From positions 1 to 63,472 of the IMG/VR virus record IMGVR_UViG_3300045825_000308: a stretch of DNA of 63,472 bases. The stretch is one strand, 5' to 3'. How positions within the stretch are numbered: position 1 is the stretch's first letter; every line of letters begins with the position of its first letter. The position numbers and the translations under genes are program-made. The notes under the pieces were generated by a model, which did not search any database, was not told the DNA's origin, and saw only the letters and a program-made list of their open reading frames with translations. Shown here piece by piece: positions 1 through 63,472 of this stretch. The stretch comes from a virus.

Positions 1-11
1 CTACAACTAAT

Positions 12-482
12 ATGCTTATGTCTTGGTTAATTAGAAAAGTCCAAGGAATAGATTGTTCACATTGTTATGCTCAATTCACTTCATCAGCTGGAGAAGAATT
101 AGTTTATGAAGCAGAAGGCATGCAAACCCATTTAGTAAATAAAAAACAGTTTATTAAAGGAAATATAGTAGTTAGAGAATATGAGATAGAGGTTAATCCG
201 AAAACTTATGATGATATTAAAGTTTTTATTGAAAGAGATATTGGCGTTCCTTATGGTTGGCTAGAATTGGTTGGATTATTTTTAGTTTTTATAGTTAGAG
301 CTTTTATTGGAAAAACTATTAAAAATCCACTTCCTTCAAAAGATAAGATCTGTTCTGAAGCAGTTGGTTATATTTATGTCAATCATTTAAACGGTAATAA
401 AGATGTAGAATATGATGACATGGATATTGTCTGGTTATTAAATAAAATAAGTTCTGATAGTAGATTTAAAAGAATAAAATAA
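12..482 (+). CDS. Permuted papain-fold (NlpC/P60, YiiX-like) peptidase
   Basis: The 156-residue product has the two motifs expected of permuted NlpC/P60-like enzymes: an early His in CSHCY (H17) and a later Cys in KICSEAV (C114). In this superfamily the Cys-His pair hydrolyses peptide or amide bonds, often in cell-wall peptides. Residues 86-100 are hydrophobic and could touch a membrane. It precedes the head-tail joining genes, so it may be a virion or assembly peptidase; that is inference. No stop codon precedes it in frame within the window, so the start may lie further left. The family call rests on short motifs only. Confidence 0.5.
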   Translation: MLMSWLIRKVQGIDCSHCYAQFTSSAGEELVYEAEGMQTHLVNKKQFIKGNIVVREYEIEVNPKTYDDIKVFIERDIGVPYGWLELVGLFLVFIVRAFIGKTIKNPLPSKDKICSEAVGYIYVNHLNGNKDVEYDDMDIVWLLNKISSDSRFKRIK

Positions 483-492
483 GGAGATCTAT

Positions 493-804
493 ATGGCTAT
501 CGTATCACAAAAAGTTGTTAATTATTTACCAGCACCAGATAAGAAATTATTTGTAGTCACTTTAAGTGCTGCCAATATAATTATGAAAAAATTAGCATTC
601 ATGGCTGTTGTTGAAGAAACATATGATGCAGGTGTTCCTGCTAATATCTTAAAAGGTGCCTGCTTAAATGTAGTTACAGGCAAATTTGAGATTCCAGAAA
701 TTACAGATGCAACTTATAAAGGAATGGTTGAAACGGTAGATCAAGCCAAAGCGCTTTCTGCTAGTGCATTGCCATTATTATATGAAAACTATAGTGAAAA
801 ATAA
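493..804 (+). CDS. Hypothetical protein in the head-tail joining cluster
   Basis: This 103-residue protein has no motif I recognise. The AAGGAG sequence just before ATG makes the start convincing. It sits 10 bases after the peptidase gene and 9 bases before the connector gene, so it is probably co-transcribed with them. The sequence has no signal peptide or obvious membrane segment. A small structural or assembly role is suggested by position alone. Confidence 0.6.
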   Translation: MAIVSQKVVNYLPAPDKKLFVVTLSAANIIMKKLAFMAVVEETYDAGVPANILKGACLNVVTGKFEIPEITDATYKGMVETVDQAKALSASALPLLYENYSEK

Positions 805-813
805 GAGGTAGAA

Positions 814-1869
814 ATGTACACTTCAATATTAAAAGCAGATGCTTTCTTAACAGTTGATGAAGTAGCTGAATGGTTAGGAATATTTGATCAAATTCAAATA
901 CCAGCCATAGAAGTTAAGTCATTTAAAACTATTCAAGATTTAGTTTATACTTCTAAATTAGTTGGAATTTTAGGAAACGCAATAAGTATTGCTTATACTA
1001 ATGGCGCAACTGCTGGAAGTGAAGTGGTTTCTTTAATAGGAAATGCTATTTCTGTGCAAATAGAAAGTGGAGTATCAACTTCTCTCCAAATCAAAACAGC
1101 TATTGAAAATTCGGTAGCGGCTTTTGCTTTAGTTGGTGTTGCTTATAAACCATTGTCCACAGGCGTTGAAACTCAAGTCAGTCAGGTCACCACTTTATTA
1201 ACAGGTGGAACAAATGCTGGAGTTTGGATCAAAGGTGGAGAGCAAAATCGTAAAATCTTAGAAAGAATTATAAATATTTCTTGCGATAAGATAGAACAAA
1301 TAATTCAGACATCTGTTGTTGCTAAAGATTATGAAGAACAAATTGACGGAAACAATTCAAATGTGATCATGCCTTCTAAATGGCCATTAGTTTCTATAAC
1401 AGAAATTAAAATAGATTACAATAGAGGATTTTCTAGTTCAACTATTGTTAGTCCAGTGAATTATTTTGCTAGAGGATATGCAGATAAGAGACAATTACCG
1501 GGAGACACATCTTTAAGAATTATTGGAAATGATATTATCCTAAGAGATGATGGGAAAGACTCTATTGTTGGAAAGATTTTCAGCGGATCAGTTTTAGGAT
1601 CAATTAAAATAAAATATAAAGCTGGTTGGGCTTTAACTAATGCAGATATTCCATGGGATTTAAGACAAGCAGCAACATTATTGTGCGAATACTATTATTT
1701 TCAAAGAAGTAATAGAGACTTAAACATAACATCTAAAGGTGTTCGTGGAGAATCGTTCACTAAAATAAAAGACGGGATCCCAGATACTATTATGGAAATG
1801 GTTAATCCTTATGCAGATGTTTCAATGCCACTTTACGAAAAATCACAAATTAATGTGTTTGGAATTTAA
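814..1869 (+). CDS. Head-tail connector (gp6-like) with an inserted beta module
   Basis: The 351-residue protein looks like a phage head-tail connector (HK97 gp6 / SPP1 gp15 type). The N-terminal LTVDEVAEWLGI and the C-terminal IPWDLRQAATLLCEYYY helices match the usual start and end of this family, whose members form the ring beneath the portal. Residues 38-135 are an extra module that breaks the family fold between its first helices and is also present in three other virion genes of this window. The protein is therefore well over the family's usual ~100 residues. It overlaps the next gene by one base (TAATG). Function rests on the flanking halves and the neighbouring tail-joining genes. Confidence 0.65.
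   Translation: MYTSILKADAFLTVDEVAEWLGIFDQIQIPAIEVKSFKTIQDLVYTSKLVGILGNAISIAYTNGATAGSEVVSLIGNAISVQIESGVSTSLQIKTAIENSVAAFALVGVAYKPLSTGVETQVSQVTTLLTGGTNAGVWIKGGEQNRKILERIINISCDKIEQIIQTSVVAKDYEEQIDGNNSNVIMPSKWPLVSITEIKIDYNRGFSSSTIVSPVNYFARGYADKRQLPGDTSLRIIGNDIILRDDGKDSIVGKIFSGSVLGSIKIKYKAGWALTNADIPWDLRQAATLLCEYYYFQRSNRDLNITSKGVRGESFTKIKDGIPDTIMEMVNPYADVSMPLYEKSQINVFGI
925..1218 (+). repeat. Beta-rich module, copy 1 (within connector)
   Basis: This encodes about 98 residues with the pattern KTIQ-L-Y, GN-ISI-YT-GA-AG-EVV, GN-ISVQIESGVST-QIKTAIE, ending in LTGG. The same pattern recurs at 3129-3410, 4131-4412 and, in nested form, at 10877-11794. Confidence 0.8.
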
Positions 1870-2354
1870 TGAAAGTAGTACTCAAAGAAAATATTAAAGA
1901 AGTAGTAGATACCCTCAATGCAGGGAAAACGCAGATTCAAAAGAATTTGCATGTTCAAATGTTTCAGGCTCTGAGCATACTTGAGGCCGCCATTAAACAA
2001 AATATTAGGAACAGGTCGGGGTTAAAAGTTCGCTCAGGGTCTTTGTTAAATTCTATTCAGAAAGATGTAAGTTCTAATGGAAATACTGTTACCGGAAGAA
2101 TTGGTCCAGAAAATATTCCTTACGCAGCGATTCATGAATATGGTGGAACTATTCCGGCTAAGAGAATTGAGCCACGTCATGGAAAAGCTTTAAGATGGAT
2201 GAGTGCTGGAGGAAAGTTTTCTTTTTCCAAAGGCCATGAGATTCCTGCTTTTGACATTAAGGCTAGACCATATTTAGAACCAGCAATAGCAGAAAAAGGC
2301 GAATTGATTAGACAGAACTTTGCTTTATTTATCACTAGGATTATGGAGAAATAA
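1869..2354 (+). CDS. HK97 gp10-like head-tail joining / tail completion protein
   Basis: The 161-residue product carries the hallmark pattern of the HK97 gp10 / Mu gpG-like family: an N-terminal helix, RSGSLLNSI, then YAAIHEYGG and a C-terminal ARPYLEPAI. Proteins of this family help join the completed head to the tail. Its length is normal for the family. It starts on the last base of the connector stop codon and is followed directly by the probable tail terminator gene, the usual order in siphoviruses. Confidence 0.8.
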   Translation: MKVVLKENIKEVVDTLNAGKTQIQKNLHVQMFQALSILEAAIKQNIRNRSGLKVRSGSLLNSIQKDVSSNGNTVTGRIGPENIPYAAIHEYGGTIPAKRIEPRHGKALRWMSAGGKFSFSKGHEIPAFDIKARPYLEPAIAEKGELIRQNFALFITRIMEK

Positions 2355-2849
2355 ATGTTAATACCAATGCCAGAACTAGAAGCAATTCAAGCAAGCGTGA
2401 GTGTTTATAAGTCTAGACGACTAAAAATATTAAAAGCTATCGAGGCAACTCTAAGCACAATAAAAAAAGAAGCTGGATATACTAATACTGTTAACACTGT
2501 TACTTTCGATAGCAAGTCGTGGAGAGACATGGCAGCTCCACAAACTCCAGCCATTTTCATTATAGATGATATGGTTCAGATTAACAGATTTGTCGGAAAG
2601 ACCAGAGAATATACGTGGACTGTAAAATTATTCGGAGTCGTTAAAGAATTTACATTAGAAGAATTTGAAGAACACATAGCAGATATTGAAGAATGTCTAG
2701 AAGACAATAACCATTTAGCTGGAATGGCCGCTAAAGTAGAAGTTCAACAGGTAATAACGGATAACCAAATGTTCGAGAATACAAACAATCGTTTATATGA
2801 AATCGAACTAAAGATAGAATTTATCAGAAGTCTGAATAATCCAAGATAA
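2355..2849 (+). CDS. Probable tail terminator / tail completion protein
   Basis: This 164-residue protein has an N-terminal helix followed by a beta-rich body (TPAIFIIDDM, EYTWTVKLFGVV) and a C-terminal strand, a layout like tail-terminator proteins that cap the tail tube. No diagnostic motif is visible, so the call comes from length, predicted secondary structure and position between the gp10-like gene and the tail tube gene. It begins immediately after the previous stop codon. Confidence 0.45.
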   Translation: MLIPMPELEAIQASVSVYKSRRLKILKAIEATLSTIKKEAGYTNTVNTVTFDSKSWRDMAAPQTPAIFIIDDMVQINRFVGKTREYTWTVKLFGVVKEFTLEEFEEHIADIEECLEDNNHLAGMAAKVEVQQVITDNQMFENTNNRLYEIELKIEFIRSLNNPR

Positions 2850-2909
2850 GCTTTTCCTGTACATATCATAACGTAGACCCATAGTTATTCAAAACAAAGG
2901 AAGAAACGT

Positions 2910-3512
2910 ATGCCAGCATCTAACGGATTTATCCGATCTAAAATTAAAGACTCAGTAAAATTTGCTCAGACTCTTGTGAAAATCTCAGGGATTAAATCGC
3001 AAAAGCCAAACGCTTTTAATGTTGATTATAACGGTAATCGCTTTCATGGCGAACTTATGACCGCTTATAACTTAATATCTGATCCAACTAAAATTACTTT
3101 TAGTTACGGTCCAACAGTAAGAGCTGCAAAAACGATTCAAAATTTAACTTATTCTGCAGTGACTACTGGAATTGGTGGAAACTTAATCTCTATTGCTTAT
3201 ACTACAGGAGCAGTTGCAGGAGCTGAAGTTGTAAGTGTTATCGGAAATGTTATTTCAGTTCAAATTGAAAGTGGAGTATCTACTGCTGCTCAAATTAAGA
3301 CAGCAATTGAATTAGTACCAGCAGCTGTTGCATTAGTAACAATTGCAGTAACTGGTTTAGGAACAACTGCTCAAGTCGCAGCGGTTGCAGCAAACCTTAT
3401 TAGCGGACTTTCTCCTTTAAATTATGAACTTCTTCTTGCTAATATTCGAATTGTTCAAAGAATTAGAAGTAGAAAGTATGTTTTTAAAGCAAATATTTTA
3501 TCAATTGTCTAA
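2910..3512 (+). CDS. Virion protein of unknown role with inserted beta module
   Basis: The 200-residue product consists of about 73 unique N-terminal residues, the shared beta module (residues 74-167) and a short basic tail (RIVQRIRSRKYVFKA). AAGGAAG lies upstream of ATG. Without the module only about 100 residues remain, and I do not recognise them. It lies just before the tail tube gene, so a tail role is likely. The module copy is closest in wording to the one in the tail tube gene. Confidence 0.6.
   Translation: MPASNGFIRSKIKDSVKFAQTLVKISGIKSQKPNAFNVDYNGNRFHGELMTAYNLISDPTKITFSYGPTVRAAKTIQNLTYSAVTTGIGGNLISIAYTTGAVAGAEVVSVIGNVISVQIESGVSTAAQIKTAIELVPAAVALVTIAVTGLGTTAQVAAVAANLISGLSPLNYELLLANIRIVQRIRSRKYVFKANILSIV
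3129..3410 (+). repeat. Beta-rich module, copy 2
   Basis: About 94 residues running from KTIQNLTYSA through ISVQIESGVSTAAQIKTAIE to ISGL. It is the cleanest single copy of the module and was used here to define its A half (up to SIAYTTGA) and B half (from AGAEVV onward). Confidence 0.8.
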
Positions 3513-3545
3513 TACTAATTTTAATAATTAAAAAAGGAAGAATAT

Positions 3546-5114
3546 ATGTCAAGAGAATTAAAACGTAGAAGTCATGAGTTTTTAGGAGTAGATCAGAAGG
3601 CGTGGTTAGGTGCTGAAGTCGGTGGTTTCGGCGATCTAGCTGTTACTGGATTGGTTCCAGTTGATGCTGGTGCAGTAGATTTTATTGCATGCGATATCAA
3701 ATTTGATATTCCTAGAGAAGATTCACCAAGCCGTTCTGGTCGATCAGTAGTTGCAAGACTATCTGGTAAGAAAACAGTTGAAGTAAAAGTTGAAGCTCAT
3801 ATTATACCGGGAACACCAGATAATTTAGGAAACCCAACTCTTCCTCCAATGCACCCACTTATCCTTTCGGCTTTTGGTGATGTAGATTTAACAGATCCAA
3901 CGAAAATCCTTTATAAGCTTTCTCGATTTAATGGAAACTCTTCAAGAATATTGGAAGAAGCTACGCATTATTCTAGATTAGCTGTAGGCGTTGTTGCTGA
4001 TAAACTTTCTTTCTCTCTTCCAGGAGACGGTAAAGCACAAATGTCAATGGAAGGTTTTGCACAAGATGCTTATATGGCTGGCGAAACTAATTTGGTTCAA
4101 GCAAATACAGGTGTCGCAGTTGCAGCTTCTAAAGTTATCCAAGATTTAACTTTTACTGCTGACACTGTTGGTATTAATGGAAATCTAATTCAAGTTGAAT
4201 ATTTAGTGGGCGGTGTTGCTGGAGCAGAAGTTGTTACAACAACAGGAAGTAAAATTTCTGTTCAGATTGCAACGGGAGTTTCTACAGCTGCTCAAATTAA
4301 AACAGCCATTGATGCAAACGTTGCTGCTGCATTATTAGTGAATATTGTTGTTTCAGGTGTTGGTTCTAACACTCAAGTAGCCGCTGCAGTATCTAACTTA
4401 TCTGGCGGTCTTGGATTAAATGATATTAAAGTAACTGTTGGTCACGGCTTTAGAATGGAAGTAGAAGCCTATATTGATATCATTTTAGGAACTGACGGAA
4501 ATACCGTTGTAGTCTCTCAAAGAAAAGTTGTTCAAACTTATTCAGGTGTAAATGCTGATATCGTAACTGTTGATGGTGCAGCTCTTCCAGCTACAACTAT
4601 TGGTGATTATGTTATCGGACATGCTCCAGCAAACTATAGTCCTATCGCGTCAGATCAGGCTCTGCTTGGATTGCGCGGGACGTTTACAGTAGCTGGTTTT
4701 GCAATTAGTGATGCAGAATTAATCTCTGCAGAAATTAACTTATCAAACAACTACACTAAAAAAGATTTCCTTTATGGTACAGACAAAATAAAAGGTTTTC
4801 TACCAGATAAGCGAAGAGAAGTGTCTGTTAAAATAGAGGTTCTTTTAAACAAAGAAACCCTAAGTTTCTATATGAGAAACAAACAATTCGTAGCTGAAGA
4901 TTTGACAATCACTTTAGAGCCACAAAGAATCCCAGGACCAGCTTTCACAAGCTCAGTTGGTCGGACCTGGACATTCCATATGCCAAAGGTAGAATTTTCA
5001 ATTCCCCCCATCGAAAATGGAAATGAAAGCTACGTGAGTTTGAGTTTGGAAGGAAAGTGTTTGGCAACTAGTGCTAACTCTTTAGATGATGAATTTACTC
5101 TTCAGATTTCTTAA
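3546..5114 (+). CDS. Major tail tube protein with inserted beta module
   Basis: The 522-residue product has the features of a siphovirus tail tube protein: an N-terminal region with PREDSPSRSGRSVVARLSGK, followed by strand-rich sequence (KTVEVKVEAHIIPG) and a C-terminal beta domain (NGNESYVSLSLEGKC). Tail tube proteins stack as hexameric rings around the tape measure. Residues 196-289 are the shared beta module, probably exposed on the tube surface. AAGGAAG precedes the ATG. A clear rho-independent terminator follows the stop codon, consistent with a highly expressed structural gene at the end of a transcript. Confidence 0.65.
   Translation: MSRELKRRSHEFLGVDQKAWLGAEVGGFGDLAVTGLVPVDAGAVDFIACDIKFDIPREDSPSRSGRSVVARLSGKKTVEVKVEAHIIPGTPDNLGNPTLPPMHPLILSAFGDVDLTDPTKILYKLSRFNGNSSRILEEATHYSRLAVGVVADKLSFSLPGDGKAQMSMEGFAQDAYMAGETNLVQANTGVAVAASKVIQDLTFTADTVGINGNLIQVEYLVGGVAGAEVVTTTGSKISVQIATGVSTAAQIKTAIDANVAAALLVNIVVSGVGSNTQVAAAVSNLSGGLGLNDIKVTVGHGFRMEVEAYIDIILGTDGNTVVVSQRKVVQTYSGVNADIVTVDGAALPATTIGDYVIGHAPANYSPIASDQALLGLRGTFTVAGFAISDAELISAEINLSNNYTKKDFLYGTDKIKGFLPDKRREVSVKIEVLLNKETLSFYMRNKQFVAEDLTITLEPQRIPGPAFTSSVGRTWTFHMPKVEFSIPPIENGNESYVSLSLEGKCLATSANSLDDEFTLQIS
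4131..4412 (+). repeat. Beta-rich module, copy 3 (within tail tube protein)
   Basis: About 94 residues from KVIQDLTFTA through ISVQIATGVSTAAQIKTAID to LSGGL. If this is the tube protein, the module would be displayed in hundreds of copies along the tail. Confidence 0.8.
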
Positions 5115-5137
5115 GTTAATATTTTTAAAGTATTATT

Positions 5138-5170
5138 AATAGGACGTGAAATATCGTCCTATTTTTATTT
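5138..5170 (+). terminator. Rho-independent terminator after tail tube gene
   Basis: AATAGGACG pairs with CGTCCTATT across an 8-base loop and is followed by TTTATTT. It lies 23 bases after the tail tube stop codon. A GTG inside the hairpin (5146) is in frame with the next gene but is not the likely start. Confidence 0.75.
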
Positions 5171-5184
5171 TAAGGGGATCACAA

Positions 5185-5652
5185 ATGAGTATTAAATTTT
5201 TAAGTTTCTCAACAATTCTTCCAGCAGTATCAATTTCTGATGATGCTATTGATAAAGAAAATTCCGACATCAAAGCTTATCAACAAGATTATGATGTAGC
5301 GCATTTAAAATTTAAAGAAGGATTGACCCCTACTTATTTTAACTTATCAAATGTTCCTGGTCCAGATTTAGTCATTATTCAGCAAGATCACTACATAACA
5401 GAATTGCCAGAAATCAAAGCTGGAATGTCTATGGAAGAAATGCAAAATCTGAAAGTCAGTGTAAAAGCTGTTAATCAGGGAATGATGCTAGTTAAGTATT
5501 TTAAAGCGGCATGTAAAACAATTACTGATAATGGTAAAACCATTGAAGTCAATGAGGAAGTTTTAAAGACAGTTCCTCCAAGTGTCTTGCAAGAAATCGG
5601 AAGTTTTGCAATGGCCAGAACAATTTTGAGCGATAGTAAAAAAAAATCTTAA
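5185..5652 (+). CDS. Tail assembly chaperone G (frameshift donor)
   Basis: I start this gene at ATG 5185, preceded by AAGGGG, giving 155 residues. Position directly before the tape-measure gene and the frameshift arrangement identify it as the G-type tail assembly chaperone, which keeps the tape measure soluble while the tube polymerises around it. Near its end the mRNA has a run of nine A (5638-5646) containing the classic slippery heptamer A AAA AAA. A -1 slip there enters the frame of the next ORF, which is open from 5640 onward. In the zero frame the protein ends three codons later at TAA. Confidence 0.7.
   Translation: MSIKFLSFSTILPAVSISDDAIDKENSDIKAYQQDYDVAHLKFKEGLTPTYFNLSNVPGPDLVIIQQDHYITELPEIKAGMSMEEMQNLKVSVKAVNQGMMLVKYFKAACKTITDNGKTIEVNEEVLKTVPPSVLQEIGSFAMARTILSDSKKKS
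5638..5646 (+). promoter_or_regulatory. Slippery site for -1 ribosomal frameshift
   Basis: Nine consecutive A residues, read AAA AAA AAA in the G frame. A slip of one base back leads into the open T frame with no intervening stop codon. The TAA at 5637-5639 in the T frame lies just upstream, so slippage must occur inside this run. Confidence 0.7.
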
Positions 5653-6035
5653 AAACTTTAACAGATATGGTTCTGGAAAATAAAAAAGCCAGAACCTTTG
5701 ATTGTCAAGAATGCGATTATAACCTTCAAATTCAAAGAAATTGCAACAACCAATATTCTCCAGCTAAAATCATCCTTAATCAGAATCTTTATACTCAATG
5801 CCCTAAATCAATAATATCTAACAATAGAGAGTTACGCTATCTGGTAGACACCTATTTTGAATGTCGAGAAAACAAGAACTATCCTATTCCAGGCTCTATC
5901 TATAATCAGACAGCTTTTACAGTAGAACTTTTTGACTTTTTAGATGATATTGTAAATAACTATAGGAATCGCAAACATCAAGAACAACTAAATCAAGTAA
6001 ATCAATCCAACAAAGATAATAAGTTAAGGAAATAG
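5640..6035 (+). CDS. Tail chaperone T part, made as a G-T fusion by -1 frameshift
   Basis: This reading frame is open from the A9 slippery run to 6035 and has a later ATG (5667) without a convincing ribosome binding site, as expected if it is only made as a G-T fusion of about 283 residues. The T part carries Cys pairs (CQEC, then a later RNC and QCP) that could bind zinc. In lambda the minor GT fusion contacts the tape measure protein. The tape-measure gene begins 4 bases after its stop codon. The ratio of the two products would be set by slippage efficiency. Confidence 0.65.
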   Translation, partial: KKILKTLTDMVLENKKARTFDCQECDYNLQIQRNCNNQYSPAKIILNQNLYTQCPKSIISNNRELRYLVDTYFECRENKNYPIPGSIYNQTAFTVELFDFLDDIVNNYRNRKHQEQLNQVNQSNKDNKLRK

Positions 6036-6039
6036 CTTT

Positions 6040-9000
6040 ATGTCGGAAAAAGAAGTAAAATTAATTCTGACAGCAGAAGATAATATCTCTGATGTTATTA
6101 AGAAGGTTTCAGACCATTTAGGGGCTTCTGGATTAGGTCAAGCTATTACTGCTACCTCTACTGCTTTCTTGGCTATCAAAGGCGCTGCAGAAGTCGTTGG
6201 AACTGCTCTAGAAAAAGTCAATGCCATTGTTCAAGAAGGTATTAATGATGCAGCTAATGCAGAATTAGTTAATAAAAGACTAGCTATTTCTATGGCAAAT
6301 GTTGGAGATTATACAACAGAATCTTTCATAGCTATTAATGAATGGGCCGGAGCTCTTGAAACTGCTAACGGAATTTCCGATGAAGCTATTAGAAGTCAAG
6401 TCTCTTTAGGTCTTCAATATGGAATGTCTACTGAGCAAGCTAAGAAAGCAACGCAGGCAGCTATAGATTTAGCTGCTGCGACTGGCACAGACATGGAAAC
6501 AGCTTTCCGTCAATTGTCTATGACTTTAGATGGATCTGCCGGAAGAATGGGAAAATTTATTCCAGAACTTAGAAATCTAACTAAAGAACAATTGCAAAAT
6601 GGCGATGCAATAGATGTTATTGCTAAAAAATATAATGGATTTTCGGCGCAAACAGCTAACACTTATGCTGGAGCACAAAGAAAAATTGAATCAGAAATAG
6701 GAAACGTTAAAGAAGCATTCGGAAGATTGATTGCACAAAATCCTGCATACATTGCGAGCATGCAATCTAAAGCAGCAATGATTCACAACGTCTCTGAAGA
6801 GGTGGATAAATTATCAACCTATCTTCTCCAAAACGGAACGGCAATTGGGAACATGGCAAAAGCTGTTGGAACAACCGTTGCAATTGTTGGTGCATATTAT
6901 GCTGGAATAAAATTAGCAGCACTTGCTCAGACAGCGTGGGCTAGTTCAACTATGGTAGCAACAACAACTCAGAAGGCATTAGAGCTTCAAACTATAATGA
7001 CAACCTCAACTGTTAGAGCTCAAGAGATAATGGACAAAGCGTCAGCAGCAGTCAAAGCAGTTTTATCTGGACAAGTTCTTTCACAGATAGTAGCAGAAAA
7101 ATCTTTACAAGGTTCATTGATTGCAGGATTAGTAATTCAAAAAGCAAGACAAGCAGCAGACACTGCAATGATAGCAATCAAAGGAATGCTATCTGCTGAG
7201 ACCATAAAAAATACAGCAGTAGAGGCGGCAAATAAAATTGCTCTTATTGCATCTAATGCAGCAACAACAGGAATGGCAAGTGTTACTGGTTTTCTGTTAG
7301 CAGCAAGACAAGCTTTGACTTTAGAAAGTTTAAAAAATACAGCAGTCACAATTGGAAATACAATTGCACAAGCAGCAGCAGCGGTTGCAACTGGAGCTCT
7401 TGCTGTAGGAATAGGATTAGTAACTGCCGCACAGTGGGCTTTGAACATTGCACTTAACGCTAGCCCAATTGGATTGGTTGTTATAGGTGTTGCTGCTTTA
7501 ACTTATGCAATCTATAAACTTTATCAAAACTTTGATTTAGTTACTGGTGCCATTAAGATGGGATTAGGAAAAGCTTTAGAATGGATCATGATTCCGTTAA
7601 GTGCTTTGATGAGTGGTGTTGGAACTTTAATTAGCGCTTTTAATGCTGACTGGGGCAAAGCAATTGAGACAGCATCCGCTAGAATGAATAGTTATGCTTT
7701 AGAGCTTCAGAAATCTGGTCAAGCGCAAATGGATTTAGCTAATAATACTAAAAAGACAGGCACAGAACTATCAACGATGGGGTTAACTGCCGCAAGGGCT
7801 ACTGATGGTATTTCCGCAAAAATGGCTGCCGCCGCACAAGAGATAGCTAAGTTGCAAAATGCATTTGGAAAAGCGATGGAAGGAGCTCAGACTGCCTTTT
7901 CAGCCTTAAAAGACCTTTCTCCAAGAATGTCTTTAGACATGTTTAATGTCGATGCAAAAGCTTGGACAAAATCTATTGAAGATTTGAAGAAAAATGGTGC
8001 TGATTTAAAACTTAAATTAGGATTGCAACCTCAAGACGCAGCTGTTAAAGCTGAATTAGAAAAAATTAATCAACAAATAAGTTATGCTGAAGAAGCAACT
8101 AAAGCTTTGAGAATTAAAAAATCTCAAGAAGTTCGCGGTGCAACATTAAAAGAAGAAGAAATTAGATTAGCTCAAATTAAAGATAGAGAGCTTTCAGTTT
8201 CTGGCGAAATCATGATGATGCGCATCGATAACGTTAAGGCTATTCGTGATCGTTCTATAGCTATTGAGACAGAAAGAATATTAAAGAGCAGAGGACTCGC
8301 GTCTCAGGATGCTCAAGCCGGTGTTTCAGTTAAAGAACAAGCCTGGATGGATGCTAATGCAAAAGAAATGTCTGCATTTAATAATCATTTAGAACTTCAA
8401 AAACAAACAGCTGTTGGAGTTGAAGCTCAAAAACAATTAGCGCTTGCATCTCTTAAAGCATCAGCAATGAGTGGAGATACAGCTGGCGGAATGCAAGCAA
8501 AAAACGATGTCGAAGTTCAACAAGCAACAGATAGGGCCGCTATTTTAAAGCAGATGAAAGACTCTGATAAAATAAGCGAAAGTGATTATCAAAATGAATT
8601 AACAGCGATTCGTATTCAAGCAATGACTTCTAGAACTAATATGGAAGTTGCTTTAAATACTCAAAGAATTGCTCAATTAGGAATTTCACCAGAAGCTCAA
8701 CAGATAGCAATAGAAAATGCTAAAATACAAAACGCAGCGGAAGAAGATATTCTTAGAGAAAAATACGATAATACTGCAATGACAGATGAAGAATTTAAAG
8801 CTGCAGAATTAGATAGAGAATTAACGCACAAAGCAGCACTAACGGCTATTGAAGATGATTTCTCTAAGAAGAGAGAAGACAGGGACTTAAAGAATGGGGA
8901 CAAGTGGGGCGCTTTCTTAGAGACTAAAGCTAGATTAACTAGAGACAACGGAGCTGTTATTGGTTCAATGATGGCTTTCCAACAATCAGAGTATGGTAAG

Positions 9001-9540
9001 ACATTAGATAAAGGATTATCTGATGCATCAACTTTAATGGGCTCTAAAAATATTGAGATGTTTAAGATTGGTCAAGCAGCAGCGATCGCTCAAGCAGCCA
9101 TTCAAATTCCTATGTCAGCAATTAGCGCTTATACTTCTATGGCAAGTATACCAATCGTTGGTCCTGCTTTGGGTATTGCAGCAGCTGCAGCGGCTATTGC
9201 AGCGGGAAGTATGAACATTGCTAAAATTAAAGCGCAAAGACCACCTGGTGGTGCGGCCCATGGAGGAATGGATGAAATTCCGAAATCGATGGATAATAGT
9301 TCATTTATTTTGAAGGCCGGAGAAAGGGTTGTTGCACCGAATCAAAACCAAGACCTAGTTAAAGCAGTAGATAAAATTAATAATGGTGGAGCTAGTGGAC
9401 ACACTGTAAATATTTCAGTCAATGGTTCAGCAGATTCTAGCACTATAGAGAATATCAAACGAGCTGTAATGGATGGACTACGCGAGGCATCTGAACGCGG
9501 TGTGCCAGTTATCAATAGTCGCGGCATAGTAAACGCTTAA
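6040..9540 (+). CDS. Tape measure protein
   Basis: The 1166-residue product is long, mostly helical and alanine-rich. It has hydrophobic segments in the middle (around residues 440-500, with LVVIGVAALTYAIYKLY) and near the C terminus (IVGPALGIAAAAAAIAAG), typical of tape measure proteins that set tail length and leave through the tail on infection. The N-terminal part resembles the tape-measure core (SMTLDGSAGRMGKFIPELR). Ser/Gly-poor coiled-coil sequence fills about residues 640-950. It follows the G/GT chaperone genes directly. By the usual rule of about 1.5 angstrom per residue the tail would be near 175 nm; that is an inference. Confidence 0.9.
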   Translation: MSEKEVKLILTAEDNISDVIKKVSDHLGASGLGQAITATSTAFLAIKGAAEVVGTALEKVNAIVQEGINDAANAELVNKRLAISMANVGDYTTESFIAINEWAGALETANGISDEAIRSQVSLGLQYGMSTEQAKKATQAAIDLAAATGTDMETAFRQLSMTLDGSAGRMGKFIPELRNLTKEQLQNGDAIDVIAKKYNGFSAQTANTYAGAQRKIESEIGNVKEAFGRLIAQNPAYIASMQSKAAMIHNVSEEVDKLSTYLLQNGTAIGNMAKAVGTTVAIVGAYYAGIKLAALAQTAWASSTMVATTTQKALELQTIMTTSTVRAQEIMDKASAAVKAVLSGQVLSQIVAEKSLQGSLIAGLVIQKARQAADTAMIAIKGMLSAETIKNTAVEAANKIALIASNAATTGMASVTGFLLAARQALTLESLKNTAVTIGNTIAQAAAAVATGALAVGIGLVTAAQWALNIALNASPIGLVVIGVAALTYAIYKLYQNFDLVTGAIKMGLGKALEWIMIPLSALMSGVGTLISAFNADWGKAIETASARMNSYALELQKSGQAQMDLANNTKKTGTELSTMGLTAARATDGISAKMAAAAQEIAKLQNAFGKAMEGAQTAFSALKDLSPRMSLDMFNVDAKAWTKSIEDLKKNGADLKLKLGLQPQDAAVKAELEKINQQISYAEEATKALRIKKSQEVRGATLKEEEIRLAQIKDRELSVSGEIMMMRIDNVKAIRDRSIAIETERILKSRGLASQDAQAGVSVKEQAWMDANAKEMSAFNNHLELQKQTAVGVEAQKQLALASLKASAMSGDTAGGMQAKNDVEVQQATDRAAILKQMKDSDKISESDYQNELTAIRIQAMTSRTNMEVALNTQRIAQLGISPEAQQIAIENAKIQNAAEEDILREKYDNTAMTDEEFKAAELDRELTHKAALTAIEDDFSKKREDRDLKNGDKWGAFLETKARLTRDNGAVIGSMMAFQQSEYGKTLDKGLSDASTLMGSKNIEMFKIGQAAAIAQAAIQIPMSAISAYTSMASIPIVGPALGIAAAAAAIAAGSMNIAKIKAQRPPGGAAHGGMDEIPKSMDNSSFILKAGERVVAPNQNQDLVKAVDKINNGGASGHTVNISVNGSADSSTIENIKRAVMDGLREASERGVPVINSRGIVNA

Positions 9541-9550
9541 GGAATAATAT

Positions 9551-10363
9551 ATGACTTTAAATAGAACATCAATAGCTTTTTTGCACACATTTGATTTAGG
9601 CAACCGTCATATTGTGGATCCTAATCAAAATATTCTTTCAGTTACATCAACAGCGGCTGGAGATTTTAATGTTAATAATATTTTAACAGAATCTACCAGA
9701 AGAGTGTGGAGAAGCGCGACAGCGTTAACAGAACAATCTATTGTCATTAAAGCAGAAAAGAAATCTACTATAGATTGTTTTGCTATTTTAGGTCACAACT
9801 TTACTGATACCGCAGTAATAAAAGTTCAAGCTAATATCTCCAATAACTTCTTAGTTCCACCGGTTACTAGATATCTTGCATGGAATGAATATATTGTAAT
9901 GAGCTCTTTGACTTTTGGTGGAGAATATGAATATTATAAAATATCTATTTTAGATCCAGCAAATCCTTGTGGATATTTAGAAATAGGTAGAATAATTGGA
10001 GGAAGGGCTCTTCAGTTAATTGATAATGAGGATATCACAGATTCTTATTCAGTAGGTAAAAAAGATCTATCAGAAACTATGAAAACTGAAGGATATTTTA
10101 GAGTATCTAATGAGAATATTATAGCCAGAACTTTCAGTGCAAATTTTCAAAAGATCTATACAACAACTGGTTTTGATACTAATTATAAAAATCTGATAAC
10201 CATGTTTAAAACAGTTAAAGTAACTAAACCTTTCTTAACTATTTTAGACGTGAACAATCCTTATAAGTTTAATATCTGGGGACAACTAACAGATATTCCA
10301 GATGATGCTTTTGGGATAAATGATTTTGTCAACTTTCCGTTAAGAATTGAGGAAGTCTTTTAA
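9551..10363 (+). CDS. Distal tail-like protein
   Basis: The 270-residue beta-rich protein directly follows the tape measure gene, where siphoviruses encode the distal tail protein. It contains a jelly-roll-like segment with IDCFAILGHNFTDTAVIKV, a pattern common in phage tail-tip proteins. AAGGAATA lies before ATG. I cannot separate Dit-type from another tail-tip adaptor by sequence alone. Confidence 0.5.
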   Translation: MTLNRTSIAFLHTFDLGNRHIVDPNQNILSVTSTAAGDFNVNNILTESTRRVWRSATALTEQSIVIKAEKKSTIDCFAILGHNFTDTAVIKVQANISNNFLVPPVTRYLAWNEYIVMSSLTFGGEYEYYKISILDPANPCGYLEIGRIIGGRALQLIDNEDITDSYSVGKKDLSETMKTEGYFRVSNENIIARTFSANFQKIYTTTGFDTNYKNLITMFKTVKVTKPFLTILDVNNPYKFNIWGQLTDIPDDAFGINDFVNFPLRIEEVF

Positions 10364-10438
10364 GAATTTGTATTAATATCATAGATCGCAATTTAATCTT
10401 TTAATAAATCAAGTAAATTTAAAAATGAGTAAATAACA

Positions 10439-12859
10439 ATGAGTCAGGCACTTTTTTTAAATCCTTTTGTTCTTACACCGGCTGCATTGACTGGTGGGTC
10501 TGTCGGCAATGGTACTCTGACAATAAACAAACTAACGCATTTTACAATCAATCAACAATATACGGCTGTTTGTACTTCAACAAGTCCTTTTACTGTTTTT
10601 AATGTGGTTGGTCAATTTGACGGAGCAGTCGGTGTTGCAGTTGTAGGAACGCAATTCAGTGATATTGATTTAAAAGTTTTCTTAACTATGCAACAAGGAC
10701 CAACACTTTTTGCCATTGGCGATACATTTAATTTTGAAGTGGCTCAAGGGACAGATGTAACGCAGCAAAATTTAGATGCTTATGATGAACTTCCTCAAAA
10801 GAATTTTGGTGTCGGACAAACTGGGTTAAATAAAGGCGATCATAACTTAAGATTCAACTCTGCTCCAACATCAGCTAGCAAAACTATTGGCAATCTTCAT
10901 TATGTTTCAACTATAGCTGGACCATTAGGTAATGGAATATCTATAGAATATGTTGCTGGATCCTATCTGGCAGCTGCAAACAGAACTATTCAATCAATTC
11001 TATATACTGCGAATGCTTCTGGCTCAGCTGGAAACAATATTCAAATTCAATACGAAGAATATACTCCATCAGTTAAAGCAATAGCAACAATTCAAAACAT
11101 TAGTTATAGTGCTGACTTGGGTGGCACTAATGGAAATCTAATAAGTATTGCCTATACTTCTGGTGGAACAGCGGGAAGTGAAGTGGCTACGGTAGTTGGC
11201 AATGCGATCAGTGTTCAAATTCAATCAGGAGTTTCTACCGCTAATCAAATCATGATTGCCATTGGTTTACACGCACCGGCTGCAGCTTTAATTGATTATA
11301 TTCCGACAGGTACTGGTTTAGAAACTCAAACAACGCAATCAGCTATATTCTTAGTTGGTGGCGTGAATGCTATCGGTGATGCGGGACATGAAGTCATAAC
11401 TGTTATAGCAAACTTAATCAAAGTAAAATTTCAGTCAGGTGTTTCTACTGCTCAACAAATTTATGATAAATTAATGGCTAGTGTTCCGGCCTTGTCGTTG
11501 ATCTCTCCAACTATTACTGGTGTGCCAGCAAGTGTCCAAACAGCTCCAATCGGACCTTTAAATCTTCAGAATGGAACAGATGTTTTAGGTGATCCAGGGA
11601 ATGAAATAGTAACTGTTCTAGCAAATGCTATTAAAATTACTTTTATTAATGGAGCCTCTACAGCAACTCAAATACGAGCTAAAATATTAGCTACACCAGC
11701 AGCTGTGGCTTTGATTACTGTTGCACTAACTGGAACAGGATCTGAATTACAAGCTTCACCAGTAGCCACAACTTATTTAAGTGGCGGCAGAAACACTGGG
11801 ACATTTGCTTTTAACGAAACAGAGTTAACAGCTCCTGGCACTTTCTATGAAGGGAACGCATCAGTTCTTTTAAAAGATATTGTTGTTCAAGGAAACGATT
11901 TTACTTTTGGTGAAACTGTTAAGCAGGGCAAAGTTACTCTTAATGACGATGTTGTTCTTAATGCACCTGGTCCTTTGATTGATAATGCACAAAAAACTAT
12001 TAATAATCTTATTCAAAATGGAAAATGTTTCTTAGTTTCTGCGTTAGACGCTAAGACAGAATGGAGTAAACCAGCTGGAACTCTTCTTTTAAATGGTGAT
12101 ATTGTCTTAGTATTTGCTGAAACAAATATTAAAAATACTCTCTTAATGTCTGCTGGTCCATTTACATTAGCAGATGGCGAACATATTTACTTTGTTGCAG
12201 ATCGTTATAGCAATATTAATGTTACTCCTGTGATATCCACAACAGTTCCAAATTCTCCAAATAGTGAAAATATTTTCCGATTAGTTTCTAGAGTTGGAAC
12301 AACTCTTTATTGGTGGGATAACACTGCCCAAAGAGAAGGTAAGAAAATCAGAATTGGAGAGGGCGGAAGTTCTGGTGCTTGGCAGGAAAAATTAGGCGTA
12401 GGAAATGGTGCTAATTTAAATTTCCCTATCTTAAGTGGCTTCTTTCCAATAGCTCAAGAATCTATATTAGTTTTTTCTAATACAACACACTTTGTTACAA
12501 CTGAGTGGACTTACAATGTTATTCAAAATCAAATTGAATTTGTCACGGCTCCAGCAATTGGCGTAGAAGTCTATGTTTATTTCTTAACAGATGGAGACAC
12601 TATTGTTGTTCCATCACCGTCTGGTGTTCAACAAGTTCTTTATCATACTTTAACAAGTTTAGAAGTGACCAACAAATATTTAACTTTGTCGGTAGCTCCA
12701 GCGGTTCCTGCTAAGGTTTTAGTAGACTACGTTGGAGGAACATCTCAAGTTTATGGAACAGACTTTTCGATAACTGGTGCTATTTTTAGTTGGCCAGGAT
12801 TAGGATTAGAAGTATTAGCAGCTGCAGGAGATATTATCAGGATCGTGTATCAAGCATAA
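10439..12859 (+). CDS. Tail tip / fibre protein with nested beta modules
   Basis: The 806-residue product is built of beta-rich parts. Residues 147-452 hold three first halves of the shared module in a row, followed by three second halves in a row, as if copies had been inserted inside one another. The C-terminal part (about residues 640-806) has a GxGANLNFPI / VYVYFLTDGD segment that resembles the small protein encoded at 13838-14086. It lies between the distal tail gene and the fibre genes, so an adhesin or tip role is likely. The ribosome binding site is weak (GAG before ATG). Confidence 0.55.
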   Translation: MSQALFLNPFVLTPAALTGGSVGNGTLTINKLTHFTINQQYTAVCTSTSPFTVFNVVGQFDGAVGVAVVGTQFSDIDLKVFLTMQQGPTLFAIGDTFNFEVAQGTDVTQQNLDAYDELPQKNFGVGQTGLNKGDHNLRFNSAPTSASKTIGNLHYVSTIAGPLGNGISIEYVAGSYLAAANRTIQSILYTANASGSAGNNIQIQYEEYTPSVKAIATIQNISYSADLGGTNGNLISIAYTSGGTAGSEVATVVGNAISVQIQSGVSTANQIMIAIGLHAPAAALIDYIPTGTGLETQTTQSAIFLVGGVNAIGDAGHEVITVIANLIKVKFQSGVSTAQQIYDKLMASVPALSLISPTITGVPASVQTAPIGPLNLQNGTDVLGDPGNEIVTVLANAIKITFINGASTATQIRAKILATPAAVALITVALTGTGSELQASPVATTYLSGGRNTGTFAFNETELTAPGTFYEGNASVLLKDIVVQGNDFTFGETVKQGKVTLNDDVVLNAPGPLIDNAQKTINNLIQNGKCFLVSALDAKTEWSKPAGTLLLNGDIVLVFAETNIKNTLLMSAGPFTLADGEHIYFVADRYSNINVTPVISTTVPNSPNSENIFRLVSRVGTTLYWWDNTAQREGKKIRIGEGGSSGAWQEKLGVGNGANLNFPILSGFFPIAQESILVFSNTTHFVTTEWTYNVIQNQIEFVTAPAIGVEVYVYFLTDGDTIVVPSPSGVQQVLYHTLTSLEVTNKYLTLSVAPAVPAKVLVDYVGGTSQVYGTDFSITGAIFSWPGLGLEVLAAAGDIIRIVYQA
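10877..11794 (+). repeat. Nested array of beta-rich modules (A-A-A-B-B-B)
   Basis: Three A halves start at KTIGNLHY, RTIQSILY and ATIQNISY. Three B halves start at AGSEVATVVGN, AGHEVITVIAN and PGNEIVTVLAN, each with a GVST- or GAST-type QI motif. Elsewhere in the window each module is a single A followed by a single B. Confidence 0.75.
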
Positions 12860-12894
12860 TTGTAAAAATTTAACAATGTAACTAGGAGAAACAA

Positions 12895-13827
12895 ATGTCA
12901 TTAATTCAAACTAAATTTATGGTCGCTGATGCCATTGATGGATCAAAATTCAAATTAGCAAATGCTCAAACTTTAAGAGCTAGAAACTTCGCAAACAACG
13001 CTGATGTTGCTTTATTCAGCTTAAATGCTTCAGACTTATTAGTGTTTAATACTCAACCCACTTTTGCTGCTGATCCAGTTAACGCTAACGACTTAACTAG
13101 AAAATCTTGGATCGATACACAATTAGGAAACTACGTTTTATCATCTGCAAAAGGTGTAGCAAACGGAGTAGCTTCTTTAGATGCTACTGGATTAATTCCA
13201 ATCGCTCAGCTACCGCCAACAGCTTTAGAAAGATTAGTCATCGTTGCTGATCAAGTAGCTAGATTTGCCTTGACAATTGCTACAGTTCAATTAGGTGACA
13301 CCGTAAAACAAACAGATACTGGTGCAATGTACTTCGTTGTTGATGTGGCTAACTTAGGCAACGCTGCTGGTTATGTTGTTTATACTGCCGGAACAGCTTC
13401 TTCAATTGCTTGGTCTGGAGTAACTTCAACACCAACTACTTTAGCTGGTTACGGAATTACAGATGTTCCCGCTGCTGCAAAAGCTGCTGCCGTAGCTAAC
13501 TCAATTACTACTGGCATTACTGATGTTGCTCCTTCTCAAGCTGCAGTATTTACCGCTCTTGCTGCTAAAGCTGATGCAACAACAATTGTAATCCCAGGAA
13601 GAGAAGTTATTACTTTAATTGCTGGAGATATCACTGCTGGTTATATTGAATTAGCTCATCCTATTAAAGCAAACTCTTTAATGATTGCTCCAAAAGGTGG
13701 ATTAGTTCAAGAACCAGGTGTTGATTTCACAGAATCAATTGTAGTGACTAACACTAGAGTAACTTTCGCTGGTGATTTATTATTATTAGCTGCTACTGAT
13801 AAATTAATTTGTTCTTATATGTACTAA
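12895..13827 (+). CDS. Tail fibre protein
   Basis: The 310-residue protein has phage fibre signatures: a GVASLDATGLIPIAQLPP segment and TPTTLAGYGITDVP, both common in fibre shafts, with Ala- and Thr-rich repeats. AGGAGA before ATG gives a strong start. Fibres bind receptors on the host surface. The C-terminal VDFTESIVVTNTRVTFAG is strand-rich and could be the oligomerisation or tip domain. The next gene follows 10 bases later. Confidence 0.7.
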   Translation: MSLIQTKFMVADAIDGSKFKLANAQTLRARNFANNADVALFSLNASDLLVFNTQPTFAADPVNANDLTRKSWIDTQLGNYVLSSAKGVANGVASLDATGLIPIAQLPPTALERLVIVADQVARFALTIATVQLGDTVKQTDTGAMYFVVDVANLGNAAGYVVYTAGTASSIAWSGVTSTPTTLAGYGITDVPAAAKAAAVANSITTGITDVAPSQAAVFTALAAKADATTIVIPGREVITLIAGDITAGYIELAHPIKANSLMIAPKGGLVQEPGVDFTESIVVTNTRVTFAGDLLLLAATDKLICSYMY

Positions 13828-13837
13828 GGATTATTGA

Positions 13838-14086
13838 ATGTCTTTGTTACAATTAAAATGGTCTAATGCTGGTGGAGGAACTTTTCAAAAAGAAGTTCCC
13901 ACCGGCACTATAAATGGTTCGAATGTAAACTTCGTGACCAGTCAGGTCCCCAAGACGGGATCTCTTTTAGTTTTTGTAGATAGTATCTTAGAAACAAATT
14001 ACACATACACAAATGGAACTAAAACTATAGCATTTTCTGTGGCGCCGATACTTGGGCAAAACATTTATGTGACTTATAGTTATTAA
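13838..14086 (+). CDS. Small beta-rich fibre-associated protein
   Basis: The 82-residue product has the pattern GTINGSNVNF, GSLLVFVD, YTYTNGTKTIAF and YVTYSY. The same series of motifs is visible at the C terminus of the 806-residue tip protein (GANLNFPI, SILVFSN, WTYN, VYVYF). It is therefore probably a free-standing copy of that domain, acting in fibre assembly or as a small tip subunit. It lies between two fibre genes. Confidence 0.6.
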   Translation: MSLLQLKWSNAGGGTFQKEVPTGTINGSNVNFVTSQVPKTGSLLVFVDSILETNYTYTNGTKTIAFSVAPILGQNIYVTYSY

Positions 14087-14095
14087 GAGGAATAT

Positions 14096-17000
14096 ATGGC
14101 TGGAAAAATTCAGAACGCAGACATCAAAACAGAAGCAGAATTAATTGCTTTAGGAGCAACTAAAACTGAATTACCTAATACTACTAAGGTGTATTCTCCA
14201 AAGACTACCAATGTCCTTGAGACAGACTTAAGAAAGAATAATGATGTAGCTACTACTGATCCAGCAGTAGGGAACGATAGCTCTCAGAATTACGAACCAG
14301 GAAGCAGATGGTTAAATACTACTAGTGGTGAATTGTATGTTTGTATGTCGAATGCTACTGGAGCAGCCGTTTGGAAAGAACAAGTTGGAGCAACGGCTAC
14401 ACAAATATTAACTAATAAAACTTTAACTTCTCCAGTTTTAAATAGCCCAAGTGTAGTTACTCCAAGTAGATTGGATGCTAAGCCAGATACTTATGCAAAT
14501 TTAGTCACCTATGCGTCTACTGCTACTGATGGTCAATTTTGTTTTGCAACAGACACTAAAGTAATGTACCAAGTTATCAACGGACTATTAGCTGATGTAG
14601 GAAGTGGCGGTGGAGTTGGTAGCTTAGATGTTTTATCATCTGATTCTGCAGATAAAGCTGTCTTAGCAGATTACACTCAAACCAACTTAGAAATAGTATC
14701 CACTCCAATAGTATTACATGGAACTAAATCTTTTAGACTTCAACATACTACTTCAATTAAATCATTTAAGAAAGTTATAGCAGTTGATAAAAAATTCAGA
14801 GGTAAAAATAATACAGTGACTTTAGATGTGTTATCTACAGCAACTTCTGGAAACCTTAATATTTTATTTTATGATGAAACTAATGCTGCAAATTTAGTAG
14901 CTTCTCAAAGTATCGCTACAAACTCTCTTCCTCTAACTGCAACTACAGCAAATGCTAGTAATCAATTAACAGGATTAACTCAAGCATTTTACAATACTTT
15001 AAAAGTTGGTATGGTTATTACTGGTTCAGCTATTCCGGTTGGAACTACTATTACTGCTTTAGCTCCATCAACTTTAACTGCTACCATTTCTCAAAATGCT
15101 ACTGGAGTAAGTACAGGAATTAGAATTTCAGACTTAGTTCAAAAGAAAACTTTTAGCTTTGATGTTCCAAATAACTGCTTAAGTTTATCTTGGACAATTT
15201 CAAGCGTTGTTGAAGCCGCAGTAGAATCTTATATTGATGATGTTGTTGTTCAACTAACTGCTCAGGCTTTGAGTTCAACTTCAATAACAGTTCCAGTTAA
15301 TAATAATTATTCTGGTTTAATTGTTTCAGGAATGACCATTGGAGCAACAACTACTGCTCCAACAAAAGGAACTATAGTTACAGATAAAATTGTTCACTCT
15401 AGATTCGAAAATAGATTAAAAGCTTCTTTTCAATTTAATCAATCTGCCGGTGGAACTGCTGGTAGTGGAGATTATTTATTCACTCTTCCTAATTCATTAA
15501 GTTTTGATTCTAATCAAATCACTCCTTATGCTGGTGCTGGATGGTCAGGAAACAATGGTATTGTGTCTGCATATGTTGGATCTGCCGATGTAACTTACGG
15601 CGGTATTTATATGGGGATTGGTAAAGCCTTTGCCTATAGTTCAACGCAATTTAGGATATATATAGAAACTACGACTACTGCAGGTGGTGGAGCTCTTGGT
15701 TATTTACTTGGGTCATCAAATTTTCCTTTAAGCGGAGCTGCAGCTATTAATGCAGAAATAGACGCACCTATCGCTGGATGGTCATCAAATCAAACAACCA
15801 CAACAACAATCCCACTTACTACAGCGCAACTAGTTCAGCAGAGTGATAGTACATTAAAACTAAGTACCAATAACGGATACGGATCTACTAACACTAAAAT
15901 TAGAAGATTTGTGAATATAGATAAAAATATAGGTTCTTCGATTTCTTATCAAGATTCTGCAACTTTTGGAGCAAGCTTCACCGTACTAGAAGCAGGAGAA
16001 TTTCAGATAACCTATTATGATAACTTTACATCAGCACAAGGAATGGGATTAACAGTCAATAGCGCGGAACTCACTACTGTAATTGACTCAGTTTTAACCA
16101 CTTCTCGATTAGCTAACATTACAACGCAAGGAGCAGGTTCTCCTGGAAATGTATCATGGTCTGGGTATTTAGAAGTTGGTGACGTAGTTAGAGTGCATAC
16201 TTCAGGAGTTGCCACAACTACTGCGGCTAACAGTGGATTTACAATCTCAAAACAAGGCTCCCTAAAACAACTCAATCCTTCAAGTGATTCAAAAATTACA
16301 ATCCCAACGCATTCATTAAGATTTGAAGGTTGTTCTACACGTGGTTCTACCGATACAGCAATAGTTAAATTCGACACTCAAACAATTACTCAAGGTGATG
16401 CTTGGTCTGTTGTTAATACTGCGGCTAATGGAACTGTTGTTACGATGTTGAAAGCTGGGAAGTTAACAGTATCTTCTACTGTTTATTTAGCAACAACTGG
16501 CTATACATTTATAACAAAAAATCAAGCAATATTAACTGCAAATCCAGTAACGTCTGAGATAGTTGCAAGTACTTACGGTAATGCCAATCAGGTTTACAAT
16601 GCGTCTGGAACAGTGGATGTTGTAGTTGGCGACAAGATCAGAATTGCAACCAATGTAACACCTACATCTGATTTTGGAAACAGACTTACGTTCTCCCTCA
16701 CAGAAACCTCAATCCCAGCTAACTTTTCAAATGTTTTACCGCAATGGAGTCAGTCGGATTCTTCAATAAGACTAGATACAGGTAACGGTACTGGGTCAAC
16801 AAATACTCAAGTAAGAAGATTTGCTAGTAATCCTGACAATCTTGGAACTGCAATATCCTATACTGATTCAGCAACTCTAGGTGCTAGTTTCACGATTAAT
16901 GAAGATGGGGATTATACAATAAGCTACACCGATACCACTACAGCACTAGCAGCTATACAGTTAGTAAAAAATCAAACCACCAATGCGGTAGGTACGAATA

Positions 17001-18598
17001 TTTTAAACGTATCCTCAATTCAAGCTGGGGTTACTGGACATGTTTCAGCTAACCCTTATCTCGTAAAGGGTGATGTAATTAGAGCAGTAGTAAACAACAT
17101 CGCATCTTTTGATTCAGTCTCTACTTCGGCTAAATTCACAATCTCAAAAGTCGGTAAACCAAATCTAACTTCAGTCGATGTTACTCCTTTTGTAAATATG
17201 AAGACGACTGATGTTGAGGCTATTACCTATTTTGGAGCACAGAGTGGATTAACTGATAGATCAGGTGAAATTCAGTTTCCGATTGGATCAGTTCAAAGAA
17301 CCAACAATGGAATTATTTCTGTAGTTGACGATACTGCAAGCACTAGAACTAAGTTCACTGCACTTAAAAAAACAATAATTAATGTATCTTTTTCATGTTC
17401 AGCGTCTACTGCTACTACTTTTCCAATTATTTCAAAAAATGGGGTAGAGGTATTACAAGGATCAATGGCAGGTGTTACATCAAATCGTGAAACCGTATCA
17501 GGTAGTATAAGTTTAGAGGTAGGGGATTTTATCACTGTCGGAACAAATAATGCTGTAGAAAATAGTGCAACTACTTTAGATTTATTAATTACCGCAACCG
17601 CAGACAACAACGCCACAGCTTCACCAACTCAACAAGTTTCTTCTGATACAATGAACTTTGCGTTTAAAGCTACTGCAATTGATCCTGCAGTTGATGCGGT
17701 TGGTACGTTTAATACTTATGCGTTTACAGCGAACTCTAGTACACCAACTATAACAGCGTCTAATCAATCAACTCAAACAAGTTCATCTATGAATATTAAT
17801 GGAGTTCAACTATTTAGTAGAGCTTTTAATGCAAATAGTGTTGCTGGACAACCAGTTAGATTTGAAATATTTATAGGTAAAGGATTAAAAAGTAATCAGG
17901 TAGATATGTACGCGGCAGCTAGTAAAACAAATTCATTTTCTTATAATAGAATGATTAGAACGTTGTCTTCAGAAGGCGGAACAGAGGTTAGTTATAGTGA
18001 AACATCAGGTATATTGGTATTAGATGCAGCTACATCAGCAATAGCTAATACAGGCAGAACTTTAGATGCAGTTGGGTTTGTGCCAACTTCAGGTTACTTC
18101 GTTTTCAATGCTTCAAAATCACCATCGCTTGTTACGATACCAAACTTAACTCAGAGGATTGCTTATTTGAGTGATGTGAAGGCAAATACAACAGCGGCTG
18201 GAACAGCATTTGCAACTGTTTATGGTACGAGAACATTGAATACTTTGGTAGACAATACTGGGATTGTAACTAGTTTAGCAGCCAATCAATTTACACTAAA
18301 TAAAGGTGTTTATAATATAGACGCCACTTGTCAAGCATATCTTGCAAATGCGCACAGGGCAAGAATTAGAAATATTACAGATGGCACAACGATATTGCTT
18401 GGCTCCTCAGAATATGCTAACGGCTCTACTCAAAATACAAGTAGAGTTAATGGAGAAATAACAATTACATCTTCTAAAACTTTTGAGTTACAGCATTTTA
18501 CAACCACAGCTACAGCAACAAATGGTTTAGGAGTTCCAGCTTCATCTGGCGAATCTGAAGTTTATGCAACTTGCAAAATTACTAAAATACGAGATTAA
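14096..18598 (+). CDS. Long tail fibre / receptor-binding protein
   Basis: The 1500-residue protein is rich in Thr, Ser and Ala with few charges, like long fibres. Residues about 582-722 and 885-1022 form an internal duplication, each with GSTNT followed by RRF, then SATFGASF or SATLGASF, and a GDVVR or GDVIR strand. The C-terminal ~110 residues look C1q/TNF-like (NTLVDNTGIVTS, KGVYNIDATC), a common trimerising receptor-binding head. AGAGGAATAT precedes ATG. The HNH gene starts 3 bases after the stop codon. Confidence 0.7.
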   Translation: MAGKIQNADIKTEAELIALGATKTELPNTTKVYSPKTTNVLETDLRKNNDVATTDPAVGNDSSQNYEPGSRWLNTTSGELYVCMSNATGAAVWKEQVGATATQILTNKTLTSPVLNSPSVVTPSRLDAKPDTYANLVTYASTATDGQFCFATDTKVMYQVINGLLADVGSGGGVGSLDVLSSDSADKAVLADYTQTNLEIVSTPIVLHGTKSFRLQHTTSIKSFKKVIAVDKKFRGKNNTVTLDVLSTATSGNLNILFYDETNAANLVASQSIATNSLPLTATTANASNQLTGLTQAFYNTLKVGMVITGSAIPVGTTITALAPSTLTATISQNATGVSTGIRISDLVQKKTFSFDVPNNCLSLSWTISSVVEAAVESYIDDVVVQLTAQALSSTSITVPVNNNYSGLIVSGMTIGATTTAPTKGTIVTDKIVHSRFENRLKASFQFNQSAGGTAGSGDYLFTLPNSLSFDSNQITPYAGAGWSGNNGIVSAYVGSADVTYGGIYMGIGKAFAYSSTQFRIYIETTTTAGGGALGYLLGSSNFPLSGAAAINAEIDAPIAGWSSNQTTTTTIPLTTAQLVQQSDSTLKLSTNNGYGSTNTKIRRFVNIDKNIGSSISYQDSATFGASFTVLEAGEFQITYYDNFTSAQGMGLTVNSAELTTVIDSVLTTSRLANITTQGAGSPGNVSWSGYLEVGDVVRVHTSGVATTTAANSGFTISKQGSLKQLNPSSDSKITIPTHSLRFEGCSTRGSTDTAIVKFDTQTITQGDAWSVVNTAANGTVVTMLKAGKLTVSSTVYLATTGYTFITKNQAILTANPVTSEIVASTYGNANQVYNASGTVDVVVGDKIRIATNVTPTSDFGNRLTFSLTETSIPANFSNVLPQWSQSDSSIRLDTGNGTGSTNTQVRRFASNPDNLGTAISYTDSATLGASFTINEDGDYTISYTDTTTALAAIQLVKNQTTNAVGTNILNVSSIQAGVTGHVSANPYLVKGDVIRAVVNNIASFDSVSTSAKFTISKVGKPNLTSVDVTPFVNMKTTDVEAITYFGAQSGLTDRSGEIQFPIGSVQRTNNGIISVVDDTASTRTKFTALKKTIINVSFSCSASTATTFPIISKNGVEVLQGSMAGVTSNRETVSGSISLEVGDFITVGTNNAVENSATTLDLLITATADNNATASPTQQVSSDTMNFAFKATAIDPAVDAVGTFNTYAFTANSSTPTITASNQSTQTSSSMNINGVQLFSRAFNANSVAGQPVRFEIFIGKGLKSNQVDMYAAASKTNSFSYNRMIRTLSSEGGTEVSYSETSGILVLDAATSAIANTGRTLDAVGFVPTSGYFVFNASKSPSLVTIPNLTQRIAYLSDVKANTTAAGTAFATVYGTRTLNTLVDNTGIVTSLAANQFTLNKGVYNIDATCQAYLANAHRARIRNITDGTTILLGSSEYANGSTQNTSRVNGEITITSSKTFELQHFTTTATATNGLGVPASSGESEVYATCKITKIRD

Positions 18599-18600
18599 GA

Positions 18601-19275
18601 ATGTATAAAATATTAAAAACTTGTACAAAGTGTAAAGACATTAAGACTATTGATATGTTTTATAAAGACAGAAAAAAAATAGATGGATTATGTTCCCACT
18701 GTAAAATGTGCAAACAAATAGCTAATAAAAAATGGATAGATAATAATCCAGAAAAAATGAAGCAGTCTACTAATGCATGGATAGAACGTAATAAAAGCAG
18801 ATTTTTACAAAAATCTAGAGATTATTATTATAACCATAAAGAAGTTGCATTAGCTAAATCAAAAGAATATGATAAATTAAATAGAGCGACAAAGAGAATT
18901 TATAGTTTGAATTATTATAAAAATAATCCAGACAAAATGAAAAATTATCATAAAAAATCGTATCAGCGAAATAAAGAAAAAATTATAAAGCGTAGCAACC
19001 TAAGACATGTTCTAAAAAGAAAAAGTAGTATCATTTCGCAAAAATTAAATATGATTGGTGAAATTACTTATATATATACATTAGCTAAGTTTTTATCTAA
19101 GATATTAACGATAAGAGTTTCTATTGACCACATAATCCCCTTAAAAAACAAATTTATTTGCGGGTTAGATGTGCCATGGAATATGCAGTTATTAGAATTA
19201 AGAGACAATATAAGCAAGAATAATAAATTTGATGGAACTTATAATAATAGTGGATGGTGCAATCATGTTATATAA
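18601..19275 (+). CDS. Free-standing HNH homing endonuclease
   Basis: The 224-residue protein has an N-terminal zinc-binding Cys set (CTKCKD, CSHCKMCK), a long lysine-rich helical middle likely to bind DNA, and a C-terminal HNH core (VSIDHIIPLKN, then WNMQLLELRDNISKNNK). Such enzymes cut intron-less or gene-less alleles and spread by repair. It is squeezed between the fibre gene and the next gene and overlaps that gene by 11 bases, as expected of an inserted mobile gene. No clear ribosome binding site precedes it. It is Lys- and Asn-rich, unlike the Thr/Ala-rich fibres around it. Confidence 0.75.
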   Translation: MYKILKTCTKCKDIKTIDMFYKDRKKIDGLCSHCKMCKQIANKKWIDNNPEKMKQSTNAWIERNKSRFLQKSRDYYYNHKEVALAKSKEYDKLNRATKRIYSLNYYKNNPDKMKNYHKKSYQRNKEKIIKRSNLRHVLKRKSSIISQKLNMIGEITYIYTLAKFLSKILTIRVSIDHIIPLKNKFICGLDVPWNMQLLELRDNISKNNKFDGTYNNSGWCNHVI

Positions 19276-20092
19276 AAAATGTTTAGAAAAATTAGGATTC
19301 GTTGAAAATAAAGATTTTGCTCTAACAGTAGGTTCTTTCATTATGCTTCAACAATCCAGAATGGTTAATCAATTCATTATTCACCCAGAGGTTCCTGCAA
19401 CTTTTGATATTGATGGCATTACAGAATTGACTCCATTAATTCCAACATGGAATGAAAAAGTAATTATCCACCATCCATTAGTTCCAGCAGTTATAGATGT
19501 AGATGGAGTAACTATAATCACCCCAGAAGTTTTGGCTTATGATGAAGATGTTTTAGTTGAAGAGTTCTTTACTCTAACTGCTCCAACTCAACTTCAATTA
19601 GATGAAACATGGAAACAGGTTCAACTATCAGAATCAGACATCTCATTATTAATTGGTGAATATCTTAAAGGAAAAGATCTTTTAAGAGATCCAGAAAATG
19701 ATTCAATCAATATAGTTAATGGAAATATCCATTCTTGGTCTTTCAAGAATATAGTTCAACCTACAGTAGATGAATTAGTTGCTTTAATAGCTCCGATGAA
19801 TGCTAAAAATACTGAAGATAAAAGAACATCTGATTTATTAGCTTTGGGTAAGAAATCCCGAGAAGCTTGTGACAAAGCTTTAGATTTAATATCTGGGCAT
19901 AATCAACTAACCGCATTAACAGATATTCAGATAACAGAAATGACAACTGTTTTTGCTCCAATAGTAATGGCGTTATCGGTGCACAAAAGACCAAATCTAG
20001 CAAAAGCATTAATAACTGCCATTGTCCCAGATGAAGTAACGGTAACTACTCAAATGAAGAATGATCTATTAGCGATCCTTACCATTCTTTAA
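19265..20092 (+). CDS. Unknown protein following the fibre genes
   Basis: I choose ATG 19265, giving 275 residues (MLYKKCLEKLG); an upstream in-frame start would overlap the HNH gene further. Residues about 35-90 contain two similar segments, EVPATFDIDGITELTP and LVPAVIDVDGVTIITP, so part of the protein is a tandem duplication. The C-terminal third is helical. Its place after the fibre genes would fit a fibre-associated or assembly protein, but no family is recognised. The gene ends with a terminator. Confidence 0.55.
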   Translation: MLYKKCLEKLGFVENKDFALTVGSFIMLQQSRMVNQFIIHPEVPATFDIDGITELTPLIPTWNEKVIIHHPLVPAVIDVDGVTIITPEVLAYDEDVLVEEFFTLTAPTQLQLDETWKQVQLSESDISLLIGEYLKGKDLLRDPENDSINIVNGNIHSWSFKNIVQPTVDELVALIAPMNAKNTEDKRTSDLLALGKKSREACDKALDLISGHNQLTALTDIQITEMTTVFAPIVMALSVHKRPNLAKALITAIVPDEVTVTTQMKNDLLAILTIL

Positions 20093-20123
20093 TTGTAAAA
20101 TTGTAAAGATATTATTATAATAG

Positions 20124-20149
20124 AGGGAGTCATTTGAACTCCCTTTTTC
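20124..20149 (+). terminator. Rho-independent terminator before holin gene
   Basis: AGGGAGT pairs with ACTCCCT across a 7-base loop and is followed by TTTTCATTTTT. It lies about 30 bases after the preceding stop codon. Confidence 0.8.
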
Positions 20150-20166
20150 ATTTTTAAGGACTAATT

Positions 20167-20652
20167 ATGGAAAGCAATACACACTTTGACATTAAACAAT
20201 TCCAACATGTTTTTGAACAACTTGGCCAATTTTTTCATTTAAAACTATTATTCGCACTTCTTTTCACATTCTTCAGTTGGTCTTTTGATGGATCAATAGA
20301 AATTCTGATAACCATCTTTACATTAATAAGTCTAGATACTATTACCGGAACAGGTATAGCTATCAGAAATAAATTCCTAGATAAGAAAGGACTATATGTT
20401 GGAGATAAGAAGCATATTTTTAGCTCAAGAGGAATTTATAGAGGACCAATTAAGGTGGTAGTTTATGCTTTAATGGTTTTAGTTTCAAGATTAGCAGATA
20501 AACATGTTCCGCTTCATGTCTTTTCTCCAATGATGGACACCTTTCTAGTCTCAACAGAAGTATATTCAATATTAGAAAACTTTGCTAAGATGGGATTCAG
20601 CGTACCGACTACAATGATTGGTAAATTGAAACTATTAGCTGGGGCAAAATAA
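20167..20652 (+). CDS. Holin (phage_holin_4 / toxin-secretion holin type)
   Basis: The 161-residue protein has at least three hydrophobic segments (about residues 26-41, 44-66 and 95-112) and the sequence DTITGTGIAIRNK in the cytoplasmic loop, which matches the family-4 holins. Holins make the membrane hole that releases endolysin at the end of infection. AAGGACTAATT lies before ATG. It overlaps the next gene by one base. The GH25 lysozyme of this window is far away near 62 kb, so lysis genes are not clustered. Confidence 0.75.
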   Translation: MESNTHFDIKQFQHVFEQLGQFFHLKLLFALLFTFFSWSFDGSIEILITIFTLISLDTITGTGIAIRNKFLDKKGLYVGDKKHIFSSRGIYRGPIKVVVYALMVLVSRLADKHVPLHVFSPMMDTFLVSTEVYSILENFAKMGFSVPTTMIGKLKLLAGAK

Positions 20653-23600
20653 TGGCATGCGGAGCTAATCTAGGTAAATTCAGATGGTTTTATACGGGCA
20701 ACGAGGTTGGTTTTTTAAATCACACTGGTCTTTATAATTTTATGGCTGGTGGACCAAGTGGTTCAGGAATATCTGCAGGAACTACTGTAAAAAAATTCTT
20801 CCCAGGTGAAATATCAAGAGCTCTATGGGAATATCCAAACTCTAAATTAAATCAAGAACTATTAAATGCTGCATATCCTTTTATAGAATTAAATTGGATC
20901 GCAGATATTACTATTTCAGACGCTGTAACTTTTAGAGTAAGTGATAGAAACATTTATGTAGAAGATATTAATTTAATTCCATATTTTTATGAAGCTCGAG
21001 TGGCTAAAGGTCCATCGATTAATGTAACTTCTGGTGAATGGTTATCTCCATCATTTGAGATAGGTGATTTAAAATTAGAAATCAATAATCGAGATGGTTT
21101 CTTTAATGATTATCTGCCGCAAGGTGTTAATTATCTACAATGGACTGGATCAAAAGTATCTATAAAAGTTGGTTTCGGAGAAAGCTATTCTAATTATTAT
21201 GAAGTTTTCACTGGTAAAGTAGCTAGCAAGCAAGGAGTTACTGGAACGGCCGAAACAATTATTTTAAAAATATATGATAGAGCAGCTGATGATGAAATTC
21301 CTATACCGGCTAGCGTATTTGACAGAACTAATTATCCGAATACTGATCCATCAAATATGGGAAAGGTTCTTCCAATTATTTACGGCGACTGGTCAATTGA
21401 AGCAGGAACATATGGAGAAATTCCAGCAATTTGTTCTAATGCTCAAGACACTAACGCTAGTGTTTATGTGTGGAATATTTCTGAAAATGCTTTGAGAGAA
21501 ATCGGAGACGTTTATTTACATCGTGGAGATAACATTCCAGACAAAGATGGGCCAATTCTTTTATTAAATTCTGCAATAACTAAATTTCCAGAAAGTGGAA
21601 AGATAGAAATACCAGTAAATATTCCATCACTGTCTAAAAATTATCTTTTATTAGATAGAGTTCGTGCTGGGTTAGGATCAGGAGTAAGAACACTCGTAGC
21701 AGATAGTGTCACAACTAATTATGAAGCGATGGGCGTTCAGATAGATGACGTTGTTTTAATAGATGGTGATCCATCTCAATATGTAATTGATTCAGTTAGC
21801 ACTGGGATTATAACTACTTTAACTGGTAACTTCCCAGTAGGAACAAATTACCGAATCATTACTGATAAATATAAATTTAAAAAAGGCGATAAGCTTTCTA
21901 TTTTCTGCAAAGGAAAAGATTTAGCAATCCTATCAACGACTAGAATAAGTGATTCTGGAATCATAGGAATGAATCCAAGAGGCCTTTCAGTAGCTCTTGA
22001 TAACAGCTATTGGACCATTGATAACGACGCTCAGAAGGTATATAATATAACCTTTAACAATAGAGTTCAAAAGACCATTAACTTCGCAGATATTGATCCG
22101 TCAATTACTTTTATTAGTTCTTTAGTTGTTCAATATGATGGAACACTTTGGTTATTGGAAAGAAATCAGTCTAAAGTTTATAGATATATTGTTGCTGAAA
22201 ATGCTTTAGGATTAAGTTTTACAACTTTATCTAGTGGAATAGATTTAGTCTTAGGAAATCCATCAGCCATTACTATTGATGAAGGAAACGTTCTGACAAT
22301 TGTTGATAACGATACTGGAATATTTTATCGAGTCAACCCATTTTCTCCAACTCTAGCTTTGCTCGGGTCATTCAATAAATCAGCATTTGCTCCATTAGCA
22401 ATTGACATTGTAGATTTAGGATTTGATGTTAGTGTTCAAAATCTAATTGTTTTAGACAGAGCAACAAGCTCTTATTATAGAATTAATCCAACAACAGGCG
22501 CTTTAATATCATCTCGAAATGTTTTAACGATAGCTAATAATTTTAATTATCCAGTTGGCATTGGTTACTATATCGATGGAACAATTTTTATATTAAATAA
22601 ATCTGATTTATCAATTTATAATTATAATGAATTTTTAGACTGTTCTGATAATGTTGGTTTTATTTGCCGCAATATTCTACAGTCTTACGCTGGTAAAACT
22701 AGTTTTGATTTTGATTTATTGTGGAATGAAACCAGTAGACTAAGTTTAAATGAATATAAAGCGCGAGCCCATATCAGTGAAAAAGTTAACGCGATAAATT
22801 ATATTCACACTTTATTAAGTGGATTCAATGCAAACGCTTATATTAGAATGCAAAAATACGCACTCTATCAAATAAACTTTAGTAATTTTAAAACCACAGG
22901 CGATATTTTACGAGAAGGAGATATTAAAGAAAAGACTTTTAATCCTTCAAAAGAATATAATCAATATTTTAATACTGCAACAGCTTCTTATAAATACCTT
23001 CCATTCTCTGCATCAAATATTAGTAGTGATATTTATGTTTCACCAAGCGGAGTAAAACTAGCAGGAAGAGAAATAGCTAAAAAATTAGAAATGAAAGCAG
23101 TTTATCGACGAGCTGACTTAGATAAACTAGTTCCATTATTTGTAAGATTGGCTGCAGCTGAGCCAGAGTTTGTGAATTTGACTACTGGATTTAGAATGTT
23201 ATTCACTCAATTAAATGCATTTTATAATATCAATTATACGAATGTAGAATTTGGAAAAACCAGCGGCCGCCGTTTTAATATGGTCCCATCTTTTGTTAGA
23301 TCATATACTATGAATTTAGATACTATGCAAATTAGTATGAAGTTATGGTCTTTAGGAACAACTCAATTTGGTTCTTATATGCCAGAAGGTGTGATTGGTG
23401 GTGGTGCTAATGATAATATTATTCTAACTAACTTAGGAACTGTTGGATATGTTTCACCAGTTGGACAAATAACCAGTTCTTCTCCAAATACTTTAATATT
23501 ATCTTTGGTTAGCGGAATAGATGCGCAATCAAGAACAAATAGTAGAACTGGAAACGCTTGGTTAGCAGGATTTAAAATAGGAATTTATAACGCAGCTACT

Positions 23601-23921
23601 CAAGTCTTAATAGAAGAAAAAACAATTCTTTCTGTTGTTGGTCAAGTGATAACCTTTACTGATAATATTTTAACAATAATAGTAAATACTCAATTAAATT
23701 CTAGCGGATTAATAACTGGTGGACATTATCTAAAATATACTAGTTATCCAAACGTTATTGATGCTCAGAAAGCTAAGTTTGGATATTTTACTAAACCAAT
23801 AGATGGTTATCCTACAACAACTAGTAAAGAAACAGATGAACTAAGAGCGGGATTACATAAATTTGATGACCAAAGATTGTCTTATATCTATCATCCATTT
23901 GATTATATTCCGGCAACATAG
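20652..23921 (+). CDS. Tail hub / tip protein with propeller-like insertion
   Basis: The 1089-residue product has an N-terminal beta part with VLPIIYGDW, a motif common in phage tail hub proteins, and a C-terminal part with ITSSSPNTLILS strands. Residues about 443-662 contain about five repeats of the type D-x-YWTIDND, GTLWLLERNQSKVYRY, NVLTIVDNDTGIFYRV, LIVLDRATSSYYRI and GTIFILNKSDLSIYNY, which look like blades of an NHL-type beta-propeller. The hub closes the tail tube and anchors fibres. It overlaps the holin gene by one base. The collar-domain genes follow. Confidence 0.55.
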   Translation: MACGANLGKFRWFYTGNEVGFLNHTGLYNFMAGGPSGSGISAGTTVKKFFPGEISRALWEYPNSKLNQELLNAAYPFIELNWIADITISDAVTFRVSDRNIYVEDINLIPYFYEARVAKGPSINVTSGEWLSPSFEIGDLKLEINNRDGFFNDYLPQGVNYLQWTGSKVSIKVGFGESYSNYYEVFTGKVASKQGVTGTAETIILKIYDRAADDEIPIPASVFDRTNYPNTDPSNMGKVLPIIYGDWSIEAGTYGEIPAICSNAQDTNASVYVWNISENALREIGDVYLHRGDNIPDKDGPILLLNSAITKFPESGKIEIPVNIPSLSKNYLLLDRVRAGLGSGVRTLVADSVTTNYEAMGVQIDDVVLIDGDPSQYVIDSVSTGIITTLTGNFPVGTNYRIITDKYKFKKGDKLSIFCKGKDLAILSTTRISDSGIIGMNPRGLSVALDNSYWTIDNDAQKVYNITFNNRVQKTINFADIDPSITFISSLVVQYDGTLWLLERNQSKVYRYIVAENALGLSFTTLSSGIDLVLGNPSAITIDEGNVLTIVDNDTGIFYRVNPFSPTLALLGSFNKSAFAPLAIDIVDLGFDVSVQNLIVLDRATSSYYRINPTTGALISSRNVLTIANNFNYPVGIGYYIDGTIFILNKSDLSIYNYNEFLDCSDNVGFICRNILQSYAGKTSFDFDLLWNETSRLSLNEYKARAHISEKVNAINYIHTLLSGFNANAYIRMQKYALYQINFSNFKTTGDILREGDIKEKTFNPSKEYNQYFNTATASYKYLPFSASNISSDIYVSPSGVKLAGREIAKKLEMKAVYRRADLDKLVPLFVRLAAAEPEFVNLTTGFRMLFTQLNAFYNINYTNVEFGKTSGRRFNMVPSFVRSYTMNLDTMQISMKLWSLGTTQFGSYMPEGVIGGGANDNIILTNLGTVGYVSPVGQITSSSPNTLILSLVSGIDAQSRTNSRTGNAWLAGFKIGIYNAATQVLIEEKTILSVVGQVITFTDNILTIIVNTQLNSSGLITGGHYLKYTSYPNVIDAQKAKFGYFTKPIDGYPTTTSKETDELRAGLHKFDDQRLSYIYHPFDYIPAT

Positions 23922-23929
23922 GTAAAAAG

Positions 23930-24460
23930 ATGACTATAGAAAATATAAAATTGAAACCGCCTAGAATTTTCACGCACGAAGCTGACTTCGGAACTTCTGC
24001 TGCTAGATATTTATGGCAGAAGATGATTAATAATCAAGCTTTCGTTGAAAAATGTTTTCCGATAGGGTATGTTTTATATTTCTATGCGTCACAAACAGAT
24101 GCAAATAATGTTCCGGTAACAGCTCCAAATCCAGAAATATGGGGATTATTAGATGGACATACTGTAAACGATGCAGATTCTATGCTCCATGGAGTTGTAT
24201 TGCCTGACCTGAGAGGGTATTTCTTAAAGGGCGGAGCAATACAAGGGTTAACTGGCGGACAGTCCACAATCAACATTAGCCATTCACATGGTGGTCAAAC
24301 AGGCGTTACAGATGATAGACAGCCGGATGTTCAGGCAAGTTATGGCGGTGGATATAATACTGGTTGTCCACACTATCATGCTATGAGTGGTGCGTGGTCT
24401 TCTACTGAAAATATTATTCCGCCATATGTATCAATGCAAATGTACATAAGGATTAAATAA
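23930..24460 (+). CDS. Tail collar-domain protein 1
   Basis: The 176-residue protein has the phage tail-collar pattern: PIGYVLYFYA, then IWGLLDG, LPDLRGYFLKGG and a His-rich SHSHGG followed by a distal aromatic segment. This domain sits at the tip of many fibres. It is the first of three tandem paralogues of nearly equal length and overlaps the second by one base. The first paralogue has the most complete LPDLRG motif. Confidence 0.7.
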   Translation: MTIENIKLKPPRIFTHEADFGTSAARYLWQKMINNQAFVEKCFPIGYVLYFYASQTDANNVPVTAPNPEIWGLLDGHTVNDADSMLHGVVLPDLRGYFLKGGAIQGLTGGQSTINISHSHGGQTGVTDDRQPDVQASYGGGYNTGCPHYHAMSGAWSSTENIIPPYVSMQMYIRIK

Positions 24461-24984
24461 TGAGCAATTCATCTAAAATAGATTTAACAGGTGTGTCAGA
24501 ATTTTCTGATGTCGTGTCTCAAGAGTTGGCAGCTGCATTAAAGCTCAACATAGATTTTCTCCAAAACCTTTGTGCTATTGGACAAGTGGCTCCAATCTTA
24601 ACAGGAATAGTAGGTGTTCCACTTCCTGATGCAAACATCTGGCAACTTTGTGATGGATCAGAAATAGTTAATGAAAATTCACCATTAAGATCGCAAGGAG
24701 CTTCTCAGCATTTCACTCCTAATATGACTAACAGATTTCAAATGATGGTTAAACCAGGCGGACAATCTGCTGGAACTTTAGGTGGAGAGAACAATACTTA
24801 CGCTTTTAAACATAATCATGGTGGATATACAGGAAGTGTTGGATCAAATCAAGATGGTAACCACTCACATTCTTTACGAGAAGCAGCTTTCTCACATAAT
24901 CATACAATTGCTTATGACTTCAATTATGGCGTTAATGTAGAGCCACCATTTTATACTGTTAAATTTTATATGAGGATCCAATGA
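24460..24984 (+). CDS. Tail collar-domain protein 2
   Basis: This 174-residue paralogue has IGQVAPILTG, IWQLCDGSEI, FTPNMTNRFQMM and KHNHGGYTG, ending in PPFYTVKFYMRIQ. The collar motif is kept but LPDLRG has changed to TPNMTNRF. It overlaps the third copy by four bases (ATGA), suggesting coupled translation. DNA of this copy and the next is visibly similar around the DGSE segment. Confidence 0.7.
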   Translation: MSNSSKIDLTGVSEFSDVVSQELAAALKLNIDFLQNLCAIGQVAPILTGIVGVPLPDANIWQLCDGSEIVNENSPLRSQGASQHFTPNMTNRFQMMVKPGGQSAGTLGGENNTYAFKHNHGGYTGSVGSNQDGNHSHSLREAAFSHNHTIAYDFNYGVNVEPPFYTVKFYMRIQ

Positions 24985-25502
24985 TTATAACACCTCAACA
25001 ATTTACACCAACACACAATGAAGAAGTTTCTTATGAAGCACCAATCAATGAAGAAACATTAAAAAAAATTATCTTAAATAATAATTGGCTATTAGATTTA
25101 ATGCCTATTGGAGCAATTGTTGCAATTCAAACCAATCAAGCAGGTGGCGGAGTGCCTGACGGAAATATTTATCAATTCTGTGATGGTTCTGAAATAACTA
25201 ATGCCAATTCACCAATAAGATCTATCGGATTAAACCAAAGATTTGTTCCAAACTTGCAATCTAAATTCCCAAGGGTAGCTACCACAACTAATACGAACCC
25301 ATCTGGTGGCTCTTGGGATCACAACCTTGGTCATGCTCATGGAACAGGTACTTATTCTGCTGTGGGTAATTATATGGGAACGAAAGGCGATAGAAGAAGA
25401 AGAGATCATCATACTCACGCGATCTCTGCTCAGTATAATGATCCGACAACTATTGAAAATCCAGCCTATATTACTTATAACTTTTATATGAAAATTTCAT
25501 AA
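24981..25502 (+). CDS. Tail collar-domain protein 3
   Basis: This 173-residue paralogue has PIGAIVAIQT, IYQFCDGSEITN, RFVPNLQSKFPR and a His-rich GHAHGTG / DHHTHAIS stretch, and ends in NPAYITYNFYMKIS. It is closest to copy 2. The His clusters could bind metal in a trimer. The three genes may provide alternative or hetero-oligomeric tip subunits; that is inference. Confidence 0.7.
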   Translation: MIITPQQFTPTHNEEVSYEAPINEETLKKIILNNNWLLDLMPIGAIVAIQTNQAGGGVPDGNIYQFCDGSEITNANSPIRSIGLNQRFVPNLQSKFPRVATTTNTNPSGGSWDHNLGHAHGTGTYSAVGNYMGTKGDRRRRDHHTHAISAQYNDPTTIENPAYITYNFYMKIS

Positions 25503-25511
25503 GGACAAATT

Positions 25512-25796
25512 ATGTTTAACTTTTGCATTGTATTGAATACTGCTCCATTTTATGTGTTGGCTCAAAATGAAAAAGATTTAGAAGAAATTCTAAAAGTTTA
25601 TGAAGGTAAAATTTCTATTGTGGTCAAAGCAAAAGATTTAGAAGTAATGGAATTTAAAATGCAAATGAGTTTGTTTTCTAAAAATACTCTATTAATTCCG
25701 ACAGTGGTCGAAGAAACTCAAGATGCTTTAGCTAAAATGATTAATGCTTCTGAACAAGATGAATTAATTTATGAATTAACTAATGATATTAACTGA
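25512..25796 (+). CDS. Hypothetical protein at the end of the tail operon
   Basis: The 94-residue product has no motif I recognise. It has a hydrophobic start (MFNFCIVLNTAPFYVLA) and an acidic end. AAGGACAAATT precedes ATG. Its last 21 bases overlap the end of the leftward helicase gene, so the two transcripts converge here with no clear hairpin terminator between them. Confidence 0.6.
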   Translation: MFNFCIVLNTAPFYVLAQNEKDLEEILKVYEGKISIVVKAKDLEVMEFKMQMSLFSKNTLLIPTVVEETQDALAKMINASEQDELIYELTNDIN

Positions 25797-26657
25797 TTTG
25801 CCGTATACTTCTTTAATGATGCTCATTCTAGCTTTAGAGTGGGCAATTAAATTCTTCTGACCATTGTCTATAAAGTCAAAATAATATCCTACTTGTTTGT
25901 TTTTAAAATTTCTCACAACTCTTCCACACTTTTGCATTAATTCAGATTCAGCTTTACCACCACCACAATTAATAATAGCTCCAGCTGCTTTAGTATCAAC
26001 GCCTTCACCTAAAACATCTGTTCCGATTAAACAAGGAATTTCTAAATTATTAAACTTTTTTACCATTTGCATATTATAAGATGCAGATTCATCTTGACCA
26101 TTTAAAAAGACGGCATCCTTTCCAAGGGCGCTTTGCAATTGCCTTCCATGGCCTATGTGTTCCACTAATATAATTGTCGGAACATTATTACGAATCATTT
26201 TTTTAGCTGTTTCAATAACAATTGCATTTCTAGCTTGATTGTTATCAATAAATAAAGGCACATCGCTTTTATAATTCTTCTTAGAAAGAATCTTTTTATT
26301 TGGCATATCAAAGAAAAAACTAACTAACGGTTTAATATATCCTAGATTGATAGCCTCTATAGTGGTAACAGAATATAAGGTATCACTTAAAACAGATTCT
26401 AAATAGATATTAGAATTAGGATCGTTTTTAAAATTCGTCGCTGTTAATCCATACCGATAATAGATTTCCGATAATCGATCGGCAAAATCAATTCTAACGC
26501 CTTCAGCACCAGAATTAGACGTTAAAATACCTTCAGCAACATAGTTATGATTATCTTCAACTGTTATATCATAGACCCACTCATCTGCTGAATCAACCTC
26601 TTCAATACTAATAATTGTTCCTTTGAGTAGTTCTCTGGTATCCTGACAATTTTCCAT
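25776..26657 (-). CDS. Helicase C-terminal part with intein C fragment
   Basis: The 293-residue ORF begins with about 48 residues of intein C fragment, ending in HNYVAEGILTSN, followed by the C-extein from Ser-Gly-Ala-Glu. The C-extein (about 245 residues) has helicase motifs: GLTAT (motif III), then GTDVLGEGVDTKAAGA and CGRVVRNF (motifs V and VI). AGGAAG lies 6 bases before the ATG, so it can be translated on its own from inside the endonuclease coding region, overlapping the upstream ORF by 94 bases in the -1 frame. Its fragment layout resembles short IntC pieces of natural split inteins. Trans-splicing to the upstream product would restore the helicase. Confidence 0.75.
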   Translation of the reverse strand: MENCQDTRELLKGTIISIEEVDSADEWVYDITVEDNHNYVAEGILTSNSGAEGVRIDFADRLSEIYYRYGLTATNFKNDPNSNIYLESVLSDTLYSVTTIEAINLGYIKPLVSFFFDMPNKKILSKKNYKSDVPLFIDNNQARNAIVIETAKKMIRNNVPTIILVEHIGHGRQLQSALGKDAVFLNGQDESASYNMQMVKKFNNLEIPCLIGTDVLGEGVDTKAAGAIINCGGGKAESELMQKCGRVVRNFKNKQVGYYFDFIDNGQKNLIAHSKARMSIIKEVYGKSVNIIS

Positions 26658-27361
26658 CCAATGCTTCCTAGTCTTATTTCTTTGCGTAAATCTTGTGCTT
26701 CTCTTCCTTTATGCGATGTTCCATCAACTTCAATGCCTATTTTTAAATCAGCATTAGCTAAATCTATTTTATAATTTCGTGGAAATTCACCATCTTTTAA
26801 ACCAATAGCAACTTCTGCTTCAAAGTTTTTAAAAATATCTAGCAAATAGATTTGAGTTGGCGTTAATGCACCACCATTCCCATATGTTCCACGACCAAAA
26901 GGATTATAAGAACCATCAGCAATTTTAGATTTTATTTTTAAAGATTGTTTTGATCGTACTTCGATAGAACGGTTTTTATTTGCCAGCGCAATTATTTCTC
27001 TATGTTTTTTTGATTTGCAGTTTTCTTGCCTAGTTTTAGGGGCAAGTCCCATAGTAAGTTTATCTCCAATTTTCATTTGTTCAATTCTAATCTTCCCATT
27101 ATCAGTTAAAAACTTATGATTTTTTGTTACTATAAATTCTTTTATATTTCCATCTTCATCTTGAACCCTTACTTTTAACATTTTGGGGGGAGCAGGATAT
27201 CTCATAGCATTTATAACTAATTTAGATTCCCATGCTTTACCGTTCCACGATATTACTTTTGGCTTACTGCCGTTATGAAATAACTTATAGATCTCTTCAA
27301 TAGTGCGAGTCTTATATGATTTTGATTTCGATCCAGAAATTTTAGTAAGTGGTGTAAAACA
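26514..27361 (-). mobile_element. Intein interrupting the helicase at motif II (EDxHD endonuclease type)
   Basis: The intein runs from the Cys codon after DEFHH to the Asn before the Ser of the C-extein. Its length, 848 bases, is not divisible by three because the N part (265 residues, with endonuclease) and the C part (48 residues) are in different frames. Splicing would join DEFHH to SGAEG and give a helicase of about 453 residues, a normal size. The endonuclease has the D, E, H and D residues of the Vsr-like EDxHD homing family. Confidence 0.75.
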
Positions 27362-27985
27362 ATGATGGAACTCATCAAATATCAATTGAGAAAACTGCTT
27401 AAAGTAATTCGGATCCTTCGATGATAGAGCATGAAAATTCGTAACTATGATTGGCTTATCATGATGAACTTTTAATAATCCAACATCATCTGTTCCGAAA
27501 GATTCTGTTAAATACTCATAAGTCTGTTGTCGAAGATTTCCTGATGGTGTAATGATTAGCGTTGGTCTTTGAGTTCTAATAAGAGCTTCTTTAATAACTC
27601 TGCTTTTTCCAATACCAGTTGGCATTTCTAAAACACCGCTTGTGTTAGTTGCAATAGCATGAGCTCCAAGAATTTGTTCAGGATATAAAGGTGGTTCAAT
27701 TAATCTGTCAATTAAATTAATAGATTTGTGTTTGGGGATGATTCTGTTATCGGCAATATTAACCGGAAGATATCGTTCATCAAAATATTTGCTTACCCTT
27801 TTTACTAAGCCTGTTGGAAAATATCCATCTTCATCTATCAATAGAGTTGTTGAGGCATATCTATTTTTAGTTCTGATCCACGTTGACATGTTAAAATAAC
27901 TTACAGTCATTCGTAAGTTTTTAAGTAAGGATTTATCTAATCCAACAACACGAGACATAGAATTATTTAAAATTATCGTTATCAT
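26564..27985 (-). CDS. UvsW-like helicase N-terminal part, intein N fragment and Vsr-like endonuclease
   Basis: The 473-residue ORF has three parts. Residues 1-208 are the helicase N-extein with Walker A MPTGIGKS and motif II DEFHH. The intein N fragment starts at Cys209 (CFTPLTKISG) directly after DEFHH. A Vsr/DUF559-like endonuclease follows, with conserved YKIDLA, IGIEVDGTSH and a following QDLRKE, ending near GWKIVRIPE. It is known that helicases of this type (T4 UvsW) unwind recombination intermediates. The ORF stops before the intein C fragment, which lies in the overlapping ORF. The promoter region is 27986-28648. No strong ribosome binding site is seen at either candidate start (27985 or 27958). 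Confidence 0.75.
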   Translation of the reverse strand: MITIILNNSMSRVVGLDKSLLKNLRMTVSYFNMSTWIRTKNRYASTTLLIDEDGYFPTGLVKRVSKYFDERYLPVNIADNRIIPKHKSINLIDRLIEPPLYPEQILGAHAIATNTSGVLEMPTGIGKSRVIKEALIRTQRPTLIITPSGNLRQQTYEYLTESFGTDDVGLLKVHHDKPIIVTNFHALSSKDPNYFKQFSQLIFDEFHHCFTPLTKISGSKSKSYKTRTIEEIYKLFHNGSKPKVISWNGKAWESKLVINAMRYPAPPKMLKVRVQDEDGNIKEFIVTKNHKFLTDNGKIRIEQMKIGDKLTMGLAPKTRQENCKSKKHREIIALANKNRSIEVRSKQSLKIKSKIADGSYNPFGRGTYGNGGALTPTQIYLLDIFKNFEAEVAIGLKDGEFPRNYKIDLANADLKIGIEVDGTSHKGREAQDLRKEIRLGSIGWKIVRIPENYSKEQLLVLKRLIQQMSGSMI

Positions 27986-28648
27986 TATACATAATACTTT
28001 CTGTTAATAGAAAAAAAACGGGCGCAACATTGAATAGGTATTCTACGAAGTTGGAAAAGAATGATCTTTTTTATTTTTGCATATCGTTTTTCTGTTATAC
28101 GAAGTATCAGAAGACTCTAGGACCGGTGGTTGGACATTGGTTTTGTCCCCCGCCCTCCAGAGAGGGGGCAAAAAGGCAAAGGAGACTCCTTAAGGTATCT
28201 TAATAAGAGTTTTAAGAAAGACAAGAGAGAGAAAATAAAAATCTAGAGAAAAAATAAGAGAAAAAAATAAAGTCAAGAGAAAAAATATAAATAATTAAAA
28301 ATAAAGATAATAGTAAAAATATATTAAATAAAGATTTACAAAATGAGACTTCTTGATAAAATATCGAAATAAGATTAATATTAAGATTTATATATAAATA
28401 ATTTATAAAAATTATTGTAAAAATTTCAAGGTCTCGCTTCACTTGGGTTCTCGCTCAGTGAAATTTTCCATAATTATAAAAAATTAAATTTAAAAAATAT
28501 TTTAAAATTTTAAAAAACTTCAATTTACGCTATTTGTCATATTACGCAGTACTTCCATCAACACCTCTAGACGCACATCATCAAAAAATACCTTTAAAAT
28601 TATAAGAGTATTATCCATCACAGTATCTATAAAAGTAAAAGGTTATTA
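27986..28648. other. Divergent non-coding region, candidate origin or structured RNA
   Basis: No convincing gene is present between the leftward helicase and the rightward replicative helicase genes. A relatively GC-rich stretch at 28108-28200 holds three hairpins: GGACA/TGTCC (28132-28148), CCCTC/GAGGG (28153-28166) and AAGGAG/CTCCTT (28179-28191). It is followed by about 120 bases of purine-rich sequence with very few C residues (28205-28325), then AT-rich sequence and the inverted repeat at 28420-28467. Promoters for both flanking genes must lie here, but none is clear. Origin function is inferred from layout. Confidence 0.4.
28420..28467. repeat. Nested inverted repeat in the divergent region
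   Basis: AAAATTTCA (28420-28428) pairs with TGAAATTTT (28459-28467), and inside it CACT (28440-28443) pairs with AGTG (28457-28460). The centre also has two TCTCGCT direct repeats. Confidence 0.55.
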
Positions 28649-30013
28649 ATGAATCAAGAGATGCAATTACCGTTTGACGATAAATTTCAACTAACATTAT
28701 TAGAATTGATATTATCAGATAAACACGTGGCTGAAAAAAGTTATGTTCATTTAAGACCTGAATTTTTTCCAAATGAATATTTTGCTAAGATCTTTGGAAT
28801 GTTAAAAGGATTAAATGAACTATATGAAGCAGCTCCTTCTCAAAATCAATTAAAAAATGAACTATTAAAGATAACAGATCCTAAACAATCACAACTTTAT
28901 TTAGATATCTATAAACGAATAACTAATCCACAAGATTTTAGAGATTATGAATATACTAAAAAGAACTTAGATTCTTATTTTAAATCTAGAAACATCTTTA
29001 AATTGACCAATGATATCATAAAAAATCAACATCTTCATCCAGATAAACTAACAGAATTAATAGAAAATCATATAAAGACCATATCAGAAATCAGTTTTAA
29101 TAATGTTAAAACGAGAGGATTAGAAAATCTGTTAGGATTCTTAGATGAATGTAAAGCAGATGCTGGTAATTTAATACCAACCTTTCTTCCAACTATAGAT
29201 AAAGCCCTAGGTGGTGGTTGTCCAAGAGGAACTCTTGCAATGGCTATTGGAGCAACTAACGTTGGTAAGTCAGTATGGTTGATTAATTGGACCTATAAAC
29301 TCATTAAAGCTGGTTATAAGGTCCTTTATGTTAATCTTGAGGGATATGAGCGCCAGACCATGCAAAGACTCATCTGTCGAGCCATTAGAGCTCCATTATA
29401 TAATGTGAAGAATAAGATATTAACAGAATTTCAATTAGATCAGGTAGTCAATTTTCAAGAGGAATGCAAAGAAAACTTTAAATTCTTTCATAATAATTCA
29501 TTTGATATGACCATCGAAAGTTTTATACCAGCTTTAAAACACATCGTGTTACATGAATTTAAAGCAGATGTTGTTGTTTATGACTATGGACAATTATTTA
29601 AGTCTAAAAAGAATCATGATGGAAATAGACATGAGCAAGCTTATTGTCATAGAGCAATAACTATGATGGCGGGGGAATTAGATCACTTAGCTGTTACTGT
29701 TGCACAGGGTCAACGAGATACTAACATCAAAAATAGTTCAGCATCTTCATTAACAAGAATGACTGATATTGCAGAATGCTTTGAAATAAATCGAGCAGCA
29801 GCAACTGTCTTTACTTTAAATCGTTCGGAAAGAGATGAAGAAATGGAATGGATAAAAATCTTAATGGATAAACAACGCGATGGCGCCAAGAATATTGTTG
29901 AGATTTGTAAGACAGATTTTCATACTGTTACTATGTTTGGAGATGAATCAGAAGGATTAGGCTTTATTAATGCTAAAACTTATTTAGAACAAACAGCTCA
30001 GAAGCAATTATGA
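28649..30013 (+). CDS. DnaB-like replicative DNA helicase
   Basis: The 454-residue protein has an N-terminal helical domain (about 1-100) and a RecA-type ATPase domain with Walker A GATNVGKS (residues 201-208), Walker B-like ADVVVYDYGQL and a late RDTN / LTRMTD region as in DnaB helicases. It unwinds DNA ahead of the polymerase as a hexamer. AAAGG lies before ATG. The primase gene overlaps it by four bases (ATGA), so the two are translationally coupled, a normal phage primosome pair. Confidence 0.85.
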   Translation: MNQEMQLPFDDKFQLTLLELILSDKHVAEKSYVHLRPEFFPNEYFAKIFGMLKGLNELYEAAPSQNQLKNELLKITDPKQSQLYLDIYKRITNPQDFRDYEYTKKNLDSYFKSRNIFKLTNDIIKNQHLHPDKLTELIENHIKTISEISFNNVKTRGLENLLGFLDECKADAGNLIPTFLPTIDKALGGGCPRGTLAMAIGATNVGKSVWLINWTYKLIKAGYKVLYVNLEGYERQTMQRLICRAIRAPLYNVKNKILTEFQLDQVVNFQEECKENFKFFHNNSFDMTIESFIPALKHIVLHEFKADVVVYDYGQLFKSKKNHDGNRHEQAYCHRAITMMAGELDHLAVTVAQGQRDTNIKNSSASSLTRMTDIAECFEINRAAATVFTLNRSERDEEMEWIKILMDKQRDGAKNIVEICKTDFHTVTMFGDESEGLGFINAKTYLEQTAQKQL

Positions 30014-31116
30014 TTAAACTAGAGCCATTTAAAAAAATCCTTAATGATTGTGATATTGGATATCTTGAAAATCAGTCTCACATCATATTGAAAGAATGTC
30101 CTAACTGCAATGGTTCCGATAAGCTTTGGGTTTCTAAAGGTAATCTTCTTTGGAGATGCTTTAAATGTGAAGGTTTAAATTACAACACGGCTAAAGGTAA
30201 TTTTTACACACTATTAAGAGATGTTCTTGGTTTTGACAAATTTGAAATCAAACAGATTCTAAAAGAAAATGAAATTCCGTCATATGTTCCTGAGAAATTA
30301 GAAGCTGCACCGCTTCAAAGAAAAGAATTAATTGAAGATAAAGAAATTAAAATCGATAAGTTTGACATTCCTTCCAACTTTTTCTTATTAGATGGATCAG
30401 AAACTCAATTAAGAAATCACATGGAAGTCTATTCTTATTTAGTATCGCGACATGTTACGAATTTAGAAACTATTCAGAAATTTAAGTTAAGATATAATCC
30501 GGCAGTTAAAAGATTAGTCTTCCCAGTTTATAATGGAGACAAGACATGTGTTGGAGTCCAGACAAGAGATATCACTGATAGATATAAGCAAATGCATCTT
30601 AAGTGTCAGAACTTTGAATGCTCCCTATTCCGTCAATTTTATTTCTTTAAGACAAAAGAAGAAATTTCTCATTGTCCAGAGTGTAGATCAGAACTTTTAG
30701 AATCTTTTTATCCTAAATCATCTAACTCTAGAAATTTTCCTAAGACTGAAATATTTTTTAATCAACAAAATATTGATTGGACTCAGCCAGTAGCTATGGT
30801 AGAAGGTCCTTTCGATTGCACTAACACACCAAATGCTATTGGACTATTAGGAAGAACGCTTTCTTATTCGCAATTGTGGATTATTTTAAATAATTTAAAA
30901 GCACCATTGATTTTATTTTTAGATGGTGATCAAGCTGGAACAGAATCAACGATAGATGTTTATCATAAATTATCTCTATTTGTTGATGATATTAAAATTT
31001 GTTTATTAGAAAATGGCGATGATCCAGGCAGTCATTCAATAGAAGAAAATAAAGTATTATTATCACAAGCGACACACCCGCACACTTGGTTTATAAATAA
31101 ACAAATCATGTTTTAG
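30010..31116 (+). CDS. DNA primase (zinc-binding and TOPRIM)
   Basis: The 368-residue protein starts with a CHC2-like zinc ribbon (C30, C33, C50, C53) and has a TOPRIM core with MVEGPFDC (around residue 261) and LFLDGDQAG (around 301). It makes RNA primers with the helicase encoded just before it. Between the two domains (about residues 200-230) is a second Cys set, CQNFEC followed by CPEC, that looks like another zinc ribbon. The start overlaps the helicase stop codon. About 115 non-coding bases follow. Confidence 0.85.
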   Translation: MIKLEPFKKILNDCDIGYLENQSHIILKECPNCNGSDKLWVSKGNLLWRCFKCEGLNYNTAKGNFYTLLRDVLGFDKFEIKQILKENEIPSYVPEKLEAAPLQRKELIEDKEIKIDKFDIPSNFFLLDGSETQLRNHMEVYSYLVSRHVTNLETIQKFKLRYNPAVKRLVFPVYNGDKTCVGVQTRDITDRYKQMHLKCQNFECSLFRQFYFFKTKEEISHCPECRSELLESFYPKSSNSRNFPKTEIFFNQQNIDWTQPVAMVEGPFDCTNTPNAIGLLGRTLSYSQLWIILNNLKAPLILFLDGDQAGTESTIDVYHKLSLFVDDIKICLLENGDDPGSHSIEENKVLLSQATHPHTWFINKQIMF

Positions 31117-31185
31117 TCTGGCGCATATCACAAAAATAGTTGTCAGTAAATGTCGAATTAATTATGTATCGTCTTCTTAAAACCT

Positions 31186-31223
31186 ATGTAAAGATCCATC
31201 ATCACATTTTTTAGATCTTACAT
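31186..31223 (+). promoter_or_regulatory. Hairpin next to the sigma-like gene ribosome binding site
   Basis: ATGTAAAGATC pairs with GATCTTACAT (one bulged A) across a 17-base loop. It ends directly before GGAGG and the ATG at 31233, so it may influence translation initiation or protect the mRNA 5' end. Confidence 0.5.
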
Positions 31224-31232
31224 GGAGGCACT

Positions 31233-31955
31233 ATGACGAAGGCGACAGAACTTTATCAGAAACCAGTTTATTCAGACGAACTTTTTAAATCTTTCTATCC
31301 GATGATTTGTAAAGTGATTAATGACACAGTACTTAAATTACCGCAAGGGTCAGAAAACATTGACCGTTATGAAGATTATGTGCAGCGTTGTAGAATTTGG
31401 CTATGGGAACATTGTGAATTATATGATGCCACGCGCACTGGTAAGAATGGCAAGATTTGTAAGTTCTCTACCTATATGCACATGGTATTTTACTCACGAC
31501 TCGGTGCAATTAGAAATAATTTATTAAAGAAAAGAAAAGATAATATTTGTGTTGACTTTTCAAACTTAATGAACCCGCAATCTCTAAATGAAAACACGAA
31601 TAATGACATCTCATATTTATCAGAAGATGTCTGTGTGGATATAGATTTCACAATGCTATTAAAAGAAAAACTGATCTTTCTCCAAAAACTTCTACCACCA
31701 GAAAAATTTGGATTATATAAAGAATACTTTCTTGACGGAAATCAAGAACTTAGTTCCTTATCTGAAAAGTATTTTAATCCAGAGTATAATCAAATTAAAG
31801 AAACGATAAATGAATTAAAGAAAATTCATGAAGACTGTTGGGGAATAAATGTTAAATCCAGAAAACAAGTGCGCAAATCTGTTCAACCAAGAAGTAAAAA
31901 GCATTCAGCATTCTGTCAAGACAATGTTGGACATGCAATTGAGTTTGCAACGTGA
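31233..31955 (+). CDS. Sigma-factor-like protein 1
   Basis: The 240-residue product has a sigma region 2-like segment: EDYVQRCRIWLWEH, then YDATRTGKNGK and FSTYMHMVFYSRL, the pattern of sigma-70 region 2 where the core polymerase and -10 DNA are bound. A region 4-like helix-turn-helix is less obvious near LSSLSEKYFNPEYNQIKETI. The Lys/Arg-rich C terminus is unusual. GGAGG precedes ATG. It lies between the primase and dUTPase genes and is one of two sigma-like genes here, a situation like T4 gp55 but with two candidates. Confidence 0.55.
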   Translation: MTKATELYQKPVYSDELFKSFYPMICKVINDTVLKLPQGSENIDRYEDYVQRCRIWLWEHCELYDATRTGKNGKICKFSTYMHMVFYSRLGAIRNNLLKKRKDNICVDFSNLMNPQSLNENTNNDISYLSEDVCVDIDFTMLLKEKLIFLQKLLPPEKFGLYKEYFLDGNQELSSLSEKYFNPEYNQIKETINELKKIHEDCWGINVKSRKQVRKSVQPRSKKHSAFCQDNVGHAIEFAT

Positions 31956-32286
31956 GTATTTTAAAAGAGGCAAAGGAATTGATTATGATAATGCCTCTTT
32001 TAAAGAAAAGATTAATGAAATCAAAAGCCAAAAGATTAATTTTGATTCTGAGTTTAACGAGTTGCTTGACACACTGCCGTGGAAACCTTGGCGATCATAT
32101 ACTGAAGATCAATTAAAAGGGTTTGCTTCACCAGAAGTAAAGTTAGAAGCGCAATATGAGATCATCGATGGTTTTCATTTTTTCATGAATATGTGTTTAT
32201 TGATGGATATTGATGGTGATACGTTTGAAAAACTTTATATGACTAAGAACAAAGAGAATTTTGATAGACAAGAACGTGGTTATTAA
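31849..32286 (+). CDS. Dimeric (all-alpha) dUTPase
   Basis: The 145-residue product matches dimeric dUTPases of the MazG-related fold: MLDMQLSLQREYF, an EFNELLD...WKPW segment, EAQYEIIDGFHFF with the metal-binding E and D, and the typical C-terminal KNKENFDRQERGY. It hydrolyses dUTP to dUMP, keeping uracil out of DNA and feeding thymidylate synthase, which is encoded downstream. Start 31849 has GGGG before it but overlaps the sigma-like gene by 107 bases; ATG 31924 is a possible shorter start that still keeps the catalytic domain. Confidence 0.75.
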   Translation: MLNPENKCANLFNQEVKSIQHSVKTMLDMQLSLQREYFKRGKGIDYDNASFKEKINEIKSQKINFDSEFNELLDTLPWKPWRSYTEDQLKGFASPEVKLEAQYEIIDGFHFFMNMCLLMDIDGDTFEKLYMTKNKENFDRQERGY

Positions 32287-32300
32287 ATAAGGAGAACTTT

Positions 32301-32639
32301 ATGACAGAAGAAACAAAAGCAGTTGAACCAAAAGCAACGAAGTATGTTAGACCAAAATATGTTGTAGGTCTTTACAAATCTGGTATGACGAAAATGGAAG
32401 ACTTAATTGAAGCCGTGCGCAATATGGAAAATAGTGTTATTTTACGCAAGAATGTAAAACATCCACGAGATACTTTCTTTTATAAAAGAAATATTCACTG
32501 GGCACTATCTGATGCAACAAAGGCTGGAGAAATCACTGGTTATGTTATTAAACTTAGAAAAGTCAATACAGCAGTAAACAAAAAAGAAGCTCCTGTAAAT
32601 AATGTTGAAACATCAACTGATTCAATCCCAACTATCTAG
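32301..32639 (+). CDS. Hypothetical basic protein in the nucleotide operon
   Basis: The 112-residue product has a Lys-rich N-terminal half (KYVRPKYVVGLYKSGMTK), a possible DNA- or RNA-binding core, and a disordered Ser/Thr-rich tail. AAGGAGAAC precedes ATG. I do not recognise a family. It is flanked by the dUTPase and dNMP kinase genes. Confidence 0.6.
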   Translation: MTEETKAVEPKATKYVRPKYVVGLYKSGMTKMEDLIEAVRNMENSVILRKNVKHPRDTFFYKRNIHWALSDATKAGEITGYVIKLRKVNTAVNKKEAPVNNVETSTDSIPTI

Positions 32640-32648
32640 GAATAACAA

Positions 32649-33155
32649 ATGCTGTGCATCATAGAAGGTTCTGACAAAGCAGGAAAAAGTACATTAGCAA
32701 AACATTTATCCGAAGTATTTAATTTAGAATGCACACATTTGACTAAACCTAAAACTGATGATTCATTTAACGAATATTCAGATATGATTGACAATATCAA
32801 AGGTCCAATGATTTATGATAGAAGTTTCTTGTCTGAATATGTTTATGCAAATCTTTGGCGTGGTGGTTGTAAGATTACTAATGATCAGTTTAGAGCGTTA
32901 GAAAATAAAATTGTTTTGAAAGCTCATGAACTGAAGTTGCAAGTTTTTGTAATTTATGCATTTGCACCACTTGAAATAATTAAAGAAAGATGTATCAAAG
33001 AAAAAGAAGACCTTCTCCAATTAGATCAGGTAGAAAAGTGTCAAAAACTATATTCAGAAATCATGTCTAAAACAATGTTAATGAAAATTAATTATAATTC
33101 TTCAACACAACTGCCTAAACATATCTCACAATTAATTGGTCAATTATCTCAGTAG
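32649..33155 (+). CDS. Thymidylate / deoxynucleoside monophosphate kinase
   Basis: The 168-residue protein has a P-loop GSDKAGKST (residues 7-15) and the YDRSFLSEYVYA segment typical of thymidylate kinases (DRS/DRW motif). It would phosphorylate dTMP to dTDP. It lies directly before the thymidylate synthase gene, and its stop codon is 10 bases before that start. It is slightly shorter than the ~200-residue bacterial enzymes. Confidence 0.75.
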   Translation: MLCIIEGSDKAGKSTLAKHLSEVFNLECTHLTKPKTDDSFNEYSDMIDNIKGPMIYDRSFLSEYVYANLWRGGCKITNDQFRALENKIVLKAHELKLQVFVIYAFAPLEIIKERCIKEKEDLLQLDQVEKCQKLYSEIMSKTMLMKINYNSSTQLPKHISQLIGQLSQ

Positions 33156-33165
33156 GAAAATAAAC

Positions 33166-34017
33166 ATGAAAGTTTGGCAAGATATACTTAAAACAGTTCT
33201 TGAGAATGGTGAGAAGAGAAATGATAGGACTGGCTGTGGAACATTGGCTTTATTTAATAAAGTTATCGAATTTGATAATGAATTTTCCTTCCCCGCAGTT
33301 ACAACGAAAAAATTGGCGTTTAAATCAATGGCTAGTGAATTAGCTTGCTTTATTCATGGTAAATCAAAACTATCTGATTTTCATAAATTCAATTGTAAGA
33401 TATGGGATGCTAATGGAAATGCGGATTATTGGTTAAAGAATACAAACAATATTGATCCAGGTAATTATTTGGGTCGCATCTATGGTGTCAACTGGCGTGG
33501 TTGGAAAAGTGTTAATACTACAAAAGAAACATTAGAGATTAAAGAAACAGATCAATTACATGATCTGGTTCAAGCTATTAAAAAAGAGCCACACAGCAGA
33601 AGACATGTGGTCCTAGCTTTTAATCCAGGAGAACTTGATCAAACGGTGCTCCCGGCCTGTCATTTAGGTTTTCAAGTTTTCGTAAGAGGATCGACTCATA
33701 TAGATATAGCTGTTCAAATGAGATCTGTTGATTTGTTTCTTGGTTTACCTTTTGATGTTGCGAGTTACGCTCTTCTCCAAAGACTAATAGCTAAGGAAGT
33801 TGGTTTGACTTCTGGTAAGCTTTATTTCAATTTAGGCGACACTCATATCTATTTGAATCATATTGAGCAAGTCAAAACTATTTTGACTAGAACTCCTCAC
33901 ACACCGCCACAACTCAAGTTATCAGATGATGCTTCTTTGTTTGATTTTCATCCTTCACAAGCGGAATTAGTTAGTTATGAATCATATGGAATACTTGCAG
34001 CTCCCATGAGTGTCTAA
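33166..34017 (+). CDS. thyA: Thymidylate synthase
   Basis: From ATG 33166 (preceded by AGTAGGAAAA) the protein is 283 residues, close to the ThyA norm. It contains NDRTGCGT near the N terminus, SRRHVVLAF, the catalytic Cys165 in LPACHLGFQ (usual LPPCH, so a Pro-to-Ala change beside the nucleophile), RSVDLFLGLPFDVASY and GDTHIYLNH. It methylates dUMP to dTMP with methylene-tetrahydrofolate. With dUTPase and dNMP kinase it gives the phage its own thymidylate route. Confidence 0.9.
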   Translation: MKVWQDILKTVLENGEKRNDRTGCGTLALFNKVIEFDNEFSFPAVTTKKLAFKSMASELACFIHGKSKLSDFHKFNCKIWDANGNADYWLKNTNNIDPGNYLGRIYGVNWRGWKSVNTTKETLEIKETDQLHDLVQAIKKEPHSRRHVVLAFNPGELDQTVLPACHLGFQVFVRGSTHIDIAVQMRSVDLFLGLPFDVASYALLQRLIAKEVGLTSGKLYFNLGDTHIYLNHIEQVKTILTRTPHTPPQLKLSDDASLFDFHPSQAELVSYESYGILAAPMSV

Positions 34018-34030
34018 AGTATAATAGGGC

Positions 34031-37000
34031 ATGATCACATACGCTAATCTAAATACTAAATCACATTATTCAGCAGGTCTAGCAGTTGGCACAACAACTG
34101 AAATTATAAAAAAGGCTATGGAGAAAAAACTTCATGGCCTTGCTTTAACAGATCGCAACACAGCGTCTGGCTTAATTGATTTTTATAATAAAGCAAAAGA
34201 ATTAAAATTCAAAGCATCTCTTGGTATTGAGATTTTTTATTATGATAATGCAAACAAACTTCAAAAAATCGTTCTATTAGCTATTAACCAGGAAGGTTAT
34301 TTTAATCTATGTCATTTAGTAACTAATTCATGGAATAATGTTCATTTATTTAATATGCCATGTGTTTCTTTATACGATTTAAATGAATATTCGCAATATT
34401 TATATTGTTTATCGAGTTCATTTGCACAAAGAAAAGATTTAAAGTCTATCTATAAAGACAAACTAATTTTTCAAATATTCTTAGACTATCAAAATAATGA
34501 AAATAATTTTAATATCTTAAAATCCTCAGAAAAATATATTATTTCATGTGATGCTTTTATTCCTGATTGGGATTTTAAAGAGCTTCAAGATGTAATGTTA
34601 AGCAATAGTAAATCTGCTACTGATGCAGATAAAGCTATTAGCGCTAAGCCAATCTTATCAGCTGTTGAAATAATGCAATATTGGAAAACCAATATGAATT
34701 ATATGACAATAGAACAATTGGCACAAGCTTTTCAATTATCTGTTTCAATTCTAGATGAATGCTCAAAGATTGAATTAAAGTTTAGAGATCAGGTTGTAAA
34801 TTATCCTCACCTTCTTCATCCATTAAATCATGACGGTTGTTCAAAAGAAGAGTTGGTTTATAGAATAGCTAAAGATTATGGAAGATTTCCTATTGATAAT
34901 TCAATATATAAAGACAGATTTGAATATGAGATGGATGCTATCACCAATAACGGAAGAGTAAATCTAATAGATTATTTCTTAGTGCTTGAAGATTTGTGCA
35001 GATGGTGTAGAGAGAATGGTATTACTGTTGGTCCAGGCAGGGGTTCTGGAGCTGGAGCTCTTGTTAACTATTGTCTGAAGATTACTCACTTGGATCCTAT
35101 TGTTTATAATCTTTTATTTGAAAGATTCATATCTAAAGGAAGGATAATCAATGGAAATATGCCCGATGTCGACCTAGATTTTTCCGAGCAAGAACCAGTT
35201 AGAGAATATTTAATAGAAAAATATGGATCTGATCGAGTTTATAGAATAGGAACGTTTCAAACATTAAAAACATTAGGCTCTATTAAAGATATTTGTAAAT
35301 CAATGCAAGATAAATATCCAGAATTAGATTTTGTTACTGTTAATAACGTTACAAAAACTTTTGGAGATAAAGACATAGAAGAATCAGAAGCTGAATTTTT
35401 TGAAAGAGTGTTAGAAGAAAATGAAGTTGCGCAAACCTTCTTCCAAAAATATCCAGATGTATTAAGCAAGGTTGAAAGGCTTGTTGGATATAATAGACAA
35501 GCGGGTATTCATCCCTGCTTTAATGGTAATATGAAAATATTAACAGATATCGGATATAAAACTTTTTATGAATTAGAAAATAAAAGCGCTATGATTTTAA
35601 CGCCATCCGGTTGGAGAAATGCTGTATTTTTTAAAAATGGTATAAAACAAACGTATAAACATATTATCGCAAGATCACATTTATCAACGAGAGGATACAT
35701 AGAAATTATATGTACAAAAGATCATATATTTAAATCAGACAATGATAGTGATTCAGAATTATATAAAAAGAAGATCTTGAGTAATCATAATTGTAATGAG
35801 TTAAGTTTAAATCATTTTTTATTAGGTTGGATATGGAATGATGGTTATTTTAATAAAAATGCAAATAGATTTATTGCATGCATCACCCCAGAGAAGGATA
35901 AGGAATTTTTTAAAATTTTTCCTGAGGATAATTTTCAATTAAAGCAAAAAAAATATGCATATACTTTTAAACATGAATTTAATCAAATTTTTGATAACCT
36001 TGGATATGATTATAATAAAACCACAACTAAGCAGTTTCCAATACAATGGAACACTTGGACAATTATAGAAAAATTTTCATGGCTTAAGGGAATGTTTTCA
36101 GCAAATGGATTTATCGTAAGAAAAAAATTTGGCATTAAATTAACATCTAGAAAATTAATTATTGATATGATTACGGCATTGAATGAATTAGGCATTACGA
36201 CAACAACAAATTTTAATGATCAGCCATCAATCGAGTGGAAATCAAAGGCTGCAAGTTATTTTTATTTAACACAGCATGGTAATAACACTTTTATTAAAGC
36301 TATAGGCTTTGTACAAGATTATAAGAATAATAATATTTTGAAAGATAACAGATATATTGCGCAAAAAATAATTAAACACAACATAGAGCCTGTTTTTGAT
36401 TTTACCGTTATTGATGGAGATCCATATGGCTTGGTTGAGGGATTTTGGGCACACAATTGTGGACTCGCATTGTGTCAAGATAATGTAGAAGACTTTGCTC
36501 CACTGAGATCATATAAGGGCACAAAAGTTTTAGATATTAATGCTGGAGCATGTGAACAATCGGGAATTTTAAAATATGATATCTTAGGATTAAGAACTTT
36601 AAAATATATTCAAGCCACATGTGATCTCGTTGGCATTAAAGATATTTACTCTATACCGTTGGATGATAGACTAACCCACAATAAGTTTGCTGAGGGAGAT
36701 ACTAATGGAGTGTTTCAGTTTAATTCTGATGTAGCTATTGGAATCTTAACAATGATACCAAAGAATAAAATGTCTTTGGATGTTGAATCATTAACAACAT
36801 CATGTGGACGTCCAGGACCAATGCGAAATGGACAGCATATTGAATTTGCAAAAAGAGTGAGTGGTGATAGATTAGCAACAGCTCCGCACCCAGCACTTGA
36901 AGAAGAATTAAAATCAACATTCGGAATTATGATTTATCAAGAAAATGTTATGAAGACATCACAAATACTTGGTGGATTTTCTTTAGCCGAAGCAGATGAT

Positions 37001-38020
37001 ATTAGACGCGCAATGGGTAAAAAGAAAGCATCTGTGCTTGCTCCATATAAAAGTAGATTCATTGACAATTGTCAACTTAAATTTCCTGAAACTAAAGATA
37101 AATATTTAGATGAAAAAAATCCAAGCTCAACTATATCTAAAGCAGAATACATTTGGAACTTAATGGCTACATTTTCCGGGTATGGTTTTTGCAAGGCCCA
37201 CAGCGTTGCATATACTCTTATTGGTTATCAATGTCAATATTTAAAGACTCATCATCATCTTGAATGGTGGACAGCTTGCTTAATGCATGCTAAGTCAGAT
37301 AAGATTCAATCTTATTATCAAGATGCTATGCAGTATTGTATCGATCCAGATATTAATAAATCACAAGAAAACTATAAAATTATTGATGGCAAAATTCAAA
37401 TGCCACTAACCTCTATTAAGGGATTAGGGCCAAAAGCTTCACAAGACATTTATTACTTGAGACCATTCACTTCAATGCAAGATTGTTTAACTAGAGTCAA
37501 CAAAAGAGCTGTTAATAAAAAAGTTGCTCTCCAATTGATTTATGCAGGTTGTTTTGACTCACTTCATCCAGAAGGAAAACAACATCTAGTTAATGAATAC
37601 TTTAGATTTCGTGGTGAAAAAGCACCAGAAGAATTAAAAACCCTAACAAGAAATCAATTAACAGACTTTAGAATTAAAGCTTTGTCTTATTTGCAGAGAG
37701 ATTTATATGAAATCTTTGCAGATATATTTTCAGAACCATTAACGCAATATGAAAATATAGTTATGACCAATGAGCCAATCCATATACTTGGAAAAGTAGA
37801 TTCACTAAAGAAAAAGAAAACAAAGAATGGTAATGATTTTGGCGACTTAATGATTTCAAATAATGGCGAAGTATTAAAGATAAGAATGTGGGAAGACGAA
37901 TTGAAATGTTACAAAGAGAACTTAAAAGAAAAGAATGAACTAAGACTAAAATGTAAAGTGTCAGAGTACAATAACCAAGTACAGCTTACATTAATTAGTT
38001 GTAAAATATTGGGAGTTTAA
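34031..38020 (+). CDS. dnaE: DNA polymerase III alpha (C-family), interrupted by an intein
   Basis: The 1329-residue precursor has a PHP-like N terminus whose His motif is degraded (LNTKSHYSAG, not the usual H-x-H), the palm motif GPGRGSGAGAL, the catalytic MPDVDLDF (Asp near 379 and 381) and KYDILGLRTL with the third Asp. The C-terminal part has the helix-hairpin-helix (TSIKGLGPKAS) and an OB-fold. Residues 496-809 are an intein; removal gives 1015 residues. The intein sits in the conserved AGIHP/CGLAL segment. A separate DEDDy exonuclease in this window could supply proofreading. TATAAT lies 5 bases before the start codon, and the upstream ribosome site is weak. Confidence 0.9.
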   Translation: MITYANLNTKSHYSAGLAVGTTTEIIKKAMEKKLHGLALTDRNTASGLIDFYNKAKELKFKASLGIEIFYYDNANKLQKIVLLAINQEGYFNLCHLVTNSWNNVHLFNMPCVSLYDLNEYSQYLYCLSSSFAQRKDLKSIYKDKLIFQIFLDYQNNENNFNILKSSEKYIISCDAFIPDWDFKELQDVMLSNSKSATDADKAISAKPILSAVEIMQYWKTNMNYMTIEQLAQAFQLSVSILDECSKIELKFRDQVVNYPHLLHPLNHDGCSKEELVYRIAKDYGRFPIDNSIYKDRFEYEMDAITNNGRVNLIDYFLVLEDLCRWCRENGITVGPGRGSGAGALVNYCLKITHLDPIVYNLLFERFISKGRIINGNMPDVDLDFSEQEPVREYLIEKYGSDRVYRIGTFQTLKTLGSIKDICKSMQDKYPELDFVTVNNVTKTFGDKDIEESEAEFFERVLEENEVAQTFFQKYPDVLSKVERLVGYNRQAGIHPCFNGNMKILTDIGYKTFYELENKSAMILTPSGWRNAVFFKNGIKQTYKHIIARSHLSTRGYIEIICTKDHIFKSDNDSDSELYKKKILSNHNCNELSLNHFLLGWIWNDGYFNKNANRFIACITPEKDKEFFKIFPEDNFQLKQKKYAYTFKHEFNQIFDNLGYDYNKTTTKQFPIQWNTWTIIEKFSWLKGMFSANGFIVRKKFGIKLTSRKLIIDMITALNELGITTTTNFNDQPSIEWKSKAASYFYLTQHGNNTFIKAIGFVQDYKNNNILKDNRYIAQKIIKHNIEPVFDFTVIDGDPYGLVEGFWAHNCGLALCQDNVEDFAPLRSYKGTKVLDINAGACEQSGILKYDILGLRTLKYIQATCDLVGIKDIYSIPLDDRLTHNKFAEGDTNGVFQFNSDVAIGILTMIPKNKMSLDVESLTTSCGRPGPMRNGQHIEFAKRVSGDRLATAPHPALEEELKSTFGIMIYQENVMKTSQILGGFSLAEADDIRRAMGKKKASVLAPYKSRFIDNCQLKFPETKDKYLDEKNPSSTISKAEYIWNLMATFSGYGFCKAHSVAYTLIGYQCQYLKTHHHLEWWTACLMHAKSDKIQSYYQDAMQYCIDPDINKSQENYKIIDGKIQMPLTSIKGLGPKASQDIYYLRPFTSMQDCLTRVNKRAVNKKVALQLIYAGCFDSLHPEGKQHLVNEYFRFRGEKAPEELKTLTRNQLTDFRIKALSYLQRDLYEIFADIFSEPLTQYENIVMTNEPIHILGKVDSLKKKKTKNGNDFGDLMISNNGEVLKIRMWEDELKCYKENLKEKNELRLKCKVSEYNNQVQLTLISCKILGV
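35516..36457 (+). mobile_element. Intein in DnaE with LAGLIDADG endonuclease
   Basis: This encodes 314 residues from Cys (CFNGNMKILTDIG) to the final WAHN, followed by Cys of the C-extein. The endonuclease has two LAGLIDADG-like motifs, FLLGWIWNDGYF and WLKGMFSANGFI. The splice-site residues (first Cys, terminal His-Asn, +1 Cys) are intact, so splicing is expected. It is continuous in frame, unlike the helicase intein. Confidence 0.85.
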
Positions 38021-38545
38021 ATGCAAACTGAAGAACAAATTAAAGAACAGATGAAAGAATACGGAGTTGAATTAGTAATCAATCCTGGTCCACTATATAA
38101 TATTGGAGATGATACAATTCATATTGAGTGTGATCTTGATATTAATCTTGGATTAGATTGGATTAATAATTGCGTTCTAACAAAAATAACTAAGCGTAAT
38201 ACAAAAATGTTTTGTACTTTTGAGCAAAAACCAGAAACATTAACAATTAAGTTTGCGACTATTCTTCCAAAGAGTTTTAAAGAAACCTATAAACCAGTTT
38301 ATGGAAAACAAGTTTGTACTACTTTTCCAGACTTATGCTGGTTATATTCAGAAGGAACCACAACTCAAACACTAACAGAAGTAGAAACCAAGCCTAGAGA
38401 CAATGTTCCGACTGGAGATTTACTTTGGCTGTTATCTTCTCGATTTGCAGATGATTTAATTGAAATGATCCACACTATTAACCCAGAATTTATGTCAGGC
38501 CTAATGCGCGATGCCGTGTGTTATGGACCATATTATAATTTTTAG
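38021..38545 (+). CDS. Hypothetical protein between polymerase and SSB genes
   Basis: The 174-residue product follows the polymerase stop codon directly. It has an acidic start, a beta-rich core and a C-terminal RFADDLIEMIHTINPEFMSG with a helical look. No known motif is visible. A role with the polymerase or SSB is suggested only by position. Confidence 0.6.
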   Translation: MQTEEQIKEQMKEYGVELVINPGPLYNIGDDTIHIECDLDINLGLDWINNCVLTKITKRNTKMFCTFEQKPETLTIKFATILPKSFKETYKPVYGKQVCTTFPDLCWLYSEGTTTQTLTEVETKPRDNVPTGDLLWLLSSRFADDLIEMIHTINPEFMSGLMRDAVCYGPYYNF

Positions 38546-38566
38546 ACTCTAGTCGAGTCATATTTT
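38545..38566 (+). promoter_or_regulatory. Small hairpin in the SSB gene leader
   Basis: GACTC pairs with GAGTC across a 5-base loop, followed by TATTTTT and then AAGGAG before the SSB start codon. It may be a weak terminator or a leader element. T4 gene 32 uses a leader structure for autoregulation, but no homologous structure is shown here. Confidence 0.35.
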
Positions 38567-38578
38567 TAAGGAGTATCT

Positions 38579-39541
38579 ATGTCTAATGAGTATTTTGGTT
38601 TTGATGACAACATGTTTTCTTCTACACAGAGGATTAAATTCACATCTTTTAAAAATGGTGAACACCGTTTTAGAGTGCTTCCGCCGTTTGCACAAGGTAA
38701 ACTTTACCATCAAGTTGATCTTCACTGGGGATTTACTGATGAAAATAATAAAAAGAAAGCTTTAAAATGTACTAAATATGAATTTAAGACTTGTGCTATC
38801 TGTGATGAAGCTGATAAAGCAAAAGCAGACGCCGATATGATTTCTAAGAATCCACAAGGATTTGCTTCTTCAGAAGAACTTAAAATGGCCTTTGATGAAA
38901 AAATGAAAAGATATAGTGACTTGAAAAAGAAAGCATCTTATCTATGGAATATCATGGCTGATGATGGAGTTCCTACAGTTCTTCAATTATCATGGAATGG
39001 TCATGAACAATTATTCAATAAGGTTAGATTTCTTTGGGAACAAAGTAAAATCAATGTTTCTGATGCTAACAACAGCACTCAATTGTGGTGTTCAAGAACT
39101 GGCCAAGGCGTAATGACTCGTTATCAATTTGAAACAATTGCTAACTCAGGTAGAAAACTAGAAAACATTGGACAGTTAGTTGATCTCACAAAAGTATATA
39201 AAGAAACAACTCCATCTGAATTGAAGTTGATTGTAGATCGTGGTTATGTTCCTCAAACTTTGGAAGATCCAAATGATAGAAATTTCAAAGCTGCTCCGGC
39301 AAACAGTATGAAAGACATTCCAGCTTACCAAGCGCCAGCGGCTCAGGCTCAACCAGTAGTTCAAACTCAACCACAAGAAGTTGCTGCACCAACCTATCAA
39401 GCACAATTTGATCAGGCAACTACACCACAACAGAATCCTTCTCCAGTTGTTGCTCAAGTAGTTCTTCCTGTAGCTCCTGTTAATAATATTAATATTGAAG
39501 ATGATATTGCTAAGATGCAAAATCTATTAGGACAAAGGTAG
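38579..39541 (+). CDS. Single-stranded DNA-binding protein (T4 gp32-like)
   Basis: The 320-residue protein has a basic N terminus, the OB-fold start GEHRFRVLPP, and the zinc-binding set CTKYEFKTCAICDEA seen in gp32-type SSBs. A Pro/Gln-rich linker (about 240-300) leads to an acidic C-terminal IEDDIAKMQNLL that likely recruits partners. It coats ssDNA and works with UvsX and UvsY, encoded next. AAGGAG precedes ATG. Confidence 0.8.
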   Translation: MSNEYFGFDDNMFSSTQRIKFTSFKNGEHRFRVLPPFAQGKLYHQVDLHWGFTDENNKKKALKCTKYEFKTCAICDEADKAKADADMISKNPQGFASSEELKMAFDEKMKRYSDLKKKASYLWNIMADDGVPTVLQLSWNGHEQLFNKVRFLWEQSKINVSDANNSTQLWCSRTGQGVMTRYQFETIANSGRKLENIGQLVDLTKVYKETTPSELKLIVDRGYVPQTLEDPNDRNFKAAPANSMKDIPAYQAPAAQAQPVVQTQPQEVAAPTYQAQFDQATTPQQNPSPVVAQVVLPVAPVNNINIEDDIAKMQNLLGQR

Positions 39542-39544
39542 AAA

Positions 39545-39985
39545 ATGTTTTCTGTTAGATATAAAGATTCTGCTGAATTTCAAAACGCACATGAGAAAAA
39601 GTTTGAATCTATATTGTCAGCAACAACTAAACTAAAGTCATCAAGCCAGATTTCGGAGTCTGGCTTTGCTTTGGTTGAAACAGAAAGACTTACGTATGAA
39701 TTTTTAAATCTATCGGCAGTTTGTTCTGATCTTCTGTTTGGATTATCTGCTAGTGTCTTAGATGCTAAAGCTAAAATGAAACAAATTGAGGGTATGTTCT
39801 TTAGAGATTTAACTGTTAAGACTTCCGCTATTGATAAAGCAAAGCTTGTTCATTGTTTACCACAATATATAGAAGCAGACAAGAATTATAATGATTTAAC
39901 AGATTTGGCAGATTACATCTTAATGAAAAAGAAAGATTTTGATTCTGCACATTATCACTATCGTGAATTAAATAATAAAAAATAA
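39545..39985 (+). CDS. Probable UvsY-like recombination mediator
   Basis: The 146-residue helical protein lies between the gp32-like SSB gene and uvsX. Its length (T4 UvsY is 137) and helical layout with DAKAKMKQIEGMF, a charged middle and a C-terminal YNDLTDLADYILMKKKD are compatible with UvsY, which loads UvsX on SSB-coated DNA. Direct sequence similarity to T4 UvsY is not evident to me, so this rests on position and architecture. Confidence 0.4.
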   Translation: MFSVRYKDSAEFQNAHEKKFESILSATTKLKSSSQISESGFALVETERLTYEFLNLSAVCSDLLFGLSASVLDAKAKMKQIEGMFFRDLTVKTSAIDKAKLVHCLPQYIEADKNYNDLTDLADYILMKKKDFDSAHYHYRELNNKK

Positions 39986-39994
39986 GGAAATTAT

Positions 39995-41080
39995 ATGACT
40001 GAAGAAACCACCACTCCTCCAATTAAGAAAAATCTATTTGGAAATCTTCTTAAGATTGAAGGATTTTATAAAGCATCTACAATAGTAGATGAGTTAAATG
40101 CCATCATCCCACAACGCAACACTCTTTATTCAACATCTCCATCTTTATCCTGGTTATCTGGTGGATTCATTCCTGGAATGATGTCTCTTTGGTATGGTCC
40201 AAAATCTTCTGGCAAGACAATGCTGACACTTGATTTAATTAAGAATGCCCTTAACCAAGAACCAGATGGCATTGTTGTTTATGTCGATGCTGAAATGTCT
40301 TTTGAAAAAGAGCCAACAATTAAATGGATGATAGCTAATGGAGTCGATGTTAGTAGGGTTATGCTCTTAAGAGAAATATGTATTAAAGAAATTTTTGATG
40401 TAAAAATTTTAAAAGATATTCAACTATCTATTAAAAATGATGGCACTAAAGTAATAGCCATTGTCTTAGATTCTGTTCAAGCAACATCTATGCATAATTT
40501 ACCCAACACTGATAAACAAATTCTTAATGCAGATTATGCAAAGCAAGATTTTGGTGCACGGGCAAATTATTTATCTAGAATTTTTCCACAACTTAGGGCA
40601 TTTTGCAGAAATTACAATGTGCATTTCTTTTTTATTGGTCAAGCACGATCAGGTGGAAAAGATTTTTACGGAAATGAAATTATCATAACTACGGGTGGCG
40701 AAGCCCTCCAGCATGAAATCCAATATAAATTTTTGATAACTCCAGATGGAGAGCCGATTTTTCATGAAACTGACAAAGATGCCGACGGAAAATTTATAAA
40801 AGTAGGACACCAAATAAAAATTGTGTGCTTAAAAAACAAGGTCTCGGAAGGCCAAGATAAAGTCGGGTGGGTTAAAATAAAATATATGCAAGGCATTGTT
40901 GATACTGAGAGTGAACTAGTTGATATCTGCACTAAGCTAAATATAGTTAATACCGCTGGAGCATGGTTATCGTATTCCGATAAAAAATGGAATGGCGCAG
41001 CTAAGATGGCAGAGTATTTAAAAGAAGATCAACTAATGTATCGTGAGCTTTATAATAAAATGCTATTTAGAATGGGTTAA
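39995..41080 (+). CDS. uvsX: UvsX/RecA-like recombinase
   Basis: The 361-residue protein has P-loop GPKSSGKT near residue 68, the Walker B-like VIAIVLDSVQ and the L2-adjacent IGQARSGGKDF, as in phage UvsX and RecA. It forms filaments on ssDNA and drives strand exchange. AAGGAAATTAT precedes ATG. It is followed after 2 bases by the fused SbcD-SbcC gene, so the recombination genes form one operon. Confidence 0.8.
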   Translation: MTEETTTPPIKKNLFGNLLKIEGFYKASTIVDELNAIIPQRNTLYSTSPSLSWLSGGFIPGMMSLWYGPKSSGKTMLTLDLIKNALNQEPDGIVVYVDAEMSFEKEPTIKWMIANGVDVSRVMLLREICIKEIFDVKILKDIQLSIKNDGTKVIAIVLDSVQATSMHNLPNTDKQILNADYAKQDFGARANYLSRIFPQLRAFCRNYNVHFFFIGQARSGGKDFYGNEIIITTGGEALQHEIQYKFLITPDGEPIFHETDKDADGKFIKVGHQIKIVCLKNKVSEGQDKVGWVKIKYMQGIVDTESELVDICTKLNIVNTAGAWLSYSDKKWNGAAKMAEYLKEDQLMYRELYNKMLFRMG

Positions 41081-41082
41081 TT

Positions 41083-44000
41083 ATGAAAAAGTTATTTATA
41101 TGGATTTCAGATGTTCACCTTTCAATTAAAAATCTAACAGTATCAATCCAAGTATTAAGAGAATCTTTAGAATTAGCGAGGAACAGAAATGTTCCTCTTG
41201 TTATATCTGGAGACTTAAATGATGGAAAAGCAATCATGCGATCTGAATGGGTATCTGCTTTAATTAATTTGTTTGATGAGTTCGTTGATGTTAAGATTTA
41301 CGTCTTAACCGGAAATCACGACATGGATAATAAAAATTCTAATACTCATTCATTAGAATTTCTCAAACCAATTAGAAATGTTGTTATCATAGATAAACCA
41401 TCAGTTCATTATGTTTCAGGACATCCATTCTTTTGTATTCCTTATTGCATAAACACTGATGCTTTCAAAGATGCTCTTAATCAAGCACGGGCTAATGGAA
41501 TTACAAAGGTTATCGCCCATCAAGGTGTGCTCGGCGCGTCAATTGGCGACTATTTAGTTGATGAATCTTCTGTTAGTCCAGAAGAGTTTGCAGACTTTGA
41601 TATTGTTTTACTTGGTCACTACCATAAATTTCAAAGAAATCTAAATTATATTTACTGCGGCTCGCCATTCACAACAAATTTTTCAGAAGCTGATCAGATA
41701 AAGTTTATCCATGAAGTTGATATGGATGAGCCAACCGGTATTTTGCTTCTTGCTCATCATGAAACTAATGTCAGAAGACATGTTAAATATTTAATTGAAT
41801 CAGATGAAGACTTGTCAAAGATTAAGAATATTCCATGTTCACTTGCACAAGTTGTTATTAAAGGTGATAAAGCATTTATCAAAAAATATAGCGATATAAC
41901 TTTGATGAAACAATTATCTGGAGCAGAATCTATTTCTATCATACCAGAAATTAATCGTCAGTCAGAACATAGAATTTCTGCAGAGATTCTTCACTCCCCA
42001 CTAAAAGTTATTAATCACTATTTAGACGATGCTAAAACTATTTTAGATAAAGAAAAATTAAAAGATTATCTCTTTAACGCTGCTCAAGATTTATTAACCA
42101 GTTTTTCTTCCAACACATCTAAAAGTTTTAATATCACAAGAGCAACTGCTAAGAACTTTCTTTCTTTCCAAGAGTTAGATTTTACTTATTCTGCTATGGG
42201 ATTAACTTTAGTAGAGGGCTTTGATGAAGATAAAATGATAAATACCGGCGCTGGAAAATCAAGTTTCTTTGATGTAATAGTTTATGGATTGTTTGGACAG
42301 ACTTCAAAAGATATTAAAGCTGATGAAGTTATTAACAGAATTGCAAAGAAAGATTGTGAGATTGCTATTTATTTATCTGCTAATGATGGTGATTATATTC
42401 TATATAGATATAGAAAACATTCTAAGTTTGATAATGATTTGTTATTAGTTTTGCCAGATGGAAAAGAATTAAGAGGAAAAGACAATAGAGAAACTCAAAA
42501 ACTAATTGAACAAGAACTAGGTTGTAGTTGTGATTTATTTTTGAAGTCTTCTTACTTCACACAATTTGGTGCGATTGACAGATTTCTTTCAGCTTCTGAT
42601 ACTGAAAAGAAGAAACTCATTTCTGACATCACTGATCTATCTATCTATGATAACATACTAGAAAAGGTTAAAAGTGCTTTAAGATTGAATCTGGATGTCC
42701 TGAATGGCCAAGAAAAGGAACTTCTCAAGGTCCAGTCTTCTTATGATACAACTCATCATCATCTGGCACAAGATAAGGTTAACAAAGATCAATGGGAAAG
42801 TTCTCACAATATTAAGATAAACAATCTTAAGGTTAGTCTGAATAATTGGAATAATGATCGAGATGCCGAATTATTTAATGCGCGCAATCAAGAATTAGAA
42901 TATGAAGTTCAAAGACAAAAGAATATTGACTGGGCCTTAAAACTTTCTCAGGACTTTGATATAAAAATTGGACAAGAAGTTTTAGTTTTAGAAAAAGAAC
43001 TAGAAACTTTTGAACAAAGTAAAGCTTTAGCAATTCTAGCAATTGAAGAAAAGATTACACAAAATCATAATCACAGTTTAGAACTTAAGAAGCAGATTGA
43101 TCAATTAGAGCTTCAAAGAGGTTCAGAACAATTGTTGGCCGACTTATCAGAAGTTAATAAAAAATTAGATATGATTGAACAGCTTCAAGCTAAAGCAATG
43201 AAGATAGAGCATTCTGATATTGCTTTGATTGATTCTCAAATAAGAACTTTGCAAGGCAAAATAAAATTAGAAGAAGAAAAATTATCTGTTAATGCAAATA
43301 GCACTTGCCAAAGCTGTCATCAAGAAATTTCTCCATTCGCTATTAAAAATGTTATCTTTGATATGAATACTGATATTCAAGTTCTAGAGAAGCAAAGACT
43401 TCCTTTAGTTGAAAGTTTAAAAGATATCAGGGCAATGACAGAAAAGAAAGGAATAACTCTTGCGGCTAAAGAAACTATTCAAGATGCAATTGCTAAGTCA
43501 AGAGCTGTTGATGATGTGATCAGATCAAAGTCTAATGAAATGACGTCTCTTCATAATGCACACAAAAATCTTGTTGCACAAAAAGAAGAGAAAGAACTTC
43601 AAAAGTCTAATGCACCATATCAAATTACTATTGTTAGACAAAAAGTAAACCCTTCTTCCAAAGAGATTGAAACCCTTAAGACAGCTTTAAATCCATTCAC
43701 ACAGCAGATGGTTACTCTCCATAATCAGATAAATCCTTTTATAAATTCTATTAAGATTGAAGAGGAAACTATTAATCCTTTTATTAATTCTGTTAAGGAA
43801 AAGGAAAGCGATTTAGCTATTCAACAAACTAAAGTTGATGCAGCTCAATCTGATGTGAATAAAACTAGTCTAGACATTACATATGGCGAATGGTGGAAAC
43901 AAGCCCTGCACGTCTATATCAAGTCCTATTTAATGGATTCATGTCTTGACCAGATTAATGATTACACTAATGAATATCTGCAAACTCTTTTTGATGGCGT

Positions 44001-44382
44001 GCTTCAATTTAATATTACAGCTACAACAGAAGCTGGAAAAGATACTAAAGAGAAGATTGATATCTCTATTATAAATAATGGCGATGAATGTTCTTATCAG
44101 TCTTTATCAGGTGGAGAGCGTTGTCGGATTTGCTTAGCAGTAAATTTAGCACTGTCTCAGATAATATCTAAGACCAATGGTAAAAACTTTGGAATGATCT
44201 TCTTAGATGAAATCCTTAACGGATTAGATGAAGTTGGTAAAGCACAGTCAATGAAGTTATTAAAAGAGTTAGAAGAAAGATTTCAGTCAGTCTTCATAAT
44301 CGATCATGCGGAGGGCTTCCAATCATTATTCACTAACTCTATTATGATCAAGAAGAGGAACAAAGTATCATATATTGTATAA
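41083..44382 (+). CDS. SbcD-SbcC (gp47-gp46, MRE11-RAD50) fusion nuclease
   Basis: This single 1099-residue protein joins both subunits that are normally separate. Residues 1 to about 360 are the MRE11/SbcD phosphoesterase with SDVHLS (D10, H12), SGDLNDG (D44), GNHDMD (78-80) and LGHYHKF. From about residue 365 it is a RAD50/SbcC ATPase: Walker A NTGAGKSS (about 387-394), Q-loop region, a coiled coil with the zinc hook CQSC (about 742), signature LSGGERC (about 1008) and Walker B MIFLDEI (about 1038), ending with an IDHAEGF switch. It processes DNA ends for recombination. It is unusual for the two to be one chain. Confidence 0.85.
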   Translation: MKKLFIWISDVHLSIKNLTVSIQVLRESLELARNRNVPLVISGDLNDGKAIMRSEWVSALINLFDEFVDVKIYVLTGNHDMDNKNSNTHSLEFLKPIRNVVIIDKPSVHYVSGHPFFCIPYCINTDAFKDALNQARANGITKVIAHQGVLGASIGDYLVDESSVSPEEFADFDIVLLGHYHKFQRNLNYIYCGSPFTTNFSEADQIKFIHEVDMDEPTGILLLAHHETNVRRHVKYLIESDEDLSKIKNIPCSLAQVVIKGDKAFIKKYSDITLMKQLSGAESISIIPEINRQSEHRISAEILHSPLKVINHYLDDAKTILDKEKLKDYLFNAAQDLLTSFSSNTSKSFNITRATAKNFLSFQELDFTYSAMGLTLVEGFDEDKMINTGAGKSSFFDVIVYGLFGQTSKDIKADEVINRIAKKDCEIAIYLSANDGDYILYRYRKHSKFDNDLLLVLPDGKELRGKDNRETQKLIEQELGCSCDLFLKSSYFTQFGAIDRFLSASDTEKKKLISDITDLSIYDNILEKVKSALRLNLDVLNGQEKELLKVQSSYDTTHHHLAQDKVNKDQWESSHNIKINNLKVSLNNWNNDRDAELFNARNQELEYEVQRQKNIDWALKLSQDFDIKIGQEVLVLEKELETFEQSKALAILAIEEKITQNHNHSLELKKQIDQLELQRGSEQLLADLSEVNKKLDMIEQLQAKAMKIEHSDIALIDSQIRTLQGKIKLEEEKLSVNANSTCQSCHQEISPFAIKNVIFDMNTDIQVLEKQRLPLVESLKDIRAMTEKKGITLAAKETIQDAIAKSRAVDDVIRSKSNEMTSLHNAHKNLVAQKEEKELQKSNAPYQITIVRQKVNPSSKEIETLKTALNPFTQQMVTLHNQINPFINSIKIEEETINPFINSVKEKESDLAIQQTKVDAAQSDVNKTSLDITYGEWWKQALHVYIKSYLMDSCLDQINDYTNEYLQTLFDGVLQFNITATTEAGKDTKEKIDISIINNGDECSYQSLSGGERCRICLAVNLALSQIISKTNGKNFGMIFLDEILNGLDEVGKAQSMKLLKELEERFQSVFIIDHAEGFQSLFTNSIMIKKRNKVSYIV

Positions 44383-44384
44383 AC

Positions 44385-44402
44385 AGTAAGAAAGATCTTA
44401 CT
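44385..44402. repeat. Perfect hairpin after the SbcD-SbcC gene
   Basis: AGTAAGA pairs with TCTTACT around a 4-base loop. It lacks a T tract, so it is more likely an mRNA-stabilising or processing hairpin than a terminator. The next gene starts 21 bases later. Confidence 0.5.
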
Positions 44403-44423
44403 AATTCTTATAAGGAGATTACT

Positions 44424-44666
44424 ATGGAAAAGGCGTATGATTTAAAAGCTCTAGGGGAAAAAATTGTTGCTGGCGGATTGCCTGCACTAAAAGAAGTTGG
44501 AGAAGCTGAAGCTCTACATATCTATAAATCATTAAAAGAATGGTTAAAAGAATCTGCAGTTATCTCACCAACTCCGGTTGATAATGTTGTTATGTCTTTC
44601 ATTGACAATCTTGATAGTCTTGCTCTTCCGGCAATTGACAAGATCGATGGACAAAAAGATCTTTAA
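44424..44666 (+). CDS. Small helical protein of unknown function
   Basis: The 80-residue protein is helical with a mixed acidic pattern and no motif I recognise. ATAAGGAG precedes ATG. Its stop codon overlaps the next start (TAATG). The three genes here may form a small cassette that ends in a lipoprotein. Confidence 0.6.
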   Translation: MEKAYDLKALGEKIVAGGLPALKEVGEAEALHIYKSLKEWLKESAVISPTPVDNVVMSFIDNLDSLALPAIDKIDGQKDL

Positions 44667-44974
44667 TGAAAATCAATTGGATATCTATTAGAAATTCAAT
44701 TATAAAGTATCTTAAGGGCGAGTCGGTGAAACTTGCCTTTAAGACTTTGTTTAAGTCCGCTGCTTTCGGCGGCATTCGTTTATGGTTAGTCAAAACAATT
44801 GTTAATGAATTTTATGATGAAATCGGTGAACCAATTATTAAAGCAGCTTTTGTGCAAGCGGGCTATGAGTATAATAAGATTGAAGGAAATATTCTTGTTA
44901 AACGATTAGAGGAAGCTAAACATGAAAATAATCAAACTGCTTATGATAATGCTACTGACGATATTTTTAAATAG
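44666..44974 (+). CDS. Small protein with a possible membrane-associated helix
   Basis: The 102-residue product has a hydrophobic stretch GGIRLWLVKTIVN (about 35-47) after a basic N terminus and then an acidic, helical C terminus. It could be membrane-associated. The gene overlaps its neighbours on both sides (1 and 53 bases). Family unknown. Confidence 0.5.
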   Translation: MKINWISIRNSIIKYLKGESVKLAFKTLFKSAAFGGIRLWLVKTIVNEFYDEIGEPIIKAAFVQAGYEYNKIEGNILVKRLEEAKHENNQTAYDNATDDIFK

Positions 44975-45332
44975 TTGTAAGACTAAAATCATATGCGCTC
45001 AAATAAAATCTGCAGAAATTAAACCATTAAAACTTTGTGATATATCTTTTCAGTTTAAAAGATGCAGATGCAGATGTTTTGATATCAATAAATGGAACAC
45101 TCTTCCGATAAAACAATGCACAGAGCTTGCTGCTTATGCTGATGAGAATCCACAAAGCTTTACTCCTGAAAATATTGATCAATCGTTAGATAAAATATCT
45201 CAATCAGAATCGGTCAACCTTCCAATAGAATCATGCGATGCAATAGGCGGCTTTACATTAAATGATATGGCCAAAGAAATAATGCCTAATATTAAAAAAC
45301 TTAATGCTATTAAAGAAGATTATTGCCAATGA
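44922..45332 (+). CDS. Cys-rich lipoprotein
   Basis: The 136-residue product starts with a signal peptide and a lipobox-like LNSC (Cys about 19), so it is probably acylated and membrane-anchored. The mature part has an unusual RCRCRC run and more Cys residues. Outer-membrane anchoring would suit a Gram-negative host. It could be a spanin-like or superinfection-exclusion protein; neither is shown by the sequence. The resolvase gene overlaps its stop codon (ATGA). Confidence 0.55.
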   Translation: MKIIKLLMIMLLTIFLNSCKTKIICAQIKSAEIKPLKLCDISFQFKRCRCRCFDINKWNTLPIKQCTELAAYADENPQSFTPENIDQSLDKISQSESVNLPIESCDAIGGFTLNDMAKEIMPNIKKLNAIKEDYCQ

Positions 45333-46045
45333 GAGTTCTAGCATTCGACTTATCTACTAAAACTGGTTGGGCATTATTCGATAATGAAAAGTTAATTTGT
45401 TATGGCCAATTGAAATCAGCAGTTGTTGGAGATGAGACTTCTTCAAACTATCCACAAAATTATATTGATATGGCAAATAAGATGGGGCAAGATGTTCGCA
45501 AGAATATTGAATCAGCTAAACCAGATTATATTGTCACTGAAGAAACTAATAAAGGAAAGAATAGATATTCACAAAAGCAATTGGAGTTTATTCATTTTGC
45601 TGTTAATACTCTATCGGATTTTAAAATTCATTATATGGATACTTCTGAATGGAGAAGTCTATTAGGAATTACTTTAGACAAAGAACAACGAAAAGATAAT
45701 CGCACAATCAATGGAGCTCGTGCTGAAGAATTTAGCAAAGCATATAATGCTTGTGCTGCTCAAGATTATTTAACTCTTCAGGTGGAGCTCTCAAGATGTA
45801 CAGGAAAGCGTGATCAGAATAAGGTTAAGAAAACATTTCATAACAAAGCAACCGTTGCAGCAAAGAAGATGATGAAGAGCTATAGATATAAAGAAGAAGG
45901 CAAAGTTGTTGGAAAGATAACCTGCAAAACTCTTTCTGTTAATTATGTTAACAAACGATTCTCTCTCCAACTAAAAATGAAAGATAACGATGTGGCTGAT
46001 TCAATATGTATTGGTCAAGCATTTATTGATAAGATGAAAGTATAA
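45329..46045 (+). CDS. RuvC-like Holliday junction resolvase
   Basis: From ATG 45329 the protein has 238 residues. It begins with VLAFDLSTKTGWALF, the first catalytic Asp motif (D7) of the RuvC/RNase H fold, then VTEETNKG with the Glu and a C-terminal NDVADSICIG with the last Asp. It would resolve recombination and replication junctions before packaging. The start overlaps the lipoprotein stop codon. A Lys-rich insertion around residues 150-200 is longer than in RuvC itself. Confidence 0.65.
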   Translation: MRVLAFDLSTKTGWALFDNEKLICYGQLKSAVVGDETSSNYPQNYIDMANKMGQDVRKNIESAKPDYIVTEETNKGKNRYSQKQLEFIHFAVNTLSDFKIHYMDTSEWRSLLGITLDKEQRKDNRTINGARAEEFSKAYNACAAQDYLTLQVELSRCTGKRDQNKVKKTFHNKATVAAKKMMKSYRYKEEGKVVGKITCKTLSVNYVNKRFSLQLKMKDNDVADSICIGQAFIDKMKV

Positions 46046-46063
46046 TTTACACAGGAGAATATA

Positions 46064-46501
46064 ATGGAAAATGAAAAGCCAAAGAAAGTACAAAAGATGT
46101 TTGATAGTTTAGCTCTTGTCTTATCCAACCAATTAGCATCTATTCAGAGTAATAATAAAATCTGGCAAGATAAAGTTAATGATGATCTTGAAAAGTTTAA
46201 AAAGAAATATAATGAAATGCATGGACTTCTGTTAAGAAAGTTCTTAGTAGAATTGGAATCACGCGTTAGACTAGCAGAAATCAATTCTATTAGCTTAGTT
46301 AAATTATATGTCCACAAGTTTTATGAGTTAGAAAAAAGATTAGATCCCACTTTTAGTATGAGTTTCGAAGAATATTATCAAAGACTGTCTCATGATATTA
46401 CAACTGTAAGCGCGCAAGTAACTAAAGAAATGGAGAAAGAAGATGAGATGGCCATGGCAAAAACAACCGAAGATAGTGGAACAGAGGCAATCAAAGAATA
46501 A
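46064..46501 (+). CDS. Coiled-coil protein of unknown function
   Basis: The 145-residue product is strongly helical with heptad-like Leu spacing and an acidic tail. CAGGAGAATATA precedes ATG. No family is recognised. The next gene overlaps its last 59 bases. Confidence 0.6.
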   Translation: MENEKPKKVQKMFDSLALVLSNQLASIQSNNKIWQDKVNDDLEKFKKKYNEMHGLLLRKFLVELESRVRLAEINSISLVKLYVHKFYELEKRLDPTFSMSFEEYYQRLSHDITTVSAQVTKEMEKEDEMAMAKTTEDSGTEAIKE

Positions 46502-46664
46502 AACATCTGTAACAGATGAAGAATGTAAAAAAGTTGGTAAGTTGATTGATGCAGTTATATATCCACAAATTAAGAAACAAATTGAAATTCTCAATAAACA
46601 TTTAGAGAAAGACGGTATACAGGCAGGAGTTGAGATTACTTGGATATTTGATCGATTAGAATAA
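46443..46664 (+). CDS. Small overlapping protein
   Basis: This 73-residue ORF overlaps the end of the previous gene. GGAGAAAG lies just before ATG, and the C-terminal part (CKKVGKLIDAVIYPQIKKQIE) is a plausible helix. No function is known. Confidence 0.5.
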   Translation: MRWPWQKQPKIVEQRQSKNKTSVTDEECKKVGKLIDAVIYPQIKKQIEILNKHLEKDGIQAGVEITWIFDRLE

Positions 46665-46667
46665 TTA

Positions 46668-46696
46668 TTACATTTTATTTTGTCTCGCAGTATAAT
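46668..46696 (+). promoter_or_regulatory. Sigma-70-like promoter
   Basis: ATTACA and a perfect TATAAT are 17 bases apart. The start codon of the next gene (46725) is about 30 bases downstream. Confidence 0.5.
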
Positions 46697-46724
46697 TTAT
46701 TATAAGTTTATTAATGGAGACAAT

Positions 46725-47072
46725 ATGCAATCACAAACACTTTCATTTTCTAAAATTGAAAAATCAATTAGCAGAATTGATAATGATCTAAACTCTTTAT
46801 TAGAGAAGGTTACTTTTAAATTTGCCACTCATAATCAATCCGCTATCAAAGGCAAAATGATTGTGACAATCTTTTATGATGAAAAGCCTGGCAAAGTAAG
46901 AGCTAAAGCTTTTAAAGACCAGTCGCATAAAAATCTTGATCAGGTTGTTAATCATTTTATTTCTGATAAGAAAGTACAATTCGTTACACAAACTTTTATT
47001 GGTTCTAGCATCTACACGATTGTTTATTATGTAGCTGGAAAGAATGAAGATCAATCAACAGACCCAACTTAA
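46725..47072 (+). CDS. Hypothetical protein before the second sigma-like gene
   Basis: I start at ATG 46725 (after TGGAGAC), 115 residues, because an upstream in-frame codon lies inside the promoter. The core is beta-rich (KGKMIVTIFYDEK, IYTIVYYVAGK) and Lys-rich. No family is recognised. Confidence 0.6.
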   Translation: MQSQTLSFSKIEKSISRIDNDLNSLLEKVTFKFATHNQSAIKGKMIVTIFYDEKPGKVRAKAFKDQSHKNLDQVVNHFISDKKVQFVTQTFIGSSIYTIVYYVAGKNEDQSTDPT

Positions 47073-47090
47073 TCATCATTAGGATAATCA

Positions 47091-47672
47091 ATGAGCAGAA
47101 ATAAAACAAGGACTGTTTTATCTTCATTATCTAATGAGGAAAGAGATAGGCAGGGATTAGAAACAGAAAGGTTAATTAAGAATGAGATGTCTTATATAGT
47201 TAATCACTACATCTATCGCTATCAACATGCCGCAGCAAATACTTTAGGTTGGGACAAAGACGATCTTCTCCAATATATCAGAATGGTTCTTTACACTGGC
47301 GTTGTTACTTTCTCAATAGAGAAGAAAGTTAAAATGACTTCATATCTTTCTTCTATTCTTTATTATCAGATGGGAAATCTTTCTATTAAGATTCAAAATA
47401 AGAAGAATACTAATTCAAAATTAGTTATGGTTGAAACTATTTATGAATCAGAAGACATGATTGATTATACATCTTCTGAAGATTGGTTAGTCTATGCTAG
47501 AAAATTTGAGAATATTGTTAGCAAGTTAAGCAATACAGAACAAAAACTTCTAGTCTATCATTTAGTTTATGGTCATTCTATGAGAGAGTTGGAAGAAAAG
47601 ATTGGTGCACCTAAAATTGAAATAGTAAAAGCTTTAAAAACGTTGAAACATAAAATAGAGGACCTAAGATGA
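47091..47672 (+). CDS. Sigma-factor-like protein 2
   Basis: The 193-residue protein has a region 2-like part (WDKDDLLQYIRMVLY, then MTSYLSSILYYQM) and a region 4-like C terminus with LSNTEQKLLVYHLVYGHSM and a helix-turn-helix RELEEKIGAPKIEIVKALK. This layout resembles T4 gp55-type late sigma factors. It lies upstream of the terminase genes and could direct late transcription. It is distinct in sequence from the first sigma-like protein. The next gene overlaps its stop codon. Confidence 0.55.
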   Translation: MSRNKTRTVLSSLSNEERDRQGLETERLIKNEMSYIVNHYIYRYQHAAANTLGWDKDDLLQYIRMVLYTGVVTFSIEKKVKMTSYLSSILYYQMGNLSIKIQNKKNTNSKLVMVETIYESEDMIDYTSSEDWLVYARKFENIVSKLSNTEQKLLVYHLVYGHSMRELEEKIGAPKIEIVKALKTLKHKIEDLR

Positions 47673-47998
47673 AGAATCAAATTTATCTTTATAAAGATGA
47701 TAACAAAGCGATCGTTCTTTCCAAGGATCATTATCATGGAGTTGTTGTTCAAGTTGTCAGATTTATTGACCAGTTACAACCAGGACCTAATGGAGAATTG
47801 TACAATGTTAAAACCAATTCTGTTGTGTTTCAGGTATTAGTTCCGATAACAGAATTATTTAGAAATCAAACAGCAGAAGCCATTAAGAAATGTGAAGTGT
47901 ATTTGCAAGACATGACAGCAAAAGATAATGAGATTGATGGTCTACTTAATGATTATTATAGTGCTCATAAGGATTTAAATGAACCAGGACAACAATGA
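47669..47998 (+). CDS. Hypothetical protein between sigma and terminase genes
   Basis: The 109-residue product has a beta-rich N terminus (VVVQVVRFID) and a helical end. It overlaps its neighbours by 4 and 20 bases. No motif is recognised. It is a candidate partner for the sigma-like factor, such as a sliding-clamp adaptor, but only by position. Confidence 0.55.
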   Translation: MKNQIYLYKDDNKAIVLSKDHYHGVVVQVVRFIDQLQPGPNGELYNVKTNSVVFQVLVPITELFRNQTAEAIKKCEVYLQDMTAKDNEIDGLLNDYYSAHKDLNEPGQQ

Positions 47999-48668
47999 AA
48001 TCTTAATAGATGTTGGTGAGCTTGATGAGGTATCTGACATACTTATTAAGAAAGAAGAAGAATCGTTATCTGAACGACTTAAACAAGATCCATTTTTTCA
48101 TAAGATGGTGAAAGAAATGTTAGTAGACTATGTGGCAAATAGTTTATCTCATCATTTATTATCAGAAAAATATCACATATCAGTTTACTTGGTTAAAAAA
48201 ATTGCTACACGATTTAAGTTTGAAAGTCGCAAAAAAGAATATGACAAGAAACTTCTTGACACTGTTTTAAGCAAAGCACAAAAACAGCAGACAGCAATCA
48301 TTGCAAAAATTACAATGGCTATTAATAATCAAGTTAATAGATTAATTAAAATGCAAGAAGATAATCCAGACTTCCTTATTTCAAGTAGTCATATGAAAGA
48401 TTTGATTGCATCATTAACTATCTTTAGTAAAGAATATAGATTAGATAATGATCAATTAACAGATTCTGTTGGATTTACTGTTAAGGTTGAATATCCCACA
48501 AACGTTCCAATCATTACAAATAACAATCAGCGACCAAAAGATATTGAAACAGAAGCTGAAGAGGTAAAAGAAATAGTTGCTGAAGAACAAAAGAAAGAAT
48601 CAATTCAATTAAATGAAGCAGAACCTTCTGTTAGTAATTCATCTTTCTTTGGATCAATACTAGAATGA
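47979..48668 (+). CDS. Probable terminase small subunit
   Basis: The 229-residue protein precedes the large terminase gene and overlaps it by four bases. It has an N-terminal helix-turn-helix-like segment (LLSEKYHISVYLVKKIATRF) and a following helical region (KKLLDTVLSKAQKQQTAII) as in small terminase subunits, which recognise the packaging site. The acidic, Ser-rich C-terminal tail (about 185-229) may contact the large subunit. Confidence 0.55.
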   Translation: MNQDNNEILIDVGELDEVSDILIKKEEESLSERLKQDPFFHKMVKEMLVDYVANSLSHHLLSEKYHISVYLVKKIATRFKFESRKKEYDKKLLDTVLSKAQKQQTAIIAKITMAINNQVNRLIKMQEDNPDFLISSSHMKDLIASLTIFSKEYRLDNDQLTDSVGFTVKVEYPTNVPIITNNNQRPKDIETEAEEVKEIVAEEQKKESIQLNEAEPSVSNSSFFGSILE

Positions 48669-50053
48669 AGCAAGCAGTATTCAAAATCAATTATCAAAAT
48701 CATGAAGGTCAAGAAGAAGTTCTTAAAGGCATCATGGCATCAGAAGCTGACGTAATTACGATTGACTGTTCTCGTGGTTGGGGTAAAACTTTATTCGCTG
48801 TCTGTGCCTTGGCCATTCCTCCAACTGTAAATATTCCACACTTTCAACTTTGTTGGATTGCACCAAACTATAAGATCGCAAAGTCTCCGATAGATGATGT
48901 GCTATTCGGTATTAACGAAGATACTGGTGAAAGATTTGTTAACGACATTTGTCCAGTCACTGGATTTAAGTTCTTTGAATATAAAAGAGGAGATAATGAA
49001 GTTCACTGGTGGAATAGTGCTAAGTGGTTTCTAAGGTCAGCAGATGCCCCAGATTCAATTGTATCGAAAGGATACAATATGATTATCATAGATGAGGCCG
49101 CACTGATTCAGAAAGACGTATGGCAAAAACAAATACTTCCTATTGCTCGTAAGAAGAATTGTAAGATTGTTCTAATCTCAACACCACGTGGTAGAAATTG
49201 GTTCTATCAATTATATTTAGATGGTCTAGACAAAGCTAAGAAACGATATTTCTCTGCTCAACAACCTTGGTGGAAGCGTCCAAACTATCCACAACTTCTT
49301 ATTGATCTAATGAAAGATCTTCCTAAACATATTAGAGAGCAAGAGTTCGAAGCTAAGTTTTTAGATGCTGGTGGTGGTATCTTTGGAAACTTTGCTAGCA
49401 TATTTTGGGGAGAAGAAATTCAATATGAATCTGATCATCAAGAGTGGTATCATAAAGACTGGAAGAAGATCGCCTTTTCCAAAGAGACTGTGCTTGGTGT
49501 AGACTTTGCAAAGAGTTTAGATTATACTGTTATGTCAATTCTAACATTAGATACTAAAGAACTTATCTATTACTATCGGATTAATAAACAAGATTATAAA
49601 AAGATATTAGAAAAAATTAATACTATTGGTGTTAGATTTAATTATCCTGATTTAATTTATGATGCGACTGGTGTTGGTTCTGGTCTTGGTGACTTCATCG
49701 GAACAACTTTAAATGTTCACCCATTTGTTTTTACCAATGAAACTAAAAATGAATTAGTTCATAATTTAGTTATTGCTTTTGAATATGCTCAGATAAAAAT
49801 TCCTAACATCTTAACAGTCAGAAATGAATTTGAAATCTTTGAGATGGGATTAACTAAGACTGGGAAGATTTCTTATAATGCTCCTGATGGAAAGCATGAT
49901 GACTGTATTATGTCGATTGGTCTCTGCAATTGGTTCATCGAGAACAATTCAAGCAAGTCTGAGATAGGTGAAGTCGAAGACATTCTAAACACTTACAAAG
50001 AAGCTAAGTCTTTTCTTGATGAAATGGATGAAGATGATTTAGATGATGCATAA
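48665..50053 (+). CDS. terL: Terminase large subunit
   Basis: The 462-residue protein has the packaging ATPase motifs SRGWGKT (Walker A variant, about 36-42), NMIIIDEAA (Walker B, about 138-146) and LISTPRGRNW (coupling motif), then a nuclease domain with GVDFAKSLDYT, DATGVGSGLGDF and DGKHDDC. It cuts concatemers and pumps DNA into proheads. The size is at the short end for the family. Portal and capsid genes do not follow it as they often do, so its position apart from the head genes is unusual. Confidence 0.9.
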   Translation: MKQAVFKINYQNHEGQEEVLKGIMASEADVITIDCSRGWGKTLFAVCALAIPPTVNIPHFQLCWIAPNYKIAKSPIDDVLFGINEDTGERFVNDICPVTGFKFFEYKRGDNEVHWWNSAKWFLRSADAPDSIVSKGYNMIIIDEAALIQKDVWQKQILPIARKKNCKIVLISTPRGRNWFYQLYLDGLDKAKKRYFSAQQPWWKRPNYPQLLIDLMKDLPKHIREQEFEAKFLDAGGGIFGNFASIFWGEEIQYESDHQEWYHKDWKKIAFSKETVLGVDFAKSLDYTVMSILTLDTKELIYYYRINKQDYKKILEKINTIGVRFNYPDLIYDATGVGSGLGDFIGTTLNVHPFVFTNETKNELVHNLVIAFEYAQIKIPNILTVRNEFEIFEMGLTKTGKISYNAPDGKHDDCIMSIGLCNWFIENNSSKSEIGEVEDILNTYKEAKSFLDEMDEDDLDDA

Positions 50054-50102
50054 CCTAAATACCTGATATTATTCAATAACGTAATATTTAAGTAGAAATG
50101 CT

Positions 50103-50131
50103 TTTACTTACTTGTCAGAACGTGATATAAT
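50103..50131 (+). promoter_or_regulatory. Sigma-70-like promoter
   Basis: TTTACT and TATAAT are 17 bases apart. It lies 33 bases before the next start codon, after the terminase gene. Confidence 0.5.
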
Positions 50132-50163
50132 GAATCATAAGCAACTTAAACAAAAGGTTATTT

Positions 50164-50352
50164 ATGAACAGATTAACACTCATTAGAATGATAACAGATT
50201 TAGAAATGTTCCGATTAGATGTTAAAATTGAATTAACTGGCAACAATGAAAGTGATTCAATGGAATCAGCACACAAAGCAATCCAATTAAATGAAGAAAT
50301 AGAAGCGCTCACAACTGTTATTAGAAATCTTAAAAAAAGAATAGGAGAATAA
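50164..50352 (+). CDS. Small coiled-coil protein
   Basis: The 62-residue product is helical and acidic (EEIEALTTVIRNLKK). AAAAGG lies before ATG. It is read from the promoter just upstream and sits before a lipoprotein gene. Function unknown. Confidence 0.55.
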   Translation: MNRLTLIRMITDLEMFRLDVKIELTGNNESDSMESAHKAIQLNEEIEALTTVIRNLKKRIGE

Positions 50353-50353
50353 T

Positions 50354-50899
50354 ATGAAAGCATTATTGATTTTATCTTTAGTTCTGTTAGTTTCTTGTAA
50401 TGGTGGTCCTGGAGTTGGTCCAGCCGCTTCTCCAACAACTGCACAGCCAACGGCATCTAACCCAACTAATGGAATCAATTGGAACAGTAGACTCGATAAC
50501 AACGCGCAAGCAATTTCTTATGATATTGCAATTGGTTTTATGTCTTATTACTCCTCAACAAGTCATTTTGCCGATAGCGATGTTTGGACTATACCAGAAT
50601 TTATTAATATTGATAATGATTCTCTAAATGCAATTCAATCTGATGATTATGTAGAGCTTCAAATAGCTGGAAGAACTCATTGCCGATATAATAAAGTAAC
50701 TAATTACTTTCAATTTCAATCTTGTCAAACTGTAAATCCAGCAATCACATGGACCATGGCCGCAGGTGATTCATATTATCAATCAGACTTGAATGGAAAT
50801 TCTATAGCAATGGATAAAGATAAAGTAATATTTGTTTTAAAGTCTGGTGTAATGAATCGCGTTATGAATGGCCATATTACTTTTAGTTATGATTTATAG
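50354..50899 (+). CDS. Lipoprotein
   Basis: The 181-residue product has a signal peptide with the lipobox LVSC (Cys about 15), a Gly/Pro/Thr-rich linker and a beta-rich mature domain (YVELQIAGRTHCRY, NGHITFSYDL) with a second Cys pair. It would be exported and lipid-anchored. Roles such as superinfection exclusion or receptor masking are possible guesses. AGGAG precedes the start. Confidence 0.6.
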   Translation: MKALLILSLVLLVSCNGGPGVGPAASPTTAQPTASNPTNGINWNSRLDNNAQAISYDIAIGFMSYYSSTSHFADSDVWTIPEFINIDNDSLNAIQSDDYVELQIAGRTHCRYNKVTNYFQFQSCQTVNPAITWTMAAGDSYYQSDLNGNSIAMDKDKVIFVLKSGVMNRVMNGHITFSYDL

Positions 50900-50907
50900 G
50901 AAAACAT

Positions 50908-51306
50908 ATGTCAGAAAATTATTTTGAATATATTGGAAAACAACTGTCAGGAATAGTCGAAAGAAGTGGTTTAACTATGTGGCAGGTTGTCGATCACTTG
51001 GGCATGAATAGCACTCAAACTTTATCAGCAGTTCTAGCTGGAAGAACTCTTCTCCAACCACGCTATCATGAAAGATTCGCAGAATTATTTAAAGACGAAA
51101 TCCCAGATAAAGAAGCATTCTATAAGAAAATAGATGATGCACATCGTAGAAGAGATGTAGAAATCTTTCAAGAAAAAAGAGTAGGAAAGAGAAAGAAAAT
51201 ACTTATCTTAGAGAATATACCTGAAGAAGAAAGGAAAGGCAGAGTCGGTCAAAGAAAAAGATGGTGGGAACAAAAGCAAGCTGAAGTATTATTAAACGTA
51301 GGATAA
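50908..51306 (+). CDS. Cro/CI-like DNA-binding protein
   Basis: The 132-residue protein has a helix-turn-helix segment SGLTMWQVVDHLGMNSTQTL similar to Xre/Cro proteins and a very basic C terminus (RKGRVGQRKRWW). It could be a repressor or DNA-binding accessory protein. The first copy of the 68-bp direct repeat starts at its stop codon. Confidence 0.45.
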   Translation: MSENYFEYIGKQLSGIVERSGLTMWQVVDHLGMNSTQTLSAVLAGRTLLQPRYHERFAELFKDEIPDKEAFYKKIDDAHRRRDVEIFQEKRVGKRKKILILENIPEEERKGRVGQRKRWWEQKQAEVLLNVG

Positions 51307-51371
51307 CCTTTATAAGGAATTAAAATGTTTGTTAATAAAAAGATCTTAGCTGCTGACGCTGAATGTTTTCA
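51304..51371 (+). repeat. 68-bp direct repeat, upstream copy
   Basis: This is identical to 52314-52381. It contains the ribosome binding site and first 15 codons of the exonuclease gene. Read from its ATG the upstream copy gives a 21-residue peptide that ends just after the repeat. Confidence 0.9.
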
Positions 51372-51380
51372 GTCTATAAT
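51353..51380 (+). promoter_or_regulatory. Possible promoter at the cassette junction
   Basis: CTGACG (inside the repeat) and a perfect TATAAT (just outside it) are 16 bases apart. The methyltransferase ATG is 7 bases after TATAAT, so a transcript from here would be nearly leaderless. Confidence 0.3.
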
Positions 51381-51386
51381 ACTTAT

Positions 51387-52181
51387 ATGATTAGATTATG
51401 GCACGGAGATTGTTTAGAGAAGATGAAGGATATACCCTCTAAGAGTATAGACCTCATACTAACTGACCCACCTTACGGGACAACCGCTTGTAAGTGGGAC
51501 GCTATTATACCTTTTGATCTAATGTGGTTAGAATTGAATAGAGTCATTAAAGACAATGGTGCAATCGTATTATTTGGCGGTGAACCTTTTAGTAGCCATT
51601 TACGAACGAGCAATTTAGGTATGTTTAAGTATGATTGGTACTGGAATAAGTCTAGTAACTCAGGATTTGTAAATGCTAAATTAAAGCCAATGAACACCGT
51701 TGAGACAATATCTGTTTTTAGTAAAGGTAAAACTTCAAATGGCAATAAAAACAATATGCTATATTTTCCACAAGGATTATTGCCTTACGGCAAAATAACG
51801 AAAAACGGCAATAAGCCTACAAAGGAAAATTCACCTGGCCGTACAAATAATAAATCTTCAAATGGTGGATATTTACAAGAGTTCACTAACTACCCCAAAA
51901 ACTATTTAAGTTTTGATATGGTTCGGGCTGGTGCAGTTCACCCCACCCAAAAACCAGTTGCTCTACTAGAATATCTAATCAAAACATATACTTTAGAGAA
52001 TGAAACCGTACTAGATTTCACTATGGGCAGTGGTAGTACAGGTATAGCTTGTATAAATACTAAACGTAAGTTTATAGGCATAGAGAAAGATGATAAGTAT
52101 TTCCAAGTAGCTAAAGATAGAATAGATAGTCGAATCTTGGATCACTGTGAAGAAGTATCTAACTTCGCCCCTGCTATCTAA
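51387..52181 (+). CDS. DNA methyltransferase (DPPY, beta class)
   Basis: I start at ATG 51387, giving 264 residues that open with RLWHGDCLEKMKD as in related enzymes. The catalytic DPPYG (27-31) precedes the SAM-binding DFTMGSGSTG (about 210), the beta-class order, for N6-adenine or N4-cytosine methylation. HPTQKPVALLE before the SAM motif is also typical. No restriction gene is adjacent, so it may protect phage DNA against host restriction. The gene lacks a clear ribosome binding site and sits within a unit flanked by 68-bp repeats. Confidence 0.85.
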   Translation: MIRLWHGDCLEKMKDIPSKSIDLILTDPPYGTTACKWDAIIPFDLMWLELNRVIKDNGAIVLFGGEPFSSHLRTSNLGMFKYDWYWNKSSNSGFVNAKLKPMNTVETISVFSKGKTSNGNKNNMLYFPQGLLPYGKITKNGNKPTKENSPGRTNNKSSNGGYLQEFTNYPKNYLSFDMVRAGAVHPTQKPVALLEYLIKTYTLENETVLDFTMGSGSTGIACINTKRKFIGIEKDDKYFQVAKDRIDSRILDHCEEVSNFAPAI

Positions 52182-52195
52182 GCCCATAAGTCATT

Positions 52196-52245
52196 ATAAC
52201 ACAAACAGTCAAATATTTGACGCTTATTGTTGAGTATTGTGTTAT
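52196..52245. repeat. Inverted repeat after the methyltransferase gene
   Basis: ATAACACAA pairs with TTGTGTTAT across 32 bases, and the arms extend outward with one unpaired base. A palindrome CAAATATTTG lies within. It may end transcription or be part of the mobile cassette boundary. Confidence 0.6.
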
Positions 52246-52313
52246 AAATGAATTTTTATAGGTAGTTAGATGATTAAACTATTTTGTTTAGAACAGGGAA
52301 ATGGGCCAGTTTT

Positions 52314-52381
52314 TAACCTTTATAAGGAATTAAAATGTTTGTTAATAAAAAGATCTTAGCTGCTGACGCTGAATGTTTTCA
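52314..52381 (+). repeat. 68-bp direct repeat, downstream copy
   Basis: Identical to 51304-51371. Here it forms the native ribosome binding site and N terminus of the intact exonuclease gene. Confidence 0.9.
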
Positions 52382-52919
52382 CGATGTCAGACCACCATTC
52401 ACATTCGGAGCTTCTGAGTATTTAGGCAATGCTGTGACCTGCACACTAACGAATGAAGGCGAATATAAAGACTGGGTGGGTGATAATACAATCTTTGCTA
52501 TGTGGAAATATGCAATCAACTTCGATATGTTATTAACATACAACGGATTAAGTTTTGATTATCCATTATGGGGTGGTTCAATTCTTGGACCAGAACATTT
52601 AGAAGCTAGAAAATTCTTTGAGAAATCTTTTAAAGGAAGAACAATAGATTTGTGTTTAGATTTCTTTGATGCTCTAGGCGTTAGAGTGGGTTTAGATTCC
52701 GTGTCTATTCCTACTCTCGGAGATGTCAAAGAAATGCAGGGAAAATTTGCGCCTCAAATGTGGAGAGAGGGTAATTGCCTGGAAACAATTACTTATTGCA
52801 GAGGTGATGTCAGAAGAACTTATGGTCTATTAGATAGAATAATCAAAGGTGAAAAACTTAAACATCAAAAGAAAGATGGAACTATCATAGAATTTACTTG
52901 CACACCAAAACTTAGATAA
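52335..52919 (+). CDS. DEDDy 3'-5' exonuclease (DnaQ-like fold)
   Basis: The 194-residue protein has the three exonuclease motifs: AADAE (D11, E13), TYNGLSFD (N70, D75) and YCRGDVRRTYG (Y154, D158), the Tyr marking the DEDDy type. It may act as the proofreading subunit for the phage C-family polymerase, which lacks this activity, or in end processing. ATAAGGAATT precedes ATG. Its first 47 coding bases are duplicated upstream of the methyltransferase gene. Confidence 0.7.
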   Translation: MFVNKKILAADAECFHDVRPPFTFGASEYLGNAVTCTLTNEGEYKDWVGDNTIFAMWKYAINFDMLLTYNGLSFDYPLWGGSILGPEHLEARKFFEKSFKGRTIDLCLDFFDALGVRVGLDSVSIPTLGDVKEMQGKFAPQMWREGNCLETITYCRGDVRRTYGLLDRIIKGEKLKHQKKDGTIIEFTCTPKLR

Positions 52920-53015
52920 CAATTAATAGACTCCTCCATGAGTCAAATAATCTTCCATGATAACAAATATTTACAACACGCCGATTAAAAGCAATTCTGT
53001 TAAGTAATATTAACT

Positions 53016-53306
53016 ATGAATTTTACACTAACAGAAATTATTTTAGCTATCGGTTTATTAGTATCTTTAATCTTTTATGGTAGTCTAGTAGCTAGATATA
53101 CTGTAATGAGAATGGGATATACTGAAACACTAAAACATAATAAAACTCTTTATGAACTATATTGTCAAAGTCATGCATCTGGCATGGGTTTATTAGAATC
53201 TTTAAATAACGCCTTAGCTTATCAGAAGTCCTTAGAAGAAAAGAATTATAAACTATCTATGGAAAATCTGCAATTAAAATTCAGAGATCCGCCAAAATTA
53301 ATGTAA
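53016..53306 (+). CDS. Single-span membrane protein
   Basis: The 96-residue product has one N-terminal transmembrane segment (about residues 7-26) and a helical, soluble C terminus with coiled-coil character. No ribosome binding site better than weak is seen. Function unknown. Confidence 0.55.
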   Translation: MNFTLTEIILAIGLLVSLIFYGSLVARYTVMRMGYTETLKHNKTLYELYCQSHASGMGLLESLNNALAYQKSLEEKNYKLSMENLQLKFRDPPKLM

Positions 53307-53338
53307 GATATACATATAATATTTTGGAGGTTTTAATC

Positions 53339-53581
53339 ATGGAAGATTTAAAAATTGCCAATGAACTTCTGAAGTCTGAGATTATACAGCTCACACATAA
53401 GAACAAAGTTTATCAGGAAGTAGTTGAATACTATGCAAATCCGTTAAACAAATATGATCAAGGTGTAATTGCCAGGAAGGCATTTAAAAATTTAACAATT
53501 AAAAATTATAAGTATAATAGGATAAATGATTTAATGTTTAATCCTATTGCAACATATTCAGGAAGTGATGATTATGAATAA
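53339..53581 (+). CDS. Small helical protein
   Basis: I use ATG 53339 after GGAGG (80 residues). The N-terminal half is a likely coiled coil and the middle is Lys-rich. The next gene starts inside its last codons. Family unknown. Confidence 0.6.
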   Translation: MEDLKIANELLKSEIIQLTHKNKVYQEVVEYYANPLNKYDQGVIARKAFKNLTIKNYKYNRINDLMFNPIATYSGSDDYE

Positions 53582-54209
53582 ATTAATAGTAGATCAAGAT
53601 TTTATTAATAACTTTTCAATTGCTAAAGTGAAAGACTACGAAGGTTGTCCAGATGCTTTAAGAATGTTAATATTGAGATTTGGTCATGGCTCTGATGTTC
53701 TTTCCAGAAGGAAAGCAGACTTTATTAAAATAGCAACAGAAGATAACAAACCGCATTGGATTATCAACTTCTTATGCAATATGTTAAAAGAAGAATATAA
53801 GATCTCATTCTATCAAGATTATCTAAAGACCTGCTTAAATGTATGTCCAGACAATAAAATGGTCCAGGATTGTCTCCAGGACATCCAGGAAGTCAAAAAT
53901 CTAGGCACTTCTGGCTTATTTGATTACATTCAGAACCTAGAAGATCTTATTAAACAAAAAGAGTTTGAACTAAGCAGTGCACAATCTTTTGATGATGGGA
54001 TTCAAACTAACTATGAAAAGTCTGTTTGTCAAAGTATTTTGATAGTTTTAAAAGATACTAATAAAGTTTACACTCGTTCTTTAACTGCTGCGTTGCAAAA
54101 GATAGCTGAAGCTAAATCAATTCTAGATTTAGACAACTCAAGAGATAATATCAAATTAAAAACTATTGCATTGAAGCTAATAGATTTCTCGGAAATATTT
54201 GAGGATTAA
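53574..54209 (+). CDS. Hypothetical helical protein
   Basis: From ATG 53574 (AGGAAG 8 bases before) the protein is 211 residues. It overlaps the previous stop codon (ATGAATAA). It is helical throughout with several Cys residues and a long C-terminal charged region. No function is recognised. Confidence 0.6.
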   Translation: MNKLIVDQDFINNFSIAKVKDYEGCPDALRMLILRFGHGSDVLSRRKADFIKIATEDNKPHWIINFLCNMLKEEYKISFYQDYLKTCLNVCPDNKMVQDCLQDIQEVKNLGTSGLFDYIQNLEDLIKQKEFELSSAQSFDDGIQTNYEKSVCQSILIVLKDTNKVYTRSLTAALQKIAEAKSILDLDNSRDNIKLKTIALKLIDFSEIFED

Positions 54210-54211
54210 AT

Positions 54212-54484
54212 ATGAAAAGCACTAAAATGATGGATGGCGATAAAAAAAGAGTGTCACCCGTTCTCCAAGAAAAAATGAAAGCTTTAGATGAAAGAACAAT
54301 CATTAAAATTAATGGGCATGAAATTCTTATGAAAGATTATATGATTGATCCTAAATATTATAATAATCTACCGTTTAAAGATACGTCCGCTGATGAAGTA
54401 TTATTGGAATGCAAACACAACCTAGAAGAAAAAAGCAAGATTGCAAGGCCAATAGATTATGTGGATTATAAACAGGATACTTAA
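54212..54484 (+). CDS. Hypothetical small protein
   Basis: The 90-residue product starts 3 bases after the previous gene. It is Lys- and Asp-rich (KINGHEILMKDYMIDP) with no known motif. The next gene overlaps it by 26 bases in another frame. Confidence 0.55.
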   Translation: MKSTKMMDGDKKRVSPVLQEKMKALDERTIIKINGHEILMKDYMIDPKYYNNLPFKDTSADEVLLECKHNLEEKSKIARPIDYVDYKQDT

Positions 54485-54707
54485 TTACTTTGAAACAAAA
54501 AAGATTAAACAATCTATTCGTCGCTTAACTAAAATCACTATCTCTAATCAAGAAATTCGAGATATCGAAATCAAATCTGAATTGTTTTTATTGCCAGGAA
54601 GATACTCCTTAGTTTATAGAGATAAGTTTTCTAACACTCAAATGAAACGATTCACTATACAAGAACCAATAGACATTTCAATTAAAGACATCTTTTCTTT
54701 GAAGTAA
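54459..54707 (+). CDS. Hypothetical small basic protein
   Basis: The 82-residue product has a basic N-terminal helix (KKIKQSIRRLTK) and a beta-rich end. It starts within the previous gene, so translation is probably coupled. Unknown function. Confidence 0.5.
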   Translation: MWIINRILNYFETKKIKQSIRRLTKITISNQEIRDIEIKSELFLLPGRYSLVYRDKFSNTQMKRFTIQEPIDISIKDIFSLK

Positions 54708-54735
54708 TATATGAAGAATTTCACAGGAGAATTAT

Positions 54736-55062
54736 ATGAATATTGATAATGTTAATAAATTTAATAAAGAAGCAACTAAACTATTAAAGAAGTATAAGGG
54801 TAAAGCATTCTTTGTAACAGAAGAAACTATCGAAAAAAATAAAGAGCAGATGAGAATGACTAGTGATCTAGTATTAGAAGCAACGAAAGAAGTCTTTAAC
54901 ATTTGCGTCAAACAAAATATTAGCGCGATAGACAGTAAACATTTTGGAAACTTTATTATTGATATGACTAAACTTTATTGGAATAATTTTGGAGCTATCA
55001 CAAATGAAACACAACAAGCTGAATCACAGCCTATAGGAGAATCAAATGAACACTCAAACTGA
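54736..55062 (+). CDS. Hypothetical helical protein
   Basis: This is a 108-residue, mainly helical, Lys-rich protein with ACAGGAG before ATG. It overlaps the next gene by 17 bases. No motif is recognised. Confidence 0.6.
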   Translation: MNIDNVNKFNKEATKLLKKYKGKAFFVTEETIEKNKEQMRMTSDLVLEATKEVFNICVKQNISAIDSKHFGNFIIDMTKLYWNNFGAITNETQQAESQPIGESNEHSN

Positions 55063-55504
55063 ATCAACAAATCCCGAACTAGTTCCATCAAATCTAGGCG
55101 AAGCAATACCGGCTGCACCAGAAACAAAGCCTCTTCCTCCAAAGATTGAAGACTTTGATGTTAAAGAAACTCTTGTCTTTGATTTAACAGATGCAGAACT
55201 TTTAGAGATTGGAAAGAATGTTGCCACTCTTTCTGCTGAAAAAAGATCTAAAGAAGCTTTGTTAAAAGGATATATTGCAGATCGTAAAGATGAAATCAAA
55301 GGACTTGAAGCTGATATTCGTTTCAATGTAAAACTAATTGAAGTTAGAAAGCAAGGCAAAGAAGTTGATTGCATAATGAGAAAAGATTATACTAGAGGAA
55401 TTGTTCAGTTCATCTTTGCTGGAAATGTAATGAAAGAAAGAGCCCTTGAGCATCATGAAAAAGTTCGTCCTCAAGATAATACAATGTCTTCTGTTAATCA
55501 ATAA
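55046..55504 (+). CDS. Hypothetical coiled-coil protein
   Basis: The 152-residue product has a Pro/Glu-rich disordered start, then a helix-rich core (about 50-110, ATLSAEKRSKEALLKGYI) that may form a coiled coil, and a Lys/Arg-rich end. AGGAG precedes ATG. Unknown function. Confidence 0.6.
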   Translation: MNTQTESTNPELVPSNLGEAIPAAPETKPLPPKIEDFDVKETLVFDLTDAELLEIGKNVATLSAEKRSKEALLKGYIADRKDEIKGLEADIRFNVKLIEVRKQGKEVDCIMRKDYTRGIVQFIFAGNVMKERALEHHEKVRPQDNTMSSVNQ

Positions 55505-55514
55505 GGATTGAATC

Positions 55515-55748
55515 ATGTCTAAGTTTAAAGTCACTGCTGTAATTACTTTGTCTCTAGATATTATGGCAGATACAGAAAAGCAAGCTCTTGAGTTAGCTAA
55601 AGATCAATTTGATATTGAAGATCATCTGAATGTTTTAGATGAATCTATTAAGTTTACAAAAGCTAAAATTGATGAGAATGAAGATGAAGATGTTGTTTTT
55701 GAATCTTATGGTTCTGACGACGATGAAGATGAAGAGTATGATGATTAA
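55515..55748 (+). CDS. Small acidic protein
   Basis: The 77-residue product has a beta-alpha-beta-like N terminus (KVTAVITLSLDIMADTEKQA) and a very acidic C-terminal tail of Asp and Glu, which could mimic DNA or bind a basic partner. AAGGATTG precedes ATG. It ends 22 bases before the tRNA-like element. Confidence 0.6.
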   Translation: MSKFKVTAVITLSLDIMADTEKQALELAKDQFDIEDHLNVLDESIKFTKAKIDENEDEDVVFESYGSDDDEDEEYDD

Positions 55749-55770
55749 ATAGGTCTCGCGAGGAAGAGTA

Positions 55771-55838
55771 ATACTTATAGCTCAGTTGGGAGAGTGGTAG
55801 TTTCTATCGGGTCGCAGGTTCGAGTCCTGTTAAGTATT
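55771..55838 (+). ncRNA. tRNA-like element lacking a normal anticodon loop
   Basis: The sequence folds as a cloverleaf: acceptor ATACTTA/TAAGTAT (7 bp), D arm GCTC/GAGT with GG in its loop, T arm GCAGG/CCTGT with loop TTCGAGT. The anticodon position has a 5-bp stem GGTAG/CTATC but only a three-base loop TTT, so no anticodon can be formed. The total is about 68 bases, 5 or more shorter than a standard tRNA. It may be a decayed tRNA or a tRNA mimic. No CCA is encoded. Confidence 0.65.
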
Positions 55839-55840
55839 GT

Positions 55841-55876
55841 GGGGGAGTAGTTTAAAATGCTCCCCTCTCTTTTTTT
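55841..55876 (+). terminator. Rho-independent terminator after the tRNA-like element
   Basis: GGGGAG pairs with CTCCCC across a 12-base loop, followed by TCTCTTTTTTT. It lies 3 bases after the tRNA-like element and would end its transcript. Confidence 0.8.
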
Positions 55877-55885
55877 AAGGATAGT

Positions 55886-56098
55886 ATGTTAAGTTTTAAG
55901 TTTAGTAAGAGTAGACCATTACAAATTAAAGATACTATAACGCAAGAAGTTATAGAGTTAATAGTTCCTGAAGATTATAAGAATAATAGTATGACTATTA
56001 ATTTAAATATATCTCAACGTTTTCAAATAATTAGAAAGTCAGCAGATGCTGATTCAAAACCAAAGGAAGTATCCGATGAATCAAGCCATAATTGTTAG
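55886..56098 (+). CDS. Hypothetical small protein
   Basis: The 70-residue product (AAGGATAGT before ATG) has a beta-rich start (KFSKSRPLQIKDTIT) and a Lys/Asp-rich end. It follows the terminator. No function is known. Confidence 0.55.
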   Translation: MLSFKFSKSRPLQIKDTITQEVIELIVPEDYKNNSMTINLNISQRFQIIRKSADADSKPKEVSDESSHNC

Positions 56099-56134
56099 AA
56101 GTATAATCAGACAATATTCAATAGGAGATTGCTA

Positions 56135-56545
56135 ATGAAGAAGTTAAGATTACTTTTATTAAAGTATAAAATGGGTTTCAAATGTCTGTGGTGGTTATTC
56201 AGATATAGAAAAGAAGAACTAACTACAGCTAAAGTTTATTTGTGTGCACCGTTTCAAGCACCACATCTTGGGGAAGTGTTTTATATTCTTGATCATACAA
56301 ATGGTTCTTGCTTCATGACTAATCATAATAATCAGGAAGACAGAATCAAAACAGTCTTTTCTCCAACTTGTTATCTAATGCATAAGTCGAAAAAGATGTT
56401 AGTTAACTTTAAAAGAAATCAAACATTAATGTTGGCGCCTTTTTCTTTTGTTAATATGCCGGCTGGTCTTTCTTATAATAATATGAAGAAGTTTTATAAA
56501 GGTCACAACGTTCAATTCCTTTACACAACAGTGGTGAGACTATGA
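56135..56545 (+). CDS. Hypothetical protein
   Basis: I start at ATG 56135 with AGGAG 7 bases before, giving 136 residues. The start has a basic, hydrophobic helix (LRLLLLKYKMGFKCLWWLFR) and the rest is beta-rich with several Cys and His. No known family. A TATAAT at 56102 could be part of a promoter, but its -35 is not clear. Confidence 0.6.
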   Translation: MKKLRLLLLKYKMGFKCLWWLFRYRKEELTTAKVYLCAPFQAPHLGEVFYILDHTNGSCFMTNHNNQEDRIKTVFSPTCYLMHKSKKMLVNFKRNQTLMLAPFSFVNMPAGLSYNNMKKFYKGHNVQFLYTTVVRL

Positions 56546-56739
56546 GAACAACCGACTGGCCTAACTTAAATAATCAAAACAAATCTCCGATCACTTCAGA
56601 GTTGATGCAAGATTATGCTGTAACCAGAAAAGAATCTAAGAAAGTTCTTAACAAGATTTATCTGTTTGCAATTTGCATAATGTATCTGGGTCTATTAGGA
56701 TTGTTATTTTTTGAAGGACAAGAAAATGGTTGGTGGTAG
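56542..56739 (+). CDS. Small tail-anchored membrane protein
   Basis: The 65-residue product has one C-terminal membrane segment (about residues 41-58) and a polar N terminus. Its start overlaps the previous stop codon. Function unknown. Confidence 0.6.
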   Translation: MRTTDWPNLNNQNKSPITSELMQDYAVTRKESKKVLNKIYLFAICIMYLGLLGLLFFEGQENGWW

Positions 56740-56956
56740 TTTTATAGTGCAGGGAATTATTAATAACACAGAAACTTTTATGTTAGCAGATAATTGTAAG
56801 ACTACTGCTATTCAAAGAGCTAAAGATAAAATTAGAGAAAAACACTTTAGAGATAGAGGTAACAAATCTTCTTTTAAAATAATTTATTATAGGAAGATTG
56901 TCTATCAAGCTTTCGTTAGTGATTATAGAAGTCGATTTACCATAGAAGTAAAATGA
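56726..56956 (+). CDS. Hypothetical small basic protein
   Basis: From ATG 56726 (after GAAGGAC) the protein has 76 residues with a beta-rich, Lys/Arg-rich core. It overlaps its neighbours. Function unknown. Confidence 0.55.
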   Translation: MVGGSFIVQGIINNTETFMLADNCKTTAIQRAKDKIREKHFRDRGNKSSFKIIYYRKIVYQAFVSDYRSRFTIEVK

Positions 56957-57147
56957 AAGAAACAGAACTAAGAAAAACATTAACAGCAAGTGAATGGAAG
57001 AAGTATAGAATGTGTACTCGCAAGAGGAAGTTTAGTAAAGCTAAAGCAGATATGATTATTGATGATCAAGCTAAGAAGAAAATTATTAACTACTATTATC
57101 TTTGTCCTTATTGTCAGAACTATCACATAACTTCACAGGATCGTTAA
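56953..57147 (+). CDS. Zinc-binding CPxC protein
   Basis: The 64-residue protein has a Cys in RMCTRKRKFSKAKAD and the C-terminal YLCPYCQNYHITS, a layout common in small phage proteins with a zinc ribbon (Cys, then CPxC with His). It may bind nucleic acid. Overlap with the previous gene is four bases. Confidence 0.6.
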   Translation: MKETELRKTLTASEWKKYRMCTRKRKFSKAKADMIIDDQAKKKIINYYYLCPYCQNYHITSQDR

Positions 57148-57148
57148 T

Positions 57149-57475
57149 ATGCAAAATAATAAACATCTCTCTATCGGAATAGTTCTTGGGGGTTATCTTG
57201 ATCAGTCAAATCATTTGATGGATCGCAAAGAGCTTAACAGAAGAATATCTGGGTTACAAAAATTAGTAACGAAACTAAACCAGGATCTTTTCCAACAAAG
57301 ATTTAACAACAAGCATAATCTTTCTATTGATGGAGTAATATCCAATAAGATAATGACTCAGGAACAAAAGTTAGAAACTCTTAGTGATGCAATGATGTGG
57401 TTAAAATACTATCATCATGATGTTGTAGACAGTCCTAATACAGAAATTGATAAATTTATACGGGAGAATAAATGA
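57149..57475 (+). CDS. Hypothetical helical protein
   Basis: The 108-residue product is helical with a hydrophobic start (HLSIGIVLGGYL). It starts right after the previous stop codon with weak ribosome binding. Unknown function. Confidence 0.55.
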   Translation: MQNNKHLSIGIVLGGYLDQSNHLMDRKELNRRISGLQKLVTKLNQDLFQQRFNNKHNLSIDGVISNKIMTQEQKLETLSDAMMWLKYYHHDVVDSPNTEIDKFIRENK

Positions 57476-57551
57476 ATCCAAATCTGTTAATAATTAATTT
57501 TCATTATTATAAATTAGATAACAAAAGAATCTATTTTATCAGGGAGTATCC

Positions 57552-57827
57552 ATGGAAGAACCAATAGAGATAATTAAACCACCAAATGATTGGCATGCCG
57601 GTACACAGATCACAATATTCCGGAGAATGTTAATAGAAAAGAGTATGGAATATCCTAAAAAACAATTCATGTTAGATTTGTCTGAAGTTGAATACATGGA
57701 TTCATGTTCTTTTAGAGTTGTATTTGATTTCTTGCCAATGTTTGGTAAAGTGATTCCGCCTAAAATAAAACATATTATCATGATGTATGATCAATGGTTA
57801 GAATCAAAGAAAGGATTAGAAAAATGA
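57552..57827 (+). CDS. STAS-like protein
   Basis: The 91-residue product contains FMLDLSEVEYMDSCSF, the pattern of STAS domains (anti-sigma factor antagonists), in which a strand ending in Asp is followed by Asp-Ser. In such proteins the Ser is a phosphorylation site. It could regulate a sigma-like partner, and two sigma-like genes occur here. The similarity is short, so confidence is limited. GGGAG precedes ATG. Confidence 0.4.
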   Translation: MEEPIEIIKPPNDWHAGTQITIFRRMLIEKSMEYPKKQFMLDLSEVEYMDSCSFRVVFDFLPMFGKVIPPKIKHIIMMYDQWLESKKGLEK

Positions 57828-58147
57828 AAAAAATACCATTCTTTTACGTATCAACTTCTGTTAATTATGCTGTATTGCTAAACGATCCTAATCTTTTCAT
57901 TCAAGGATTAAATTCTCATCTAGTTAAAACATTTAATGATGTTAAAGAAAACAAAACCCAGAATTATGCTTTTGGTTCTATCTTCTTAACAGAATCAGAA
58001 TATAACAATTTCATAAGAGAAACTATTCATGGGAAAGTAGAAAAATTAGATCGCCTTTTCCAAGAAGATACTATACCAGAAGCAGTTATAAACAATATTC
58101 AATCAGATATCAAAAGAGTGTTTACTTTAATCCAAGGAGAGTTATGA
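57824..58147 (+). CDS. Hypothetical protein
   Basis: From ATG 57824 (after AAAGGATTAG) the protein has 107 residues and overlaps the STAS-like gene by four bases. It is helical in its second half. Unknown function. Confidence 0.6.
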   Translation: MKKIPFFYVSTSVNYAVLLNDPNLFIQGLNSHLVKTFNDVKENKTQNYAFGSIFLTESEYNNFIRETIHGKVEKLDRLFQEDTIPEAVINNIQSDIKRVFTLIQGEL

Positions 58148-58521
58148 GCAAGTGGATAGTGATAAAATCCATAGAAGAAATGAAAACTTTCTATGAAACA
58201 ATCTTACCAGAATTAAGAACAATAGCTAAAGAACATGGATATGCTTTAGGTTTACATGGATCACTAACTAGAGATTTAGATCTGATAGCAGTTCCTTGGA
58301 TAGAAAACTATTCTGATAAAGAAGATCTAGCCAGAGATATTCAAAAGACAGCTTGTGGTTTTACCATGTCAGAATATAACTGGGAACAAAAACCTCATTC
58401 AAGAATGGCCACTTGCTTTCCAATATGTTTTATAGATAAAGAACTTTGGAAGGATGATAGACCTTCTTTAGGACATATTGACTTATCAGTAATTGAATTT
58501 AATCACAAAAGGATAAACTAA
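58144..58521 (+). CDS. Nucleotidyltransferase-like phage protein
   Basis: The 125-residue product contains LHGSLTRDLDLIAVPW, the GS plus DxD pattern of nucleotidyltransferase folds, and a late DLSV. Small phage proteins of this kind are common, but their substrate is unknown. It overlaps its neighbours by four and one bases. Confidence 0.5.
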   Translation: MSKWIVIKSIEEMKTFYETILPELRTIAKEHGYALGLHGSLTRDLDLIAVPWIENYSDKEDLARDIQKTACGFTMSEYNWEQKPHSRMATCFPICFIDKELWKDDRPSLGHIDLSVIEFNHKRIN

Positions 58522-58745
58522 TGATCAATCTACAAGACCATATAGAAGACATATCAGACGACTTTCAATCAACTTTTACTCAAGTAGACCATGAGACATT
58601 AGCTAATATGTTAAATGGTCCAGATGAGTTCCAGGAAGTAACCAGGATCATTCAGAAGCATTATAAAGCAGATGTTACTTTTAAAAAAACAAATCAGTTA
58701 GGGAATAATAATTATAAGAATAGTTTCGATAATGATAACAGATAA
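58521..58745 (+). CDS. Hypothetical acidic protein
   Basis: The 74-residue product has an acidic N-terminal half and an Asn-rich end. The DNA at its 3' end forms a small inverted repeat GATAAC/GTTATC (58734-58752). Function unknown. Confidence 0.5.
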   Translation: MINLQDHIEDISDDFQSTFTQVDHETLANMLNGPDEFQEVTRIIQKHYKADVTFKKTNQLGNNNYKNSFDNDNR

Positions 58746-58809
58746 AGTTATCTGATAAGAAATAAGTAGAAATAAATTTCATAACAAATGATCTGTTAAG
58801 GAAGTCACA

Positions 58810-59040
58810 ATGCAACGAGTTATAAAATACATATTTCCGATAACAATATTAGTTAATCTAATTATTTGGTATTCAACAATTTCATTAATCTCTAGTGTTA
58901 TCAAGAGCTTTGGAGATTGTGATAAGAAGTATAATGTAGAGAAGTATATTAAGTCAGATTGGTTTTGTCCAATAGAAGATATATCAACTAAAGAGTTCTT
59001 TAAGAACTTTGATAAACCACATCATAAGGGGAATAGATAA
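58810..59040 (+). CDS. Small membrane or exported protein
   Basis: The 76-residue product has an N-terminal membrane segment (about residues 7-32) and a soluble end with two Cys residues. AAGGAAGT precedes ATG. Function unknown. Confidence 0.55.
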   Translation: MQRVIKYIFPITILVNLIIWYSTISLISSVIKSFGDCDKKYNVEKYIKSDWFCPIEDISTKEFFKNFDKPHHKGNR

Positions 59041-59370
59041 ATGCAACAATCATTAGTAACAGAAGATACTCAACTAACTCCACCTAATCCATTAACTAAA
59101 GATCAAATGGTAAAGCTCTCTATGATCCAAGAGAAGATAGACTTCTTATATGATCAGAAGAAAGCAATCATTCAAGAAGTTCTGACTGGACATTATTCAG
59201 TTAGTAACTGCACCAAGATTGATGGACTAGATAAACCATGGATGAGAGTAACATTAACAGATAATCTTAATGTCTTTAAAGATCAAGATGCAGTATTCCG
59301 TATGGCAACTATTAACAGATACGAATCTAAGATTGAGTTCTTAAAGAATGAACCAAAGGCAAAAGAATGA
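59041..59370 (+). CDS. Hypothetical protein
   Basis: The 109-residue product begins directly after the previous stop codon and has a helix-rich N terminus and a beta-rich middle (PWMRVTLTDNLNV). Unknown function. Confidence 0.55.
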   Translation: MQQSLVTEDTQLTPPNPLTKDQMVKLSMIQEKIDFLYDQKKAIIQEVLTGHYSVSNCTKIDGLDKPWMRVTLTDNLNVFKDQDAVFRMATINRYESKIEFLKNEPKAKE

Positions 59371-59525
59371 AGATCATACTCTGTATTTATCTTATCGGAA
59401 TATTGTCTGGATTATATCTAGCTAAGAAAAGAAAGGATCCTTCTTTATTCTGGTTCGCTTTCATTCCATTACTTGGAACTTACTACGCAACGAAAGTAGC
59501 AATCAACGCTTTTATTAAAGGATAA
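59367..59525 (+). CDS. Small two-segment membrane protein
   Basis: A 52-residue ORF that starts within the previous stop codon (ATGA). It has hydrophobic segments IILCIYLIGILSGLYLA and LFWFAFIPLLGTYYA separated by a basic turn (KKRKD), a typical hairpin in the membrane. No function is known. The coupling to the gene before supports that it is real. Confidence 0.5.
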   Translation: MKIILCIYLIGILSGLYLAKKRKDPSLFWFAFIPLLGTYYATKVAINAFIKG

Positions 59526-59530
59526 TAACA

Positions 59531-59731
59531 ATGTCAAAAGAAATGGAATATAAACTGTTCATTGAAGAATTTAAAGGTAATCCGATCTTTGCTATATGGA
59601 AGATAGATAAAGAAGGAAACAAAGTAAACCCTTCTCCAATGATATCTTTCGGTAAGAACAAAGCTAAAGAACTCTTAAAGTATTATGAAGAGCTTAAACA
59701 ATTTGTTGGAGAAGAGAATGATCAAGCTTAA
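59531..59731 (+). CDS. Hypothetical small protein
   Basis: The 66-residue product is Lys/Glu-rich and mixed alpha/beta. Its end overlaps the next start. Unknown function. Confidence 0.5.
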   Translation: MSKEMEYKLFIEEFKGNPIFAIWKIDKEGNKVNPSPMISFGKNKAKELLKYYEELKQFVGEENDQA

Positions 59732-59924
59732 TGATGTCTTGCTGTTAACTGATCATGGAGAGCCGACACTTGTTCTAGTAACAGATGTTGGTCGTTTCTT
59801 TAATGATGAACTCGGACTAGAAGTCTTAACAGAAGAATCTAATGGTTCTGATAAGATGTTATTATCTAAACAATGGTTCTTAGATAATGATCATTATAGA
59901 GCAATCAATCTAGGTCAGCTCTAG
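59718..59924 (+). CDS. Hypothetical small protein
   Basis: From ATG 59718 (after GGAGAAGAG) the protein has 68 residues with a beta-rich core (PTLVLVTDVGRFF). The next gene starts at a GTG on its stop codon. Function unknown. Confidence 0.5.
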   Translation: MIKLNDVLLLTDHGEPTLVLVTDVGRFFNDELGLEVLTEESNGSDKMLLSKQWFLDNDHYRAINLGQL

Positions 59925-60160
59925 TGGATAGTCTCACAGCTCATGAACTAAGATTATTGGTCCACAACACTCAGTTCTTTTCTTATAAGGGAAAGAACTA
60001 TAAAGTAATCAAATTAGTTAAGATCAAATCAGTAGTCACTAATGTTTGGTTCGATGGTGTTGAATACATTCCTTTATATGATATGCCTAAAGGAGAATGG
60101 TCAGGATCCTTTGTTAGACCACTATCAGATTTCCTAAACCTCTTTTCTCCAACAAATTAA
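59924..60160 (+). CDS. Hypothetical small protein (GTG start)
   Basis: The 78-residue product begins with GTG at 59924, overlapping the TAG of the previous gene by one base. It is beta-rich (GKNYKVIKLVKIK, WFDGVEYIPLYD), similar in layout to small phage SH3-like proteins, but I cannot name a family. Confidence 0.5.
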   Translation: MDSLTAHELRLLVHNTQFFSYKGKNYKVIKLVKIKSVVTNVWFDGVEYIPLYDMPKGEWSGSFVRPLSDFLNLFSPTN

Positions 60161-60252
60161 ATAATACATTGCACAAGGTAGCTTCTCCCTATGATATAGT
60201 GGCACTTATTAGTCAAAGTATAATCAACTAACGTTAAACAAGGAGAATACAA

Positions 60253-60678
60253 ATGAACGCACCAACAAACGTTAGTCCTGAAACTGTTACTTGCTCAGCC
60301 TTTATTTCTTTAGCAGCTTATGATCAAAATGAGCTCGTCTTCATCCAACCAGATGAGGATGCCGATCTACTAGAAGATGAGAACGCTATCCCGGTTACTT
60401 TAACCTTTAATGTGCCTATCCACAAACTAAAGCTTAGAGCTATCACCTATGGAGAAGTTACTAAGTATCATCTTATTAATAACGAGCCGAATCATATTCT
60501 TCCTTATGAATTGTTTATGAATGTCTTAAGGTATCTAAGAACACAAGATTGTTTCACTAGTAAACTTAGCTGGAATCTATATCCTGGGCAACCGGTGTAT
60601 GAGTTCATTGGTAGTGGTGAAGCTATGAAAGAACTCATAGAAGCTTATCACAGTAGAGTTAAGGTAGAACTAATCTAA
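60253..60678 (+). CDS. Hypothetical protein
   Basis: The 141-residue product (AAGGAG before ATG) has a beta-rich core and an acidic segment DEDADLLEDEN. A TATAAT at 60219 lies upstream, but no clear -35. Unknown function. Confidence 0.6.
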   Translation: MNAPTNVSPETVTCSAFISLAAYDQNELVFIQPDEDADLLEDENAIPVTLTFNVPIHKLKLRAITYGEVTKYHLINNEPNHILPYELFMNVLRYLRTQDCFTSKLSWNLYPGQPVYEFIGSGEAMKELIEAYHSRVKVELI

Positions 60679-60987
60679 ATGGCTAAGTCAGGTTATTATG
60701 ATTCATTGAGAGAAGTCCTGGAGTTTAAACAGATTCCAGGCTCTAATGGTTATGTGATTAATTGCTTTGGTCAAGTCTTTCATCATAAGACAAAAAGATA
60801 TAAAATATATGATGGAAAGAAATGGGGAGTACATAATTATGTGGTCCTTATCATTAATGGACAACCTAAAGAGCTCTTAATCTTTAAAGTCTTATTCCAA
60901 TTATTTGGTGTGACGCATCATAAAGAAGATGAAAGGTTTGATGATATCTTATTGGCTTTGAATAGAGAAAGAAAGGGCAAAGTATAA
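60679..60987 (+). CDS. NUMOD4-like DNA-binding protein
   Basis: The 102-residue product has FKQIPGSNGYVINCFGQVFH, like the NUMOD4 module of homing endonucleases, and a following Lys-rich strand segment, but no nuclease motif. It may be a domain left from, or recruited out of, a homing endonuclease. It starts right after the previous stop codon. Confidence 0.45.
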   Translation: MAKSGYYDSLREVLEFKQIPGSNGYVINCFGQVFHHKTKRYKIYDGKKWGVHNYVVLIINGQPKELLIFKVLFQLFGVTHHKEDERFDDILLALNRERKGKV

Positions 60988-61060
60988 TAGCTCAGTTAAC
61001 AGATAAGACCGTTGGATTAGAATGTAAAAATCAACTTATAAAACAATGTCTTATCTGTTA
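60983..61060 (+). promoter_or_regulatory. TATAAT box followed by a 13-bp leader hairpin
   Basis: TATAAT (60983-60988) lies just before a perfect 13-bp inverted repeat, TAACAGATAAGAC (60997-61009) and GTCTTATCTGTTA (61048-61060). A transcript from this box would begin with the hairpin, which ends 6 bases before the ribosome site of the gene at 61079. No good -35 is seen. Confidence 0.5.
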
Positions 61061-61078
61061 TCTTTAAAGGAAAGTAAT

Positions 61079-61252
61079 ATGTTTAGTAGTTACTGGAAAT
61101 TTGGATTCAATCATTCTTATCTTCAACCCAAAGAAGTCACTACCGTATTCTTTGGAATTAAAGGGCCAATCGAAACTACTTGGAAAAGAATGTTCTCAAT
61201 CAAACAATATGGATTCTATTATAAAGGAGTAACAAATGAACGAAGCTACTAA
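61079..61252 (+). CDS. Hypothetical small protein
   Basis: I use ATG 61079 with AAAGG before it (57 residues). It is aromatic-rich and follows the hairpin leader. It overlaps the next gene by 17 bases. Confidence 0.55.
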   Translation: MFSSYWKFGFNHSYLQPKEVTTVFFGIKGPIETTWKRMFSIKQYGFYYKGVTNERSY

Positions 61253-61751
61253 AGAAAAATTTAAATTAGGCACATATCGCTTAAATGGTTTGACAACAAC
61301 TATTAGAGTGGTTGAATCAAATACTGATGGTGTTATCGGAATTATACGCGAAGGAGATGTTACTTATGTCTTTGAAAATGAATTTGAATCTCTTTATCCT
61401 GAGTGTGATTATCTAGGATTGAACTATAAAGAAGAGAAGAAGATACTTTGTCTAAAGTCTTTTGATCCTGACGAAATGCAATATATGATAACAGAAGTTC
61501 CTGAGAAAGTTATCGAAAGCTTTCTTCCAACAGACTTGGAAGCTTTTATTAATGTTGAACTTGAACTAATCTATTTAACTCAACATGAATTAGACGTTCT
61601 TAATATGAATGGAAACATGATGTGGAATGGTTGTTCTTATGCAGAAGCTAAAGCAGAAGCTATTAGTGATCTTCATGAAGAGTTAGATGCTCTTAATATT
61701 AGGATAGCGAAACTAAATGAACTTAAGAAACCAATAGAAGAAGTGGAATAA
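61236..61751 (+). CDS. Hypothetical acidic protein
   Basis: The 171-residue product (AAGGAG before ATG) has a beta-rich N terminus (YRLNGLTTTIRVVE) and an acidic helical C terminus. Unknown function. Confidence 0.6.
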   Translation: MNEATKEKFKLGTYRLNGLTTTIRVVESNTDGVIGIIREGDVTYVFENEFESLYPECDYLGLNYKEEKKILCLKSFDPDEMQYMITEVPEKVIESFLPTDLEAFINVELELIYLTQHELDVLNMNGNMMWNGCSYAEAKAEAISDLHEELDALNIRIAKLNELKKPIEEVE

Positions 61752-61768
61752 TCTACATAGGAGTTATT

Positions 61769-62089
61769 ATGATTACAGTTAAAGGCAAAGAGTTTACTAA
61801 TTTAAAAGAAGCACAAGACTATGCAGCAAGTCAGATGGATGCTAGTGAAGTTAAAGAAGTAGCGGCTGATATTAAAACAACTGATGAAATGAATGGTGTT
61901 ATTATTCCAGCTCAGGCAGCACCAGAATTATCTACTGAACAAACAGAAGCAATCGATCTAGCAGCACAAGTTGATTCTTTAACAGATGAAGATCCAGAGT
62001 TAGCAGAAGAATTAGATGCTGCTTTGGATGAAGATCAAACACAAGTCTTAACAGATGCTCATGATGAATCAGCAGAGGCTGGAGCTTAA
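61769..62089 (+). CDS. Acidic low-complexity protein
   Basis: The 106-residue product is very rich in Ala, Asp and Glu in its second half and probably disordered. ATAGGAG precedes ATG. Its stop codon overlaps the next start (TAATG). Confidence 0.55.
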   Translation: MITVKGKEFTNLKEAQDYAASQMDASEVKEVAADIKTTDEMNGVIIPAQAAPELSTEQTEAIDLAAQVDSLTDEDPELAEELDAALDEDQTQVLTDAHDESAEAGA

Positions 62090-62181
62090 TGTTTGATCCA
62101 AAGATAATTATATTTTATCTTGCATTGTTCATGACTATGGTTATCAAAATCTGTTATCAGATGTTTCCCCATACACACTAA
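62089..62181 (+). CDS. Very small membrane peptide
   Basis: A 30-residue ORF starting at the TAATG overlap, with a single hydrophobic segment (IIIFYLALFMTMVI). It is directly upstream of the lysozyme gene and may be a lysis-related or leader peptide. Translation is uncertain. Confidence 0.35.
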   Translation: MFDPKIIIFYLALFMTMVIKICYQMFPHTH

Positions 62182-62186
62182 CTGTA

Positions 62187-62221
62187 AATATCTCCTGAGA
62201 TTAAAACACTTAGGAGATATT
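62187..62221 (+). promoter_or_regulatory. Hairpin that encloses the lysozyme ribosome binding site
   Basis: AATATCTCCT (62187-62196) pairs perfectly with AGGAGATATT (62212-62221) across a 15-base loop. The AGGAG of the lysozyme gene is inside the stem, just before ATG 62223, so the ribosome site would be blocked when the hairpin forms. Confidence 0.7.
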
Positions 62222-62222
62222 C

Positions 62223-62981
62223 ATGTTAAAGAAACTTATCAATTGGTTATTTGGAAATAAACAAACCCTTCCTCCAATAGAATCTAAACCATTACCTAAT
62301 ATTCCATCATCCGTAGAAGTTCCACCAGTAGTTGTGGTCATACAAGAAGCTGCACAGCCTGCTAGTGTTCTATCTATTAAACCTTTCCTTAACTTCCCAG
62401 ACATATCGCATTATGAACCTTGTGACTTTAATAAGGTTGAAGGCTTTAACGATATGATCACTAAAGCAACTGAAGGTGAGTCAATGATTGACGGAACTCT
62501 TAAGTTCAATATGAATAACTGTAAAAAGAAAGATATCAGATTCGGTGCTTATCACTTCTATAAGTGCAATATCGATCCCATCATTCAAGCCACGCATTAT
62601 ATCAAGGCTGTTGGATTAGATAACCTTAAAAGCTTTTACTATGAACCTATTGTTGATTATGAAACAACTAAGGGACAAACAGAAGAGAATCTAAAGAAAG
62701 CCATACCAGAATTAAAGATCTTTATTAATTATATCTATGAACAAACCGGAAGATATACTATATTCTATTCTTATGAATCACTAATCGCTTATCTAGAATT
62801 AGATTCTTACTTCACTAACTGTAAACTTTGGATTGCTAGATATGGAAAGGAACCTACTAAGTTAGCTCCTTGGAAAGAGTATTGGGCTTGGCAATATAGT
62901 GATGGTGAAATCCCTTCTCCAAAGTATAATGATTCGTTTCCTGGTATCGGTAGATGTGATAGTAATATATTTAAAAAATAA
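62223..62981 (+). CDS. GH25 lysozyme (endolysin)
   Basis: The 252-residue protein has an N-terminal helix and a Pro-rich linker (about 1-56), then a GH25 lysozyme domain: FPDISHYE (D60) and PIVDYE with the catalytic D145 and E147, then IARYGKEP and AWQYSDG near the end. It cleaves peptidoglycan glycan strands for host release. The hydrophobic N terminus (LKKLINWLFG) could be a membrane signal. Its ribosome binding site lies in a hairpin, suggesting delayed translation. The holin gene is 42 kb away. Confidence 0.85.
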   Translation: MLKKLINWLFGNKQTLPPIESKPLPNIPSSVEVPPVVVVIQEAAQPASVLSIKPFLNFPDISHYEPCDFNKVEGFNDMITKATEGESMIDGTLKFNMNNCKKKDIRFGAYHFYKCNIDPIIQATHYIKAVGLDNLKSFYYEPIVDYETTKGQTEENLKKAIPELKIFINYIYEQTGRYTIFYSYESLIAYLELDSYFTNCKLWIARYGKEPTKLAPWKEYWAWQYSDGEIPSPKYNDSFPGIGRCDSNIFKK

Positions 62982-62990
62982 GGAGCTCTT

Positions 62991-63152
62991 ATGATCAAGG
63001 ATGATCTGAAGTTGTTACTTCAATTAAGAATCATGCAACTAAATAAAGTAAAGGATACAATAGGAGTCACTCATTCGCAATCTTATAATCGTTCGATTGC
63101 TTGGATTGATTCTATTATTGCTATTAATGAAAGACTATTAATACTTCTCTAG
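62991..63152 (+). CDS. Small helical protein after the lysozyme gene
   Basis: A 53-residue ORF with AAGGAG 5 bases before its ATG and a largely helical composition (LLLQLRIMQLNKV). It follows the lysozyme stop codon by 9 bases and is likely co-transcribed. No function is known. Confidence 0.5.
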   Translation: MIKDDLKLLLQLRIMQLNKVKDTIGVTHSQSYNRSIAWIDSIIAINERLLILL

Positions 63153-63321
63153 AACCTCATATCTGACCGTAAGAGCTCCATTAGAAATAATGCAGTGAGA
63201 GTTAAAGACTTTCCGGTCAGTCCACCAACGTCTTATAGAATATCTAGTATTATCTTAATCAAATCAATAACTTAGAAGCGCAGTGTAAAATAGATGTCTT
63301 ATAGAAATATATCTTTACATT
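63153..63321. other. Non-coding stretch with an inverted repeat
   Basis: No gene is evident. CTGACCG (63163-63169) pairs with CGGTCAG (63214-63220), and GTCTTATAGAA occurs twice (63230-63240 and near 63296). It could hold a promoter, a small RNA or a boundary. Confidence 0.4.
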
Positions 63322-63472
63322 ATGTTTCTTATCAGATATAAATCGCGCATGCAACAATTATCTATCGAAAGAATAACTAAATTTAATTTATTTAAAACAA
63401 ATGATATTAGGAAAGACTTATCAACTCACTTGCCATATGTGTGCATTAATCATTGGAAGTATGAAATGGTTA
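63322..63472 (+). CDS. Partial ORF running off the right edge
   Basis: From ATG 63322 the frame stays open for 50 codons to the end of the window (LIRYKSRMQQLSIERI). No clear ribosome binding site is visible and no family can be assigned from the fragment. Confidence 0.35.
   Translation, partial: MFLIRYKSRMQQLSIERITKFNLFKTNDIRKDLSTHLPYVCINHWKYEMV

What the first reader, a model, noticed from the sequence alone, without database searches (positions are those of the whole stretch)
25776..27985. Helicase gene fractured by a split intein carrying a Vsr-like endonuclease
Seen: the N part ends in a stop codon after an intein N fragment and endonuclease, and the C part begins in the -1 frame at its own ATG with AGGAAG 6 bases upstream. 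The 94-base overlap puts that ATG inside the endonuclease code. The C part starts with a 48-residue intein C fragment ending in LTSN before Ser. Splice-junction residues (Cys, Asn, Ser) are intact. Known: fractured phage genes with natural split inteins and Vsr-like (EDxHD) endonucleases exist. Here the endonuclease is fused to IntN and the break lies in motif II of a UvsW-like helicase. Inferred: helicase activity depends on trans-splicing.
Basis: partly seen in the sequence, partly recalled or inferred. Interest (0 to 1): 0.85.

Follow-up and report, generated by a model that had tools for sequence, protein, structure and literature searches.

The report
Split-intein helicase with overlapping endonuclease
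A phage DNA-repair-type helicase is encoded as two overlapping half-genes whose protein halves should be spliced together by a split intein; the first half also carries a homing-type DNA-cutting enzyme whose end is written over the start of the second half in another reading frame, and two other distant phages keep the same layout, so it is a real, maintained arrangement.

Summary
N ORF 27985-26564(-) is a UvsW-like helicase N-half, an intein N-domain and a Vsr/EDxHD-like endonuclease. C ORF 26657-25776(-) is an intein C-domain plus the helicase C-half, read in the -1 frame, with 94 nt shared. It is not a read error. Two other viral contigs keep the same layout, N ORFs 40-43% identical to this one: L022 with the same 94-nt overlap, L027 with 91 nt. 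In the overlap, codons for unchanged residues keep their third base 40/44 times against 172/317 elsewhere (p=1e-6). A related phage (L023) has the helicase unbroken at 453 aa, exactly the predicted spliced length and collinear across the junction. No -1 slippery heptamer exists in any of the three; a Shine-Dalgarno and ATG for the C half occur in all three. Trans-splicing is therefore the best reading, but was not tested. Wider context: 67 non-redundant relatives are inteins that stay in one frame while the same endonuclease lies nested out of frame, always +1, mostly at the Walker B 'DE' of helicases, SNF2 proteins and clamp loaders. The window keeps that +1 phase to IntC but has IntN joined to the endonuclease frame. 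Fractured split-intein genes are known; the fusion with dual-coded tail is a new variant.

The parts
27362..27985 (-). N-extein: N-terminal half of UvsW-like SF2 helicase, 208 aa, ending FDEFHH (motif II)
   Evidence: 57% identical to intein-free L023
27038..27361 (-). IntN: intein N-terminal splicing domain, Cys209 to about residue 316 (block B TKNH)
   Evidence: TIGR01445 4e-7; own genome search 34.1 bits
26567..27037 (-). Vsr/EDxHD-like (DUF559) endonuclease fused in frame to IntN; conserved E391, D408, H425, D432
   Evidence: AF2 core pLDDT about 82-94
26564..26657 (-). 94-nt overlap: endonuclease C-terminal strand and helix in the N frame, start of IntC in the -1 frame
   Evidence: conserved in L022 (94 nt) and L027 (91 nt); third-base constraint p=1e-6
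26664..26669 (-). AGGAAG, Shine-Dalgarno for the C ORF, 6 nt before its ATG
   Evidence: SD-like sequences at the same place in L022 (aggaaaattagg) and L027 (aaggaggctggg)
26514..26657 (-). IntC: 48 aa, MENCQDTRELLKGTIISIEEVDSADEWVYDITVEDNHNYVAEGILTSN
   Evidence: TIGR01443 2e-10, PF14890 3e-6
25776..26513 (-). C-extein: helicase C-terminal half from Ser+1, 245 aa, plus stop codon
   Evidence: Helicase_C 5e-10; phrog_16 7e-31; collinear with L023

Best explanation
This is a fractured phage gene. One transcript carries two overlapping ORFs. The first yields helicase-N + IntN + EDxHD-like endonuclease; the second, started at its own ribosome-binding site inside the endonuclease code, yields IntC + helicase-C. 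The two proteins associate through IntN and IntC and trans-splice at HH|S to give a 453-aa UvsW-like helicase, releasing an IntN-endonuclease piece with IntC. The endonuclease is presumed to cut intein-free alleles so that the element spreads. Shown: the anatomy, its conservation in three phages, the dual-coding constraint and the exact match to an intein-free relative. Inferred: the shared transcript, splicing, DNA cutting and homing.
For: ORFs, frames and start site. Intein, helicase and endonuclease profiles. Same fractured layout in L022 (43% identity over the N ORF, same 94-nt overlap) and L027 (40%, 91-nt overlap); the trio is one clade, support 1.0. Overlap 80/94 nt identical to L022; third bases of unchanged codons kept 40/44 vs 172/317 elsewhere, Fisher p=1e-6. 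L023 in the orthologous place is an unbroken 453-aa helicase, collinear across HH|S. The IntC frame is closed over the endonuclease core by 11, 13 and 4 stops in the three loci, so no uninterrupted reading exists. The AF2 model places the helix encoded by the overlap as the last helix of the endonuclease, block pLDDT about 90, 88 and 61 towards the C-terminus.
Against: No expression, splicing or cleavage data. The penultimate intein residue is Ser, not the usual His (also Ser in L022 and L027). The N ORF has no evident Shine-Dalgarno. Foldseek hits for the IntN-endonuclease model are weak (best E 0.012; I-Bth0305I E 0.016, prob 0.99).
Confidence: 0.88

Rival explanations
1. Programmed -1 ribosomal frameshifting in the overlap makes one precursor that splices in cis; the short N product is a by-product.
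For: The shift needed is -1, and an AAAG tetramer at the same place is in frame in all three loci.
Against: No X_XXY_YYZ heptamer in the usable stretch of any of the three (121-145 nt). The AAAG is fixed by both reading frames anyway. A conserved SD and ATG serve the C ORF. A shift there would lose the endonuclease's conserved last helix.
Confidence: 0.07
2. A sequencing or assembly base error broke an ordinary contiguous intein.
For: A single indel in a stretch of about 145 nt could in principle join the frames.
Against: Two independent divergent contigs show the same layout and overlap; family profiles overlap by about 47 nt in two frames; third-base constraint in the overlap.
Confidence: 0.01
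3. A real but decaying element: the fracture inactivates the helicase and both halves are relics.
For: Homing elements often decay; no functional data.
Against: Both halves, splice residues and endonuclease catalytic residues are intact in three divergent phages, and the overlap is under constraint in both frames.
Confidence: 0.04

Closest known systems
Fractured genes with natural split inteins and EDxHD/Vsr-like endonucleases (Dassa et al. 2009, doi 10.1093/nar/gkp095; not held here, described from memory; cited in PMC12350094 as ref 56)
   Same: A conserved phage DNA-metabolism gene is broken in two ORFs by a split intein, with a Vsr-like endonuclease in the break.
   Different: There the endonuclease is free-standing between the halves (memory). 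Here it is fused in frame to IntN, and its end is dual-coded with the start of IntC. L049 is of the free-standing kind and L090 very probably so.
In-frame inteins with this endonuclease nested out of frame: phi673 gp43, Vibrio phages such as 159E43-1b, 67 non-redundant loci here
   Same: Same endonuclease clade, same overlap of its tail with IntC, same +1 phase to IntC.
   Different: IntN and IntC are one open frame and would splice in cis; most insert at DE|C, here at DEFHH|S, three residues later.
Bacillus phage G gp221/gp223
   Same: UvsW-like helicase split at motif II by intein halves on two ORFs.
   Different: Site DE|C, no endonuclease; gp222 lies between and the halves do not overlap.
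I-Bth0305I (3r3p), EDxHD homing endonuclease
   Same: Catalytic-core profile match 5.5e-6.
   Different: Intron-encoded free protein; ours is fused to an intein half.
ShiLan out-of-frame HNH insertion (PMC11855218)
   Same: A homing-type endonuclease hidden out of frame in an open host gene.
   Different: HNH family and no splicing domains found, according to that paper.

Membership tests
Fractured genes with split inteins | Host gene broken into two ORFs, each with an intein half at the junction | tested here: met
Fractured genes with split inteins | Endonuclease gene located in the break | tested here: met
Fractured genes with split inteins | Endonuclease is a free-standing ORF | tested here: not met
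   It is in frame with IntN; the one SD-preceded internal ATG (codon 312) is not conserved in L022 or L027. Claim therefore 'variant of', not plain member.
Fractured genes with split inteins | Halves splice in trans | not testable with these tools
   needs co-expression
Class 1 inteins | Cys1, block B TxxH, C-terminal Asn, nucleophile at +1 | tested here: met
   Cys209, TKNH, SN, Ser+1 by sequence; TIGR01445 and TIGR01443 above cut-off
Class 1 inteins | Penultimate His (usual, not universal) | tested here: not met
   Ser in WIN, L022, L027
EDxHD/Vsr-like homing endonucleases | Conserved E, D, H, D catalytic core and related fold | tested here: met
   D, H, D invariant and E frequent in 13-sequence alignment; profile to 3r3p 5.5e-6
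EDxHD/Vsr-like homing endonucleases | Site-specific cleavage and homing | not testable with these tools
   needs biochemistry
UvsW-like SF2 helicases | Profile match to UvsW and both RecA-like domains | tested here: met
   2oca 2.5e-20 over 88-428; ResIII and Helicase_C
Inteins with out-of-frame nested endonuclease (defined here) | Endonuclease +1 relative to IntC, tail overlapping IntC | tested here: met
Inteins with out-of-frame nested endonuclease (defined here) | IntN and IntC in one open frame | tested here: not met
   11 stops over the endonuclease core; IntN in endonuclease frame

The most novel reading that the evidence does not exclude
The window is a fractured derivative of a large, so far unnamed class of inteins that carry their homing endonuclease out of frame (+1) inside the intein code and home mainly to the Walker B 'DE' codons of unrelated P-loop NTPases. 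A frame change at the IntN/endonuclease junction would at once fuse the endonuclease to IntN and cut IntC loose, giving a direct route from overlapping genes to a split intein.
Probability: 0.45. Interest if true: 0.85.

Novelty: new variant of a known kind. Interest (0 to 1): 0.72.

Why it matters
How split inteins arise is an open question. Here one endonuclease clade shows four layouts: nested out of frame in an uninterrupted intein, free-standing between split halves, fused to IntN, and fully in frame. That makes the steps of gene fracture testable by comparison and by simple constructs. It also suggests that DNA annotated only as 'helicase' or hypothetical in dozens of phage records hides a second gene, and it offers new natural split inteins for protein ligation.

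Tried and rejected
Single-sequence search for the C ORF in viral contigs found nothing, as did the endonuclease pair A5 in the genome collection; the broader alignment A9 worked. Frameshift error: rejected by L022 and L027. Programmed -1 frameshift: no heptamer; the TTTAAAA at 26747 lies upstream of IntC-frame stops and is unusable. Free-standing endonuclease from an internal start: codon 312 ATG with an SD-like GGAG in the window, not conserved. Group I or II intron: no Rfam match in the window except a tRNA. AF2 of the intact L023 helicase was poor (pLDDT 57) and not used for a fold search. The tree does not resolve whether fractured came from nested: the next branch has support 0.13. Dassa 2009 could not be read.

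Full report
The observation. On the minus strand, an N ORF of 473 aa (27985-26564) and a C ORF of 293 aa (26657-25776) overlap by 94 nt, the C ORF in the -1 frame. Profiles identify, in order, a ResIII/DEAD helicase N-half, an intein N-terminal splicing region, a DUF559/MTES_1575 endonuclease, then in the second ORF an intein C-terminal splicing region and Helicase_C. The host protein is UvsW-like: a profile of the helicase parts finds T4 UvsW (2oca) at 2.5e-20. IntN begins at Cys209 right after FDEFHH and IntC ends ILTSN before Ser. Two phage family profiles match the halves, phrog_16259 over the N ORF up to residue 308 and phrog_9690 over nearly all of the C ORF, and phage G shows a related split (gp221/gp223). 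Split helicases of this kind have therefore been sequenced before.

Not an error. The N-ORF query found L022 (IMG/VR), with the same two ORFs, the same kind of start (MESFQDT) and exactly 94 nt of overlap. A later search found L027, N ORF 470 aa, C ORF 287 aa, overlap 91 nt. The N ORFs are 43% and 40% identical to the window's over their whole length, endonuclease tail included. In the overlap the window and L022 share 80/94 bases. Among codons for unchanged residues, both frames taken together, third bases agree 40/44 times in the overlap and 172/317 elsewhere (Fisher p=1e-6; the two frames share bases, so this is indicative; the C frame alone gives p=4e-5). The Pfam endonuclease match reaches nt 26590 while the intein match of the other frame starts at nt 26636. 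In an AlphaFold model of IntN plus endonuclease, the overlap codes for a strand and the last helix, with block pLDDT about 92, 90, 88 and 61 towards the C-terminus. So both frames are used.

Intein-free allele. L023, from a phage with the same neighbouring genes, has an uninterrupted helicase of 453 aa. The window's exteins join to 208+245 = 453 aa and align with L023 without a gap across HH|S. This fixes the splice site by comparison. The helicase parts of the window are closer to intein-free L023 (57% for the N part) than to intein-bearing L022 (36%), so presence is patchy, as expected for a mobile or sometimes lost element.

How it is read. The IntC frame is closed over the endonuclease core by 11 stops in the window, 13 in L022 and 4 in L027, so it cannot be read from upstream. 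A -1 shift could act only in the last 121-145 nt, and no X_XXY_YYZ heptamer occurs there in any of the three. The C ATG has AGGAAG six bases upstream, and SD-like sequences lie at the same place in L022 and L027. Separate initiation and trans-splicing is the simplest reading. The IntN-endonuclease-IntC order is that of an ordinary large intein cut just after its endonuclease domain.

The endonuclease. The clade profile matches I-Bth0305I, the EDxHD type structure (3r3p, 5.5e-6), and a DUF559-like structure (3hrl, 6e-11) (the family is described in PMC3943268). D408, H425 and D432 are invariant in 13 relatives and E391 is frequent. Foldseek gives 3r3p second, with probability 0.99 but E 0.016. 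Activity is not shown.

The wider family. In Corynebacterium phage phi673 and Vibrio phage 159E43-1b the same endonuclease lies inside the helicase gene but out of frame, within an intein that is open in the helicase frame. The 40 phage records found carry only helicase, coil-containing or hypothetical annotations at the match; frames were checked in these two only. Classifying all fetched loci with IntN, endonuclease and IntC profiles gave 87 loci of the nested frame pattern, every one with the endonuclease +1 to both intein parts. After removing near-duplicates there are 69, of which 67 have one uninterrupted host frame. Over the endonuclease core that intein frame has no stop in 67/69, while the third frame averages 10.7 stops and is never open, so the host frame is kept open by selection. 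Nearly all insert at 'DE|C' (Walker B), in SF2 helicases, SNF2 proteins and DnaX-like clamp loaders. L048 has the endonuclease in frame. The two exceptions among the 69 are fractured: L049 has three separate, overlapping ORFs with a free-standing endonuclease, and L090 looks the same up to its contig end. The window trio keeps the +1 phase to IntC but has IntN in the endonuclease frame.

Interpretation and limits. The shared phase suggests that these layouts are related by changes at the IntN/endonuclease junction. The tree unites the trio (support 1.0) but does not place it (0.13), so direction is inference. The searches were seeded with this clade and pattern-based, so the counts are not frequencies in nature. 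Out-of-frame endonucleases outside inteins are on record (ShiLan, PMC11855218). I found no paper in the held library on Vsr-like ones inside inteins, but Dassa 2009 and preprints could not be read, so priority is unsettled.

Verdict. The locus is a new variant of fractured split-intein genes, well supported as a real and maintained arrangement; splicing and homing await experiment.

Noticed in passing
L009, L010, L012-L021, L028-L112 (list): Out-of-frame (+1) Vsr-like endonuclease ORFs hidden inside in-frame inteins at Walker B of helicases, SNF2 proteins and clamp loaders; 67 non-redundant loci with an uninterrupted host frame. In the 40 phage records no endonuclease is annotated at the match (frames checked in two).
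   Followed up: partly
L049 203-2455; L090 3247-5184: Fractured helicases with a free-standing endonuclease ORF overlapping the N ORF by about 105 nt and, in L049, the C ORF by 121 nt.
   Followed up: partly
L088 2053-5565: Two inteins in one SF2 helicase gene, the first apparently with an HNH-type endonuclease domain.
   Followed up: no
window 34031-38020 (+): DNA polymerase III alpha gene with an apparent in-frame intein between about HPC and HNCGLAL, roughly 300 aa, lying between the Pfam domains; not scored by TIGR01445.
   Followed up: partly
window 18601-19275 (+): Cysteine-rich small ORF that looks like a free-standing phage endonuclease by eye; no Pfam match at 0.001.
   Followed up: no
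window 814-1869, 2910-3512, 3546-5114, 10439-12859 (+): A module of the type GNxISVQIxSGVSTAxQIKTAI recurs in four structural-type ORFs, several times in the last.
   Followed up: no
window 55771-55838 (+): Rfam tRNA match of 42.5 bits that ARAGORN does not report.
   Followed up: no
window 27986-27998; L022 3979-3991; L023 3988-4000: TATTAT-like A+T-rich stretch directly before the helicase N start in all three, with no clear Shine-Dalgarno: perhaps a promoter for a leaderless message.
   Followed up: no
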